DNA of 48,075 nt from assembly GCA_016278615.1 (NCBI GenBank), contig JADQBM010000071.1, positions 1 through 48,075 of the forward strand, given 5' to 3'. Of this stretch, positions 1-48,075 are shown one piece after another. Within the stretch, counting starts at the first letter, position 1. The number at the start of each line of letters is the position of its first letter. A program made the translations under genes and the position numbers. This DNA comes from Clostridia bacterium (GTDB lineage Bacteria > Bacillota > Clostridia > Peptostreptococcales > JAAYPU01). The notes beneath the pieces are model-generated. The model saw nothing but the letters and a program-made list of their open reading frames with translations. It was not told where the DNA came from and made no database searches.

Positions 1-883
1 CTGAACGTTCTCCCCTACTGGCTGCTTCTTTCATGAATTGCAATCCTAATGTGGTTTTTCCCACGCCACTGGGACCACTTAAAACAGTATTTGTCCCTCG
101 CTCCAAACCTCCATTTAAAATCTCATCAAGTTCAGAAATACCAGAAGAAATTGTTTCCCTAGTATACTTTTGTCCATGACCTTTTGATCTAAGTTTTGGG
201 AAGATGGTAATGCCCTTATTACTCAGCTTAAGAGAATGGGAGCCTTTACTAAAATCAGAACCTCTAAATTTCGTTATTCTGACAAATCTTTCATCATTAG
301 AAAATTCTTGATTAATGACTCCGTCACTAATAAATTGCATATCATCATCATGCACATTAACACTACCCTCAGAAGCAATAAAAACCGTTGCTCCTTGTTC
401 CGCTGCCATGCGCACAAAAGATAGAATTTGTTTTCGAAATTGAAAAGCATCAGCAGATAAAAATCTTAATTGTGTAATTGAATCCAAAAATATTCTTTTT
501 GGCTTATACTCTGTAACTTTTTTTATAATCTCTTCTATTAAAGGTGTTTGTTCTACTTGATTGGATGAAAAAATGTTGTAGCCTTGTTCTTCTTCAATTG
601 CCTTCGCTGTAGGGCTTAAGTCAAGAAATTCTATCTTATCTACAGCAAATCCCCTGCGATTAGCATCCTCTCTAATAACAACTTCAGGTTCAACCAAGGT
701 TATAAATAAGCATTTTTCATTACGCGCTACTCCTTCACATAGAAAATGTAAACCTGTAGTGGTTTTTCCTGTTCCCGGGCCCCCGCGAATCAAATAAGAT
801 CGTTGTTGGATGAGTCCACCGCACAATATTTGGTCAAGTCCAATTATTCCAGTTGAAAGTCGTTGTACAGTTTTATTAGTCAT
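1..883 (-). CDS. KaiC-like double-domain RecA-fold ATPase (3' part beyond the left edge)
   Basis: Reading from ATG at 883 leftwards gives 294 residues with no stop before the window edge, so the C-terminus is missing. Two RecA/KaiC repeats are visible. Domain 1 has Walker A GGPGTGKT at residues 34-41 and a Walker B-like RIFLD at 130-134. Domain 2 starts near residue 241 and has Walker A GPSGVGKT at 270-277. Each domain opens with the KaiC-family phrase (S/T)GI..LD.IL.GGL. The ribosome binding site GAGGAG lies 7-12 bases before ATG. Known for the family: KaiC-like ATPases without KaiA/KaiB occur widely and act in signalling or stress responses; a clock role cannot be claimed. Upstream sits a divergent HD-GYP gene. 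Confidence in family is high, in role low. Confidence 0.9.
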   Translation of the reverse strand, partial: MTNKTVQRLSTGIIGLDQILCGGLIQQRSYLIRGGPGTGKTTTGLHFLCEGVARNEKCLFITLVEPEVVIREDANRRGFAVDKIEFLDLSPTAKAIEEEQGYNIFSSNQVEQTPLIEEIIKKVTEYKPKRIFLDSITQLRFLSADAFQFRKQILSFVRMAAEQGATVFIASEGSVNVHDDDMQFISDGVINQEFSNDERFVRITKFRGSDFSKGSHSLKLSNKGITIFPKLRSKGHGQKYTRETISSGISELDEILNGGLERGTNTVLSGPSGVGKTTLGLQFMKEAASRGERS

Positions 884-1065
884 TTTTGTCCTCCTCATAT
901 CTAATACATTAAGAAGAGTAGAAATATTTGTCTTCTCCCTCAAATACATATTATACCAAATTCCGACATGAAAAGCAAAAAGTTGCGCTACATGCTTTTT
1001 GCCTTTTGATTATGTAAGTTAGGAGGCTTAATGAATAGAGTATAAAGCAATTTCCTTTATTTGAT

Positions 1066-1094
1066 TTGAGAAATTATGGAAATTGTTGTATGAT
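1066..1094 (+). promoter_or_regulatory. sigma-A type promoter for the HD-GYP gene
   Basis: TTGAGA at 1066-1071 and TATGAT at 1089-1094 are separated by exactly 17 bases and lie about 80 bases before the ATG at 1172. Both hexamers match the consensus at five of six positions for -10 and four to five of six for -35. Seen in sequence; activity is inferred. Confidence 0.6.
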
Positions 1095-1171
1095 AAAATA
1101 ATAATTCATTGTTATATGTCGAAGCTTAAACCACATTGGCATTGGCAACAACTTAAAAAGGGAGGGCATTT

Positions 1172-2230
1172 ATGATAGAAGACATTATACAAACTTATAA
1201 TAAGGTCCCTAAACTTAAGGAAGTAAATTATCTCATTATTGCATACATTTTTTCTATTATCGTAGCAATGATTGTTTATTTAACCGGAGGAACACATAAT
1301 GTTTTCGCAAATATTATGTATTTACCAGTTGCTATTATTGCTACTACCAATGGCAAAAAGCAGGGTGTTATTCATGCAGTAATAAGTGCTTTGATGATAG
1401 GCCCTTTAATGCCTTTAAACGTAAATTCAAACATAATGCAAGAGCCTATTAACTGGATTATTAGATTAATAATTTATTCAATAATTGCATTTATAATTGG
1501 TTATTTTGCAGATTACTATAAGGTAGAGTTTGAAAAGAGTCAACAACATAAAAAAGAGACTGCTGATGCAAATATGGCAACGATATATGCATTGGTGAAA
1601 TTGACAGAATCCAGGGATGATGATACAGGTGAACACATAGAAAGAGTAGCTGAGTATTGTGCGCTCTTGTGTAATAAATTGAGAACTTTACCAAAGTATG
1701 AATCTTATATTATAGATTCATACATTGAGACTATTTACAGAGCGAGCCAATTACACGATATTGGAAAGGTAGGCATACCCGACAAGATATTGCTTAAACC
1801 AGGAGAACTTTCCACAGAAGAATTTGAGATTATGAAAACCCATACGACCATCGGTGCTAACACTTTAAATGGATTGCAAGAGCAGCATCCTGGGAATCTA
1901 TTTTTAGAACTTGGAATTAAGGTCGTCCATTTTCATCATGAAAAGTGGGATGGTTCGGGTTATCCTTTAGGCTTATCGGGAGAACAGATTCCGCTGTCAG
2001 CTAGAATTATGGCGATTGCAGATATGTATGATGCGTTGAGGACAAAGAGAGTATACAAAGAAGCATATTCTCATGAAAAAAGCATTGAAATAATGAAGCA
2101 GAGTTCTGGGATACATTTCGATCCGGAAATTGTGAAGGTTTTTATAGATAACAAAACTGAATTTGATAATATTTTTAAAACTAAAAGAAAGGATGGACTA
2201 AATATAAGTAAAAGCCCGATTCATCTTTAA
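1172..2230 (+). CDS. membrane-anchored HD-GYP domain protein, probable c-di-GMP phosphodiesterase
   Basis: 352 residues. The N-terminus (about 20-112) holds four hydrophobic segments, followed by a short linker and a complete HD-GYP domain from about residue 135. The metal-binding HD is at 195-196 in HDIGK, and the diagnostic HHEKWDGSGYP is at 255-265. Family members hydrolyse cyclic di-GMP to GMP or pGpG. The membrane part resembles a small sensor module, but no named sensor domain was recognised. The start has a GGGAGGG ribosome binding site and a good promoter at 1066-1094. It is one of three HD-GYP proteins in the window. The LuxR-type gene 96 bases downstream could be co-transcribed. Confidence 0.9.
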   Translation: MIEDIIQTYNKVPKLKEVNYLIIAYIFSIIVAMIVYLTGGTHNVFANIMYLPVAIIATTNGKKQGVIHAVISALMIGPLMPLNVNSNIMQEPINWIIRLIIYSIIAFIIGYFADYYKVEFEKSQQHKKETADANMATIYALVKLTESRDDDTGEHIERVAEYCALLCNKLRTLPKYESYIIDSYIETIYRASQLHDIGKVGIPDKILLKPGELSTEEFEIMKTHTTIGANTLNGLQEQHPGNLFLELGIKVVHFHHEKWDGSGYPLGLSGEQIPLSARIMAIADMYDALRTKRVYKEAYSHEKSIEIMKQSSGIHFDPEIVKVFIDNKTEFDNIFKTKRKDGLNISKSPIHL

Positions 2231-2326
2231 GCCTTTGATTTAGGTTATAAGATAAGGTATCATATAGATATAATGAAAATTTTGTCGAATAATGGGGTCA
2301 AATCTGACCTCGAAGGGTGATAAGTC

Positions 2327-4807
2327 ATGTTAATGCAGCAACATATTTTAAAGCGCAGCCATATATTCGAAGAGTTTAATAATATTTTTGATTATTCCAT
2401 GACGGTGGCAGTAGCGGCAATGGGCTATGGAAAGACAACATCGGCAAGGGACTTTCTTGATGAAGTGGGTGCGAAATATACATGGGTATCTATGGAGAGT
2501 GATGAATCATCTCCTCAATATATATGGGATTCACTCTCAAGACAGTTGTCTAAAACAGCACCAGAGCTTGGCAATCAGTTTCGTGCTTTAGGCTTCCCTG
2601 TTGATGCACCCCAAAGAGAAAAAATTTTGAAAATAATAGAAGACTATGCGTATTTATCCCATACCGTACTGGTGATTGATGATTATCATTTTTGCCATTC
2701 TCGTGAGTTTGACAGATTGATTGAAAGAATTGTACGCTCGCGTATAGATGGGTTACATATATTGCTGCTTTCAAGGACAGTTCCCGAATTGAATATTGAA
2801 GAATTAAAGCTCAAAGGATATTCCTATATGATAAAAAATAGCTTGTTTGAGTTTCACAGGGCTGAAATTAAGGCATATTTCAAACTCTATGGATACACGC
2901 TTTCTGAGGATATCGTAGGACAAATCTATGACGTATCGGAGGGGTGGATATCAGCTGTATATCTCATCATGCAAAGATATACTGAGATCAATAAAGTAGA
3001 GCCTGGTAGAAGTTTAGAAAGATTAATTGAAACGACAGTTATGTCACGGTATACAGATCGAGAAGTTCATTTATTGAAATCCCTATGTATATTGGACAGT
3101 TTTACACCACAGCAAGCTGTATACGTAACAGATGACACAAACACAGAAAAAATGATTCAAAAACTCAGCTATGGGAATTCCTTTATTCGTTATGATGATA
3201 TTGAGGGTGTCTATAGAATTCATAATATTTTTAATAATTACTTAAGGAAACTCATTGAAGATGGGTCATCCGATTTAGAGCTTGAAAAACTATATAAACG
3301 AATAGGGCAATGGTACGTAAATAACGATAACATGATTTCGGGTCTGAAATATTTCTTAAAGGCCAAAGAATACGATCTGATTTTGGAACAATTTGAAAAA
3401 AGTCATATCAATATTGTTTTTGATAGAACCCCTAAGTACATATTGGAAATGTTTAGCCTTATTCCCATGGAGGTAAAATACCAGCATCCCATTGGCTTTC
3501 TCGCTTTTGTTGGTTTTTATGTGACCAATGTTGATAAGGAAAGCGGTGCACGTCATTTGGCAGAGATAGAGCAATATTACCAGAATGAGCATAATATTTC
3601 GCCTGCTCTGAAAATGCGTATTTTCGGTGAAATTAAGTTAATTAGAGCTTATATTGACTTTAACGATGCCAATTTAATGCGAGAAAAACTGAAAGAAGCC
3701 CACGAGATACTAAAGGGCTCTTCTTTTATCGCCAATAAGGATAAGATTATCACTTTTGGCTCACCCCATTCCTTGTATCTTTATTATCGTGAAAAAGGGC
3801 AATTGCTATGGACCAGGGATTGTGTGGAAGAAATGTTTCCCTATTATATGGAAATGGCAGATGGTTGTGGCAAGGGGTTTGATTATCTGTTGCATGGGGA
3901 ATATTATCTGGAAATTGGTAATCTTAGTGAGGCGGAGCTTTACGCCTACAAGTCTATATACAAGGCTAAAAGCATGGAACAAACATCGGTTATTATATGT
4001 GCTCAGTTGACACTTGCAAGAGCTTCTGCTGCCAAGGGAAAGTTTGATGAAGCGATGGAAATCATGGATGATTTAAGGGAAGAGGTAGAAATGTGTAACA
4101 GTCCCATTCTAAGCAGTGCCTTTGATTTATGCGCCGGTTATATAGGAGGCATAACGGAGAAAGAAACCAGCTTTGCTAATTGGCTCAAATTAGGCGATAT
4201 GGGGCAGAGCGAGGTATTGTATCAAGGCATGGGTTTTAATTACATTGTATATGGCAAATACCTTTTGCTCAAAGAAGAATATATAAAATTAGAAATGCTT
4301 TGTGAGGAAATGGGACAAGTCTTTGCCTCGTTCAACAACATGTTGGGCTATCTACATACTTATATTTTGGATGCAGTTGCAAAATACAAACTTTATGGCA
4401 CGGATAAGGCAAGATACAGCATGCTATCTGCCTTGGAAATAGGAAAGTTGGATGATATTGTATTGCCTTTTGCAGAATATGCCGTATATATTGAAGAGAT
4501 ATTAAAAAGTATGGAAGAAGATATGGATAAGGACACATACTTTGATAAGCTTATGATATACGTGTCTCAGTATCGAAACAACTTAAAAAATATGAGAGAT
4601 CAAAAATCCACAACACCCATGTTGACCAATCGTGAAAAGGAAATACTTGAACGGGTTGTAGAAGGCAAAATTAATCGAGAGATTGCTTCTGACCTGTTTA
4701 TTGCCGAGGTCACGGTACGAAAAAATGTTACCTCTATCTATCGAAAATTAGAAGTAACTGGACGCGCTTCAGCAGTCAAAAAAGCGATGGAAATGAAGAT
4801 AATCTAA
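2327..4807 (+). CDS. LuxR-family transcriptional regulator of the MalT/LAL type
   Basis: 826 residues, the usual size of large ATP-binding LuxR regulators. An STAND-type ATPase module at the N-terminus has a P-loop with GYGKT near residues 33-37 and Walker B LVIDD at 115-119. The middle 300-400 residues are helical, TPR-like repeats. The last 60 residues are a LuxR helix-turn-helix beginning LTNREKEIL and including EVTVRKNVTSIYRKL. Such proteins bind ATP and an inducer and activate transcription; the inducer here is unknown. The ATG at 2327 is preceded by GAAGGGTG, 8 bases away. A small palindrome GGTCA-aatc-TGACC just upstream (about 2296-2309) could be an operator, which is a guess. No adjacent target operon is obvious. 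Confidence 0.88.
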   Translation: MLMQQHILKRSHIFEEFNNIFDYSMTVAVAAMGYGKTTSARDFLDEVGAKYTWVSMESDESSPQYIWDSLSRQLSKTAPELGNQFRALGFPVDAPQREKILKIIEDYAYLSHTVLVIDDYHFCHSREFDRLIERIVRSRIDGLHILLLSRTVPELNIEELKLKGYSYMIKNSLFEFHRAEIKAYFKLYGYTLSEDIVGQIYDVSEGWISAVYLIMQRYTEINKVEPGRSLERLIETTVMSRYTDREVHLLKSLCILDSFTPQQAVYVTDDTNTEKMIQKLSYGNSFIRYDDIEGVYRIHNIFNNYLRKLIEDGSSDLELEKLYKRIGQWYVNNDNMISGLKYFLKAKEYDLILEQFEKSHINIVFDRTPKYILEMFSLIPMEVKYQHPIGFLAFVGFYVTNVDKESGARHLAEIEQYYQNEHNISPALKMRIFGEIKLIRAYIDFNDANLMREKLKEAHEILKGSSFIANKDKIITFGSPHSLYLYYREKGQLLWTRDCVEEMFPYYMEMADGCGKGFDYLLHGEYYLEIGNLSEAELYAYKSIYKAKSMEQTSVIICAQLTLARASAAKGKFDEAMEIMDDLREEVEMCNSPILSSAFDLCAGYIGGITEKETSFANWLKLGDMGQSEVLYQGMGFNYIVYGKYLLLKEEYIKLEMLCEEMGQVFASFNNMLGYLHTYILDAVAKYKLYGTDKARYSMLSALEIGKLDDIVLPFAEYAVYIEEILKSMEEDMDKDTYFDKLMIYVSQYRNNLKNMRDQKSTTPMLTNREKEILERVVEGKINREIASDLFIAEVTVRKNVTSIYRKLEVTGRASAVKKAMEMKII

Positions 4808-4850
4808 GATTTGACATAAAAGTATCTTATGCGATAATGGTTTGCCTTGA

Positions 4851-4886
4851 AAAACTCTGCTATGATTTTTATTAGTGGAGTTTTTT
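4851..4886 (+). terminator. intrinsic terminator after the LuxR-type gene
   Basis: AAAACTCTGCT (4851-4861) pairs over 11 positions, allowing G-U pairs, with AGTGGAGTTTT (4874-4884) around a 12-base loop, and T residues follow. A possible promoter, TTGACA (4811) and GATAAT (4833) with a 16-base spacer, lies just upstream, so the hairpin may also attenuate transcription into the decayed genes beyond. Confidence 0.65.
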
Positions 4887-4908
4887 ATTTCAGCAAGGAG
4901 GAATATTT

Positions 4909-5128
4909 GTGTCCAAGATGATAGATGTCATTCCAAATAAGGATCATACATTGTTAACTGAGCAATCATTCTAAAATTATCTATGACTTTAAGCCTAGGC
5001 TGCAGTCCGTTAGATTTTGTACGCTTGTAGACTTTGACAAATTTAAAACTGTAAAGATTGAAAATGGGAATACACTTGTATGGGATAGCCTGTGCCAGAT
5101 TACCATTGATGAAATGATTAGCATATAA
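4909..5128 (+). pseudogene. frameshifted DUF2442-type small protein gene
   Basis: A good ribosome binding site (AAGGAGG at 4895-4901) precedes GTG at 4909. The first frame reads about 21 codons (..MIDVIPNKDHTLL..) and stops at 4972. The second half continues in the next frame: YDFKPRL..., then FDKFKTVKIENGNTLVW and DEMISI to the stop at 5126-5128. Together these match my recollection of DUF2442 proteins, which start with a VIPN..Y.L phrase and end with W.....I..DEL. The small stretch joining the halves is lost or shifted. DUF2442 genes often sit with a DUF4160 partner; none is seen here. Confidence 0.7.
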
Positions 5129-5158
5129 AAGACAAAAGTGAAAGTTGAGGAGGAAAAA

Positions 5159-5323
5159 ATGAAAAAGAAATCAATTAGTTTGTTATTAGTACGTTTCGAT
5201 ACTGAGACACGTATATCATACGCATATTGAAGATGAAGCCTTCTTATATTGCAGCGGCTTGATTGAGATTATTATCCCAGCTAGTTTAACAAGTATTGGT
5301 ACCAATGTATTCGAATGTTAGGG
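5159..5323 (+). pseudogene. remnant of a secreted leucine-rich-repeat (BspA-like, LRR_5) protein
   Basis: GAGGAGG precedes ATG at 5159, but that frame stops after about 23 codons. In another frame the DNA reads IEDEAFLYCSGL and then IIIPASLTSIGTNVFEC before the stop at 5321-5323. This is the BspA-like LRR_5 repeat phrase (AF..CSGL..I.IP.S.TSIG...F..C). The start and the repeat are therefore in different frames and most of the gene is gone. Such proteins are surface-exposed in clostridia. The fragment lies between two other damaged or truncated genes. Confidence 0.65.
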
Positions 5324-5367
5324 CTGGAACTTACATGATCGGGTAATATAATAATTGGGTAAAAGCG

Positions 5368-5742
5368 ATGCACGTTTATCAGCTTGCTACCCCAGGGGAT
5401 GCAACGATTTCGGTCGGTGCTGATATATCTTTCAGCCATCATGATTCCTTAGATGGTATTAGCCATACGGGAGGCGCAGCTGCTGTTACGATTGACACTA
5501 CAGGCACTTACAGGATAGATTATAGTGCTCGCACCAGCGCTGCTATTGAAGCTGAAATCGCCATAGCGGTTAATGACGTGGTTGATGTATCCACCAGTAT
5601 TCCAGTCACAGATTCAGGGAGTGTCGAGCTGTCATTAATTGCTGGAGATGTGATTACATTACGAAATAACCCTGCGGTAAGCTTTGCCCTTGAGCTATCG
5701 CCTCAAATTGGCGCAAAGATGTATATCGTTAAGAAAAATTAG
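5368..5742 (+). CDS. BclA C-terminal-domain-like protein (possible remnant of a longer collagen-like gene)
   Basis: 124 residues made almost wholly of short beta-strand segments. Phrases such as DISFSHHD....GISHTGG, NDVVDVSTSIPV and AGDVITLRNNPAVSFAL match the TNF-like C-terminal domain of BclA-type exosporium and collagen-like proteins. In family members this domain follows a long Gly-X-Thr collagen region, which is absent. An in-frame TAA lies eight codons before the ATG and no convincing ribosome binding site is visible, so this may be the surviving 3' end of a larger gene rather than an independent one. It ends 14 bases from the convergent RocB-type gene with no terminator between them. 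If expressed it would most likely be a spore-coat or surface protein. Confidence 0.6.
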   Translation: MHVYQLATPGDATISVGADISFSHHDSLDGISHTGGAAAVTIDTTGTYRIDYSARTSAAIEAEIAIAVNDVVDVSTSIPVTDSGSVELSLIAGDVITLRNNPAVSFALELSPQIGAKMYIVKKN

Positions 5743-5756
5743 ATTGTATTAGCAGA

Positions 5757-7385
5757 TTATTCTAAAATGCTAGCAATTAATTCTGATAGAATTCTTGGGG
5801 TGCGTTCGTATACATCATTGGTAAGAACTCTTTCAGTTACCTTATGAAGATCCTTGCCCCAAGGACCAATATTGACAACAGGCATTTTTAGTGTAGAGAG
5901 ATCATCAAATGGAATTTTATAAAGACAGTCCCATCCGGGGCTGTTTTTCTTTATGGTTTCTATATCCTCTTGATTCCCTACCCAAGAGGCATAGGATAAA
6001 TCGGATATGCCCATGAAATACGGTTTTGATTCGAAGACAAGCTTATAATGCTTTGCAGCAATTTCATTAATTCTTTTTTCAAAGTTATAGCGGGTTCCGT
6101 TAGATATTAATTCATTGTTGATATGTGGATAGTAAGGCCCTGATATTGCAATGACAACAGAAGGCCCTGACAAGCTTACATATTCTACAATATATTCAAT
6201 TAATCGAGTGGTTGCTTCAGGCAAAATGATTGCCCCTTCATCCAGCAAATCTAAAACTTGATTTTCATAAATGGAATATTCATCAATAAAAATTTCACCA
6301 TATTCCTTTTCTGCAAGATTGAATAATTCCGAAAATGTATAGACTTTTCTTACGAGATCTATTTCTTCATAATCGTCTCCAGTTAAATTGCAATAGGCTT
6401 CATAGGCATCCTGAAAGTGTACCAAAGTATCTCGTAAAGACTTTTTTGCAATGGATTTTATTTCTTTAAGCAAGGTTGAGGGTAAACGTGTAAAAGTGAG
6501 CCAATTAAAATATCCTGAAGCAGCTTCTGGAATAGAGGCATCATAGGCCTTTTTCCTGTCCTTTTCATTAACCCATACAGGAGGAGGCGTGGCTTCATTT
6601 CCTGTGCTATCGCATAATTGAATATTTAACTCTGTTTTTCGTTGAAGATCTGCCAGAACCAAAGAAGGGTTAAAGCCATTAAAGGGATCACTAACATGGC
6701 CTTTTACGCCCTTCACATATAAAACAGGCATCACTTTTCCCACGGACCCTTCATAAAAAATCGCTTTACCTTTTACTTGATTAAAATAAGGCTCGCTGTT
6801 AATGGTTAAAATATAATCAAGGTCATGTTCTGACCTCAAATAGGTAAGGAGAGTGATCGCTGCTAACATGCCTTTGGATAGGGTTTCTTCATCAGGAACA
6901 CTAAGCATTAGTAAATTGCCATTAAAATTTTCTTCTTGAGAAAAGTGCTCAATCATAGACATCTGAATTGCAGCGCCAGCTTTCATATCAGCACTACCAC
7001 GCCCAAATGTCCATTCCCCAGATTCTAAATCTTTCTTGCTAATACCATCAATACTTTTTTTTGAAAGTGCCTCGATCAATTCATCTGGTCGAAGTGCTAA
7101 ATGCTTTATTTTTCCATACTCTTCGATGTCAACGGCATCATGATGGTGAATCATGACAATGGTTTGCTTTCCAGATCCTTTTACTAAGGACCAAACGACC
7201 TTCCTGTTGAGAGGGTCCTCCTTTAAATGAGATGTCCCACATAAATCAGAATGTTCTTCATAATAGGGCAGGGATTTTAGCCAGTGGAGAATATACTCCT
7301 CAATAACACTTTCATATATTGTATTGGTATCACTTTGAGTCGCCATTAAATGTAAAAATAAAGGTTTAATTCCATTTGAAAACAT
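5757..7385 (-). CDS. rocB: RocB-like M20-family peptidase
   Basis: 542 residues from the ATG at 7385, chosen because AAAGGAG sits 7 bases upstream of it; an in-frame ATG at 7412 lacks a site. Features of the M20 metallopeptidase fold are visible: MIHHHDAVD near residue 80 for the first metal histidine, GRGSADMKAGAA near 130 with the bridging Asp, and PDEETLSKG with the catalytic Glu pair. The length (about 540) and the C-terminal phrase P.VNIGPWGKDLHK..ERV fit the arginine-utilisation protein RocB rather than the shorter ArgE/DapE enzymes. RocB belongs to arginine/ornithine use in Bacillus, though its reaction is not firmly established. No other roc gene is nearby. Confidence 0.85.
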   Translation of the reverse strand: MFSNGIKPLFLHLMATQSDTNTIYESVIEEYILHWLKSLPYYEEHSDLCGTSHLKEDPLNRKVVWSLVKGSGKQTIVMIHHHDAVDIEEYGKIKHLALRPDELIEALSKKSIDGISKKDLESGEWTFGRGSADMKAGAAIQMSMIEHFSQEENFNGNLLMLSVPDEETLSKGMLAAITLLTYLRSEHDLDYILTINSEPYFNQVKGKAIFYEGSVGKVMPVLYVKGVKGHVSDPFNGFNPSLVLADLQRKTELNIQLCDSTGNEATPPPVWVNEKDRKKAYDASIPEAASGYFNWLTFTRLPSTLLKEIKSIAKKSLRDTLVHFQDAYEAYCNLTGDDYEEIDLVRKVYTFSELFNLAEKEYGEIFIDEYSIYENQVLDLLDEGAIILPEATTRLIEYIVEYVSLSGPSVVIAISGPYYPHINNELISNGTRYNFEKRINEIAAKHYKLVFESKPYFMGISDLSYASWVGNQEDIETIKKNSPGWDCLYKIPFDDLSTLKMPVVNIGPWGKDLHKVTERVLTNDVYERTPRILSELIASILE

Positions 7386-7504
7386 AAAAAAATCTCCTTT
7401 GAATTTATTCATTCCATACTAACATAAAAATATACTTAATAAAAAAGGATATTCAAATTCACAAGAGTTGAAAGGATAGTTAGATTTTCAATATATTACC
7501 GATT

Positions 7505-7532
7505 TTTTTATTCAATTATTTTTGAATAAAAA
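7505..7532. other. perfect 11-bp hairpin in the divergent RocB/CBM25 spacer
   Basis: TTTTTATTCAA (7505-7515) and TTGAATAAAAA (7522-7532) are perfect inverted repeats around a 6-base loop. The site lies between two divergent genes, 42 bases before the downstream ATG, so it may be an operator or a leader hairpin rather than a terminator. Function unknown. Confidence 0.4.
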
Positions 7533-7573
7533 CCATTTGTTTTTTTGATACTAAATAAGTAAGGAGGTGCAAA

Positions 7574-7882
7574 ATGATAGTTAAAGACTATGAGGAAAAC
7601 GGTATAAAAGTAGACAAAAAAAAGGAAGACATAGAAATTATCTATGACGGCTTACTTGCAAAATCAGGAGCGGATACAGTGTATGCTTTTTATGGTTATG
7701 GAGATAAGTGGTTGAGTCGGTCCGTTCAAAAAATGGATAAAACCAGTCATGGATTTGCAACAAATATCCCTGCCAATACAAATCCTGTTTATGTGGCATT
7801 TAAGGACAGTGCAAATAATTGGGATAATAATGATGGTAGGAATTATTCTATTGCGGCTGAAAATAAGCATTTTTGGACATAA
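7574..7882 (+). CDS. small stand-alone CBM25-like carbohydrate-binding protein
   Basis: 102 residues with no signal peptide. The sequence YDGLLAKSGADTVYAFYGYGDKW resembles, over its length, the family 25 carbohydrate-binding module, including the (H/F)YG(Y/F) strand and the C-terminal VAFKDSANNWDNNDG motif with its conserved Trp and Asn residues. CBM25 modules bind starch or glycogen and usually hang on secreted amylases; here the domain stands alone and appears cytoplasmic, so glycogen or another internal glucan is a possible ligand. AAGGAGG lies 7-8 bases before the start. A shared terminator separates it from the convergent rubrerythrin gene. The family call rests on recalled motifs. Confidence 0.7.
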   Translation: MIVKDYEENGIKVDKKKEDIEIIYDGLLAKSGADTVYAFYGYGDKWLSRSVQKMDKTSHGFATNIPANTNPVYVAFKDSANNWDNNDGRNYSIAAENKHFWT

Positions 7883-7897
7883 GTACTATTCTTATGA

Positions 7898-7932
7898 GTT
7901 CCTGCCTAGTTATAAGGCAGGAACTTGTTTTT
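7898..7932. terminator. bidirectional terminator between CBM25-like gene and rubrerythrin
   Basis: AGTTCCTGCCT (7898-7908) pairs with AGGCAGGAACT (7915-7925) around a short loop, followed by TTGTTTTT. The genes on both sides converge on it. Confidence 0.8.
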
Positions 7933-7951
7933 GAATGATTCTTCTTTCACT

Positions 7952-8446
7952 TTAGTATTTGATAAACTTTGAGCCGGAAACACCGCAGATACTGCATTTA
8001 TCAGGCACTTCTTTTTCTATATTGCCACAAACAGGACATAAGTAATAGAATATTTCTTCTGTTTGGTCCAGATTTTCTAAAGCTTCTTGATAGAGCCTTG
8101 CATGAACTTCTTCAGCCTTCATGGCAAAGGTAAATGAATTAATGGCGCCTTTATTATTTTCAGCTTTGGCAGTTTCTAAAAAGCCGGGGTACATATCTTG
8201 GTATTCGTGAGTCTCACCATTGACCGCATCCTTGAGGTTGTCGGTAGTGGACCCTATTTTACCAGCTACTTCAAAATGCTTAAGAGCATGTAAAGTTTCG
8301 GCATCCGAAGCCGCTTTGAAAAGTTTGGCTGCATTTATGAGCCCATCTGCCTCAGCTTTTTTTGAGTAAGCCAGATATTTTCTGTTTGCCTGAGATTCTC
8401 CAGCAAATGCTTCCATTAGATTTTTTTGAGTCTTTTGTTCTTCCAT
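7952..8446 (-). CDS. rubrerythrin
   Basis: 164 residues with the standard two-part layout. Residues 1-125 form the ferritin-like di-iron four-helix domain, with the repeated Glu...ExxH motifs (FAGESQANRKYLAY, AETLHALKHF, AEEVHARLYQ). The C-terminus is a rubredoxin-like Fe(Cys)4 knuckle, CPVCGNIEKEVPDKCSICG. Rubrerythrin reduces hydrogen peroxide with electrons from NAD(P)H-linked rubredoxin systems and protects strict anaerobes. The start has an AGGAGG site. The upstream region shared with the divergent methyltransferase contains dyads (see 8484-8581) that could bind a PerR-like repressor, but no clear PerR box was found. Confidence 0.95.
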   Translation of the reverse strand: MEEQKTQKNLMEAFAGESQANRKYLAYSKKAEADGLINAAKLFKAASDAETLHALKHFEVAGKIGSTTDNLKDAVNGETHEYQDMYPGFLETAKAENNKGAINSFTFAMKAEEVHARLYQEALENLDQTEEIFYYLCPVCGNIEKEVPDKCSICGVSGSKFIKY

Positions 8447-8483
8447 TTTGTTTCCTCCTGTTTTTCACACAATATGTTATATT

Positions 8484-8581
8484 ATTAATACCCTTGTTTA
8501 TCGAAGTATACTCAAATACAATACTATTTATTTGAGTTTTTTAACAGACAATTCATTATATCATTAATAAAGGGTATCAAT
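8484..8581. promoter_or_regulatory. dyad-rich divergent control region
   Basis: ATTAATACCCTT (8484-8495) and AAGGGTATCAAT (8570-8581) are inverted repeats matching at 11 of 12 positions. Between them CTCAAATA (about 8511-8518) and TATTTGAG (about 8529-8536) form a second hairpin followed by a T run. The region lies between rubrerythrin and the divergent methyltransferase. Either a regulator binding pair or a terminator-like element; unproven. Confidence 0.35.
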
Positions 8582-8633
8582 AAGTCATAATGAATTGCTC
8601 GAGAGGAAAAACTTGCTACTGAAAGGAAAAAAC

Positions 8634-9329
8634 ATGAATTATATTTGCAATATTTGTAGGTCCAAAACAAGAAAACTATATGATTCTAGGCTTCAAGCAG
8701 ACTATTATTGTTGTCAAGTGTGTGAATTCATATCAAAAGATGACCAAGCAACAATTTCTTCAGATGAGGCGCTAAGGATTTATAACTATCATAATAATTC
8801 AATTAAAGATCCTATGTATGTTGCATATTTTTATGAATTTTTAAATGATGCTGTTTTTCAATATACCAATGAAGAAAAAAAGGGCCTAGATTTTGGAAGT
8901 GGGCCTTCACCGGTATTGGCTCAGATACTAGAAAGACACGGATACGCCATGGATACCTATGATTTGTTCTACGCACCCAATAAAGTCTATTTGAATAAGA
9001 AATATGACTTAATAACATCTACGGAGGTGGTAGAGCATTTGAAAAATCCTTTGGAATATTTCGAATTGTTCAAAGAACACTTAGTAGACACGGGAATATT
9101 ATCGATCATGACCCTTTTTCATGAGAAGAATGATGAACACTTTCTAAATTGGCATTACAAAAGAGATAAAAGCCACATTTCATTCTATACCCTTAAAACA
9201 ATGGAGTTTATTGCAGAAAGCGTTGGGCTTAGAATTATACATTCAAATGGCAGTAGATACACTACTTTTGCATTAGATAATGGAGGAATTAACATGACAA
9301 AAATGATTCGCAAGAATAAAACTGATTAG
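8634..9329 (+). CDS. class I SAM-dependent methyltransferase with N-terminal zinc-knuckle
   Basis: 231 residues from ATG at 8634, chosen over an upstream TTG because AAAGGA lies just before it. The N-terminus has CNIC and then CCQVC, a four-cysteine zinc-ribbon-like pair spaced about 18 residues. The SAM-binding loop LDFGSGPSP and the acidic strand TYDLF follow, then a TSTEVVEHLKNP stretch typical of UbiE/Methyltransf_23 enzymes and a late HISFYTLKTM. The family, as recalled, is annotated as methyltransferase domain proteins that often modify small molecules or sugars; the substrate is unknown. It is a single gene between a divergent rubrerythrin and a clear terminator. Confidence 0.75.
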   Translation: MNYICNICRSKTRKLYDSRLQADYYCCQVCEFISKDDQATISSDEALRIYNYHNNSIKDPMYVAYFYEFLNDAVFQYTNEEKKGLDFGSGPSPVLAQILERHGYAMDTYDLFYAPNKVYLNKKYDLITSTEVVEHLKNPLEYFELFKEHLVDTGILSIMTLFHEKNDEHFLNWHYKRDKSHISFYTLKTMEFIAESVGLRIIHSNGSRYTTFALDNGGINMTKMIRKNKTD

Positions 9330-9348
9330 AAATGAATCAAACATTGAA

Positions 9349-9378
9349 AAGAACCAGTCCAAAAGGGCTGGTTCTTTT
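9349..9378 (+). terminator. intrinsic terminator after the methyltransferase
   Basis: AAGAACCAGTCC (9349-9360), loop AAAA, GGGCTGGTTCTT (9365-9376) with one G-U pair, then T residues. This isolates the following hydrogenase operon from upstream transcription. Confidence 0.9.
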
Positions 9379-9403
9379 AATTAATCACATCAGGAATTAT
9401 TCC

Positions 9404-9439
9404 ATGTTCTCATAGAACAGATATATGATATGAGAATAT
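9404..9439 (+). promoter_or_regulatory. inverted repeat upstream of the hydrogenase operon
   Basis: ATGTTCTCATA (9404-9414) and TATGAGAATAT (9429-9439) are inverted repeats with one mismatch around 14 bases. A smaller palindrome TGTTC-tcata-GAACA overlaps the left arm. It sits 40-75 bases before the first gene of the operon, where an operator or activator site would be expected. No protein is assigned. Confidence 0.4.
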
Positions 9440-9478
9440 TATATATATAACTTTAATAAACATGATAGGAGAGAATAT

Positions 9479-9925
9479 ATGCCAACTCAAAAAGAAATGA
9501 TCTGTATGAGAATGAATCAAATAGTTAGGGAATTAAATGACAATACAAATTGTATGTATTGGGTGCAAAGTCACTATTCGAGATACGTGCTTTTAAATCA
9601 AATAAAATCAAAGATAGAGGAGTTACATTTTATTAATAATTTGATATGCATTGAGAATGAGCAAATGTTAAGGGATAGATTGCAAGAATTGCCGAACCAA
9701 AGAGAATTTACATTAGCGGAACTGGCAGAGTATGATGGAAAAAATAGCAGGCCCGCTTATGTTTCGGTAGAACAGATTGTATATGATGTCACCAATAATG
9801 CAACATGGGCTGCGGCAACACATTTTGGGTTGAGTGCTGGAAAAGATTTAACCAATGAATTTAATGCCTGCCATGAAGGTCAAGCCATATTAAACAAATT
9901 AAAGGTAGTTGGGAAGTTGGTATAA
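9479..9925 (+). CDS. cytochrome-b5-like (heme/steroid-binding fold) domain protein heading the hydrogenase operon
   Basis: 148 residues. The first 70 are helical and unrecognised. Residues 75-148 match the clostridial cytochrome-b5-like domain: EFTLAELAEYDGKNSRPAYV, then IVYDVTNNATWAAATHFG, then GKDLTNEF and a C-terminal LNKLKVVGKLV. Classical cytochrome b5 binds heme through two His, one in HPGG; here HPGG is absent, though His residues occur in THFG and CHEG. Whether heme is bound is open. The stop codon overlaps the next start as TAATG, so it is translationally coupled to the hydrogenase small subunit. No cytochrome b or other electron-transfer subunit is present, so this protein is a candidate electron partner. 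That role is inferred from position only. Confidence 0.75.
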   Translation: MPTQKEMICMRMNQIVRELNDNTNCMYWVQSHYSRYVLLNQIKSKIEELHFINNLICIENEQMLRDRLQELPNQREFTLAELAEYDGKNSRPAYVSVEQIVYDVTNNATWAAATHFGLSAGKDLTNEFNACHEGQAILNKLKVVGKLV

Positions 9926-10827
9926 TGGACGGGTTATTAAGCGTCTGTCATGGATATGAAGCAAAACAAAGAATTGTAAGGAATCTCATTGATAAAGTGA
10001 TGGATGAAATAAATGAGGGCACTCTTTTGAAGAAAAACCTTATATGGCTTGAATTGACTGGCTGTTCTGGAAATATTATTTCTTTGCTGAATGGCGCAAA
10101 TCCTGATTTTAAATATTTGATGACGAAAATGGCCAATTTAGTTTACAGTAATAGCCTAATGACAGCAGAAGGGGAAGACGCTGTATCACATTTAGTAAAT
10201 GTCATGAATACAGACTTTATTCTTGCTGTAGAAGGTGCTGTAGCTACAAAAAACAATGGGCTTTATAATGTCATAGGAAAATGGAGAGGGGAGCCTTTAA
10301 CTGCACTAAAAGCAGTAAAAATGCTAGGGGAAAAGGCGCAGCATGTTATGGCCATAGGCGCTTGTGCAACCCATGGTGGGGTTTCTGCTGCTCATCCAAA
10401 TCCAGCAAAGTGTGTGAGTGTTCAAAGTGTTTTAAAGAGGAAAGTTATTAAGTTGCCAGGATGTCCATGCCACCCAGATTGGTTTATGGGAACCCTTGCA
10501 GAGATTCTTCTGTATGATGCGCCTAAATTAGATGCTAAGGATAGGCCCGTGTTGTTCTACAGCACATTAATTCATGATCGATGCCCAAGAAGATCATTTT
10601 TTGATAAGGGAATTTTTGCAAAGAAGCTTGGAGATCATACCTGTATGTTCAAACTTGGATGTCGTGGACCTGTAACTCGTACCGACTGTCCTGTGAGGCA
10701 ATGGAATAAGTATGTCAATTGGCCTGTGGAAGATGACACCCCATGTATTGGGTGTGCCCAGTTTGGGTTTCCTGATTTAATGGAGCCCTTCATCAGCTAT
10801 GACACCACAAGAAAGGAAAGAGAATGA
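9925..10827 (+). CDS. [NiFe] hydrogenase small subunit, cytoplasmic, with a CSGN proximal-cluster motif
   Basis: 300 residues with no Tat signal, so the enzyme should stay in the cytoplasm. Cluster ligands can be placed by motif. Proximal: C47, C147 (GACAT), C180 (GCPCHP). Distal: H217, C220, C240, C246. Medial: C255, C274, C277 (CIGC). The second residue of the usual proximal CxxC is Asn at position 50 (C-S-G-N). In the actinobacterial-type group 1 enzymes this position is Asp (CSGD), a known three-Cys/one-Asp cluster, so an Asn variant is notable. The three-cluster layout fits an uptake-type group 1 enzyme. The gene overlaps both neighbours (TAATG at its start; four bases with the large subunit). 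Confidence 0.93.
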   Translation: MDGLLSVCHGYEAKQRIVRNLIDKVMDEINEGTLLKKNLIWLELTGCSGNIISLLNGANPDFKYLMTKMANLVYSNSLMTAEGEDAVSHLVNVMNTDFILAVEGAVATKNNGLYNVIGKWRGEPLTALKAVKMLGEKAQHVMAIGACATHGGVSAAHPNPAKCVSVQSVLKRKVIKLPGCPCHPDWFMGTLAEILLYDAPKLDAKDRPVLFYSTLIHDRCPRRSFFDKGIFAKKLGDHTCMFKLGCRGPVTRTDCPVRQWNKYVNWPVEDDTPCIGCAQFGFPDLMEPFISYDTTRKERE

Positions 10828-12236
10828 CCAAAAAAATAGTCATTAACCCTGTGACACGTATAAGTGGATTTATGGAGATTGAAGCTATTATAGAAAACAA
10901 TAAAATTATGGATGCAAAAACAGAAGGGCTTCTTTACAGAGGATTTGAGAAAATGCTTATGGGAAGAAATCCTTTTGATGCGGTTTATTTTACTCAGAGG
11001 ATATGTGGCATATGTTCTACAGCACATTCTATGGCTTCTACTATAGCACTTGAGGATGCAATGAAATTCATTCCCACAGAACAGGGGAGGTACTTGAGAG
11101 ACATCATTCATGGGTGCGAGTTTCTTCAAAACCATCTGAGACATTTTTATCAGTATACCATTCCTGATTTCGTGAGATTACCTAATAATTATCCCTTGTA
11201 TACTACGGAACATGATGATTTTAGGATGCCTTCTAAAATAAATGACTTAATTGTAAGCCATTATTTTGAATCATTGGAAATGAGCCGAAGCGCTCATGAA
11301 ATGCTTGCAGTATTAGGTGGGAAAGCGCCTCATAATCATGGGGTCTTTATAGGAGGCATATCCACACAGGCTACCACCGACAAAATAATCAAAATCAAGT
11401 CTATTCTACATACAATCAGTGAGTTTATCGAAGAAAAAATGATGCCAGATGTCTACAAGATTTCAGAGTATTATCAGGACTATTTTCAAAACGGTTGCGG
11501 TTATAACAATTTGCTAAGTTATGGATGTTTCAATGATTATAAAGATCTGGGTACTTTATACATCGATCCATCAATAAATTTGGATGGAAAGGTGCTTCCC
11601 TTTAAATCAGAAAGGATTTCGGAAGAAATTGAGCACTCATGGTATTCTGGTGAACAGAAATCATATAAACCTTTAGAAAGATTACCAGAAGAGGATATGA
11701 ATAAGCCTAAAGCCTACTCTTGGATAAAAGCGCCACGGTATGAGAATGTGCCCTTTGAGACAGGTCCTTTGGCAAGGCAATGGTTAAGTGGGGCATACAG
11801 AAATGGTATATCTACAATGGATAGAACAATAGCAAGAGTCTTGGAGGCAAGAAAAATTGTACAAGTGATGGAGATTCTTATTAAGAACTTGATTCCCAAT
11901 ATATCTGTTCAATCAGAATACAAGGTGCCTCAAAAGGCACAAGGGGCTGGTTTGATTGATACCACAAGAGGTGCTTTGGGGCATTGGATTAAAATAGGCG
12001 ACCAAAAGATTTCATTTTATCAAATCATTACCCCTTCAGCATGGAATCTTTCTACACAAAGCTGTGAAAACATGAAAGGAACAGCGGAGCAGGCATTAAT
12101 AGGAACGGTTATACAAGACTCTGATAATCCAGTAGAGCTGGGAAGGATTATTCGTTCCTTTGATCCTTGTATTTCCTGTGCAACTCATGTGTACTCAGAC
12201 AGAAAGCCAGTTAAAATAATGAAGGTTGTGCCATGA
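10824..12236 (+). CDS. [NiFe] hydrogenase large subunit
   Basis: 470 residues carrying the active site. The L1 motif RICGIC at 59-64 supplies Cys61 and Cys64; the L2 motif DPCISCATH ends at His455 and supplies Cys449 and Cys452. The 15 residues after His455 are the C-terminal extension that the maturation protease removes once nickel is in place, so this is a precursor form. TRI.G near residue 11 and the rest of the length fit group 1 uptake hydrogenases. The enzyme splits H2 into protons and electrons in partnership with the small subunit encoded just upstream. It overlaps the small-subunit and protease genes by four bases each. Confidence 0.95.
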   Translation: MTKKIVINPVTRISGFMEIEAIIENNKIMDAKTEGLLYRGFEKMLMGRNPFDAVYFTQRICGICSTAHSMASTIALEDAMKFIPTEQGRYLRDIIHGCEFLQNHLRHFYQYTIPDFVRLPNNYPLYTTEHDDFRMPSKINDLIVSHYFESLEMSRSAHEMLAVLGGKAPHNHGVFIGGISTQATTDKIIKIKSILHTISEFIEEKMMPDVYKISEYYQDYFQNGCGYNNLLSYGCFNDYKDLGTLYIDPSINLDGKVLPFKSERISEEIEHSWYSGEQKSYKPLERLPEEDMNKPKAYSWIKAPRYENVPFETGPLARQWLSGAYRNGISTMDRTIARVLEARKIVQVMEILIKNLIPNISVQSEYKVPQKAQGAGLIDTTRGALGHWIKIGDQKISFYQIITPSAWNLSTQSCENMKGTAEQALIGTVIQDSDNPVELGRIIRSFDPCISCATHVYSDRKPVKIMKVVP

Positions 12237-12679
12237 AGAAATTATTGGTTATAGGAATTGGGAGTCAAATTATGATGGATGATGGAATCGGTATTTATTT
12301 GGTAGAAGATTTAAAACATCAATTGAAGGATCCTAATATTAGCTTTATCACAGGAGAGACAGATGTGGATTATTGTCTTTCTAAAATAAGTGATTTCCAA
12401 AGAGTGGTTATTATAGATGCCTATGAGTCGGGGAAGAACCCCGGTGCTGTTACTGTAGTGCCTCTGTGCCATTTAGCCAAAGTGAACAACAGCAGTTATT
12501 CTTTACATGGGATTCATTTAATAAATACCCTGGAATTCATGAAGCATAAGCCGGAAGGCATTTTGGTTGGGATTGAACCCTATGAAATCAATTATGGTTT
12601 TTCTTTAAGCACTGTTTTGCACAACCAGTATCAACAGATACTTAAATCCATTGTAGAATCTATAAATACATTTATTTAA
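12233..12679 (+). CDS. hydrogenase maturation protease (HyaD/HybD/HycI family)
   Basis: 148 residues, about the usual size. The N-terminal GIGSQIMMDDGIG is the family's signature loop; D16, D62 (in VVIIDA) and H92 (SLHG) correspond to the three nickel-sensing ligands known from HybD. It should clip the 15-residue tail of the neighbouring large subunit after His455. The ATG overlaps the large-subunit stop (ATGA), consistent with coupled synthesis. Confidence 0.92.
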   Translation: MKKLLVIGIGSQIMMDDGIGIYLVEDLKHQLKDPNISFITGETDVDYCLSKISDFQRVVIIDAYESGKNPGAVTVVPLCHLAKVNNSSYSLHGIHLINTLEFMKHKPEGILVGIEPYEINYGFSLSTVLHNQYQQILKSIVESINTFI

Positions 12680-12695
12680 TATGGGGGAGAAGAAA

Positions 12696-12956
12696 ATGCA
12701 TGATACGTTTTTATTAAAAAGAATTTCGGAGTCCTTAAACGAAATATGCGAGGCAAATAAGATCATAAAAGTACATAAACTAAGAATCATTACAAACCCA
12801 AATAGTCATATATATAAGGAAAACCTCTATGAGCATCTGAAAGAAGCTAATTCTGAATTAGTAGGAGATTGGACAGATATTATTATTTTTAAAGAAGACA
12901 TAGAAGCGCTTACTGCAATAATAGATAGCATAGAAGGCGTAAAAATTGCGCAATAA
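12696..12956 (+). CDS. short HypA-like protein lacking the zinc-binding domain
   Basis: 86 residues starting at ATG 12696, where GGGGGAG sits 5-6 bases upstream; an earlier ATG at 12681 would place that site inside the gene. With this start the protein begins Met-His-Asp, like the Met-His-Glu nickel-binding start of HypA. Residues 1-60 follow the HypA alpha/beta pattern (RISESLNEI, then VHKLRIITNPNSHI, then LYEHLKEAN). The CxxC...CxxC zinc ribbon of true HypA is absent; there is one Cys only, and the C-terminus is replaced by an unrelated acidic stretch. Position between protease and HypF supports a nickel-insertion role. Alternative: an unrelated small helper protein. Confidence 0.6.
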   Translation: MHDTFLLKRISESLNEICEANKIIKVHKLRIITNPNSHIYKENLYEHLKEANSELVGDWTDIIIFKEDIEALTAIIDSIEGVKIAQ

Positions 12957-15210
12957 AGAGAAAAGGCGATATATTATACAATTAAGTGGCATCGTCCAAG
13001 GAGTAGGATTTAGACCCTATATATACCAAAAAGCAAAAGAATACCGCATTTGTGGTTGGGTCAATAATACCGGTGCCAGAGTCGTAATGGATGTTGAGGC
13101 CAACAGGGGTGCATTAAAGTCATTTTTATTAGATGTTATTAAAAACCCGCCTATATTAGCAAAAATAGAAAAAGTCAGTATTCGAATGCATAATGAGATG
13201 GGTTATAATTCCTTTGAAATTAGGCATAGTGACAAAGAGCTCAGTAAGATTAAACTGATTTCTCCAGATATCAGTGTTTGTTATAAATGCATGGAAGAGG
13301 TCTTCAACCCTGATTCACGAAGATATCGATATGCCTTTACAAATTGTACGGAATGTGGTCCAAGATATACGATTATCAAATCATTGCCATATGATCGTAA
13401 GAACACTTCCATGAATCCCTTTTCATTGTGTGAACACTGTAGAGATGAATACAGCAATCCTAAAAGTAGAAGGTTTCATACACAACCAAATTGCTGTAGT
13501 CATTGTGGACCTACATTATTTTTGATGAATCAGAGGGGAAAAGAAATAAGTTGTTGGGATGTTATACATAAAACTGCAGAATTGATTGGAGAGGGGAAGA
13601 TTGTTGCCATAAAAGGAATGGGAGGATTTCATCTGTGTTGTGATGCACAGAATGAAGAAGCTATTTCCCAAATACGTCAACGCAAAAATAGGCCTCATAA
13701 GCCACTGGCAATAATGGTAAAAGATATAGAGGTTGTATACAAGTATTGTGAACTAACGCAACTAGAACAGGAAGTCTTGATGAACCCAAGAAGACCTATT
13801 GTGCTTTTAAAGAAGAAATCAAAATGTATACTTCCTGGAAATATCGCACCTTATCAAAACAGGCTGGGCATAATGTTGCCCTATCTACCCATTCATCATA
13901 TGTTATTTGAAGGTAATACCGAATGTTTGGTTATGACCAGTGCCAATAGGAGCGGTTCTGCTCTACAGTATAAAAATGCAACGGCACTTGCTAATTTGGG
14001 AAAAGTAGCAGACTATTTTTTGCTCCATAACAGAGATATTCATAATCCCATTGATGATTCCGTAATAAAAATTATTGAGAACAAAGAAATGTTCAGTCGT
14101 AGGGCAAGAGGCTATATCCCTTATGCTAAAAATATGGGAATACAAGATGAAATATTGGCTTTGGGGGCAGAACAAAAGAGCACGTTTTCAATATCACAAA
14201 ATGGATACATTTACTTCAGTTCTTATTTAGGGGACCTAAAGGATAAGGATTCTTATGATTTATATAAACGAATTCTTAAAAATTTTACTGTATTGATACA
14301 CTCAACTCCTAAAATAGTTGCTCATGATTCTCACCCTAAGTATCTTTCCACACGTTATGCCAAAACACAAGAGGGTCACAGGATCGCAATCCAACATCAT
14401 CATGCCCATATGGTCAGCTGTATGGCAGAACATGCATTGTCGGAAAAAGTAATAGGGGTTATTTTTGATGGGACTGGATTAGGAACGGATGGTACCATTT
14501 GGGGTGGCGAATTTCTTGTAGGAGACAGAAGAGATTTTATTAGGTGGGGATATCTGAAACCTGTTTTGCTTCAAGGTGGCGATTCGACTATTCATGAGCC
14601 TTGGAAAACCGCTGTGAGCTACTTGTATTCCATAAGGCATGATCCTAAGAGTTTTTTAAAAAATATCAGTCATTTGGATGTTGACATAATTCAACAGGCC
14701 CTTGCTTTTAAATACAATTGCCATCTTTCTTCAAGCATGGGCAGGCTTTTTGACTGTGTTTCAGCATTAATTGGAATCAGAGAGCATATAACTTATGATG
14801 CCCAGGCCGCCATTGAATTGGAAAACATAGCAGACCCTAATATAAATACAGGCTATTATTACTTAATTAATCAACGTGAAAACATTTTTGAATTGGACTA
14901 TGAAAGGATTATCTTAGGGATATTAGAGGATTTAGAGAATGCAGTATTGCCTTCTATAATATCTGCTCGATTTCATGACACCATTTCCAATGCTACTGTT
15001 GAGATTATTTGCAAAATCAGAGATTCGGTTCAGTTAAACCAAGTGGTCTTAAGTGGTGGTGTCTTTGAAAATAGTTATTTACTGCAATCTGTATACAAAA
15101 AATTAAAAGCTAAAGACTTCGATGTTTTCTTTAACCAGCAAATACCTATTAACGACAGCGGTATTTCCTTTGGGCAAATCGTAATAGCAGATGAAATAAT
15201 GAAGAGGTGA
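12946..15210 (+). CDS. hypF: carbamoyltransferase HypF
   Basis: 754 residues, the full family length. Domains in order: acylphosphatase-like (SGIVQGVGFRPY at about 14-25); two C-x2-C-x18-C-x2-C zinc fingers near 107-190 (CYKC...CTECG and CEHC...CSHCG); a YrdC-like domain (KGMGGFHLCCDA, RRPIVLL, MTSANRSG); and a Kae1-like domain with the metal site HHHAHM and DGTGLGTDG. HypF makes carbamoyl-AMP and passes the carbamoyl group to HypE, the precursor of the CN ligands. The start is TTG at 12946, 11 bases inside the preceding gene, with GAAGG upstream; no ATG fits. Confidence 0.95.
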   Translation: MRNKEKRRYIIQLSGIVQGVGFRPYIYQKAKEYRICGWVNNTGARVVMDVEANRGALKSFLLDVIKNPPILAKIEKVSIRMHNEMGYNSFEIRHSDKELSKIKLISPDISVCYKCMEEVFNPDSRRYRYAFTNCTECGPRYTIIKSLPYDRKNTSMNPFSLCEHCRDEYSNPKSRRFHTQPNCCSHCGPTLFLMNQRGKEISCWDVIHKTAELIGEGKIVAIKGMGGFHLCCDAQNEEAISQIRQRKNRPHKPLAIMVKDIEVVYKYCELTQLEQEVLMNPRRPIVLLKKKSKCILPGNIAPYQNRLGIMLPYLPIHHMLFEGNTECLVMTSANRSGSALQYKNATALANLGKVADYFLLHNRDIHNPIDDSVIKIIENKEMFSRRARGYIPYAKNMGIQDEILALGAEQKSTFSISQNGYIYFSSYLGDLKDKDSYDLYKRILKNFTVLIHSTPKIVAHDSHPKYLSTRYAKTQEGHRIAIQHHHAHMVSCMAEHALSEKVIGVIFDGTGLGTDGTIWGGEFLVGDRRDFIRWGYLKPVLLQGGDSTIHEPWKTAVSYLYSIRHDPKSFLKNISHLDVDIIQQALAFKYNCHLSSSMGRLFDCVSALIGIREHITYDAQAAIELENIADPNINTGYYYLINQRENIFELDYERIILGILEDLENAVLPSIISARFHDTISNATVEIICKIRDSVQLNQVVLSGGVFENSYLLQSVYKKLKAKDFDVFFNQQIPINDSGISFGQIVIADEIMKR

Positions 15211-15214
15211 CACT

Positions 15215-15445
15215 ATGTGTCTTGCTATTCCAGGTAAAATTTTATGGACAGACAAAATATCAGCAGTAGTGGATATTATGGGTATTGAAAATACTGTTAA
15301 TATTCAGTTAATTGAAAACCCAAAAATCGGTGATTATATACTGATCCATGCGGGATGTGCCATTCAAATAATTAATTCAGAGCATTTCACATTTTTACAA
15401 GAAGTATTATCCGAAATTTTAGATGGGGAAGAAAAACATGGATGA
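15215..15445 (+). CDS. hypC: hydrogenase assembly chaperone HypC
   Basis: 76 residues beginning MCLAIPG; Cys2 is the residue that carries the Fe(CN)2CO fragment with HypD and delivers it to the large subunit. The OB-fold pattern with GDYILIHAGCAI near residues 45-56 is typical. AGAGGTG lies 7 bases before ATG. It overlaps the HypD start by eight bases. Confidence 0.95.
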   Translation: MCLAIPGKILWTDKISAVVDIMGIENTVNIQLIENPKIGDYILIHAGCAIQIINSEHFTFLQEVLSEILDGEEKHG

Positions 15446-16511
15446 GAGCAAAATCATAAGAAGAATAATGAATGATATGAAGGTTTTTAATGTAGGTGAA
15501 TTGAACTTTATGGAAGTATGCGGAACGCATACTTATGCCGTTTCTCATTCAGGAATCAGAAAGATGATCCCTTCCAATATTACTTTGCTATCGGGACCAG
15601 GATGTCCAGTTTGTGTGACAGATGAAAGTCAAATTGACGCTGCTCTTGAGATGATAAATAAACATGATGTGATTTTAGTCACTTTTGGCGATATGGTACG
15701 TGTAAAGGGTACTAATGAAAGTTTGTTGGATCAAATGGATAAAAGAGAAAATATAATCGTTACGTGCTCTCCCTTAGAGAGCTTGGAAATTGCAAGAAAA
15801 GAATTGGACAAGGAAGTCGTATTCTTTGCAGTAGGATTTGAGACAACAGCACCGTTGATTGCATTAGCGGTTAAGGGTGCATATGAAAATAAATTGAATA
15901 ATTTAAGTTTTCTCATATGTTTAAAACTAATGCCACCCATACTTGAAAAAATTCTGGCTGTGAAGCAGAAAAAGGTGGATGGTATTATTTGCCCCGGGCA
16001 TGTGGCGGCTGTTAAAGGGGCAACTTATTTTAGTTTTATTTCAAAAAAATATGGAATACCTGCCGTTATAAGTGGTTTCGAGGCTTTGGATATTGCTTTA
16101 GGTTTATACTATTTAACGAAACAGCATACGAGCAAAGATCCTGCACAATTTAGAAATCTTTATAAACTATGTGTAAATGAAAGGGGAAATAAATTTTCAG
16201 AGCAACTCATAAAGGAGGTTTTTGACATTGAAACATCGAAATGGAGAGGCATTGGGATGATTGAGGATTCAGCTCTGAGATTGGCGGATAAGTATTCATA
16301 TTTTGATGCATTGAAGAGGTTTAATATAAAGATAAATAAAAGTTTAGTTCCTCAAAAATGTGAGTGTAAAGATGTTTTGTTAGGGAATATACTCCCGCAT
16401 CAATGTAACTTATTTCGTGTTGTATGCAATCCTGAGGAACCAAAAGGCCCCTGCATGGTCTCAGGCGAGGGTGCGTGTTCAATATATTACAGATATGGGG
16501 GGGATGATTAA
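15438..16511 (+). CDS. hypD: hydrogenase formation protein HypD
   Basis: 357 residues from ATG at 15438, preferred because GGGGAAG lies 8 bases before it; an in-frame ATG at 15423 would have no site. Signature motifs are present: EVCGTHT near the N-terminus, SGPGCPVC, FGDM, FAVGFETTAP and CPGHVAAVKG, plus C-terminal cysteines in CECKDVLLG and HQC that bind a [4Fe-4S] cluster. HypD with HypC assembles the Fe(CN)2CO unit of the active site. The gene overlaps hypC and is four bases from hypE. Confidence 0.95.
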   Translation: MDESKIIRRIMNDMKVFNVGELNFMEVCGTHTYAVSHSGIRKMIPSNITLLSGPGCPVCVTDESQIDAALEMINKHDVILVTFGDMVRVKGTNESLLDQMDKRENIIVTCSPLESLEIARKELDKEVVFFAVGFETTAPLIALAVKGAYENKLNNLSFLICLKLMPPILEKILAVKQKKVDGIICPGHVAAVKGATYFSFISKKYGIPAVISGFEALDIALGLYYLTKQHTSKDPAQFRNLYKLCVNERGNKFSEQLIKEVFDIETSKWRGIGMIEDSALRLADKYSYFDALKRFNIKINKSLVPQKCECKDVLLGNILPHQCNLFRVVCNPEEPKGPCMVSGEGACSIYYRYGGDD

Positions 16512-16514
16512 AAT

Positions 16515-17516
16515 ATGGATAAAAGAATTAAGCTTCATCATGGAGATGGTGGAAAATATATGAGCAAGCTCATCCATGAACTGTTTTATAAATATTTTGA
16601 CAACAGTATATTGTTAAGCAACAATGACTCGGCAGTTTTTGAAACCATAGGGGAGAGTCTTGCGTTTACTACGGACTCTTATATCATTAAACCCTTATTC
16701 TTTCCAGGTGGCGATATCGGAAAATTAGCTGTATGTGGAACAGCAAATGATCTTGCGGTAGCTGGAGCAAAACCTTTATATCTGAGTGTAGGATTTATTA
16801 TTGAAGAAGGATTTCTTTACGAAGAACTTGAACGTATTGTTCAATCAATGAGTCAGGCATGCAAAGAAATTGGAATAAAGGTGATCACCGGAGATACGAA
16901 AGTCGTTGAAAAAGGAAGTATGGATGGTATTTTTATAAACACCTCAGGGATTGGGTTAATTGAAAATGATTATAGTTCAAAAAAGGTTGCGCCTGGGGAT
17001 CATATTATTATGACTGGAGGGATTGCCGAACATGGCGCTATTATTGCTTTAAAAAGACATGGTATAAAGGCTCGCGAGAAGTTCATTAGTGATTGTGGGT
17101 TTATTTATAATATAACCGAAAAACTTGTTCCCTTTTATAATGGGATTAAACTTATGAAAGATCCTACGAGAGGTGGCATTGCTACTGCCTTGAATGAAAT
17201 TGCGGAAAGGGTACAGCTGGGAATCCATGTTTTAGAGCATAAAATACCCTTGCGAAAAGATGTTTCAGCTTTGTGTCGCCTCTTAGGCATTGACCCACTA
17301 TATCTCGCGTGTGAAGGAAGGGCCATTTTGGTTGTAGAGCCAAGCCAATCTGAGAAAATAATAAAGTGTATCAGAAGCTGCGAAAATGGAAGGGATGCCA
17401 GCATAATCGGAAACTTCACATGTAAAGAAGATAATAGCGTTACCCTTGAAACACCCATTGGAGGAGAAAGGTTATTATATCCGTTAGACACGCCTATGCT
17501 GCCTCGCATATGTTAA
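16515..17516 (+). CDS. hypE: carbamoyl phosphate-linked dehydratase HypE
   Basis: 333 residues of the PurM/AIR-synthase fold. The N-terminal HHGDGGKYM glycine loop, FTTDSYI, GDIGKLAVCGTANDLA and MKDPTRGG are the family's ATP-binding motifs. The protein ends PRIC; the terminal Cys accepts the carbamoyl group from HypF and is dehydrated to thiocyanate. It is the last maturation gene in the operon. No hypB lies in the window, so nickel delivery must rely on a distant gene or another route. Confidence 0.95.
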   Translation: MDKRIKLHHGDGGKYMSKLIHELFYKYFDNSILLSNNDSAVFETIGESLAFTTDSYIIKPLFFPGGDIGKLAVCGTANDLAVAGAKPLYLSVGFIIEEGFLYEELERIVQSMSQACKEIGIKVITGDTKVVEKGSMDGIFINTSGIGLIENDYSSKKVAPGDHIIMTGGIAEHGAIIALKRHGIKAREKFISDCGFIYNITEKLVPFYNGIKLMKDPTRGGIATALNEIAERVQLGIHVLEHKIPLRKDVSALCRLLGIDPLYLACEGRAILVVEPSQSEKIIKCIRSCENGRDASIIGNFTCKEDNSVTLETPIGGERLLYPLDTPMLPRIC

Positions 17517-17546
17517 CGAATAAAAAGAAAGAAGGTGTCTTGAAAC

Positions 17547-18136
17547 TTGAACAGTAGAGACTATTTCAACTCCTTAGCAGAAAAATGGGATCATAGGGTG
17601 ACACACGATAAAAGTAAAATTCAACACATACTAAAAATGACGGAGATACGTGAAGGTGATAAAATCCTCGATGTCGGCACGGGCACTGGTGTGTTGGTGC
17701 CTTTTTTACATACATGTGTAGGGCGGGGCGGTATGGTGATTGCTGTAGACCATGCCGAAAAAATGATTGACAGAGCTGAAAGAAAATTCAACTATGACAA
17801 TGTAAAGTTTATAAGAGGAGACGTGTTAAAAATAAAGTTGAAAGAAAATTCTTATGATTGTATCATGTGTTATTCAATGTTCCCTCACTTTGAAAACCAA
17901 CAAGGCGCAGTAAAATATTTATCCAGATACTTAAAGGCAGAGGGAAGGTTCGTCATAGGTCATTCAAACAGCAGAGAAACGATTAATAATTTACATAAAG
18001 AAGCTTCCAAATATGTTGAGAAGGACATACTCCCTACAGCAGAGATTATTCAATAGAATATTACCGACAAGCTGCTTTGCAAAGCATCACAGTATTAGAT
18101 AATGATGAAATGTTTGTTATAATAGGAGCAAAGTAA
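17547..18136 (+). pseudogene. frameshifted class I methyltransferase at the end of the hydrogenase operon
   Basis: TTG at 17547 (site GAAGGTG upstream) opens a 169-codon frame with SAM motif LDVGTGTG at residues 41-48, AVDHAEKMI and DCIMCYSMFPHF, typical of UbiE-like enzymes. It stops at 18056. Past that stop a different frame reads EYYRQAALQSITVLDNDEMF and ends VIIGAK, stop 18134-18136. This is the expected family C-terminus as recalled. A single-base change near 18045-18060 would join the two. The truncated product keeps the SAM site but loses about 25 residues, so it could still fold. It follows hypE by 30 bases. A sequencing error is also possible. Confidence 0.7.
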
Positions 18137-18335
18137 AGAGTGTAAATAATTACTATTGTTTAATTTCTAATGTGTGAGAAAATAAATCTTAAATATTGGG
18201 TATACATAATAAAAGATAATTCATAAAAAAGGTAGAAATTTGTCATTAAATATAATATTCTTGTATTAATTAGATATGGATTATTCTTTGGCAGCATTGG
18301 AAATTAGGGTAGACCTAAAAGGAAGGTAATATTCG

Positions 18336-20663
18336 ATGAGAGATTTCTCTGAAGAATTTTTCCAGTTATTTGAAAAAGAGCTGGATTATCAAAAAATAGC
18401 GGATAGATTTTTAGAATTTTCCGATGCAAATTTTGCTGTTTTCAACCTATACGATGAAGATGGCGACCAATTTACGACCATGGCAATCGCAGGAGACCAA
18501 GAACTCATAAGAAAGGCAATGCAAATACTTCATATAAAAGTCCAAGGGCAAAAATGGCCTCATGATATAAAATGGGCTAATAAAATAAATCAAATCGTGA
18601 CGCGCTTTTCTTCTTTAAGTGAATTAGCAGGGGATATATTGCCAAAGTCTATAATTGAGCTATTAGTAAGATCTTTTGACATTGGGGAACTGGTGGTTAT
18701 TAGAATCATGAGAGATAAAACCATGCTCGGTGATTTCACATGTGTTATGTCAAGGGAAAAAAGGTTTAATCAGTATAGCAAGGCTGAGGCTTATAGTAAG
18801 CAACTGGGACTAGTACTAACACAAAGAAGGACTGAACATTTGCTAAGGATAGAACAAAAAAGGCTGAAAAATATTATTGAAGGTACTCGTGTAGGCACTT
18901 GGGAATGGAATATTCAAAAGGATGAGATCATTATCAACGAACGCTGGGCTGAAATAATCGGCTACACATTGAGTGAGGTGCCACGCGTACTTAGCGAAAA
19001 TGCCTGGGATCAGTTTTTTCATCCCGAAGATTTGCATAATGCGGATCTACAGCTTGATGAGATTTTCAAAAACCAGCAGGAGTACTATGATACTGAACGT
19101 AGAATGATACATAAAAATGGTGATGAAGTCTGGGTTCATACCCAGGGGAAAGTCATTGATCGGGCGCATAATGGCAAACCTCTTTTAATGAGTGGGACCC
19201 ATAGCGACATTTCCCATCGAAAGAAGATGGAGCAAGTTATATTTAATGAAAAAGAGCAATTCAAAACCACTTTATTGTCTATTGGTGATGGGGTCATTTC
19301 TACGGATAATCATGGAAGTGTTATGATAATGAATAAAATCGCTGAACAGCTCACAGGTTGGACTCAAGAGGAGGCCTGTGGCAAACCATTGGAAGAAGTC
19401 TTTCATATCATGAATGAGCTTACCAGAGAAAGATGCGAAAATCCTGTATATAAAGTGTTGGAAACCGGAAATATTATAGAGCTTGCCAATCATACGATTT
19501 TAATATCAAGACTTGGTTTGGAAACACCCATTGAAGATAGTGCTGCTCCAATAAAAGATGAACAGGGAAATATTAATGGTGTGGTTTTAGTCTTTAGAGA
19601 TTTCACAGAGAAAAAAGAGAAAAGGGATAAAATAACATATTTAAGTTTTTTTGATCAACTTACTGAAATATATAACCGTCGATTTTTTGAAGAAGAGTTG
19701 AAAAGGTTGGATACTGAAAGGAATTTCCCCTTAACCTTGGCTATGTTGGATGTCAATGGATTAAAGCTCATCAATGATGCCTTTGGTCATTTAGTAGGAG
19801 ATGAAGTCTTAAAAAGAATCGCCTATTTAATAAAAAGAGAGTGTCGTATGGATGATATTATTGCAAGAATTGGTGGGGATGAGTTTGTTATTTTATTACC
19901 TAAAACAGATGCAAAGCAGACTGCGAAAATCATGAAGCGATTACACGAAGTGATCGTTAGTGAAAAAGTAGACTCCATTAATCTCTCTATCTCATGCGGC
20001 TGGGCAACTAAGGAGAAAAGGAATACCAAGATAGCGGCCGTTTTCAAGAAAGCGGAAGACAATATGTATCGCCAAAAGCTTTCTGAAAGTACCAGTGTGC
20101 GACATAAGACCATCCAAATTATTTTAAAAACATTGTACGAAAAAAATACAAGGGAAGAAAGCCATTCCAAACGAGTGAGTAACTTATGTGGAACAATTGG
20201 TCATTGTTTGGACCTGAGCCAAGAAAAAATTAGTGAACTTATAACAGCAGGATTGCTACATGATATTGGAAAAATAGCAATTAATGAGGATGTCCTTAAT
20301 AAAGCTACAAAACTCAATAAATCTGAATGGTTGGAAATCCAGCGACATCCGGAAATTGGTTACAGGATATTAAGCTCTGTTAATGAATATGCCTCCCTTG
20401 CAGGATATGTATTAGCGCACCATGAAAGATGGGATGGGAAAGGTTATCCCAAGGGGTTAAAAGGCAAAGCAATCCCATTGCAATCAAGAGTAATAGCCGT
20501 TGTAGATGCCTACGATGCAATGACGGGTTATAGGCCTCATCAAAAGACGTTAAGCCATGATGTTGCAATGGAAAAGATAAAGAGAAATGCAGGAGTGCAG
20601 TTTGATCCTGACATTGTAAAGGTATTTTTTGAACAAGCTCCTTTTTCGGAGGAGAAAAAATAA
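18336..20663 (+). CDS. GAF/PAS-GGDEF-HD-GYP signalling protein (cyclic di-GMP synthase and/or hydrolase)
   Basis: 775 residues, no membrane segments. An N-terminal GAF-like region (1-165) is followed by two PAS domains (about 175-295 and 305-425), a GGDEF domain (about 430-585) and an HD-GYP domain (about 590-765). The GGDEF motif is intact at 513-517 and an RxxD inhibitory site (R504-D507) lies five residues before it. In the HD-GYP part, HD is at 642-643 and HHERWDGKGYP at 695-705. Both opposing activities are therefore plausible in one chain, with product inhibition of the synthase. The signal sensed by GAF/PAS is unknown. GGAAGG precedes the ATG. Confidence 0.93.
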   Translation: MRDFSEEFFQLFEKELDYQKIADRFLEFSDANFAVFNLYDEDGDQFTTMAIAGDQELIRKAMQILHIKVQGQKWPHDIKWANKINQIVTRFSSLSELAGDILPKSIIELLVRSFDIGELVVIRIMRDKTMLGDFTCVMSREKRFNQYSKAEAYSKQLGLVLTQRRTEHLLRIEQKRLKNIIEGTRVGTWEWNIQKDEIIINERWAEIIGYTLSEVPRVLSENAWDQFFHPEDLHNADLQLDEIFKNQQEYYDTERRMIHKNGDEVWVHTQGKVIDRAHNGKPLLMSGTHSDISHRKKMEQVIFNEKEQFKTTLLSIGDGVISTDNHGSVMIMNKIAEQLTGWTQEEACGKPLEEVFHIMNELTRERCENPVYKVLETGNIIELANHTILISRLGLETPIEDSAAPIKDEQGNINGVVLVFRDFTEKKEKRDKITYLSFFDQLTEIYNRRFFEEELKRLDTERNFPLTLAMLDVNGLKLINDAFGHLVGDEVLKRIAYLIKRECRMDDIIARIGGDEFVILLPKTDAKQTAKIMKRLHEVIVSEKVDSINLSISCGWATKEKRNTKIAAVFKKAEDNMYRQKLSESTSVRHKTIQIILKTLYEKNTREESHSKRVSNLCGTIGHCLDLSQEKISELITAGLLHDIGKIAINEDVLNKATKLNKSEWLEIQRHPEIGYRILSSVNEYASLAGYVLAHHERWDGKGYPKGLKGKAIPLQSRVIAVVDAYDAMTGYRPHQKTLSHDVAMEKIKRNAGVQFDPDIVKVFFEQAPFSEEKK

Positions 20664-20743
20664 AGGGCCACAAGAGTAGAGCATTGCTTTATTATGGAAA
20701 AAGACATAAAATGGAATAAAGTCCAATGGTTAAGGAGACATAA

Positions 20744-21541
20744 ATGAAGGTATATATTAGTGCAGATATGGAAGGTGTAACTGGTGTTACAAGTTGGAGT
20801 GAAACAGAAAAAGGTCACTCAGATTATTCATTTTTTGTGCGACAAATGGAGAATGAAGTTAGAGCTGCATGCCAAGGTGCTCTAAATGCAGGTGCCAAAG
20901 AAATTTGGGTTAAAGATGCGCATGATAGTGCAAGAAATATTAATCCAGGGGTATTTAAAAATGCGAAACTAATTAGAGGATGGAGTGGGCATCCGTTTTC
21001 AATGATTCAGGAGCTTGACAATTCATTTGATGCTCTAATATTTATTGGTTTTCATTCCGGCGGGGGAAGCAAACAAAATCCTTTGGCCCATACCATGAAT
21101 CCTATAGATGTTGATTATATAAAAATAAATGGTCAATATGTCAGTGAATTTCTAATTCATGCTTATGCAGCTGCTACAGTTGGTGTCCCAGTTGTATTTG
21201 TAAGTGGGGATCAGGCCCTATGCCATGAAGTAAAAGAAGTCAATCATAACATAAAGACACTTGCAGTAAAAGAGGGTATAGGCAACTCCACAATAAGTAT
21301 CGATAATGCAATGGCTATAGAGTGTATCCGAAAAGAATCAGAAGAAGCTTTAAAAGCTGATTTGTGCCAATATAAAATTTTATTGCCTCATTCTTTTGAA
21401 GTGGAGATTCAATACTCAAAGCATGAAAAGGCTTATAGGGCTTCCTTCTATCCCAACATGAAACAAATAGCTCCCACAAAATTATTATACAAAACAGAAA
21501 ACTATTTCGAAGTCTTGCGAATGATGTTATTCCTTACATAA
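20744..21541 (+). CDS. M55-family D-aminopeptidase (DppA-like)
   Basis: 265 residues, the DppA size. The zinc ligands known from Bacillus DppA are all recognisable: D8 and E10 in ISADMEG, H60 in KDAHD, H104 in GFHSG and E135 in the SEF segment; H116 (AHTM) matches the catalytic His. DppA removes N-terminal D-residues from short peptides such as D-Ala-D-Ala and is linked to peptide scavenging. No dipeptide transporter lies beside it. It is a single gene with AAGGAG before ATG. Confidence 0.9.
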   Translation: MKVYISADMEGVTGVTSWSETEKGHSDYSFFVRQMENEVRAACQGALNAGAKEIWVKDAHDSARNINPGVFKNAKLIRGWSGHPFSMIQELDNSFDALIFIGFHSGGGSKQNPLAHTMNPIDVDYIKINGQYVSEFLIHAYAAATVGVPVVFVSGDQALCHEVKEVNHNIKTLAVKEGIGNSTISIDNAMAIECIRKESEEALKADLCQYKILLPHSFEVEIQYSKHEKAYRASFYPNMKQIAPTKLLYKTENYFEVLRMMLFLT

Positions 21542-21671
21542 TTCTGTCGGCCTTTTTATATCTTTTCTATCTTTTAGATAACTTTTCAACCACTCTACAT
21601 GCAACTGCTGCAGCAAATTTAGCCATAGAGTAGGTTTGAAGAAAGAAAACTATATTTTAACTATGAAATAG

Positions 21672-21680
21672 TGTTATAAT
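21672..21680 (+). promoter_or_regulatory. extended -10 promoter for the 51-residue protein
   Basis: TGTTATAAT contains a perfect -10 box (21675-21680) with the TG extension one base upstream. No good -35 box is seen, which extended -10 promoters do not need. It lies 70 bases before the ATG at 21750. Confidence 0.5.
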
Positions 21681-21749
21681 AATTCGATTACACCATACAA
21701 TTTTAATAAATAATGACGGAATAAACTGTATATTCGAAGGGAGTACTCT

Positions 21750-21905
21750 ATGTCAGAGAAAAATATTGAAATGATGAAAAAGTTTTTAGAGAAAAAGAAG
21801 GAACAACAAAAGGAAAAACAAAAATATGAACCCAATATGAAGATTGGCTCAAGCCAGAGAGAAAAGAAGAATATTAAGAACGGTGGTTCAAATAACAAGG
21901 TTTAA
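21750..21905 (+). CDS. 51-residue highly charged protein of unknown function
   Basis: The frame from ATG 21750 to TAA 21903-21905 encodes a Lys/Glu-rich peptide: MSEKNIEMMKKFLEKKKEQQ, then a Lys-rich stretch ending in an Asn/Gly/Ser tail. The first 25 residues would form one charged helix. A strong site (GAAGGGAG) lies 6 bases upstream, an extended -10 box is further up, and a terminator follows within 30 bases, so it looks like a real single-gene unit. I do not recognise a family. The long antisense frame over it lacks comparable signals. Confidence 0.7.
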   Translation: MSEKNIEMMKKFLEKKKEQQKEKQKYEPNMKIGSSQREKKNIKNGGSNNKV

Positions 21906-21932
21906 AAATTGAGTTGATATTCGTACAAGAAG

Positions 21933-21972
21933 CCTCATTTAGTTTAATTCAGCTAAAATGAGGTTTTATTAT
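21933..21972 (+). terminator. terminator after the 51-residue protein gene
   Basis: CCTCATTT (21933-21940) pairs with AAATGAGG (21956-21963), extended by further A-T pairs with one bulge, and TTTTATTATT follows. Confidence 0.75.
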
Positions 21973-22132
21973 TGAGGAGTCCCCTTGTAAAACATTTTTC
22001 TAGAAACTATAGGATTTCAATCGTATCATACATTAATAAAAAAGATTTGAATTCATATGATTCACCAAATAGAATGTTGAGTAATGCATATAATACCATA
22101 GAAATATTTATTTGAAATAAAAGGAGAAAATT

Positions 22133-23290
22133 ATGATCTCGTTATTAAATAACCTTAATATGAACCCTTCGCTGGTGACAGCTCTGGGAAAACAAGATAT
22201 AACCACGCCAACAGATATTCAAAGAAGGGTAATACCTGAAGCATTGAAAAACAAAGATCTAATCGTGCAATCGGAAACAGGCACTGGAAAAACCTTGGCT
22301 TATCTTCTTCCGTTGTTTGAGAAAATAGATCCTTCAAAAAGAGAAATGCAAGGAATGATACTTGCACCTACTCATGAACTTGCGATACAAATTTTAAGAC
22401 AAATAGAACAGCTGTCAGAAAACTCAGAGATAAAAGCAAGTTCAGCTCTTGTTATAGGCAATGTAAATATTGAACGACAAATTGTAAAATTAAGAGAAAA
22501 GCCCCACATTATTGTAGGTTCTCCTAAAAGAATTCTTGAATTGATAAAAAAGAGAAAAATATCTGCTCACACCATTAAGACGATCATCATTGATGAAGCT
22601 GACAGGCTAATGGATGAGAGGAATATAGAGAGCATTAAAGAGGTTATAAAGAGTACCTTGAAAGAAAGGCAACTTATGTTTTTTTCCGCCTCTATTACAA
22701 AAGAAACCGAAGCACGTGCACTGGAGGTAATGAAAGAACCAGAGCTCATAAGGGAAAAGGGTACTAAATCCGTTCCGATCTCAATAGAACACATGTATTT
22801 TTTGACAGAGCAAAGAGACAAACTTGAAGTGTTGCGTAAATTAGTAGGAATACTGAAACCCCATAAAGCGATGGTGTTTATCGGACATAGAGAAGAAACT
22901 GAAGTTTGCGTTAACAATCTTAATCATCATGGTTTAAAAGCAGCTGGAATCCATGGTCATAATGAAAAAATGGACCGAAAAAGGGTAATGGAAGAGTTTA
23001 AGTCCGGCAAAATACAGCTTCTGGTTGCTACAGATATTGCTGCGCGTGGTTTGGATATAGAAGGGGTTACGCATATATTTAATTTAGTCATACCGGAAAA
23101 CCCCCAGGATTATCTTCATAGAGTGGGTCGATCAGGAAGAAAAGGAAATTCAGGAACTGCTATATCTATCGTTACAGAAAGAGAATTAAAATATATAAGT
23201 CAGTATGAAAAGGCATTGATGATAAAGATTGCGTCTAAAGATATGTACAAGGGTAAAATCATTGACGCTAAAAACAGGTCAAATCTTTAA
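22133..23290 (+). CDS. DEAD-box RNA helicase
   Basis: 385 residues with two RecA-like domains. Seen: Q motif Gln30, motif I SETGTGKT (47-54), motif Ia PTHELA, motif II DEAD (154-157), motif III SAS (185-187) in place of the common SAT, then TDIAARGLDI and HRVGRSGRKG in the second domain. The chain stops soon after the helicase core, without the basic tail common in CshA/CshB/DbpA proteins, so it is a minimal helicase. Expected role: ATP-driven unwinding in ribosome assembly or mRNA turnover, often in the cold. AAAGGAG precedes the ATG. It ends 11 bases from the convergent Fe-S gene. Confidence 0.93.
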   Translation: MISLLNNLNMNPSLVTALGKQDITTPTDIQRRVIPEALKNKDLIVQSETGTGKTLAYLLPLFEKIDPSKREMQGMILAPTHELAIQILRQIEQLSENSEIKASSALVIGNVNIERQIVKLREKPHIIVGSPKRILELIKKRKISAHTIKTIIIDEADRLMDERNIESIKEVIKSTLKERQLMFFSASITKETEARALEVMKEPELIREKGTKSVPISIEHMYFLTEQRDKLEVLRKLVGILKPHKAMVFIGHREETEVCVNNLNHHGLKAAGIHGHNEKMDRKRVMEEFKSGKIQLLVATDIAARGLDIEGVTHIFNLVIPENPQDYLHRVGRSGRKGNSGTAISIVTERELKYISQYEKALMIKIASKDMYKGKIIDAKNRSNL

Positions 23291-23301
23291 GACGAAATAA
23301 C

Positions 23302-24570
23302 TTACAGATCCTTTCTCCCTATGAGCTTTTCAAGATAGACAGATTTCATCTGATCCTTTGCCATAGCTCTTTTGATTGGAGGCATTTTGAGGATAGAAGA
23401 TAAAATAGCGGCCATGGCTCGATGGCTAAATAATGCTTTGTTATCGAAAATCAATTCTTGAAGCATCCCCTTTTCAATAGCCATAAGTACAACTCGATGC
23501 ACAGATGTGGCAGGCGTAATAATCTTTCTGTCTGTCTTTTTCAATATCAGACTCTTGTTGGGACAGGCTCGAACACAAAGACCACAGCCCAGACATATGC
23601 TTTCATCAATAACGGGAATCTTTTTCCCGTTATTTTCGGCCATTGTTATTACATCCACCTGACAGACCTTTTCGCATTTGCCACAGCCGATACAGGATGC
23701 TTGGTCCAGTGAGGGTAGAAATCCCGTGGCTTCAACGGGGTGAAGGTTTCCGAATTTCCTAGCGGCAACCAGTGCTTCACAACAGCAGCCACAACAGTTA
23801 CAAATAAAAGATACATCATTTCTTACATTTTCACCGCATTGTACCAAGTTAAAGTCATATGCTTTGTGAAGAAGTTCTAAACACTCCGAGGCCTCGATTC
23901 TTCGAGCATAATCGTGGCGAATTAATGCATCGGCGGAATTTCCAAAGGTCATGCATATATCATCTATAGGTGCATTGCAATTCTTGCCCATATGTTCCAT
24001 TTTGTGACGACAATAGCACATGCCAATAGCGATGTGTTTTGCAGACTTTATGATGTGGCTGGCTTTTTCAAAATCTAGGATATGAATGGTGTTGTCTATA
24101 TCTAAAGAACTTTCGTTGACAAAGACTCTTCCGAGACGGGTTTCAGTACTGAAGAAGAGTTCTTTGACAAAATCTTCCTCAACATTCATATATTCATAGA
24201 ACAGCTCTGCTAAAAGTTGCTGATCAATGTCTTGTCTGGTTCGCATCATTGAAAATTCCAAAAAGCCTGCCATTGGAGGCGGCAAAATGTAGCGAATCTC
24301 TCCGTTACTCTCCATATCAAGTAGGATGCATCTTGCGGCCAGGGATTCAAGTACCTTTCGAGCCTCAGCCAAAGGCAGAGCCCAGATAGCTGCAGCTTTT
24401 GCAGGGGTGAAAGGTTTTATTGGGAGCTGTGCCACCAGTGAAGCCTCTTTTTCCGAGAAAAGGATCTGGAGGATTTTATATAAGGTGTCTGAAGGGGGCG
24501 CTCCCTGAGGGAATCTATTTAGGCGCTCCTCCAAGGTGCGATAGGCAGATTTCGATGTTATGTGAGACAT
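23302..24570 (-). CDS. 4Fe-4S dicluster protein with N-terminal winged-helix-like region
   Basis: 422 residues from ATG 24570, chosen because AGGAGG lies 7 bases upstream. A longer frame to 24657 runs through hairpin DNA and has no site. Residues 1-130 look like a helical, winged-helix-like module (FTPAKAAAIWALPLAEARKV then LESLAARCILL). The centre has scattered cysteines (GMCYCRHKM, CNCCGCCC) that may bind another cluster. The C-terminal third has two ferredoxin motifs, CIGCGKCEKVC and CLGCGLCVRACP. The family is annotated only as Fe-S binding or 4Fe-4S dicluster protein; function is unknown. A redox-responsive regulator or electron-transfer protein is possible. Confidence 0.8.
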   Translation of the reverse strand: MSHITSKSAYRTLEERLNRFPQGAPPSDTLYKILQILFSEKEASLVAQLPIKPFTPAKAAAIWALPLAEARKVLESLAARCILLDMESNGEIRYILPPPMAGFLEFSMMRTRQDIDQQLLAELFYEYMNVEEDFVKELFFSTETRLGRVFVNESSLDIDNTIHILDFEKASHIIKSAKHIAIGMCYCRHKMEHMGKNCNAPIDDICMTFGNSADALIRHDYARRIEASECLELLHKAYDFNLVQCGENVRNDVSFICNCCGCCCEALVAARKFGNLHPVEATGFLPSLDQASCIGCGKCEKVCQVDVITMAENNGKKIPVIDESICLGCGLCVRACPNKSLILKKTDRKIITPATSVHRVVLMAIEKGMLQELIFDNKALFSHRAMAAILSSILKMPPIKRAMAKDQMKSVYLEKLIGRKDL

Positions 24571-24623
24571 AGTTGATCCTCCTTTTAGTTGAGAATTATT
24601 ACCAATTATCTCATTAAACAGCT

Positions 24624-24745
24624 CTAAGACTCCCACCTCTATAGGTGGCGAGATCAAGAGCTGCTAAATTCGAAATTCGTTCGTCTTGCCATCAGTGGAG
24701 AGCTTGAAACTCCTACTGATGGGGCTCACTTCATTATAAAACCAA
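24624..24745. repeat. tandem palindromes, possible IS200/IS605-type end or structured leader
   Basis: Two hairpins stand side by side. The first nests CCACCT-atag-AGGTGG-like arms (about 24640-24655) inside CAGCTCT/AGAGCTG arms. The second pairs CCATCAGTGGAG (24689-24700) with CTCCTACTGATGG (24710-24722, one bulge). On the plus strand the second hairpin is followed by GGCTCACTTCA. Closely spaced hairpins followed by TTCA are reminiscent of IS200/IS605 right ends and their guide RNAs. On the minus strand the same DNA would form the leader of the Fe-S gene. No transposase or TnpB is present. The interpretation is tentative. Confidence 0.4.
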
Positions 24746-24990
24746 ACATTAGAAATATCAAGATTTATAAGATAGATCGTAAATACCTATTCTACATGAC
24801 AAGGCTTTGATTTTCGTACAATGTACTATGAAATTCTGCATATGTACTTTGGCAAAAATTGTGTAGACTTTTGAATTTGACAGATGTAGAATCGAAATGA
24901 ATACTTGTATAATGGCTTATCCTTCCAATGAATATCTGTATTTAAGGAATGAGAATATGCACTCAATAAATTTTATGGAGGAAAAATATA

Positions 24991-25518
24991 ATGAAAAATA
25001 GAATTGAAACACTTATAAAATTTAATAAAAGGAAAAAAGGCATACGCATATTTGTTGGTGTATTTATGGTTATGCTACTATCTTTAGTCGGATGCAATGG
25101 TTCCAGCCAACCTATAGAAGAAGGTAATAACACATTAGAATACTATCATGAATCTTTAGGGTATGTGATTACCTTACCAGATAGCGTTAAGGACAGAGTC
25201 ATAATTCAAGAGCAAGATAATACTGTATATATTTCTTCAAAATTAATCTTAGAAGATGGGAGTTACCCTGGAATTATACTTTTCATCAATCCTATATCAA
25301 AATCAGAATATCCCGAAAGACAAGATTTAGATAATTATATTGAAAATGAAGCACCCGTTAGCTTTGTTGTTATTGGTGAAACTGAGAATGATTATATCTG
25401 TTATAATTTTGCAAGTGATGTACAGTATCCACCTGGGGATGAAACTCTGACTAAAGAATACAATGACTTGATAAATGAATTTATGAATAATGACTTTGAT
25501 GTCGTAATAAAGGAGTAG
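24991..25518 (+). CDS. putative lipoprotein of unknown function
   Basis: 175 residues. A basic N-terminus (residues 1-18), a hydrophobic segment and the lipobox LSLVGC with Cys35 mark a type II signal peptide, so the mature protein should be anchored to the outer face of the membrane. The rest is acidic, without cysteines apart from one, and matches no family I recognise. GGAGG lies upstream of the ATG. A -10-like TATAAT at 24908-24913 exists with no good -35 box. The following epimerase gene starts nine bases after it, so the two are probably co-transcribed. Confidence 0.75.
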   Translation: MKNRIETLIKFNKRKKGIRIFVGVFMVMLLSLVGCNGSSQPIEEGNNTLEYYHESLGYVITLPDSVKDRVIIQEQDNTVYISSKLILEDGSYPGIILFINPISKSEYPERQDLDNYIENEAPVSFVVIGETENDYICYNFASDVQYPPGDETLTKEYNDLINEFMNNDFDVVIKE

Positions 25519-25526
25519 TATACATT

Positions 25527-26354
25527 ATGAGTATCCAAAGGAATTTAACGGTTCATTATTCTATTTATATCCCCTGCGGCAACGATACTGCATTAGTAGA
25601 GGGAACAAGCTTTAGTCCTAAAGAAAAGAAGTGGATTAATGATGCAATCATGAAGATGCATACCAATGTTGAGCAAGTGGGATTTGTAGAAAAAGTGGGG
25701 CCATATCGTTTAATAATGGCGGGAGGTGAATTTTGTGGCAATGCTACAAGATGTGCTGCTTTTCATTATCTAAAGGGAGCTTTAGGGGAAATTGAAATAG
25801 AGATAGCTGGTGTGAGACGTTTAATAAAAGCAGGAATAGATGAGACTCAGAATGCTTGGTCACAAATTCCCATCTATTCAGAACGAGATGTTGTAACACA
25901 ACTGAAACAAGGAATTTACAAAGTCAAGATGGAGGGAATCACTCATGTTGTTGTGGAAGCAGAGCTTGCAAAAGAGTACTTAGGAATTCCAGAAAATTTG
26001 AAAAAAAATGCTTTGGATTTGATCAAAGATTTTGATATTGATGAAACAGAAGCTTTGGGAATCCTATTTCTTGAAGAAATTAACCAGGAGATCAAGATCC
26101 ATCCAATCGTATGGGTAAAGTCCATTGACACCGTGTTTTATGAATCTGCTTGCGGCAGTGGATCAGTAGCAGTGGCCATTTTAGAGAGTATTCGCAAGAA
26201 AACCAGCCAATCATTAAAAATCATGCAACCTTCGGGGCAAGTAATTCGAACCAGTATCATCATGGAAAATCAAAGGCCCATGGACGCATTTATTTCGGGA
26301 AAGGTATATACAGATGGGGTTGTGAGAATAATTGATATAGATTTTAAAATGTAG
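25527..26354 (+). CDS. DapF/CntK-type amino-acid epimerase or racemase
   Basis: 275 residues of the diaminopimelate-epimerase fold. The two catalytic Cys are clear: C70 in GGEFCGNATRCAA and C209 in SACGSGSVAVA. These enzymes invert an alpha-carbon without a cofactor. True DapF has FCGNGxR and ACGTG; here the motifs are FCGNATR and ACGSGS, closer to DapF relatives such as the histidine racemase CntK. Meso-DAP formation therefore should not be assumed. It lies between a lipoprotein and a MATE exporter, which suggests a metabolite that is made and exported, but this is context only. AAGGAG is 11-12 bases upstream. Confidence 0.8.
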   Translation: MSIQRNLTVHYSIYIPCGNDTALVEGTSFSPKEKKWINDAIMKMHTNVEQVGFVEKVGPYRLIMAGGEFCGNATRCAAFHYLKGALGEIEIEIAGVRRLIKAGIDETQNAWSQIPIYSERDVVTQLKQGIYKVKMEGITHVVVEAELAKEYLGIPENLKKNALDLIKDFDIDETEALGILFLEEINQEIKIHPIVWVKSIDTVFYESACGSGSVAVAILESIRKKTSQSLKIMQPSGQVIRTSIIMENQRPMDAFISGKVYTDGVVRIIDIDFKM

Positions 26355-26403
26355 CAACTTTTATTGAATGAAAAGCAACCGACTGGATTCGAGGGAGACA
26401 AAA

Positions 26404-27750
26404 ATGAAAAAAATGAGTAAAGATCTGGGCATAGAGAAAATAAGTACACTGCTGCTAAGGTTATCACTTCCCGCTACAATTGGAATGTCGGTAAATGCAT
26501 TATATAACCTGGTGGACACGATTTTCATAGGTTGGGGTGTTGGAAGCATGGCAATAGGAGGCTTAGCCATAGCATTTCCCATCCAAATGATTATTATGGC
26601 CTTTGCACAATTGGTGGGGATAGGGGCCGCTTCTGCTGTCTCCAGGAGCCTTGGCGCAAATGATGTAGAAAGAGCAGATCATGTTACAGGGAATGCTTTT
26701 CTATCTATAATTGTATTGGGGAGTATCATTTCAATCTTAGGGTTAAGTTTTACTGAGCCGTTGCTAAGGATTTTTGGAGCGACGAATATTCTTATGCCCT
26801 ATGCCAGAGACTACATTTCAATCATTCTCATTGGGTCTGTATTTTTTTCCTTTGCTGTAGCATCCAATAATCTGGTTAGGGCAGAAGGAAACGCGAGAGT
26901 GGCTGCATTTACTATGATTATAGGTGCCAGCCTCAATATAATGCTGGATCCTATCTTTATTTTTGCATTGGATATGGGGATTAAAGGTGCTGCTTTAGCT
27001 ACCATTGTATCCCAATTTATTTCCTTTTTGTATGTATTAAGATATATGTATAGCGGTAAAAGCTCATTGGGAATAAAATTTAAGCATTTAAAGCCTCAAA
27101 AAGGAATAATAACGGAGATATTTTCTGTAGGATTTTCAGCGTTTGCAAGACAGGCAGCAGGAAGTTTTGTGGCAATAATTTTAAATAATTCATTGGTTTT
27201 TTATGGAGGAGAACTTGCAGTATCTGTTTTGGGAGTTGTAAACAGGCTTCTAATGTTTTTGTTTATGCCGCTATTTGGAGTTGTACAGGGAATGCAGCCT
27301 ATTGTAGGATTTAATTATGGTGCAGGAAAGATCGAGAGAGTAAAAGAGACCGTGAAATTATCCATGTTGACCACAATGGGTTTTGCCTCAATAGGATGGC
27401 TCATAGCCCAGTTGTTCGCTCCACAAATTATAAGTATTTTTACAGGTGACGCCCAGTTGATATCAGAAGGATCAAAGGTATTAAGAATCGTTGTTTTAGC
27501 TGTCCCTGTAATTGGAATACAAGTTGTGGGAGCTGCCTTATTTCAGTCTTTGGGCAAAGCTGTTCCATCCATAATATTGTCTCTTTTAAGGCAGGTCATC
27601 ATTTTCATTCCTCTTATCTTAATATTGCCAAGAGTATGGGAGCTTGAGCTCATGGGCATATGGATGTCCTTTCCTATTGCTGATTTGTTAGCGACAATAA
27701 TAACAGCGTTTTTATTAAGAAGTGAAATGAAAAAAATTGTGGGAAATTGA
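26404..27750 (+). CDS. MATE-family multidrug/organic-cation efflux protein
   Basis: 448 residues from ATG 26404, chosen because GAGGGAG lies 6 bases upstream rather than the ATG at 26368. About twelve hydrophobic helices are arranged as two similar halves. The first helix has LSLPATIGMSVNALYNLVDT, followed by the family phrase IFIGWGVG, and the second half repeats it with ALNNSL-type residues and GMQPIVGFNYGAGK. MATE proteins export drugs or metabolites using Na+ or H+ gradients. It is 49 bases after the epimerase gene, so the two may form an operon. Substrate unknown. Confidence 0.93.
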   Translation: MKKMSKDLGIEKISTLLLRLSLPATIGMSVNALYNLVDTIFIGWGVGSMAIGGLAIAFPIQMIIMAFAQLVGIGAASAVSRSLGANDVERADHVTGNAFLSIIVLGSIISILGLSFTEPLLRIFGATNILMPYARDYISIILIGSVFFSFAVASNNLVRAEGNARVAAFTMIIGASLNIMLDPIFIFALDMGIKGAALATIVSQFISFLYVLRYMYSGKSSLGIKFKHLKPQKGIITEIFSVGFSAFARQAAGSFVAIILNNSLVFYGGELAVSVLGVVNRLLMFLFMPLFGVVQGMQPIVGFNYGAGKIERVKETVKLSMLTTMGFASIGWLIAQLFAPQIISIFTGDAQLISEGSKVLRIVVLAVPVIGIQVVGAALFQSLGKAVPSIILSLLRQVIIFIPLILILPRVWELELMGIWMSFPIADLLATIITAFLLRSEMKKIVGN

Positions 27751-27769
27751 TTTCAATGAGCATTTAAAG

Positions 27770-27793
27770 AAATGTAAAATATTTACATTTTTG
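27770..27793 (+). terminator. probable terminator after the MATE gene
   Basis: AAATGTAAA (27770-27778) and TTTACATTT (27782-27790) are perfect inverted repeats with a 3-base loop, followed by TT. The T tail is short and runs into a promoter. Confidence 0.5.
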
Positions 27794-27820
27794 ACTTTGT
27801 TAACTCAGTTTAGATAGAAT
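27791..27820 (+). promoter_or_regulatory. promoter for the DUF1540 gene
   Basis: TTGACT (27791-27796) and TAGAAT (27815-27820) with an 18-base spacer lie 67 bases before the ATG at 27887. Confidence 0.5.
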
Positions 27821-27886
27821 AAAATATTCTTTTCTACAAATAATAATATAGTCAAAAATTTTTATAATTTAGGAGGACATCAAAAA

Positions 27887-28063
27887 ATGAAAGTAAGCAG
27901 AATGGATCATCCCAATAGTGGGATTAAGTGTGTCGTCAATACTTGTCACTATTATATGTCAGGAGACCAATGTTCAGCAGAAAAGATTGAAGTACAGCCA
28001 AGAAATGCCGGGAATGCAGAGGAAACGGACTGCGCCACATTTATAGCCGAAAACAGACAATAG
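27887..28063 (+). CDS. DUF1540 small cysteine protein
   Basis: 58 residues. The pattern GIKCVVNTCHYYMSGDQCSA then EETDCATF gives four conserved cysteines (C-x4-C-x8-C...C), as in DUF1540 proteins, which are common in spore-forming clostridia and bacilli and probably bind a metal. Function is not known. A strong AGGAGGA site lies 8 bases upstream and a strong terminator follows, so it is a single-gene unit. Confidence 0.88.
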   Translation: MKVSRMDHPNSGIKCVVNTCHYYMSGDQCSAEKIEVQPRNAGNAEETDCATFIAENRQ

Positions 28064-28070
28064 AAAGAAA

Positions 28071-28116
28071 GTGCCTGCTGTTGGGATATACCAAGCAGGC
28101 ACACTTTTGTTTTTTC
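28071..28116 (+). terminator. terminator after the DUF1540 gene
   Basis: GTGCCTGCT (28071-28079) pairs with AGCAGGCAC (28094-28102) and the stem continues inward with TTGG/CCA pairs. TTTTGTTTTTT follows. Confidence 0.88.
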
Positions 28117-28146
28117 ACAAAAAAGTGCGTATGGGCATAATATTAA

Positions 28147-28175
28147 TTGACAGTTTTTTTTATTTCTGTTAAAAT
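28147..28175 (+). promoter_or_regulatory. promoter of the T-box-controlled transporter operon
   Basis: A consensus TTGACA (28147-28152) and TAAAAT (28170-28175) are separated by exactly 17 bases and stand just before the T-box leader. Confidence 0.75.
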
Positions 28176-28199
28176 GACATCAATATATGAATGCAAGGA

Positions 28200-28455
28200 T
28201 AGAGGAAAGTAAGTAGATGGAAGTTTCCAGGGAGAGTTTGTCATAGACTGAGAGCAAACTTAAAGGAAAATCTGCCGAAGTTCCCTCTTGAGCACGAATG
28301 CTGAATGATTAGTAGGCAAACGCGGAGTACCCACCGTTACCATGGGAAAGGATATCGGAGTGATCCCGTATCTTAGAGTGTATCTTTTTTTTAGAAGATA
28401 AATTTGGGTGGTACCGCGGAAGAAAAGTCTTTCGTCCCTTAGGGGATGAAGGGCT
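28200..28455 (+). promoter_or_regulatory. T-box riboswitch, specifier UUC (Phe)
   Basis: The leader has the T-box hallmarks in order. GAAAGTAAG near 28205 holds the AGUA of the specifier loop; the distal part of stem I follows; GAAG-UUC-CCTCTTGAGC has the specifier at 28281-28283; then TGGGTGGTACCGCGG at 28405-28419 and a terminator hairpin (CTTTCGTCCC with GGGGATGAAGG, 28428-28451) followed by TTATTTT. The codon frame is set by analogy with the B. subtilis glyQS leader, where GAAA-GGC-ATTCTTGAGC holds the Gly specifier. Uncharged tRNA-Phe would pair with UUC and its 3' end with the T-box bulge, stopping termination. The TGGT bulge suits an A discriminator base. Confidence 0.92.
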
Positions 28456-28517
28456 TATTTTATTGCAAAAAAAGCTATTATTCATGTAATTATTTTTTAA
28501 AGGAGGGATGGTTTCTG

Positions 28518-28631
28518 ATGATTTTAGGTATTTCTGATGGTTGGATTATAGGTGCTTTGCTCTTATCTGTAATAAGTATGCTTGGATGTGTTGCCTACGG
28601 TATTGTGAACTGGAATAAGGGTGACGAATAA
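28518..28631 (+). CDS. symporter small accessory protein (37 residues)
   Basis: The start is ATG 28518 (MILGISDGW...), 11-12 bases after AAAGGAGG. The longer frame from 28446 would begin inside the T-box terminator and is rejected. The peptide is a single hydrophobic helix (IIGALLLSVISMLGCVAYGI) with a charged tail WNKGDE. Short proteins of this type are known next to sodium:solute symporters and named symporter small accessory proteins; their action is not well defined. It lies 36 bases before the symporter gene under the same T-box. Confidence 0.8.
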   Translation: MILGISDGWIIGALLLSVISMLGCVAYGIVNWNKGDE

Positions 28632-28667
28632 GACGTTTTAAAGGAGAAGAAAGGAGAAATCAAAATC

Positions 28668-30278
28668 ATGACAAATATTATTATGACATTGCTATATATT
28701 TCAGTTCTCGGTATCCTTGCGTATTGTGGGTACAGGAAAACTCAGAACGATAGTGATTATCTTGTGGCCGGAAGGCAGATGCATCCTATTGTTATGGCTC
28801 TTTCCTATGGCGCTACTTTTATTAGTACTTCTGCTATTGTCGGGTTTGGAGGAGCAGCAGGACAGTTCGGCATGGGACTTTTATGGCTTACGTTTCTTAA
28901 CATCTTTGTGGGTGTATTTATTGCTTTTGTTGTTTTTGGGAAAAGGACCAGGCAAATAGGGCAAGAGTTAGGGGCACATACGCTTCCGGAATTGTTGGGT
29001 CTCAGGTATCATTCTAAATTTATTCAAGGGTTTTGTGGCATTTTGATTTTTTTAACCATGCCAATTTACGCAGCGGCAATATTAAAAGGCAGTGTGGATT
29101 TCATTGCTAAATATTATGGAATCGGATTTGGAACAGGTTTGATTGTATTTGCCGTTCTAATCAGTATTTATGTTACCCTTGGAGGGTTAAAAGGCATTAT
29201 GTATGCAGATGCTTTCCAGGGAGCTATCATGTTTGCAGGGATGCTTTTTTTGTTGGTCTTCACCTATTCTATGCTGGGAGGTATAGAAAGTGCACACCTT
29301 CAATTGACAGAGTTGTTACATCGTTCCGATGTTGCCCATCAAACGGAAAATCTTGCAGCGATAGGCTTTAGGGGATGGACCTCTATGCCACAATTTGATT
29401 CTCCATTATGGTGGACAGTTGTTTCCACACTGGTAATGGGTGTTGGGATTGGCGTATTGGCTCAGCCTCAGCTTGCAGTCAAGTATATGACAGTGAAAAG
29501 CAGCAAAGAATTGAATCGTGCAGTACTTTCAGGGGGCATTTTTCTCTTTATGATGACAGGGACAGCATTTTTAGTGGGTGCATTAACAAATATCTTTTTT
29601 TATAACGATACAGGAACGGTTTCAGTTATTGCGGCAGGCGGCAATGATTTAATTATTCCAGCCTTTATTAAGACTTATCTGCCTCAGTGGTTTGGAGATA
29701 TCTTTATTGTGATACTTCTGGCGGCTTCGTTATCCACACTCAGTGCGCTTTTCCATACCATGGGAACTGCTTTTGGAAGAGACTTTATTGAAAAGAGTAT
29801 AGGAATTAAAGGTAAAACCATTCAATATGCCAAGAGAGGCATGATTATAAGTATTGTTTTAAGTGCGATTCTGGCTTATCTTTCCAGTAAATTAGATGTG
29901 AGCATGGCGATTATTGCTCAGGGGACATCTTTGTTTTTCGGATTATGTGCTGCTGCATTTTTGCCTTCATATGTAGGGGCTTTATATATCAAGAAATTCC
30001 CAAGGGTTGGAGCCATAACCAGTGTGATTACAGGAACCATAACGAGTTTGTTTTGGGTATTTTTTATTAATGTTAAGCAAGCTTCCAGTTTGCAATTATG
30101 TAACATCATATTTGGAAAGCCGAGTCTTGTTAGTGATACGGCATTTTCTAAGCTGGGCATGGTGGACTCTATTATGATCGCTCTTCCAGCTTCCATTTTA
30201 GCAGGTGTCATTGCTTGGGGAATTTATGCCACCCAATCTAATAGAAAGACAAATGTTGCGGAGAAAGAAGCCGCATAG
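28668..30278 (+). CDS. sodium:solute symporter (SSS family), probably for phenylalanine or a related compound
   Basis: 536 residues with about thirteen hydrophobic helices. SSS features seen: YLVAGRQMHP after the first helix, FISTSAIVGFGGAAGQFGMG, VYVTLGGLKG-like VTLGGLKGIMYADAFQG, and LAASLSTLSALFHTMGTAFGRD in a later helix. Such proteins import amino acids, sugars or vitamins with Na+. The sequence does not fix the substrate; the T-box specifier UUC upstream indicates control by Phe-tRNA charging, so import of phenylalanine or an aromatic precursor is the best inference. GGAGAA-type site precedes ATG. A terminator closes the operon. Confidence 0.9.
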   Translation: MTNIIMTLLYISVLGILAYCGYRKTQNDSDYLVAGRQMHPIVMALSYGATFISTSAIVGFGGAAGQFGMGLLWLTFLNIFVGVFIAFVVFGKRTRQIGQELGAHTLPELLGLRYHSKFIQGFCGILIFLTMPIYAAAILKGSVDFIAKYYGIGFGTGLIVFAVLISIYVTLGGLKGIMYADAFQGAIMFAGMLFLLVFTYSMLGGIESAHLQLTELLHRSDVAHQTENLAAIGFRGWTSMPQFDSPLWWTVVSTLVMGVGIGVLAQPQLAVKYMTVKSSKELNRAVLSGGIFLFMMTGTAFLVGALTNIFFYNDTGTVSVIAAGGNDLIIPAFIKTYLPQWFGDIFIVILLAASLSTLSALFHTMGTAFGRDFIEKSIGIKGKTIQYAKRGMIISIVLSAILAYLSSKLDVSMAIIAQGTSLFFGLCAAAFLPSYVGALYIKKFPRVGAITSVITGTITSLFWVFFINVKQASSLQLCNIIFGKPSLVSDTAFSKLGMVDSIMIALPASILAGVIAWGIYATQSNRKTNVAEKEAA

Positions 30279-30288
30279 CAAATACCGT

Positions 30289-30333
30289 AAAACAGCACCT
30301 AAGCTATTGATAAAGGGCAGGTGCTGTTTTAAA
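30289..30333. terminator. terminator between the symporter and HD-GYP regulator genes
   Basis: AAAACAGCACCT (30289-30300) and AGGTGCTGTTTT (30319-30330) are perfect 12-base arms around an 18-base loop. A-rich and T-rich flanks let it work for both convergent genes. Confidence 0.88.
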
Positions 30334-30347
30334 TTTCTTATTAAGGT

Positions 30348-31406
30348 TTATAAAGGAAAATAGATTCTATGCTCTGAATCATCGATGGCATAATGATCTT
30401 TGCAAAATAAGTCCCTACATGCCAATACAACTTTTGCATCATATTGAACATCTGAATGTTGCATAATTTCATAAAGAGCAGCTTCTAAGCCAAGGGCAGG
30501 TCTGTAGGGGCGATGTGACATCATGGCTTCTACCACGTCAGCGACGATAAGAATCTGTGCTTCTATAGTGATGTCATTTTTTTCAAGCCCTCTGGGATAC
30601 CCGCTACCATCGCAACGTTCATGATGTTGGTAGATTGTTTCCTCAATTATTTCAGGCAACTTTACTTTTGTGAGCATCTCATATCCCATCGCTGGATGGT
30701 TCTTAATCATTTCTTTTTCAAGGGGACTTAAAATACCGGGTTTAGATAATATTTCTGTGGGAATGGCAATTTTGCCAATATCGTGGATATAACCAATAAT
30801 CCGAATGAATTCTATTGTCTTAATGTCTATATTCATTTTTTTCGCAATAGCCGCAGACAAATTTCCCACTCTCCGTTGATGTCCTGCTGTGTAAGGGTCT
30901 CGAAATTCTACAACTGATGAAAGCAAAGATATGATGCCTTGCATGGCATTTTGCAGGGCGATTGTTCTTTTTTGCACCATTTCTTCCAAACATTTTTGAT
31001 GGAGTCGATTTTGTTTTTCAAGAATGGCTTTTTCATCGCGGAGTAATTTGATTTGCGAGGCATGGTGAACTGCTTTTATAAAAGACTCTCTATCTATGGG
31101 TTTGGTTAAATAGTCGCTAGCGCCATTTTGTACCGCTTTGACCGCAGTCTCTACAGTAGGCTCGCCAGTCATAATGATAACTTGAATTTTACTATACTTT
31201 TTTTGTACATTCCATAACAAATCAATTCCTGACATCCTTGGCATAATGATATCTGTTACAACTACATCATACACATTATCTTGAAGCATTTGGCATGCCA
31301 TCTGTGCATCGGAAGCTGATTCGGCTTCGTAACCTTCCTTTTTTAAAAATTCACACAAGGTAATACGCATGCTCTTTTCATCATCAACGATCAAAACTCG
31401 GCTCAT
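30348..31406 (-). CDS. response regulator with HD-GYP output domain
   Basis: 352 residues from ATG 31406, chosen because AAAGGAAGTG lies just upstream; the frame extends 19 codons further without a site. The REC domain has Asp8/Asp9, phospho-acceptor D52 (VTDIIMP) and K102 (LTKP). A coiled-coil linker at about 120-155 leads to an HD-GYP domain with HD at 208-209 and HHERCDGSGYP at 261-271. Phosphorylation by the adjacent histidine kinase should control c-di-GMP hydrolysis. The kinase gene lies 44 bases upstream in the same direction, so this is a two-component operon. Confidence 0.93.
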   Translation of the reverse strand: MSRVLIVDDEKSMRITLCEFLKKEGYEAESASDAQMACQMLQDNVYDVVVTDIIMPRMSGIDLLWNVQKKYSKIQVIIMTGEPTVETAVKAVQNGASDYLTKPIDRESFIKAVHHASQIKLLRDEKAILEKQNRLHQKCLEEMVQKRTIALQNAMQGIISLLSSVVEFRDPYTAGHQRRVGNLSAAIAKKMNIDIKTIEFIRIIGYIHDIGKIAIPTEILSKPGILSPLEKEMIKNHPAMGYEMLTKVKLPEIIEETIYQHHERCDGSGYPRGLEKNDITIEAQILIVADVVEAMMSHRPYRPALGLEAALYEIMQHSDVQYDAKVVLACRDLFCKDHYAIDDSEHRIYFPL

Positions 31407-31450
31407 ACTATCACTTCCTTTCTTTGAAAAAAAGCACAGACAAACAGTAT

Positions 31451-33529
31451 TTAAAGCTCCCATCCATTATCTACGGGTAAATCCAGTATAAATTTTGTAT
31501 AATGTCCTTCTTTTGTATCAATACTGATTTTGCCATGATGATCTTTGATAATACCAAAGCTAATGGATAAACCCAAACCCGTGCCTTTATCCTTGGGCTT
31601 GGTTGAGAAAAAGGGCTCATATATTTTATCGTGCAATTCTTTTGGAATACCCATGCCATGATCTTCAACAATCATACGAATCCATTTTCGGTCTTCACTT
31701 GCATATTGAGTGCACCATAAATAAATGGCTTTGTCTTCGTTGTAATCCGAATATTTTTCATTTAATGCATCTCGTGCATTTGTCAATAAATTCATGAGAA
31801 CCTGTTGGATTTGCTGGCTACGGCATTTAATATGAGGCAAATCATCATCAAGACATAGATTTAAAGTAATCTGATCTTTTTTCATTACAGTTTTAATCAA
31901 AGACAAGGTCTCATTAATGATATCGTAAATGCTGGCATAGCTATGGGTTTGCTTTTCTTGGCGTGAAAACTGCAAGAGATTCTTCACAATGATGGATATA
32001 CGCTGAGTCTCATGAATAATTTCCTTGGCATATTCAGCCTGGATGGAGTTCTTATCAAGTCCGTCCAGAATCAGTTGCGCATAATTCATAATGCCATTAA
32101 TAGGATTGTTTATTTCATGAGCGACGCCTCCGGCGAGTGTTCCAATGGCTTCAAGCTTCTGTTGTTGGCGTAATTGAGCCTCCATGTTATTCTTGTTCGT
32201 TTCCATAACCTTTCTTTCGGTGATGTCGCGAGCAAAAACGATTCCCCCGTACTTATTGTTATAATAGATGGGGACAGCAGTTACATCAACATAAACAGGT
32301 GAGCCATCTAATTGTAAAAATATTTCTTCAATAAGGGGCAAAGCTTTCTTCTCATGATTTAAGAGCCAGATTCTTTCTTGAATTATATCGTGATAATCAG
32401 GATGAACTCTATTTAATGTAGGGGTATTCATTAATTGGTCATCTGACTTTGCACCAAAAAGTTTAAGGGCTGATTTGTTTAGAAAAGAGAATTTGCCATC
32501 TGTGTGAATAAAAATAGCATCTGGTGCATTTTCTACCAATAGTCTAAAGCGTTTTTCGCTCTCAAGAAGTGCCATGTTGGCGGCGATTCGATCCGAGATA
32601 TCATGTATAATAGAATAGAGTAAATTTCTTCCGTTAAATTTAATGGGCTCACTGTATACTTCTACATCAACTACTTCATCATTTGCCTTTCTGTGTTTGA
32701 ATTGGAAGCGGCTCTTTTTTTTTGCAACGGCTTTTTTCATTTCCGCCTCAATTTCCTTTGGTGTTGATGTGTTGATTTCAGAGATGCGCATGGTTTTCAT
32801 TGTCCATGAAGGCCAGCCATAAAACTTGCATGCAGCCGGGTTGACATCAATGATTCTTCCTTCTATAGGCTCAATAAGTAGCATAATGGCATGACTATTT
32901 TCAAAGAGAGATTTGTATCGTTCTTCTGCTTCAGCTACTTGAATTAAGGCTTCATTACGCTCTTTTTGATGGAGCAAGAGTAGACTTAACAAAACTGTGC
33001 CAACAGGATAAATTAGCATAACCGGTAGACCAATTGTTTTAATAACCTCAATGGAAGTGGGCCAAGGCATGATGAACATGCAGGCAAGCATAGCGATATG
33101 AACGATCACGCCAAACAGATAGATATTTACCCAGCGGCACTTGGGTTTGCTGCTTAAAAAATGAGTTCTCCAAAATAACCCGATAGCAGCGGATACCATA
33201 ATTACCAAAACCCCTGATAAGGTTCCTAAACCTCCCATTAAGATTCGATAACCAATAGTAATACAGACTGCAATAAATGCTGGAATTGTTCCAAAGGTTA
33301 ATGCTGTTACACCAATAAGAATTGATCGCGTATCAAATACAATGCCTGGTGTTAGCTGAAAAGAGATGGTCATGATAGCAAGTCCAATAATACCAATTAA
33401 AACCCCATTCATTACAGGAATTAGCTTTCTTTTTTTAATGGGAAGTATGTAGGCAATCTCATACACAATGCTCAAAGTCATTAGCAAAGCCGCATTGTTG
33501 ATTAATTCCATAACAATATTATTTCCCAT
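31451..33529 (-). CDS. 5TMR-LYT/PAS sensor histidine kinase
   Basis: 692 residues. Residues 8-188 contain about six hydrophobic helices including FDTRSILIGVTALTFGTIP and GGLGTLSGV, typical of the 5TMR-LYT receptor domain of LytS-type kinases. Two PAS domains follow (about 200-315 and 325-440). HisKA has phospho-His H471 in GGVAHEINNP. The HATPase domain has NLLTNARDAL, DHGMGIP and KGTGLGLSISFGI. Proteins of this layout autophosphorylate and pass the phosphate to a partner, here the HD-GYP regulator 44 bases downstream. GGAGGAA precedes ATG. The ligand is unknown. Confidence 0.93.
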   Translation of the reverse strand: MGNNIVMELINNAALLMTLSIVYEIAYILPIKKRKLIPVMNGVLIGIIGLAIMTISFQLTPGIVFDTRSILIGVTALTFGTIPAFIAVCITIGYRILMGGLGTLSGVLVIMVSAAIGLFWRTHFLSSKPKCRWVNIYLFGVIVHIAMLACMFIMPWPTSIEVIKTIGLPVMLIYPVGTVLLSLLLLHQKERNEALIQVAEAEERYKSLFENSHAIMLLIEPIEGRIIDVNPAACKFYGWPSWTMKTMRISEINTSTPKEIEAEMKKAVAKKKSRFQFKHRKANDEVVDVEVYSEPIKFNGRNLLYSIIHDISDRIAANMALLESEKRFRLLVENAPDAIFIHTDGKFSFLNKSALKLFGAKSDDQLMNTPTLNRVHPDYHDIIQERIWLLNHEKKALPLIEEIFLQLDGSPVYVDVTAVPIYYNNKYGGIVFARDITERKVMETNKNNMEAQLRQQQKLEAIGTLAGGVAHEINNPINGIMNYAQLILDGLDKNSIQAEYAKEIIHETQRISIIVKNLLQFSRQEKQTHSYASIYDIINETLSLIKTVMKKDQITLNLCLDDDLPHIKCRSQQIQQVLMNLLTNARDALNEKYSDYNEDKAIYLWCTQYASEDRKWIRMIVEDHGMGIPKELHDKIYEPFFSTKPKDKGTGLGLSISFGIIKDHHGKISIDTKEGHYTKFILDLPVDNGWEL

Positions 33530-33950
33530 TTTATTCCTCCAATCATACGATAGCGTACTTTGATTAAATGCCTTGATTAAGAGAGTCGGCTCCGTAGGGG
33601 AAGTATGATTATAGTGGGTAATAAATAGTCTTTCGTAAATAAGGAAAGATATTCCTTATAGTTCATAGCATATTACTATATCTGATAAATTGCAACAATT
33701 TTTGAGTGGCAAGTCACAGCGATGACAGGAATAGGAAGTCTATAATAGATATGAAAACAGTAGGTATCGCGGGATATTATGTTATATTTACAATTTAAGA
33801 AGTGCTTTTGTGAGGTGGGATAGTTAAATGACTTATAAAATATAAGAAGAAAAAGTGGCGGTGAAATGCCAAGTATTATCATTTGAATCTTTCAAAGGGG
33901 TATGGTAACATAAACATTAGACTAAATAATAAAATTGAAAGGAGCACTTT
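33530..33950. other. 421-bp divergent spacer, no gene found
   Basis: No reading frame here has a ribosome binding site and recognisable content. Next to the kinase start, AATCATAC (33541-33548) and GTATGATT (33603-33610) form an inverted repeat ending directly at the kinase GGAGG site. ATAAGGAA/TTCCTTAT (33639-33659) is a second small hairpin. A minus-strand -10-like TATAAT overlaps the repeat (33613-33608). The part near 33900 should hold the promoter of the lipoprotein gene, but no good boxes were found. Confidence 0.5.
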
Positions 33951-34649
33951 ATGTTTTTAAAGAGAATTAGGTTGATACTTATTGTAGCCTTGGTGACCTT
34001 TTCAATGGCTGCCTGCGCTACTGATAATAATGATTCAGCAAATGATGTAGTGGCGACTGTTAATGGTGTAGATATTGGAATAGATGTGTTTGAAGATATT
34101 GTTAAGCAATTATCTTCTCAATATGCGCAACAAGGTCTTGATATTGAGGGAGAAGGCGGAGAAGCAATTTTGCAACAAATAGAACAAGAAGCTATTAATA
34201 GTTTGGTTCAACAAGAAGTTATTTTACAGGAGGCAAAAAATAAAGGGTTTGATGTTTCAGATGAGGAAGTTGTAGAAGAGCTTGAAAATATCAAGCAACA
34301 ATACCCTGCTGAAGAAGATTTCGAAACAGCCTTGCAAGAAAATGACCTAACAGAGAATAAATTAAAAGCGATGATTACGGATCAAATGCAAGTTATGAAT
34401 TATATAAATTCTTTACAAAGTGAAGTTAAAGTAACGGTCTCAGAAGATGAAGTAAAAGAAATTTATGAACAATATAAAACTCAAATGGAAGCTCAGATGG
34501 AGGGCTCAGAGAATATCCAAGAAATGCCAGCATTTGAAGACATAAAAGATATGTTAGAGAACGAATTGAAGCAGAGAAAAGAACAGGAACAAGTAGGACA
34601 AATGATAGAAAAATTAGTAGAAGAAAGTGAAATTGAGATTTACCTTTAA
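33951..34649 (+). CDS. SurA/PrsA-N-domain lipoprotein without a rotamase domain
   Basis: 232 residues. A signal peptide with lipobox ending SMAAC (Cys22) makes it a lipoprotein. After it comes the SurA N-terminal chaperone fold: VATVNGVDIG..VFEDIV, then a helix-rich region with NSLVQQEVILQEAKNKGFDV, SDEEVVEEL and ENKLKAMITDQM. The PPIC rotamase domain of PrsA/SurA is missing; the chain ends in a charged helix. Likely an extracytoplasmic folding factor or a spore/germination-linked relative. AAAGGAG lies upstream and a terminator follows. Confidence 0.85.
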   Translation: MFLKRIRLILIVALVTFSMAACATDNNDSANDVVATVNGVDIGIDVFEDIVKQLSSQYAQQGLDIEGEGGEAILQQIEQEAINSLVQQEVILQEAKNKGFDVSDEEVVEELENIKQQYPAEEDFETALQENDLTENKLKAMITDQMQVMNYINSLQSEVKVTVSEDEVKEIYEQYKTQMEAQMEGSENIQEMPAFEDIKDMLENELKQRKEQEQVGQMIEKLVEESEIEIYL

Positions 34650-34673
34650 AACTTGAAAAAATATATGCTATTT

Positions 34674-34709
34674 AAAACGCCATCCGTGATTTTCCCGGGG
34701 CGTTTTTTT
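34674..34709 (+). terminator. terminator after the SurA-like gene
   Basis: AAAACGCC (34674-34681) pairs with GGCGTTTT (34699-34706) and a run of seven T follows the GC pairs. Confidence 0.8.
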
Positions 34710-34710
34710 C

Positions 34711-34866
34711 ATATAATAGGAAATATCGATTTTCTATTATATGAAAAAAGGGGGAGTGCAGAGGGGACTCCCCTTTGCCGGTAAAGGAGGGTGCTCAGAC
34801 TGTGATAGCAGTCGCCGAAGGGAACCATGGGGTTCCATAGCGGAGTGGCGTTAGCCACTTTTTTTA
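34711..34866 (+). ncRNA. multi-hairpin structured RNA candidate, HEARO/IscB omega-RNA-like, without IscB
   Basis: In about 125 bases there are four GC-rich hairpins in series: GGGGAGT/ACTCCCC (34751-34773), GACTG/CAGTC (34798-34813), GGAACC/GGTTCC (34821-34836) and AGTGGC/GCCACT (34844-34859) followed by seven T, a perfect terminator. Before them is an A+T palindrome, CATATAATAG/CTATTATATG (34710-34743). Base composition differs sharply from the AT-rich surroundings. The single-stranded segments AAAGGAGGGTGCTCAGAC and GCCGAAGG between stems look conserved, and the order recalls the HEARO class (guide RNA of IscB nucleases). This is from memory and untested. No IscB, HNH or transposase gene is near; the next gene is unrelated. 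Confidence 0.5.
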
Positions 34867-34941
34867 TATTTCTATATAGTTTTGTTTCTTTTCTTTGTAA
34901 TTGGACAGAATTAAAGCATACGGATTTTTAAGGAGAGAAAA

Positions 34942-35940
34942 ATGATTCCCTATTATTTAAGAAAGATTTGGCAGCCAGAGATTTTTCAAGGGCATATTAA
35001 AAAGAAAAAGTATTATGAAGGATGGTACTTTAAGCTAGTTGATAACCAAGAAGAAAATATTATATCCATTATACCGGGCATTTCTTTGGGAGATAGTGAA
35101 AACCCTCCACACTCTTTTATTCAAATAATGGATGGCAAGAATGGTGAGACAGAATATTTAAAATTTAATAATAAGGCATTCAGCTATTCGAAAAAAAGAT
35201 TCGAGATAGCTATTGAAAACAATTACTTCTCTATAAATACCCTTAAACTTAATATTCAACAGGAAAATATAAGCATAAAGGGTCAACTCTACTTTAAGAA
35301 TACAATTACTTGGCCTTCAACATTCTTTTCTCCTGGAATTATGGGGTGGTATGGGTTTATTCCTTTTATGGAATGCTATCATGACGTTTTAAGTTTAGAT
35401 AATGATATAGAAGGGCAATTAGAAATAGATGGAAAACTTATTGATTTCAACAAAGGAAAAGGTTATTTGGAAAAGGATTGGGGCGTTTCTTTTCCAAAAG
35501 AGTGGGTGTGGCTACAAAGCAATCATTTTGCTTCCAACAGAATATCTTTAACCTGTTCAATAGCAATAATTCCATGGATTAATAGGGAGTTTACAGGCTT
35601 CATATGCGGGTTATACTGGAATAAACGATTGTACAAATTTTCCACTTACAATGGTTCATCTATAAAAAAGGCGGAAAAGAAATCAAATGGCTTCTTGATT
35701 AGCTTGGCCAACAAGGAGCATCAAATAGATATAGCCGTTAAGAAATCACATGGAGGAACTCTATATTCTCCCAAGATAGGGGTTATGTGTGGAGAAATTG
35801 AAGAGAGCGTGACTTCAGAAGTTACTGTATCCTTATATGATATAAAAAGAAATCAAACTATATTTTGTGACGTGGGTAGAAATTGCGGATTAGAAATCAA
35901 AGGAGATATTCTGCAAGATCATAAAAGAATATCTTTATAA
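34942..35940 (+). CDS. tocopherol-cyclase-like family protein
   Basis: 332 residues without signal or membrane segments. The N-terminal FQGHIKKKKYYEGWYFKLV, a central GYLEKDWGVSFPKEWVWLQS and an early H-SFIQI match the bacterial members of the tocopherol cyclase family. Plant relatives close the chromanol ring, but most bacterial ones have no proven reaction, so only the family is claimed. GGAGAG lies 7 bases before ATG. The 3' end overlaps the convergent phospholipase-like gene by 22 bases. It follows the structured RNA element but shows no functional tie to it. Confidence 0.8.
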   Translation: MIPYYLRKIWQPEIFQGHIKKKKYYEGWYFKLVDNQEENIISIIPGISLGDSENPPHSFIQIMDGKNGETEYLKFNNKAFSYSKKRFEIAIENNYFSINTLKLNIQQENISIKGQLYFKNTITWPSTFFSPGIMGWYGFIPFMECYHDVLSLDNDIEGQLEIDGKLIDFNKGKGYLEKDWGVSFPKEWVWLQSNHFASNRISLTCSIAIIPWINREFTGFICGLYWNKRLYKFSTYNGSSIKKAEKKSNGFLISLANKEHQIDIAVKKSHGGTLYSPKIGVMCGEIEESVTSEVTVSLYDIKRNQTIFCDVGRNCGLEIKGDILQDHKRISL

Positions 35941-36623
35941 AACATAACCATGGCTCCCGCAGTGGTTCTTTTAGCTAAAGGTAGGGTACATTTAGCAATG
36001 CGGAAATATCGGAGCTCATCATCAGAAATCATTTTGAATTTTTTATAGATTTTAATGGCCGTTCGAGTATTAAAGCTTATATAGTTTTCAATAGAATGTA
36101 ACAGATAGGTGCCGCGATCTACTTTAAATTCATCCGCATACTTATAGGTGCGTTTTACAAATGTTTCAAACTGGCGATGGTTATCTAATAGTCGAGTATT
36201 GGCATGTTGAGGGATTGTCATATCCTGTATAATGTGAAGTGCTGCACCCAAATAGAACATGGAATCATTAAAGTTTCCAGTGTTCCATTCTTTGCGTGAC
36301 TTGATGTAATAGTCAATGCCTAATTCCATGGCGCTTTTCCTTCCGTATAGCCCATCCATCTTGCCTTTTTGAGGATTGTAGAAATGATTTGAGCTCTTAA
36401 AGTCTTGATCTGCCCATACCGCTCCTTTATTTATATCCAGTAAATAGCTATAAAAAAGGTTAAATTCATCTGAGTAGTTATCATTTTTTAGGATATTTAT
36501 GGCATCCAGATTAATAGATTTATGAACTTCGCATTCTGTCTTGATGATGGTTTTCTTTATAGGGTTTGCGATGCCAAAAATAGTGTTTAAAATATGGCTA
36601 TAGGTTGTCTCTAAAACACCCAA
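35919..36623 (-). CDS. zinc-dependent phospholipase C-like protein
   Basis: 234 residues if TTG at 36623 is the start (AGAGGTG 6 bases upstream); GTG at 36632 is the alternative but overlaps that site. The zinc-binding core of the alpha-toxin/PLC family is present: an early HKSINLDA, then WADQDFKSSNHFYNP, AALHIIQDMTIPQHAN with its His-x3-Asp pair, and a later H..FE. The secreted toxins have a signal peptide and a C2-like tail; both are missing, so this is a small intracellular-type relative. The convergent overlap with the previous gene suggests possible antisense coupling. Substrate unknown. Confidence 0.78.
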   Translation of the reverse strand: MGVLETTYSHILNTIFGIANPIKKTIIKTECEVHKSINLDAINILKNDNYSDEFNLFYSYLLDINKGAVWADQDFKSSNHFYNPQKGKMDGLYGRKSAMELGIDYYIKSRKEWNTGNFNDSMFYLGAALHIIQDMTIPQHANTRLLDNHRQFETFVKRTYKYADEFKVDRGTYLLHSIENYISFNTRTAIKIYKKFKMISDDELRYFRIAKCTLPLAKRTTAGAMVMFYKDILL

Positions 36624-36877
36624 TTCAATCACCTCTTAACAAATAGTAATGGGATTATTATTTGCAATTTCTAAGATAATATAATCATTTACGAGTTAAA
36701 GATTAAAGAGCAATTGTTTAAAAGATCTAAAGCTAAAAAATCAAATACATTGTTTTAGGGGTGAATAGCGATATAGAAAAATGGATAAAAAATTTGCTAA
36801 ATACTTAAACTTTATTGAGACATAATATAATGAGAGGGGAAACAGTGTGGGTTTTTTATAATATGAAAGGATAAAAT

Positions 36878-37441
36878 ATGAGAATAGAGAGAAAACCAAA
36901 ACAAATATTATTATATTTGTTTACAATAGCAATAATAATTTTGAGTATAAGTTTTATTTTTCATAGGCAATTTGCTTTTTTTATTAATGCCGTTTTAGTA
37001 TATATTGGGTATTTAATATTCTATTACTTTGAGAAAAAAGGCAGTATTAATACAACTCTTTTAGTGAATGGGTCATTGGTTTTTCTTATTATTTTGCACT
37101 TAGTTTTTGGACAGTATTTAGAATTATATAAAACGAGTTTATATTTTGATAAAGGCCTACATGTAATAGGGTCATTTATAATCTGTTTATTTATTTATCA
37201 AGTCTTAATATCATTAGTTGGAAATGATCTTAGTAATAAGGTTTTAGTTTTCATTCTAATCAGTTCTGTTGGAATAACCCTTGGGGTTCTGCTGGAAATT
37301 CTGGAATTTATTCTTGATATTTTATTTAAAGCAAATAATCAGAAGGGGTTATTAGATACAAATCTTGATTTATTGCTTAATGCTGGAGGCGCTTTTCTTG
37401 CGGGACTTATTATCGTGATGAAGAAAAAGGATGCATTATAA
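36878..37441 (+). CDS. small polytopic membrane protein, DUF2238/YjdF-like
   Basis: 187 residues with five or six hydrophobic helices. Conserved polar residues sit within or beside helices: YFDKGLHVIGSF near residue 88, LLEILEFILD near 138, and LLDTNLDLLLNAGGAFLAG near the C-terminus. This D-x3-H, E-x2-E, D-N-D-L pattern recalls DUF2238/YjdF and VanZ-like proteins, whose roles are uncertain. AAAGG precedes ATG. The protein is on its own between a divergent gene and a structured spacer. Confidence 0.7.
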   Translation: MRIERKPKQILLYLFTIAIIILSISFIFHRQFAFFINAVLVYIGYLIFYYFEKKGSINTTLLVNGSLVFLIILHLVFGQYLELYKTSLYFDKGLHVIGSFIICLFIYQVLISLVGNDLSNKVLVFILISSVGITLGVLLEILEFILDILFKANNQKGLLDTNLDLLLNAGGAFLAGLIIVMKKKDAL

Positions 37442-37677
37442 CCAATGAATTAGAGTAAAATACTTCGAAATAAAATAAATTTTTTTGAATCAATAATACA
37501 ATTAGAGAAGCGTTAATAGCAGCACTTCTGTGTTTTTAAATGCTAATTTTTGTAAGTTTGACCCTGAAATAGCCCAAAATATATGTTATAATTAGAAATA
37601 GGATACAAGAATCTGATGCTTGAACTAATAAAAAGGAGTATGCTATTGGTGAAAAAGTCATTATTTTTTTATGCTGA

Positions 37678-37790
37678 CTCACAACTTTACAATGACATTT
37701 TCATTATAGACAACTCGCCTTTATAACATAAAATAACAAAATAAATAGTGATTTGTTTATGATTTATAAACACTATTGTAAAGTTATGAG
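37678..37790. repeat. nested inverted repeats in a 430-bp gene-poor spacer
   Basis: The spacer 37442-37871 has no convincing gene; one frame of about 26 codons after AAAAGGAG (37631-37638) is the only candidate. CTCACAACTTTACAAT (37678-37693) and ATTGTAAAGTTATGAG (37775-37790) are inverted repeats matching at 15 of 16 positions. Inside lies AATAGTG (37744-37750) with CACTATT (37771-37777), itself enclosing GTTTAT/ATAAAC. The layout fits a small mobile-element remnant, or a leader RNA for the gene at 37872. Confidence 0.5.
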
Positions 37791-37871
37791 GAATTAATTG
37801 GGTTAAATAATCATAATGATGATTATTGCACGTTATTGCTTTGCTGTGAAACATTCAGAGAGGATAATATT

Positions 37872-39215
37872 ATGAATATTTCAGGGAAAACGCCGTTACT
37901 TAGAGCAAAAGAGTTAGAGAAGCACTTAGGGATAAAGGAAATATACTTAAAACTTGAGGGGGCAAACCCTTTTGGTCACAAGAATGATAGAGTTGCCGAG
38001 GTGCTGATTAAAGATGCAACCGCAATGGACAAGAAGGCAATATTAGTTGATGGAACACAAACTTATATTAAATCCCTTGTAGAATATGCCAAAAGAAGTG
38101 AACTAGAAGTTATAATTCCTATTTTTGCCAATGAAAGATGGAAGAAGAAAGAGCTCAAGAACGAAAAACTTGTTGACCTAAGTAAAATTAAATTTGAGAA
38201 TAAGATGGTATTTTTAAGTGATTACTGCAAAGAAAAAAATTATTATAATGGCACGGGATATGACAGTAGACATTTAAGCCATATGGCATTAGAAGAGTTG
38301 GGTGAAGAAATAACAAAAAAATTAAAGGGAGAAGTCAGCTCCGTATTCACACAACTAAGCTATGGATACACTGTTACCAGTCTGTATAATGGCTTTGTAC
38401 GAGAGTGGGTGCAAGGGGATATGGAAAAATACCCGCGGATTTACTCCTGTACCATTCCTAAAGGCAATAAAATATATGACGACTATAAAAAGAATCTACA
38501 GATTGATAATCTTGATCAATATGATGTTAAGCCAAACAGGTATTCTCAGCATTTGTTTACTGATGAAAGCCATCTGATTGAAGAGACTTTGAAAGCAGTA
38601 AGAGATACCAACGGCAGCATTATTTCTATAGATGAAGGCCTCCTTAAGGAAAGTGCTAATTTATTACGGAATAAGGAAGATATCGTTTTATCAACTGAAG
38701 ATGCATATGCATTTGCAGGTTTTTATAAGATGGTGAAGGAAGGCAAAGCTGAGAACGGAAAGCATGTTATTATACTTAATGATGGCAGAAGTGATGTGGA
38801 AATAAAAGAAATAAAAGACTTCAGCGAATATACCCTTAAAGGGCTTACGGATATAGTGGAAGAATGGCTTGTTGAATATGGAGATCCAAGAGATGAGATG
38901 GAGGATGCCGTGGAGAATGCCATTGAGAAGGGATACTTCTTTTTAGCCTATAGAAATGGGGTTCCTCAAGGGGTTTGTGTATTGGTCAATATTGCAGTGG
39001 ATACTTTCTTGGCAACCTATCATTTAGCCTATATTGGAACCAAAGTTGGCAATAAAGGAAGAGGCATTGCTACCAAGCTTATTGAAAGGGCAATTGAAGT
39101 ATCCGAAGGAAAACTGTCCCTCCATGTTGAAATGGAAAACATAAGAGCGAAGAAGCTTTATGAGAAGGTTGGATTTAAGGCTAAATACTTTAGAATGAAC
39201 TATATGGGAGACTGA
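37872..39215 (+). CDS. fusion of a PLP-dependent threonine-synthase/cysteine-synthase-fold domain with a GNAT acetyltransferase
   Basis: 447 residues from ATG 37872 (AGAGAGGA upstream; the frame's first ATG at 37836 has no site). Residues 1-320 follow the fold-type II PLP enzyme order: TPLLRAKELEKHLG, KLEGANPFGHKNDR with candidate Schiff-base K37, and LVDGTQTYIKSLVEYAKRSE. The usual glycine-rich phosphate loop is poorly conserved, so activity is uncertain. Residues about 325-447 are a GNAT domain with the acetyl-CoA loop GNKGRGIATKL and a C-terminal ENIRAKKLYEKVGFK. Possibly one half makes an amino compound and the other acetylates it; this is inference. A strong terminator follows. Confidence 0.8.
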   Translation: MNISGKTPLLRAKELEKHLGIKEIYLKLEGANPFGHKNDRVAEVLIKDATAMDKKAILVDGTQTYIKSLVEYAKRSELEVIIPIFANERWKKKELKNEKLVDLSKIKFENKMVFLSDYCKEKNYYNGTGYDSRHLSHMALEELGEEITKKLKGEVSSVFTQLSYGYTVTSLYNGFVREWVQGDMEKYPRIYSCTIPKGNKIYDDYKKNLQIDNLDQYDVKPNRYSQHLFTDESHLIEETLKAVRDTNGSIISIDEGLLKESANLLRNKEDIVLSTEDAYAFAGFYKMVKEGKAENGKHVIILNDGRSDVEIKEIKDFSEYTLKGLTDIVEEWLVEYGDPRDEMEDAVENAIEKGYFFLAYRNGVPQGVCVLVNIAVDTFLATYHLAYIGTKVGNKGRGIATKLIERAIEVSEGKLSLHVEMENIRAKKLYEKVGFKAKYFRMNYMGD

Positions 39216-39249
39216 TAAATGTAATAAAAACTAGGTTATGTCTTTAAAT

Positions 39250-39286
39250 GCCGGTTAGAGTGAGGAAATGCACTTTAACCGGTTTT
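39250..39286 (+). terminator. terminator after the PLP-GNAT gene
   Basis: CCGGTTAGAGTG (39251-39262) pairs with CACTTTAACCGG (39271-39282), one G-U pair, followed by TTTT. Confidence 0.85.
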
Positions 39287-39380
39287 CTGTTGGGGTAGAA
39301 CTTTTCAAAATTATGCATAGATGTTCCTATTATATTAAATAATAAGATTGAATAAATAATTTTTTTGAAAGGAGCTTTAT

Positions 39381-39728
39381 ATGGGCATTGTAACAAATAC
39401 AACAGATAAATTTCAAGCATGTATAGATGCTTGCGCAAAATGTACGCAAGCTTGCTATGAGTGTTTTCATGCATGCCTCATGGAACCTGACTTAAACGCC
39501 AGGAAGAATTGTGTGAGCATGTTGGTAGAGTGCGCCATGATGTGCCAAATGTCAGTGGGAATGATGTCAATGAATGGACAGTTCTCAAAAGAACATTGTC
39601 AATTATGTGCTACAATTTGTGAAAAATGCGCACAAGAATGTGCCATGTTTAAAGATGATCATTGCATAAAATGCGCGGATATTTGCCGTATGTGTGCAGA
39701 AGAGTGTAGAAAAATGGCAAGTATGTAA
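39381..39728 (+). CDS. four-helix-bundle copper-binding protein (Csp/DUF326 type)
   Basis: 115 residues with 19 cysteines, placed every 3-4 residues along four predicted helices (CIDACAKCTQACYECFHAC; CVSMLVECAMMC; CQLCATICEKCAQEC; CIKCADICRMCAEEC). This is the pattern of cytosolic copper-storage proteins, where the Cys thiols line a helix bundle and bind many Cu(I) ions. No signal peptide, so it acts in the cytoplasm. AAAGGAG lies 8 bases before ATG. No copper pump or regulator lies beside it. Confidence 0.92.
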   Translation: MGIVTNTTDKFQACIDACAKCTQACYECFHACLMEPDLNARKNCVSMLVECAMMCQMSVGMMSMNGQFSKEHCQLCATICEKCAQECAMFKDDHCIKCADICRMCAEECRKMASM

Positions 39729-39744
39729 TGTCTTGGATGGATAA

Positions 39745-39801
39745 GCCCTGTTATATTGCTTTCAGGAATTCTGAAATTGATATAATTAGGGTGTTTTGTT
39801 T
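39745..39801 (+). terminator. possible terminator after the copper-storage-like gene
   Basis: AGCCCT (39744-39749) and AGGG (39788-39791) enclose ATAT/ATAT and TTTCAG/CTGAAA arms, followed by TGTTTTGTTTTT. The stem is interrupted, so confidence is modest. Confidence 0.4.
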
Positions 39802-39825
39802 TTGATGGATTTCAGCAATAATAAC

Positions 39826-39880
39826 TTGACTTTTATGAAGGTTAGAATTATAATTTAATTATATATAATCGATTATATAT
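39826..39880 (+). promoter_or_regulatory. promoter-operator copy A
   Basis: TTGACT (39826-39831), 17-base spacer and perfect TATAAT (39849-39854). Eight bases further on begins the palindrome ATATAATCGATTATAT (39863-39878); the perfect palindrome extends to 20 bases at 39861-39880. The operator covers the expected start of transcription, as for a repressor. It is nearly identical to copy B 156 bases downstream. Confidence 0.8.
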
Positions 39881-39943
39881 AAAATAATTTTCATTTTCTC
39901 CCACTTTTTTTAAATGAAGAAGCACTTTCGAGTGCTTCTTTTG
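39861..39943 (+). ncRNA. putative short RNA made from promoter copy A
   Basis: Transcription from promoter A would begin near 39861 and meet a hairpin with a stable TTCG loop, AAGAAGCACT/AGTGCTTCTT (39917-39940), giving an RNA of about 80 bases. It has no start codon with a ribosome binding site. An unpaired pyrimidine stretch, TCTCCCAC (39897-39904), is complementary to GGGAG-type ribosome binding sites such as the one before the binding-protein gene at 41418. Whether it is a regulatory RNA or only aborted readthrough is not known. Confidence 0.4.
39917..39943 (+). terminator. terminator between promoter copies A and B
   Basis: Ten-base perfect arms around the tetraloop TTCG, followed by a short T stretch (TTTTG). 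Confidence 0.65.
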
Positions 39944-39981
39944 ACTATAACTTAAAAAGTAAGAATGGGGTTAATAATAAC

Positions 39982-40035
39982 TTGACTTTTATGAAGGATG
40001 TACTATAATTTAATTACATATAATCGATTATATAT
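39982..40035 (+). promoter_or_regulatory. promoter-operator copy B for the dehydrogenase gene
   Basis: TTGACT (39982-39987), 16-base spacer, TATAAT (40004-40009), then after eight bases the palindrome ATATAATCGATTATAT (40018-40033). It repeats the text of copy A from about 39970 onwards (AATAATAACTTGACTTTTAT shared). It lies 94 bases before the ATG at 40127. Confidence 0.85.
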
Positions 40036-40126
40036 TATATAAAAAAATGAGGAAAAGGGGGGATACAGAAACTTATTTGGCGAAGAGAACAAATAGTTAC
40101 AGCGATAGAAAGGGGACAAATAACCT

Positions 40127-41077
40127 ATGCAAATAGAGAATATTAATCATATCACAATTATTGGAACAGGCATGATAGGAGCAAGCATGGCAGCTCTTTT
40201 TACAGGAAACGGTTATCCTACTACGATGCTTGCAATTAATGAGCAAGAAAAGAACAACGGTAAAATTCAGTATGATACTTGTTTCCAAGACTTAATTGAA
40301 AAACAACTTGTTACAAAGGAACAGGCAGAGCGTTGTTCCAAATTACTTAGTTTTACTCTTGATTATGCAGATATAGAGAATACTGATTTTATATTTGAAT
40401 GTGTAGTAGAAAAGTTGGAAGTAAAATATAGTGTTTATGAAAAAATAGAAAAACATTGTAAGCAATTTAAAGCACTGGCATCCTCCACATCTGCGTTATC
40501 AGCTGATGATCTGGCAAAGGGCTTAAATAATAATAAGGATAAATTAGTAGTGGCACACCCCTATAATCCACCACATCTTGTCCCTTTTGTAGAAGTTGTT
40601 AAGAACCAGCATACTACAGATGAAGCTGCAAAAATGGTATATGATATATTAGAATCCACAGGGCGAAAAGTAATTATTATGCAAAGAAGTGCACCGGGCT
40701 TTGTTGCAAATAGATTGCAACACGCTCTTCTTCGTGAAGCGCTTTATATCGTTGAGGAAGGGTTGGCTACACCAAGAGATGTAGATAAAGCATTAATGTA
40801 CAGTTTTGCACCAAGATATACGTCTGTTGGTCTTTTTGAGCATCAAGATGCTGCGGGGTTAGACTTGGTAAAAAACATTGAAGATTATTTACTGCCAACA
40901 TTAAGTAACGCAGATAAGACGCCAAATTATATTAATAAATTAGTTAGTGAGCAAAACCTTGGGATGAAGACGGGTAAGGGCATTTATGATTGGCCTAAGG
41001 AAGCACAAGATGATTTTCGTGAAAAGGCCGCAGCGCCGTATCTACGTTACTTTAACTGGGATATTCCTAAAGGGTAA
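40127..41077 (+). CDS. 3-hydroxyacyl-CoA dehydrogenase-family enzyme, L-gulonate 3-dehydrogenase/carnitine-dehydrogenase-like
   Basis: 316 residues. An NAD-binding Rossmann domain starts IIGTGMIGAS (glycines at 13-18). S122, H144 (AHPYNPPH) and E156 (FVEVV) match the catalytic Ser/His/Glu of the family. RSAPGFVANRLQHALLREAL opens the C-terminal helical domain. The HPYNPPHLVPFVEVV form and the single C-terminal domain fit lambda-crystallin-type enzymes that oxidise a 3-hydroxy acid, such as L-gulonate or carnitine, more than fatty-acid beta-oxidation enzymes. It has its own operator (copy B) and belongs to the same putative regulon as the ABC importer and transaldolase. Substrate unknown. GAAAGGGG lies before ATG. 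Confidence 0.88.
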   Translation: MQIENINHITIIGTGMIGASMAALFTGNGYPTTMLAINEQEKNNGKIQYDTCFQDLIEKQLVTKEQAERCSKLLSFTLDYADIENTDFIFECVVEKLEVKYSVYEKIEKHCKQFKALASSTSALSADDLAKGLNNNKDKLVVAHPYNPPHLVPFVEVVKNQHTTDEAAKMVYDILESTGRKVIIMQRSAPGFVANRLQHALLREALYIVEEGLATPRDVDKALMYSFAPRYTSVGLFEHQDAAGLDLVKNIEDYLLPTLSNADKTPNYINKLVSEQNLGMKTGKGIYDWPKEAQDDFREKAAAPYLRYFNWDIPKG

Positions 41078-41110
41078 GTGGCGATGTTTATCTTTTCTTC
41101 CAGATGGATA

Positions 41111-41162
41111 TTGACATCAGAAAATTAAATGATATAATTATATAAAATATAATCGATTATAT
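41111..41162 (+). promoter_or_regulatory. promoter-operator C for the ABC importer operon
   Basis: TTGACA (41111-41116), 16-base spacer, TATAAT (41133-41138), then after eight bases the palindrome ATATAATCGATTATAT (41147-41162). The geometry is the same as in copies A and B. Confidence 0.85.
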
Positions 41163-41417
41163 ATAAACGAATATTATTATTGTTTTAACGTCACGTTAAC
41201 TCACAGAAACGTAATTGGTGGCAGTCGAATGTTGATGTATAATAGCATATAGAAGCTGTAAAAAATGAAGGAACAATTCGAATCTGGAGTTGATATAGGT
41301 AAAGCAACTTTAAAATAGCTCAATGCTTGAGCAGGGGAGGTTTTAGGTAATAAGTTTGGTATTGGAAATTTCAAATCGCTAATTTTTTCAAAATATGTTT
41401 TTCCAGGGAGGGTTAAT
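41163..41417 (+). other. 255-base leader of the ABC importer operon, no gene
   Basis: No frame with a ribosome binding site and believable product was found; the best is a 17-codon frame at 41264 without a site. GCTCA-atgct-TGAGC (41318-41332) is a small hairpin. The leader ends in CCAGGGAGGG, the binding-protein ribosome site. Confidence 0.5.
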
Positions 41418-42710
41418 ATGAAAAAAATACTTGTTCTTTTATTAGCATTAATTTGTGTTATTTCTTTTGTTGGCTGTCAAAGTGCAGAACCAACAACAGA
41501 AACAGAAGAGCCACCAGCAGAAGTAGCAGAAGGAATCAAGGTAGGTCATTTGTCCTATCATACGGGTCCCTTTGGTCATGTAGGTCCTCAATTTGATGGT
41601 GCTGCAAACTTTACATTGGAGTTTGTAAATGAAAATCCACCTCTTGGTCGAGAAGTTTCAATTATTCATCAGGATATTGGGACAATAGGTGAGGGTCAGG
41701 CTGCAAGAAAGCTTGTTGACAGTGAAAAAGTAGATGTTCTTCTTAATGTAGCAGGAGAATATATGTCTTACCGAGACTGGCTTGTAGAATTTATTGCAGG
41801 TAATAATAGACCACTTTTGCCTTCAGTACATGGAGGTGCTATTGATACACAGTATGGAGGAAATGCCGCTGAACCAATTTTCAGAGGTGCTCCTATGGAT
41901 ACAGACCAAGGTTTAGCTACTGCACTTCAGGCACAAACAGAAGGCGCTAAAACTGTTGTTGTAATGGCAGTTGAAAACGACGGAATGCAGATGCAACAAG
42001 ATGCAGCAGTAAAAGCAAGTATCGCCTTAGGAATGGAAGTTTTAGGCGAAATCGATTTCCAACCTGAACAAACTTCTTATAGAAGTGTTGTTAGCAAAGC
42101 TCAAGCTCTTAACCCTGATGCGCTATTAATATTTTGTGCAGCAGAAGACGGTGGCACAATAGTTAAAAATGCTGCTGAAATGGGCATGTCTTCTATAATT
42201 GTAGGGGCAACTGACTGGCTTTTTGTTGAATTTCCAAACACTGCAACTGTAAGTGCATTAGAAAAACACAAGTCAGTTACGGCCGTTGGATTCACATATG
42301 CAGATGGTGCGGCATGGGATTTCTATAAAGATGCATGGGAAAGCTCAGAGTACTCAGAATTAACTGAAGCTTCAAACTCATATACATTACAGTATTATGA
42401 TCTATTAAATGTAGCGATGCTAGCCATAGAAAAAGCGGGTTCAACAGATATCGAAGCATGGGTAACAGCTATGCCAGAAGTATCCATGGGACCTGGTACC
42501 AAAGTTTATACTTATGCAGAAGGTATTGATGCACTTCGAAACGGTGAAGAAATAGATTACGAAGGTGTAACTGGAGAATTCAATTATAGTGAAACCGGAG
42601 TAGTTGGTGGACTTTATGGTGTATTCGAGTGGAAAGATACTGAAAATTTAGAAAGAATTGCTACTATTGAAGGTAAGGTAATATTGGATTTAGCTAGTGA
42701 AATAGATTAA
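41418..42710 (+). CDS. ABC importer substrate-binding lipoprotein (branched-chain amino acid type, LivK-like)
   Basis: 430 residues. A lipoprotein signal ends in SFVGC (Cys20), followed by an acidic Thr/Glu/Pro-rich linker. The mature part is a type I periplasmic-binding fold of the LivJ/LivK kind: VGHLSYHTGPFGHVG for the ligand-contact start, VDVLLNVAGEYMS, and QPEQTSYRSVVSKAQALNPDALLIF. These receptors serve amino acids, urea, amides or aromatic acids, so the ligand cannot be read from the fold. Context with a dehydrogenase and a transaldolase points to a carbon source rather than an amino acid. It heads a five-gene transport operon controlled by operator C. Confidence 0.92.
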   Translation: MKKILVLLLALICVISFVGCQSAEPTTETEEPPAEVAEGIKVGHLSYHTGPFGHVGPQFDGAANFTLEFVNENPPLGREVSIIHQDIGTIGEGQAARKLVDSEKVDVLLNVAGEYMSYRDWLVEFIAGNNRPLLPSVHGGAIDTQYGGNAAEPIFRGAPMDTDQGLATALQAQTEGAKTVVVMAVENDGMQMQQDAAVKASIALGMEVLGEIDFQPEQTSYRSVVSKAQALNPDALLIFCAAEDGGTIVKNAAEMGMSSIIVGATDWLFVEFPNTATVSALEKHKSVTAVGFTYADGAAWDFYKDAWESSEYSELTEASNSYTLQYYDLLNVAMLAIEKAGSTDIEAWVTAMPEVSMGPGTKVYTYAEGIDALRNGEEIDYEGVTGEFNYSETGVVGGLYGVFEWKDTENLERIATIEGKVILDLASEID

Positions 42711-42732
42711 TTAACAATATATAATAGTTTAT

Positions 42733-42789
42733 GAGCACCCGCTTCCCAGAAGTGAATTAAAAGAAATACACCTGGGAGTGGGTGTTCTT
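42733..42789 (+). terminator. intercistronic hairpin after the binding-protein gene
   Basis: GAGCACCCGCTTCCCAG (42733-42749) pairs with CTGGGAGTGGGTGTTC (42772-42787) with one bulge. Only a short T tail follows, so it probably acts as a partial terminator or mRNA stabiliser, giving more receptor than permease. This is common in such operons. Confidence 0.7.
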
Positions 42790-42866
42790 AAAGAATAACT
42801 GTTGGGGATACTAAATAAAAGGAAACAGAACAACGACAAAAAAATTGTAGAGTAAAGGAGTTACCG

Positions 42867-43727
42867 ATGACCGTTTCAACTTTCTTATCAAGTACTTTGG
42901 TATTAGGACTGCTTGAGGCAGCTCCCCTTGTTCTAGCAGCAGTAGGATTTACTTTAATTTTCTGCCTGAATGGTTTTATAAATGTTGCTTATTCAGAAAA
43001 CATAACATTGGGCGCATATTTTGCAGTCATATTTAATTCAATTTTAGGCTGGAATTTTTATCTTTCTATAATTCCTGCTGCATTACTATCAGGCGTAATA
43101 AGTGTTCTGACTTATCTTCTGTTATTTAGACCTGCTTTTAAAAGAGGTGTAGGCAAGACGGAATTGATAATACTATCTGTAGGATTATCTTATTTCATAA
43201 GGTATGGGTCAAAACTATTATTTGGAAATGATCTTTATAATTTTAATTTTTCAAGCACTTCGTACCTATCATTTTTTGGTATAGGAATAACCACTGTTCA
43301 GCTGGCTTGTATAGGATTAGTAGTGATTATTTCATTAGGAATCTATCTCTTTATATACAAGACGAATTATGGTGAAAGAATGCGAGCACTTGCTGATAAC
43401 GAAGAACTCGCAATGATAAGTGGAATAGATCCAATAAAAGTCTCAATTTTGATCTGGTTTATTGCCGGAACTGCAGGAGGTCTTGCAGGACTCTTTTATG
43501 GTGCTTTTTCTTTTGTTAGTTCTTCATTAGGCTGGAATCTTATTTTAATTATAATAATGGTGACTATCGTTGGAGGAATAGGAAGCGTGAGAGGTGCTTT
43601 AATTGCAAGTGCTTGCGTAGGTATTATCACTTCAGCTGTGACCCTTTTATCAAAACCATTATATGGAGAGATTGTTTTACTGATCATCTTCATAGGAATA
43701 TTGAAACTAAGAAAGGTGAGGGTATAA
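42867..43727 (+). CDS. ABC importer permease (LivH-type)
   Basis: 286 residues with about eight hydrophobic helices. LAAVGFTLIFCLNGFINVAYSE near the N-terminus and GERMRALADNEELAMISGIDPIKV in the cytoplasmic loop are the LivH signatures; the latter contacts the ATPases. It forms the channel with the LivM-type protein next to it. AAAGGAG lies before ATG. The genes are separated by three bases. Confidence 0.92.
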   Translation: MTVSTFLSSTLVLGLLEAAPLVLAAVGFTLIFCLNGFINVAYSENITLGAYFAVIFNSILGWNFYLSIIPAALLSGVISVLTYLLLFRPAFKRGVGKTELIILSVGLSYFIRYGSKLLFGNDLYNFNFSSTSYLSFFGIGITTVQLACIGLVVIISLGIYLFIYKTNYGERMRALADNEELAMISGIDPIKVSILIWFIAGTAGGLAGLFYGAFSFVSSSLGWNLILIIIMVTIVGGIGSVRGALIASACVGIITSAVTLLSKPLYGEIVLLIIFIGILKLRKVRV

Positions 43728-43730
43728 ATT

Positions 43731-44633
43731 ATGGAACAGTTATTTTCAGGATATATGATATATTCTCTATCTTTTCTTTTGATATTTATAGCTCTAGCAA
43801 CAATACTGCATCTTCAGTTTAGTATAGGTGGAATTGTAAACTTTGGAATTGTTGGATTCTGGGGCTTAGGAATGTATGCATTTGCATTATTAAACTTAAA
43901 ACTTAATATCCCATTTGTGCCAGCGGTTTTATTGGCAAGTGCTTTAACTGGAATTGTTTCCATGGCTCTAGGTCGTATCATTTTAAATCTTGACGATCAG
44001 GCAGTTTTAGTAGGAACCCTTGCATTTGCAACTATTATAGAATATTTGGCCACAACAGAAAAATGGTTAACCAATGGTGTAATGGGATTCGGTACAATTA
44101 AATTTCCTTTTGATTTAGGAGCCAACACATTGTTTGTTTATTTCCTTGTTGTTCTAGTGTTCTTGATTTTATTGATGTTTTATGTTTCTAAGATTAAAAC
44201 GTCCCCCTATGGCAGATTGCTTTTAAGTATTAAGGATAATGAGATTCTTTCGCAAAGCTTGGGTAAGCCTACATTTAGACACAAAATTATTTTCTTTACC
44301 GTTACTTGTTCACTAATTGGATTTTTTGGAGCCATGACTGCTCCTTTATATAATTATATTTTCCCCAGAATGATTGGACCTGGGATTACTTTTACAATTT
44401 GGATCGCATTGATGCTTGGCGGTAGAAAGAAGCTTTTGGGAGGATTTATTGGGATATTGGCGACCATTGGATTATTTGACTATGTCATTGAAACAGTAGT
44501 ACCAATTCCAACACAATATGCAGAAATGGTTCCTAATGTTAAATTTGCATTATATGGACTTACACTTATGCTTGTTCTCATGTTTAGACCTCTAGGTATA
44601 CTGGGAGATAAAAAAAGGGAGGTTAAAGGATGA
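43731..44633 (+). CDS. ABC importer permease (LivM-type)
   Basis: 300 residues with eight to ten hydrophobic helices. FSIGGIVNFGIVGFWGLGMY and SPYGRLLLSIKDNEILSQSLG match the LivM membrane core and coupling loop. It ends with FRPLGILGDKK. It overlaps the following ATPase gene by four bases (ATGA). Confidence 0.92.
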   Translation: MEQLFSGYMIYSLSFLLIFIALATILHLQFSIGGIVNFGIVGFWGLGMYAFALLNLKLNIPFVPAVLLASALTGIVSMALGRIILNLDDQAVLVGTLAFATIIEYLATTEKWLTNGVMGFGTIKFPFDLGANTLFVYFLVVLVFLILLMFYVSKIKTSPYGRLLLSIKDNEILSQSLGKPTFRHKIIFFTVTCSLIGFFGAMTAPLYNYIFPRMIGPGITFTIWIALMLGGRKKLLGGFIGILATIGLFDYVIETVVPIPTQYAEMVPNVKFALYGLTLMLVLMFRPLGILGDKKREVKG

Positions 44634-45394
44634 GAGAAAAAGTACTACACTTAAGAAATGTAATAAAAAGATTTGGGGGAAGAACAGTGGTAGACATAAA
44701 GGATATCACTTTTGGTACCCATGGTATTGAGGGGTTAATCGGTCCAAATGGTGCAGGTAAAACGACTTTAATAGGCTTGATTAGCCGTAAGGTTAGTATG
44801 GACCAAGGGCAGATCCTTTATTATCAAGATAAAAATGAAATGGATATATCTAAAAAAAGTTTAGACGAGCTTTCAAGAATGGGTCTTGTGAGAACAAACC
44901 AGATTATTCAGGATTTTGAGAGTCTTAGTATAAGAGATTCATTACTTCTTTCACTTGCAAATTCCAAGCATGAAAAATTTTATAATATTTTCAATGAGAA
45001 AGAATTAAGAAAAAACACAGAAAAGGAAATTGAAAAATATTTAGATTATTTCAATTTTGAAGATCCTGATGGACATGCACTTTCAGCAGGAGAAAAAAAA
45101 CTTTTAGATATCATTCGTTGTATGGTGCTAAAACCAAAATTTCTTCTCATGGATGAACCCACCGCAGGATTACCCCATGATCAGACTGATAAGGTCATTG
45201 AATTGATGAAAAAAAAGACAAAAGAAGAAGGCATGGCTATATTGATAGTAGAGCATGATTTGGATCTTATCTGGACTGTTTCGGAGAATGTCTACTTCAT
45301 GTCAGAAGGAGAAATACTTATTAAAGGTACCCCAGATGAAATCAGAAAAAATAAAACAGTTATCAATAAATATATGGGAGAAAGCGAATGCTAA
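44630..45394 (+). CDS. ABC importer ATPase (LivG-type)
   Basis: 254 residues. Walker A GPNGAGKTT, Walker B FLLMDEP and the switch His in VEHDLDL are present. The signature reads LSAGEKK rather than LSGGQ, which is common in LivG-type proteins. It pairs with the LivF-type ATPase to energise the two permeases. It overlaps the next gene by seven bases. Confidence 0.93.
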   Translation: MREKVLHLRNVIKRFGGRTVVDIKDITFGTHGIEGLIGPNGAGKTTLIGLISRKVSMDQGQILYYQDKNEMDISKKSLDELSRMGLVRTNQIIQDFESLSIRDSLLLSLANSKHEKFYNIFNEKELRKNTEKEIEKYLDYFNFEDPDGHALSAGEKKLLDIIRCMVLKPKFLLMDEPTAGLPHDQTDKVIELMKKKTKEEGMAILIVEHDLDLIWTVSENVYFMSEGEILIKGTPDEIRKNKTVINKYMGESEC

Positions 45395-46092
45395 AGATAA
45401 ATGATATTAGAAGCGGATATGGAGATGTGACTGTACTCCATGGTTTAAATATTGAAGTAAAGCATGAAATTTATGCGATTCTTGGAGCAAATGGTGCTGG
45501 CAAGAGTACCCTTATGAAGACCATTGCAAAGGTTTTGCCCCTTAAAACCGGAGAAGTCTATTTCAAAGATGAAAATGTCTCAAGCTTTACCCCTTATCAG
45601 ATTGCTGCAAGAGGTTTGGCTTTTGTTCCCCAAGAAGGACAAATATTTCCGAAAATGACAGTCTTAGAAAATCTTTCCGTTGGCGGTTTGCTCCTTGATA
45701 AAAAATCGAAAAAAGAAAAGAAAGAAAAAATGGAAGAGATATTTGATGTTTTTCCGGATATCGTCCAAAGGCTCAATCAAAAAGCCGGAAGTCTTAGTGG
45801 TGGGGAAGTTCAAATGGTTGCAGTTGGACGTGCACTGATGCAGAATCCGTCGCTGATTTTGCTGGATGAACCTACTTCAGGATTATCTCCTAAATATGTA
45901 GATAACTTTTTCTACAAAATTAAAGAGATACATGAAAAAAAAGGTGTAAGTGTTATTATTACTGAACAAAATGCTGCAAAAGCACTGGAGATTGCCGATA
46001 AAATTATGGTATTGACCCTTGGGAAAATACATTTGATTAAAGATGCAAAAAACGTAGACATGTGTATGATCAAGGAAGGTTATAGAATCTGA
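45388..46092 (+). CDS. ABC importer ATPase (LivF-type)
   Basis: 234 residues. Walker A GANGAGKST, Q-loop PQEGQIFP, signature LSGGEVQ and Walker B LILLDEPTSGL are all intact, with ITEQNAAKAL as the H-loop region where Gln-Asn replaces His, as is usual for LivF. It is the last gene of the transport operon; a terminator follows. Confidence 0.93.
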   Translation: MLKINDIRSGYGDVTVLHGLNIEVKHEIYAILGANGAGKSTLMKTIAKVLPLKTGEVYFKDENVSSFTPYQIAARGLAFVPQEGQIFPKMTVLENLSVGGLLLDKKSKKEKKEKMEEIFDVFPDIVQRLNQKAGSLSGGEVQMVAVGRALMQNPSLILLDEPTSGLSPKYVDNFFYKIKEIHEKKGVSVIITEQNAAKALEIADKIMVLTLGKIHLIKDAKNVDMCMIKEGYRI

Positions 46093-46137
46093 TATATCTT
46101 AAAAAAATACGAAGAAGCAATAACTAAAATTGACTAA

Positions 46138-46170
46138 ATGCTGTTTTCATTTTATGAAAGCAGCATTTTC
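46138..46170 (+). terminator. terminator of the ABC importer operon
   Basis: ATGCTGTTTTC (46138-46148) pairs over 11 positions, one G-U, with GAAAGCAGCAT (46156-46166), then TTT. Confidence 0.8.
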
Positions 46171-46224
46171 AAATGACATTGATAAGGAATGCAAGACGAA
46201 TAATTGGAAATACTATTAAAAGAA

Positions 46225-46277
46225 TAATCGATTAAACATATAATATATTGACTTTTGAATACTTTTTTTGGTATCAT
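46225..46277 (+). promoter_or_regulatory. half-conserved operator D and promoter of the GntR regulator
   Basis: TAATCGATTA (46225-46234) is the 10-base core of the regulon palindrome, with flanks that differ from the other sites. TTGACT (46248-46253) and TATCAT (46272-46277, spacer 18) lie downstream. Here the operator core precedes the -35 box instead of following the -10, so control, if any, may be weaker autoregulation. Confidence 0.55.
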
Positions 46278-46311
46278 GTGTTATTAGGACACATACGGAA
46301 AGGAACTTGAA

Positions 46312-46974
46312 ATGACAAGTATCAAAAGAAAACCACTAGAAAAGCGTCCGTTATATCGCGATGAAATAAAAAACACCATTAGAGAAGCAATTGTGGCAGG
46401 TGATTTAAAACCAGGAGATCGTATTATTGAAACCCAATGGGCAAAAGAATTAGGTGTGTCTCAATCACCAGTCAGAGAAGCAATTAGAGAGCTAGAAATG
46501 ATAGGTTTAGTTGAAAACATTCCATATCAAGGTTGTTTTGTGCGAAAAGTAACATTAAAAGATATGAGGGATTCGTATAGAGTGCGTACGTACTTAGAGA
46601 TGCTAGGAATCCAGGATGCGGTAGAAGGTGCAGATGAAGATGACTTAAAAGAAATTCATCATGTTTATAAAGAGATGGAAACAGCTGCAAAGAATAACGA
46701 TTTCAATTTATATATTGAAAAAAATGAGTTGTTTCATGAAAAAATCATGTGCATTTCTCAAAATAATCTTTTAATCCGTTTATGGAAACAAAGTAATATA
46801 CAGGATTCAACTTATTTTGGCACCCAATTTTCAGACCAATCTTTAGAAGCGCTGTCTATTCGGCACAAAGATTTATACGAAGCAATTGTAGAGAGAGATT
46901 TAAATCGTGCAAAAGAAGTGATATATCTTCATTTTGAAGAACTTATTGAAGAATTAGAGAGACAAGAGAAATAA
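46312..46974 (+). CDS. GntR-family regulator, FadR/FCD subgroup
   Basis: 220 residues. The winged helix-turn-helix (residues about 12-80) has LKPGDRIIETQWAKELGVSQ followed by SPVREAIRELEMIGLVE. Residues 85-215 are the all-helical FCD ligand domain, with RVRTYLEM, NELFHEKIM and RHKDLYEAI, where His residues usually hold a metal and the ligand is a small acid. FCD regulators typically repress sugar-acid or organic-acid catabolism until the substrate binds. Its site between the importer and transaldolase, and the five palindromes around it, make it the probable regulator of this locus. AAAGGAA precedes ATG. Confidence 0.93.
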   Translation: MTSIKRKPLEKRPLYRDEIKNTIREAIVAGDLKPGDRIIETQWAKELGVSQSPVREAIRELEMIGLVENIPYQGCFVRKVTLKDMRDSYRVRTYLEMLGIQDAVEGADEDDLKEIHHVYKEMETAAKNNDFNLYIEKNELFHEKIMCISQNNLLIRLWKQSNIQDSTYFGTQFSDQSLEALSIRHKDLYEAIVERDLNRAKEVIYLHFEELIEELERQEK

Positions 46975-46990
46975 TTAATGATTGTTAAAC

Positions 46991-47017
46991 CAAATACCCT
47001 GCAAGGGGTATTTTTGT
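46991..47017 (+). terminator. terminator after the GntR gene
   Basis: AAATACCC (46992-46999) pairs with GGGTATTT (47006-47013) around six bases, and T residues continue to TTTTTGTTTTT. Confidence 0.85.
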
Positions 47018-47105
47018 TTTTGATAAGACTTTAACCATTTATACTAGTGGTGAAATATAGAGTATGAAGTTTAAAACAGCAAGGTGTTAAAATCTAAATG
47101 CAATA

Positions 47106-47159
47106 TTGACATAAATAAATAAGATGATATAATTAAATAAATAATATAATCGATTATAT
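47106..47159 (+). promoter_or_regulatory. promoter-operator E for the transaldolase gene
   Basis: TTGACA (47106-47111), 16-base spacer, TATAAT (47128-47133), then after ten bases the palindrome ATATAATCGATTATAT (47144-47159). It matches sites A to C in sequence and in layout. Confidence 0.85.
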
Positions 47160-47256
47160 ATAAACGATGTATATCAAAGGCAATTGTTCATCTTATTAAA
47201 CAGCTATAACATAGTGGTTGTTATATATCGCAAGATGATTGAAAGGAGTATTAAAA

Positions 47257-48075
47257 ATGACACATCCCTATAAAAGTTCTTTACACCAAATGGCAAATAC
47301 TACGCCAACAGATTTCTGGAATGATTCCTGTTCTATTTCGGAATTAGAATATGCCATGGAATATGGTGCAGTAGGAGCAACTACCAATCCGGTTATTGTT
47401 GGAGAAGTATTAAAAAAAGAATTGGAAGCATATGTTGACAGAATAAAAGAACTCATAGAAGAAATGCATGATGCAACAGAAGATGATATCGCTTGGAAAC
47501 TCAATGAAGAGATGGCAGTCGCTGGATCAAAGTTATTAGAACCTATCTTTAATGAATCAAAAGGTCAAAAAGGCAGAATCTCCATTCAGACTAACACAAA
47601 ATATTATAAAAATACCAAATTAATGACAGAACAAGCAATCTATTTTGGAACCCTTGCACCCAATATTCAAGTAAAAATGCCTGTAACCAAAGCGGGAATT
47701 AAAGCCTTTGAAGAAGCAACATATCAAGGTGTCAGTATCAACGCTACTGTAAGCTTCAGCGTATCTCAAGCATTAGCGGTTGCAGAAGCAGTAGAACGAG
47801 GACTCAAAAGAAGAGAAAAAGAAGGTAAAGATACCTCAATGATGCATCCGGTATGTACAATCATGGTAGGAAGAGTAGATGACTGGCTTAAAGTCGTGGC
47901 TGAGAGGGACAATATCATTGTAGATCCAGAGTGTTTGGAATGGGCTGGCGTAGCTGTAATGAAAAACGCTTATAAGATATACAAGGAAAGAGGGTACAGA
48001 ACCCAACTTTTAGCAGCTGCATATAGAAATCATCATCAGTGGACGCAGTTTATTGGAGCAGATATGGCCATGACG
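47257..48075 (+). CDS. transaldolase-family enzyme (3' end beyond the right edge)
   Basis: 273 codons without a stop. Motifs of the transaldolase/fructose-6-phosphate aldolase fold are clear: N-terminal FWNDSC with D23, GATTNP with N44, the Schiff-base lysine K140 in IQVKMPVTKAG, N162 in INATVSFS, R206 in VGRVDDW and R257 in AAYRNHHQW, the last two corresponding to phosphate contacts in TalB. In GRISIQTNT the residue at the TalB Glu96 position is Gln111, as in fructose-6-phosphate aldolase, hinting at plain aldol cleavage rather than transfer. It has its own operator E and lies beside the GntR gene. GAAAGGAG precedes ATG. Substrate unknown. Confidence 0.88.
   Translation, partial: MTHPYKSSLHQMANTTPTDFWNDSCSISELEYAMEYGAVGATTNPVIVGEVLKKELEAYVDRIKELIEEMHDATEDDIAWKLNEEMAVAGSKLLEPIFNESKGQKGRISIQTNTKYYKNTKLMTEQAIYFGTLAPNIQVKMPVTKAGIKAFEEATYQGVSINATVSFSVSQALAVAEAVERGLKRREKEGKDTSMMHPVCTIMVGRVDDWLKVVAERDNIIVDPECLEWAGVAVMKNAYKIYKERGYRTQLLAAAYRNHHQWTQFIGADMAMT

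Follow-up and report, generated by a model that had tools for sequence, protein, structure and literature searches.

The 16-bp palindrome ATATAATCGATTATAT most probably serves as the operator for a small set of FCD-type GntR repressors, here GntR1 and GntR2, which would block the promoters of four transcription units. We put the probability of this reading, which was built from sequence comparisons, at about 0.82. The window, by which we mean the whole stretch of 48,075 nucleotides that was analysed, is contig C68 of a 3.5-Mb genome and has a G+C content of 36%; the genome was searched both by pattern and by region. The features of the window on which the argument rests are as follows.

39826..39854, + strand: predicted promoter P1, TTGACT-N17-TATAAT (consensus match 11/12; duplicated at 39982)
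39863..39878, + strand: candidate operator 1, exact 16-mer (pattern search)
39916..39942, + strand: terminator-like hairpin GAAGAAGCACTTTCGAGTGCTTCTTTT between P1 and P2 (fold of 39862-39945)
39982..40009, + strand: predicted promoter P2 of the dehydrogenase gene, TTGACT-N16-TATAAT (promoter scan)
40018..40033, + strand: candidate operator 2, exact 16-mer, 5' of the dehydrogenase gene (kept in all relatives)
40127..41077, + strand: NAD-dependent dehydrogenase of the 3-hydroxyacyl-CoA dehydrogenase superfamily (Pfam 3HCDH_N, 6.8e-44; 3HCDH, 5.4e-20)
41147..41162, + strand: candidate operator 3, 5' of the importer operon (promoter TTGACA-N16-TATAAT at 41111-41138)
41418..42710, + strand: importer substrate-binding protein (Peripla_BP_6)
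42867..44633, + strand: two importer permeases (BPD_transp_2)
44630..46092, + strand: two importer ATPases, LivG/UrtD-like and UrtE/LivF-like (profile matches)
46222..46237, + strand: weak candidate operator GAATAATCGATTAAAC of gntR1 (5' of the -35 box; same placement in the related loci L040, L042 and L054)
46312..46974, + strand: GntR1, FCD-type GntR regulator (Pfam GntR, 3e-14; FCD, 1.8e-20)
47144..47159, + strand: candidate operator 4, 5' of the transaldolase gene (promoter TTGACA-N16-TATAAT at 47106-47133)
47257..48075, + strand: transaldolase-family protein, truncated by the contig end (last 83 residues on contig C90)

Profile searches indicated that GntR1 is an FCD-type regulator, with 52.9 bits for the Pfam GntR domain (cut-off 27) and 74.1 bits for FCD (cut-off 24.3). 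The transaldolase gene is split between two contigs: a tblastn query found residues 1-273 in the window and residues 275-357 at the end of C90, and C68 and C90 are therefore neighbours that carry one cluster. Past the end of the transaldolase gene, C90 encodes an XdhC-like factor and GntR2, which is 64% identical to GntR1. A fifth candidate operator, TAATAATCGATTATAT (12-mer at 34838), lies 3' of GntR2 and 5' of a three-subunit molybdenum hydroxylase. The full cluster thus comprises the dehydrogenase, the ABC importer, GntR1, the transaldolase, the XdhC-like maturation factor, GntR2, the molybdenum hydroxylase and a metallohydrolase. In one relative (L039/L055) a single contig carries both halves of the cluster, and the genes of the first half are arranged in another order. 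The dehydrogenase matched profiles of 3-hydroxyacyl-CoA dehydrogenases and FHMPC dehydrogenase, and the molybdenum subunit those of 4-hydroxybenzoyl-CoA reductase and xanthine dehydrogenases, none of them above the curated cut-off. Rfam gave no match in 36000-48075.

Four exact copies of the palindrome were found in the window, at 39863, 40018, 41147 and 47144, with no further copy in the window when up to three mismatches were allowed; the shuffle control had a mean of 0.98 and never reached four. The 10-bp core TAATCGATTA occurs five times in the window against 0.08 expected, and its fifth copy, at 46225, is upstream of gntR1. Each exact copy is preceded by a near-consensus promoter (in order, TTGACT-N17-TATAAT, TTGACT-N16-TATAAT, TTGACA-N16-TATAAT and TTGACA-N16-TATAAT, the last two matching the consensus at 12/12 positions each), and the distances from the -10 box to the operator are 8, 8, 8 and 10 bp. 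The centres of these four sites lie at about +9.5 to +11.5 relative to the predicted start. The promoter scan overall showed no enrichment (34 found, 34.6 expected), and its top four matches in the stretch are those that precede the four palindromes. The initial annotation of this DNA had reported the four positions, the spacing of 8-10 bp past the -10 box and the core copy at 46225, and all of these were borne out. The sites at 39863 and 40018, however, both serve the single dehydrogenase unit. Its placing of the sites over transcription starts applies to the four exact copies, centred near +10, but not to the weak gntR1 site, which precedes the -35 box (TTGACT at 46248) by 10 bp and has its centre near -54 from the predicted start.

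The palindrome is confined to this cluster within its own genome. All four exact 16-mers of the genome are in the window, and the 12-mer ATAATCGATTAT is present in five copies, of which four are in the window and the fifth is on C90; the many copies at unrelated genes that the initial annotation had named as contrary evidence were not found. There are 14 copies of the 10-mer TAATCGATTA genome-wide, and the eight outside the cluster, when read in context, were all inside ORFs (8/8). Six copies of the core in a cluster of about 15 kb against eight elsewhere corresponds to a Poisson P of 2.5e-12 at the outside rate. Near matches with two mismatches were found at 18 places elsewhere in the genome, compared with 8 for the reversed control. 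The sites are thus limited to the cluster and situated at promoters, as is characteristic of a local repressor regulon.

A scan of genome collections with both GntR paralogs identified four loci, including one of Sinanaerobacter chloroacetimidivorans BAD-6. A comparison of homologous loci, which had also been proposed at the outset, showed that the site is kept at orthologous promoters in five other Firmicutes genomes while the flanks diverge. In each of the loci L039-L042 and L054 an exact 16-mer is found 5' of the dehydrogenase gene and another 5' of the unit that follows gntR1, whether that unit encodes an importer (L039), the transaldolase (L041), or gntR2 and the molybdenum hydroxylase (L040, L042 and L054). 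Alignment of the upstream regions showed all 16 bases to be invariant, together with the -35 and -10 hexamers, amid diverged surroundings. In addition, L040, L042 and L054 have a weaker copy 5' of the gntR1 -35 box, matching the window's copy at 46222.

Nearly all the 12-mers in these five genomes are within the cluster or 5' of a co-regulated sugar importer. The genomes of L040, L042 and L054 have a pair of sites 61-69 bp apart ahead of an rbs-type sugar importer, whose neighbours, named from reading their translations, are a DeoC-like aldolase, a Gfo/Idh/MocA-type oxidoreductase, a sugar isomerase and a PfkB-type kinase. Downstream of this operon is a gene for a third GntR paralog (51-53% identity to GntR1), and GTATAATCGATTATAG is ahead of another molybdenum-hydroxylase operon in two genomes. 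The importer type varies among the relatives, liv/urt in some and rbs in others.

Site conservation by itself does not name the protein that binds, and auto- or cross-regulation is common among regulators. A regulator encoded outside the cluster (e.g., another GntR, a LacI or an Rrf2-type protein) might own the palindrome, with the gntR genes as mere targets. We consider this unlikely, based on the genomes in which the site is found. Among 394 genomes of the order, intergenic 16-mers were found in three, and these same three have GntR orthologs at E<=1e-45, a coincidence with a P of about 1e-7, although co-occurrence within the order depends on the rest of the cluster, whose genes are inherited together. 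A fourth match among the 394 genomes is inside an ORF. The 16-mer of G229, a single copy inside an ORF on an AT-rich contig, was rejected as chance.

Two further genomes bear on the same question. G266 has a dehydrogenase homolog (47%) without a close GntR ortholog, and no 12-mer was found anywhere in its genome. G517, related only at the level of phylum, has a single 12-mer, AGATAATCGATTATTT, in 2.4 Mb; it follows TTGACA/TATAAT and precedes the start of a gntR gene whose product is 40% identical to GntR1. The neighbouring genes in G517 differ from those of the window's cluster, gntR alone being shared beside the site. These results loosen the tie between the co-occurrence and shared inheritance of the cluster, and the confinement of the sites to genomes with these GntR orthologs likewise argues against an outside regulator. 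In G295 the core lies between divergently oriented genes in a cluster that encodes the metallohydrolase, dehydrogenase (52%), GntR and molybdenum hydroxylase; its three matches are probably two sites, as contigs C13 and C152 appear to share the region. The adjacent GntR of G295 is only 34% identical to GntR1, which counts against our preferred explanation.

It is also very improbable that the palindrome is a promoter part, a second and bidirectional -10 box. The 16-mer does contain TATAAT on both strands, and at position 16920 of L054 the best promoter match uses the TATAAT of the palindrome (GTAACA-N17-TATAAT). Against this, most sites have a promoter matching the consensus at 10-12 of 12 positions 3-10 bp upstream, the CG centre and the invariance of all 16 bases across genomes would be needless for a -10 box, and the element is absent at other promoters of the genome.

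The GntR-repressor reading is strongly supported by comparison, because the sites are conserved, co-occur with the regulator across the 394 genomes and, in G517, stand before gntR itself. The initial annotation had singled out the GntR encoded at 46312 as the repressor. Genome-wide confinement, conservation at orthologous promoters, co-occurrence and the G517 site all favor that protein, but the 64%-identical GntR2 is just as good a candidate, and both paralogs may use a common operator. The site positions, promoter geometry, confinement, conservation and co-occurrence are observed, whereas physical binding, repression rather than activation, the effector and the choice of paralog are inferred. 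A dimer of GntR1 or GntR2 would sit on the operator with its centre at about +10, just past the transcription start, and would block RNA polymerase at the dehydrogenase, ABC importer, transaldolase and molybdenum-hydroxylase promoters. The location of the operator, shortly after the start point of strong promoters, is in keeping with such a polymerase block, for which the Corynebacterium glutamicum GntR1/GntR2 pair provides an experimentally tested counterpart (PMC2230225). The substrate of the pathway or one of its intermediates, probably a carboxylic acid held at the FCD metal site, would release the regulator, and the weaker copy 5' of the gntR1 -35 box would tune the regulator's own level; with its different geometry, that copy may not be a simple repression site. 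Its centre near -54 recalls the activation of ptsG from -60 by Corynebacterium glutamicum GntR1/GntR2 (PMC2230225), yet we think it very improbable that GntR1 or GntR2 binds in order to activate, or does both while the +10 sites serve another purpose, given that consensus promoters, which should need no activator, precede the four to five sites at about +10, and that in C. glutamicum the GntR1/2 sites with their centre at +2 bring about repression (PMC2230225).

The sites at 39863 and 40018 represent a duplicated promoter-operator, 155 bp apart, ahead of one dehydrogenase gene. The region 39862-39945 folds with -15.7 kcal/mol (z = -4.2), and its hairpin at 39916..39942 was missing from the terminator-scan list because its U run is short. 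A transcript from P1, the first promoter copy, that stopped at the hairpin near 39942 would be only about 75-80 nt long; it may represent a relic, act as a decoy or function as a small RNA. The pair of sites may also allow looping, by analogy with the Atu1419 sites of Agrobacterium fabrum, for which this was shown at a distance of 190 bp (PMC7797058).

The operator itself is atypical. FadR-subfamily operators have TKGT/ACMA boxes (GT-N2-3-AC), with BioR and NanR listed as exceptions (PMC4494728), and ATATAATCGATTATAT contains neither GT nor AC. In view of these exceptions, the departure lowers only the claim to a canonical operator. In Atu1419, Arg45 reads G3 of ATGTATACAT, and a G-to-A change abolishes binding (PMC7797058). 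The HMMER alignment placed Gln51 of GntR1, in place of the recognition-helix arginine, opposite Arg45, and when the operators were aligned on their dyads the window's operator had A at position 3, where that of Atu1419 needs G. All the palindrome-linked GntRs that we read, including those of G517 and G295, have Gln at this position and 19/19 other FCD-type HTHs have Arg, in a small sample drawn from the nearest matches only. According to the FadR-subfamily survey, Gln prefers A (PMC4494728).

Together, the Arg-to-Gln residue change and the G-to-A base change suggest, at the level of sequence, a matched change in specificity, in which we infer a Gln-adenine contact in the GntR1-operator pair. 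On balance we lean towards a distinct branch of FCD-type GntRs in Clostridia-like Firmicutes, with Gln for Arg, an AT/AT core (TAATCGATTA) for GT/AC, and two to three cluster paralogs acting on a common operator and a multi-operon regulon. If this is correct, wild-type GntR1 would lose binding when the core is changed from TAATCGATTA to TAGTCGACTA, and a Gln51Arg variant would gain it. With these paired changes, single substitutions could put the family's specificity code to a direct test.

This regulon did not turn up in literature text searches that combined the operator sequence with GntR or that used the 12-mer or the gene combination. A 2015 survey of the FadR subfamily covered 634 regulators, just one of them from Clostridia (PMC4494728), and the present work would provide a confident operator and target set for an FCD-type GntR group in a phylum with few known examples. 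The site marks the dehydrogenase, importers, transaldolase, molybdenum hydroxylase and metallohydrolase as probably co-regulated, and therefore points to a pathway whose substrate can be sought.

Among known systems, the PhnR-type GntRs (NCBIfam TIGR03338) gave the best NCBIfam match of GntR1 (E 2.5e-32), but GntR1 is not a member because it scored 112.2 bits against a curated cut-off of 271.5, and the window's cluster has no phosphonate genes. BioR, of the FadR subfamily, similarly has an AT-rich palindrome, TTATMKATAA, without a GT/AC core (PMC4494728), but differs in operator sequence and in pathway (biotin). Atu1419 (FCD, VanR group; PDB 6z74) also acts through a short perfect palindrome at promoters (PMC7797058), and its HTH and that of GntR1 give a gap-free alignment. 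Its sites are paired 190 bp apart (PMC7797058), compared with 155 bp in the window, and its ATGTATACAT, essential G and Arg45 are replaced here by TAATCGATTA, an A at that position and Gln51. C. glutamicum GntR1/GntR2 are, as proposed here, two FCD-type paralogs with one operator (PMC2230225). Their sites near +1 repress a catabolic regulon, a transporter included, whereas a single upstream site serves for activation (PMC2230225). The C. glutamicum sites fit TNGTNNNACNA within one to two mismatches, whereas the window's operator does not; those paralogs, whose effector is gluconate, are not encoded in one cluster, in contrast to GntR1 and GntR2 here. We regard this probable FCD-type GntR regulon, with two paralogs in its cluster, as a new and well-bounded case of a known type of system, with an operator that is unusual for the family.

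Beside the operator, an AAACGA box was found to be conserved a few bases 3' of the palindrome in 7/7 aligned regions, which represent the second promoter class.

Regions carrying the AAACGA box, in the window and in loci of relatives
41147-41176, window, before the ABC importer operon
47144-47173, window, before the transaldolase gene
L039, 8829, relative
L040, 8846, relative
L041, 2867, relative
L042, 8815, relative
L054, 6005, relative

The box may be an additional half-site.

Within 39849-39942 of the window, downstream of the first of the two promoter-operator copies that precede the dehydrogenase gene, there is a strong hairpin, GAAGCACTTTCGAGTGCTTC, followed by TTTT. A transcript from this copy would be ended by the hairpin after ~75-80 nt, and such a product could be a relic, a decoy or a small RNA. 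No hairpin like it was seen upstream of the dehydrogenase gene in the relatives. Directly 5' of the duplicated promoter is a gene for a cysteine-rich DUF326 protein (39381-39728), and further upstream a single ORF (37836-39215) fuses a PLP-dependent lyase-like (PALP) domain to a GNAT acetyltransferase domain.

A variant site, GTATAATCGATTATAG, was identified in two relatives (L075:564 and L078:2100), where it precedes a gene for a PLP enzyme together with a second molybdenum-hydroxylase operon; these sites apparently belong to the regulon as a distant extension. Separately, a 123-aa ORF at L038:3697-4068, flanked by a metallohydrolase and a ModABC-like transporter, had similarity limited to the C-terminal part of transketolases, and is either a fragment or a small subunit.

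In two more distant genomes (L105 of G295 and L107 of G517), the site and a GntR gene were accompanied by a PEP-utilising enzyme split over two proteins and by an HPr-kinase-like protein, both judged from translations, which replace the importer and transaldolase as partners.
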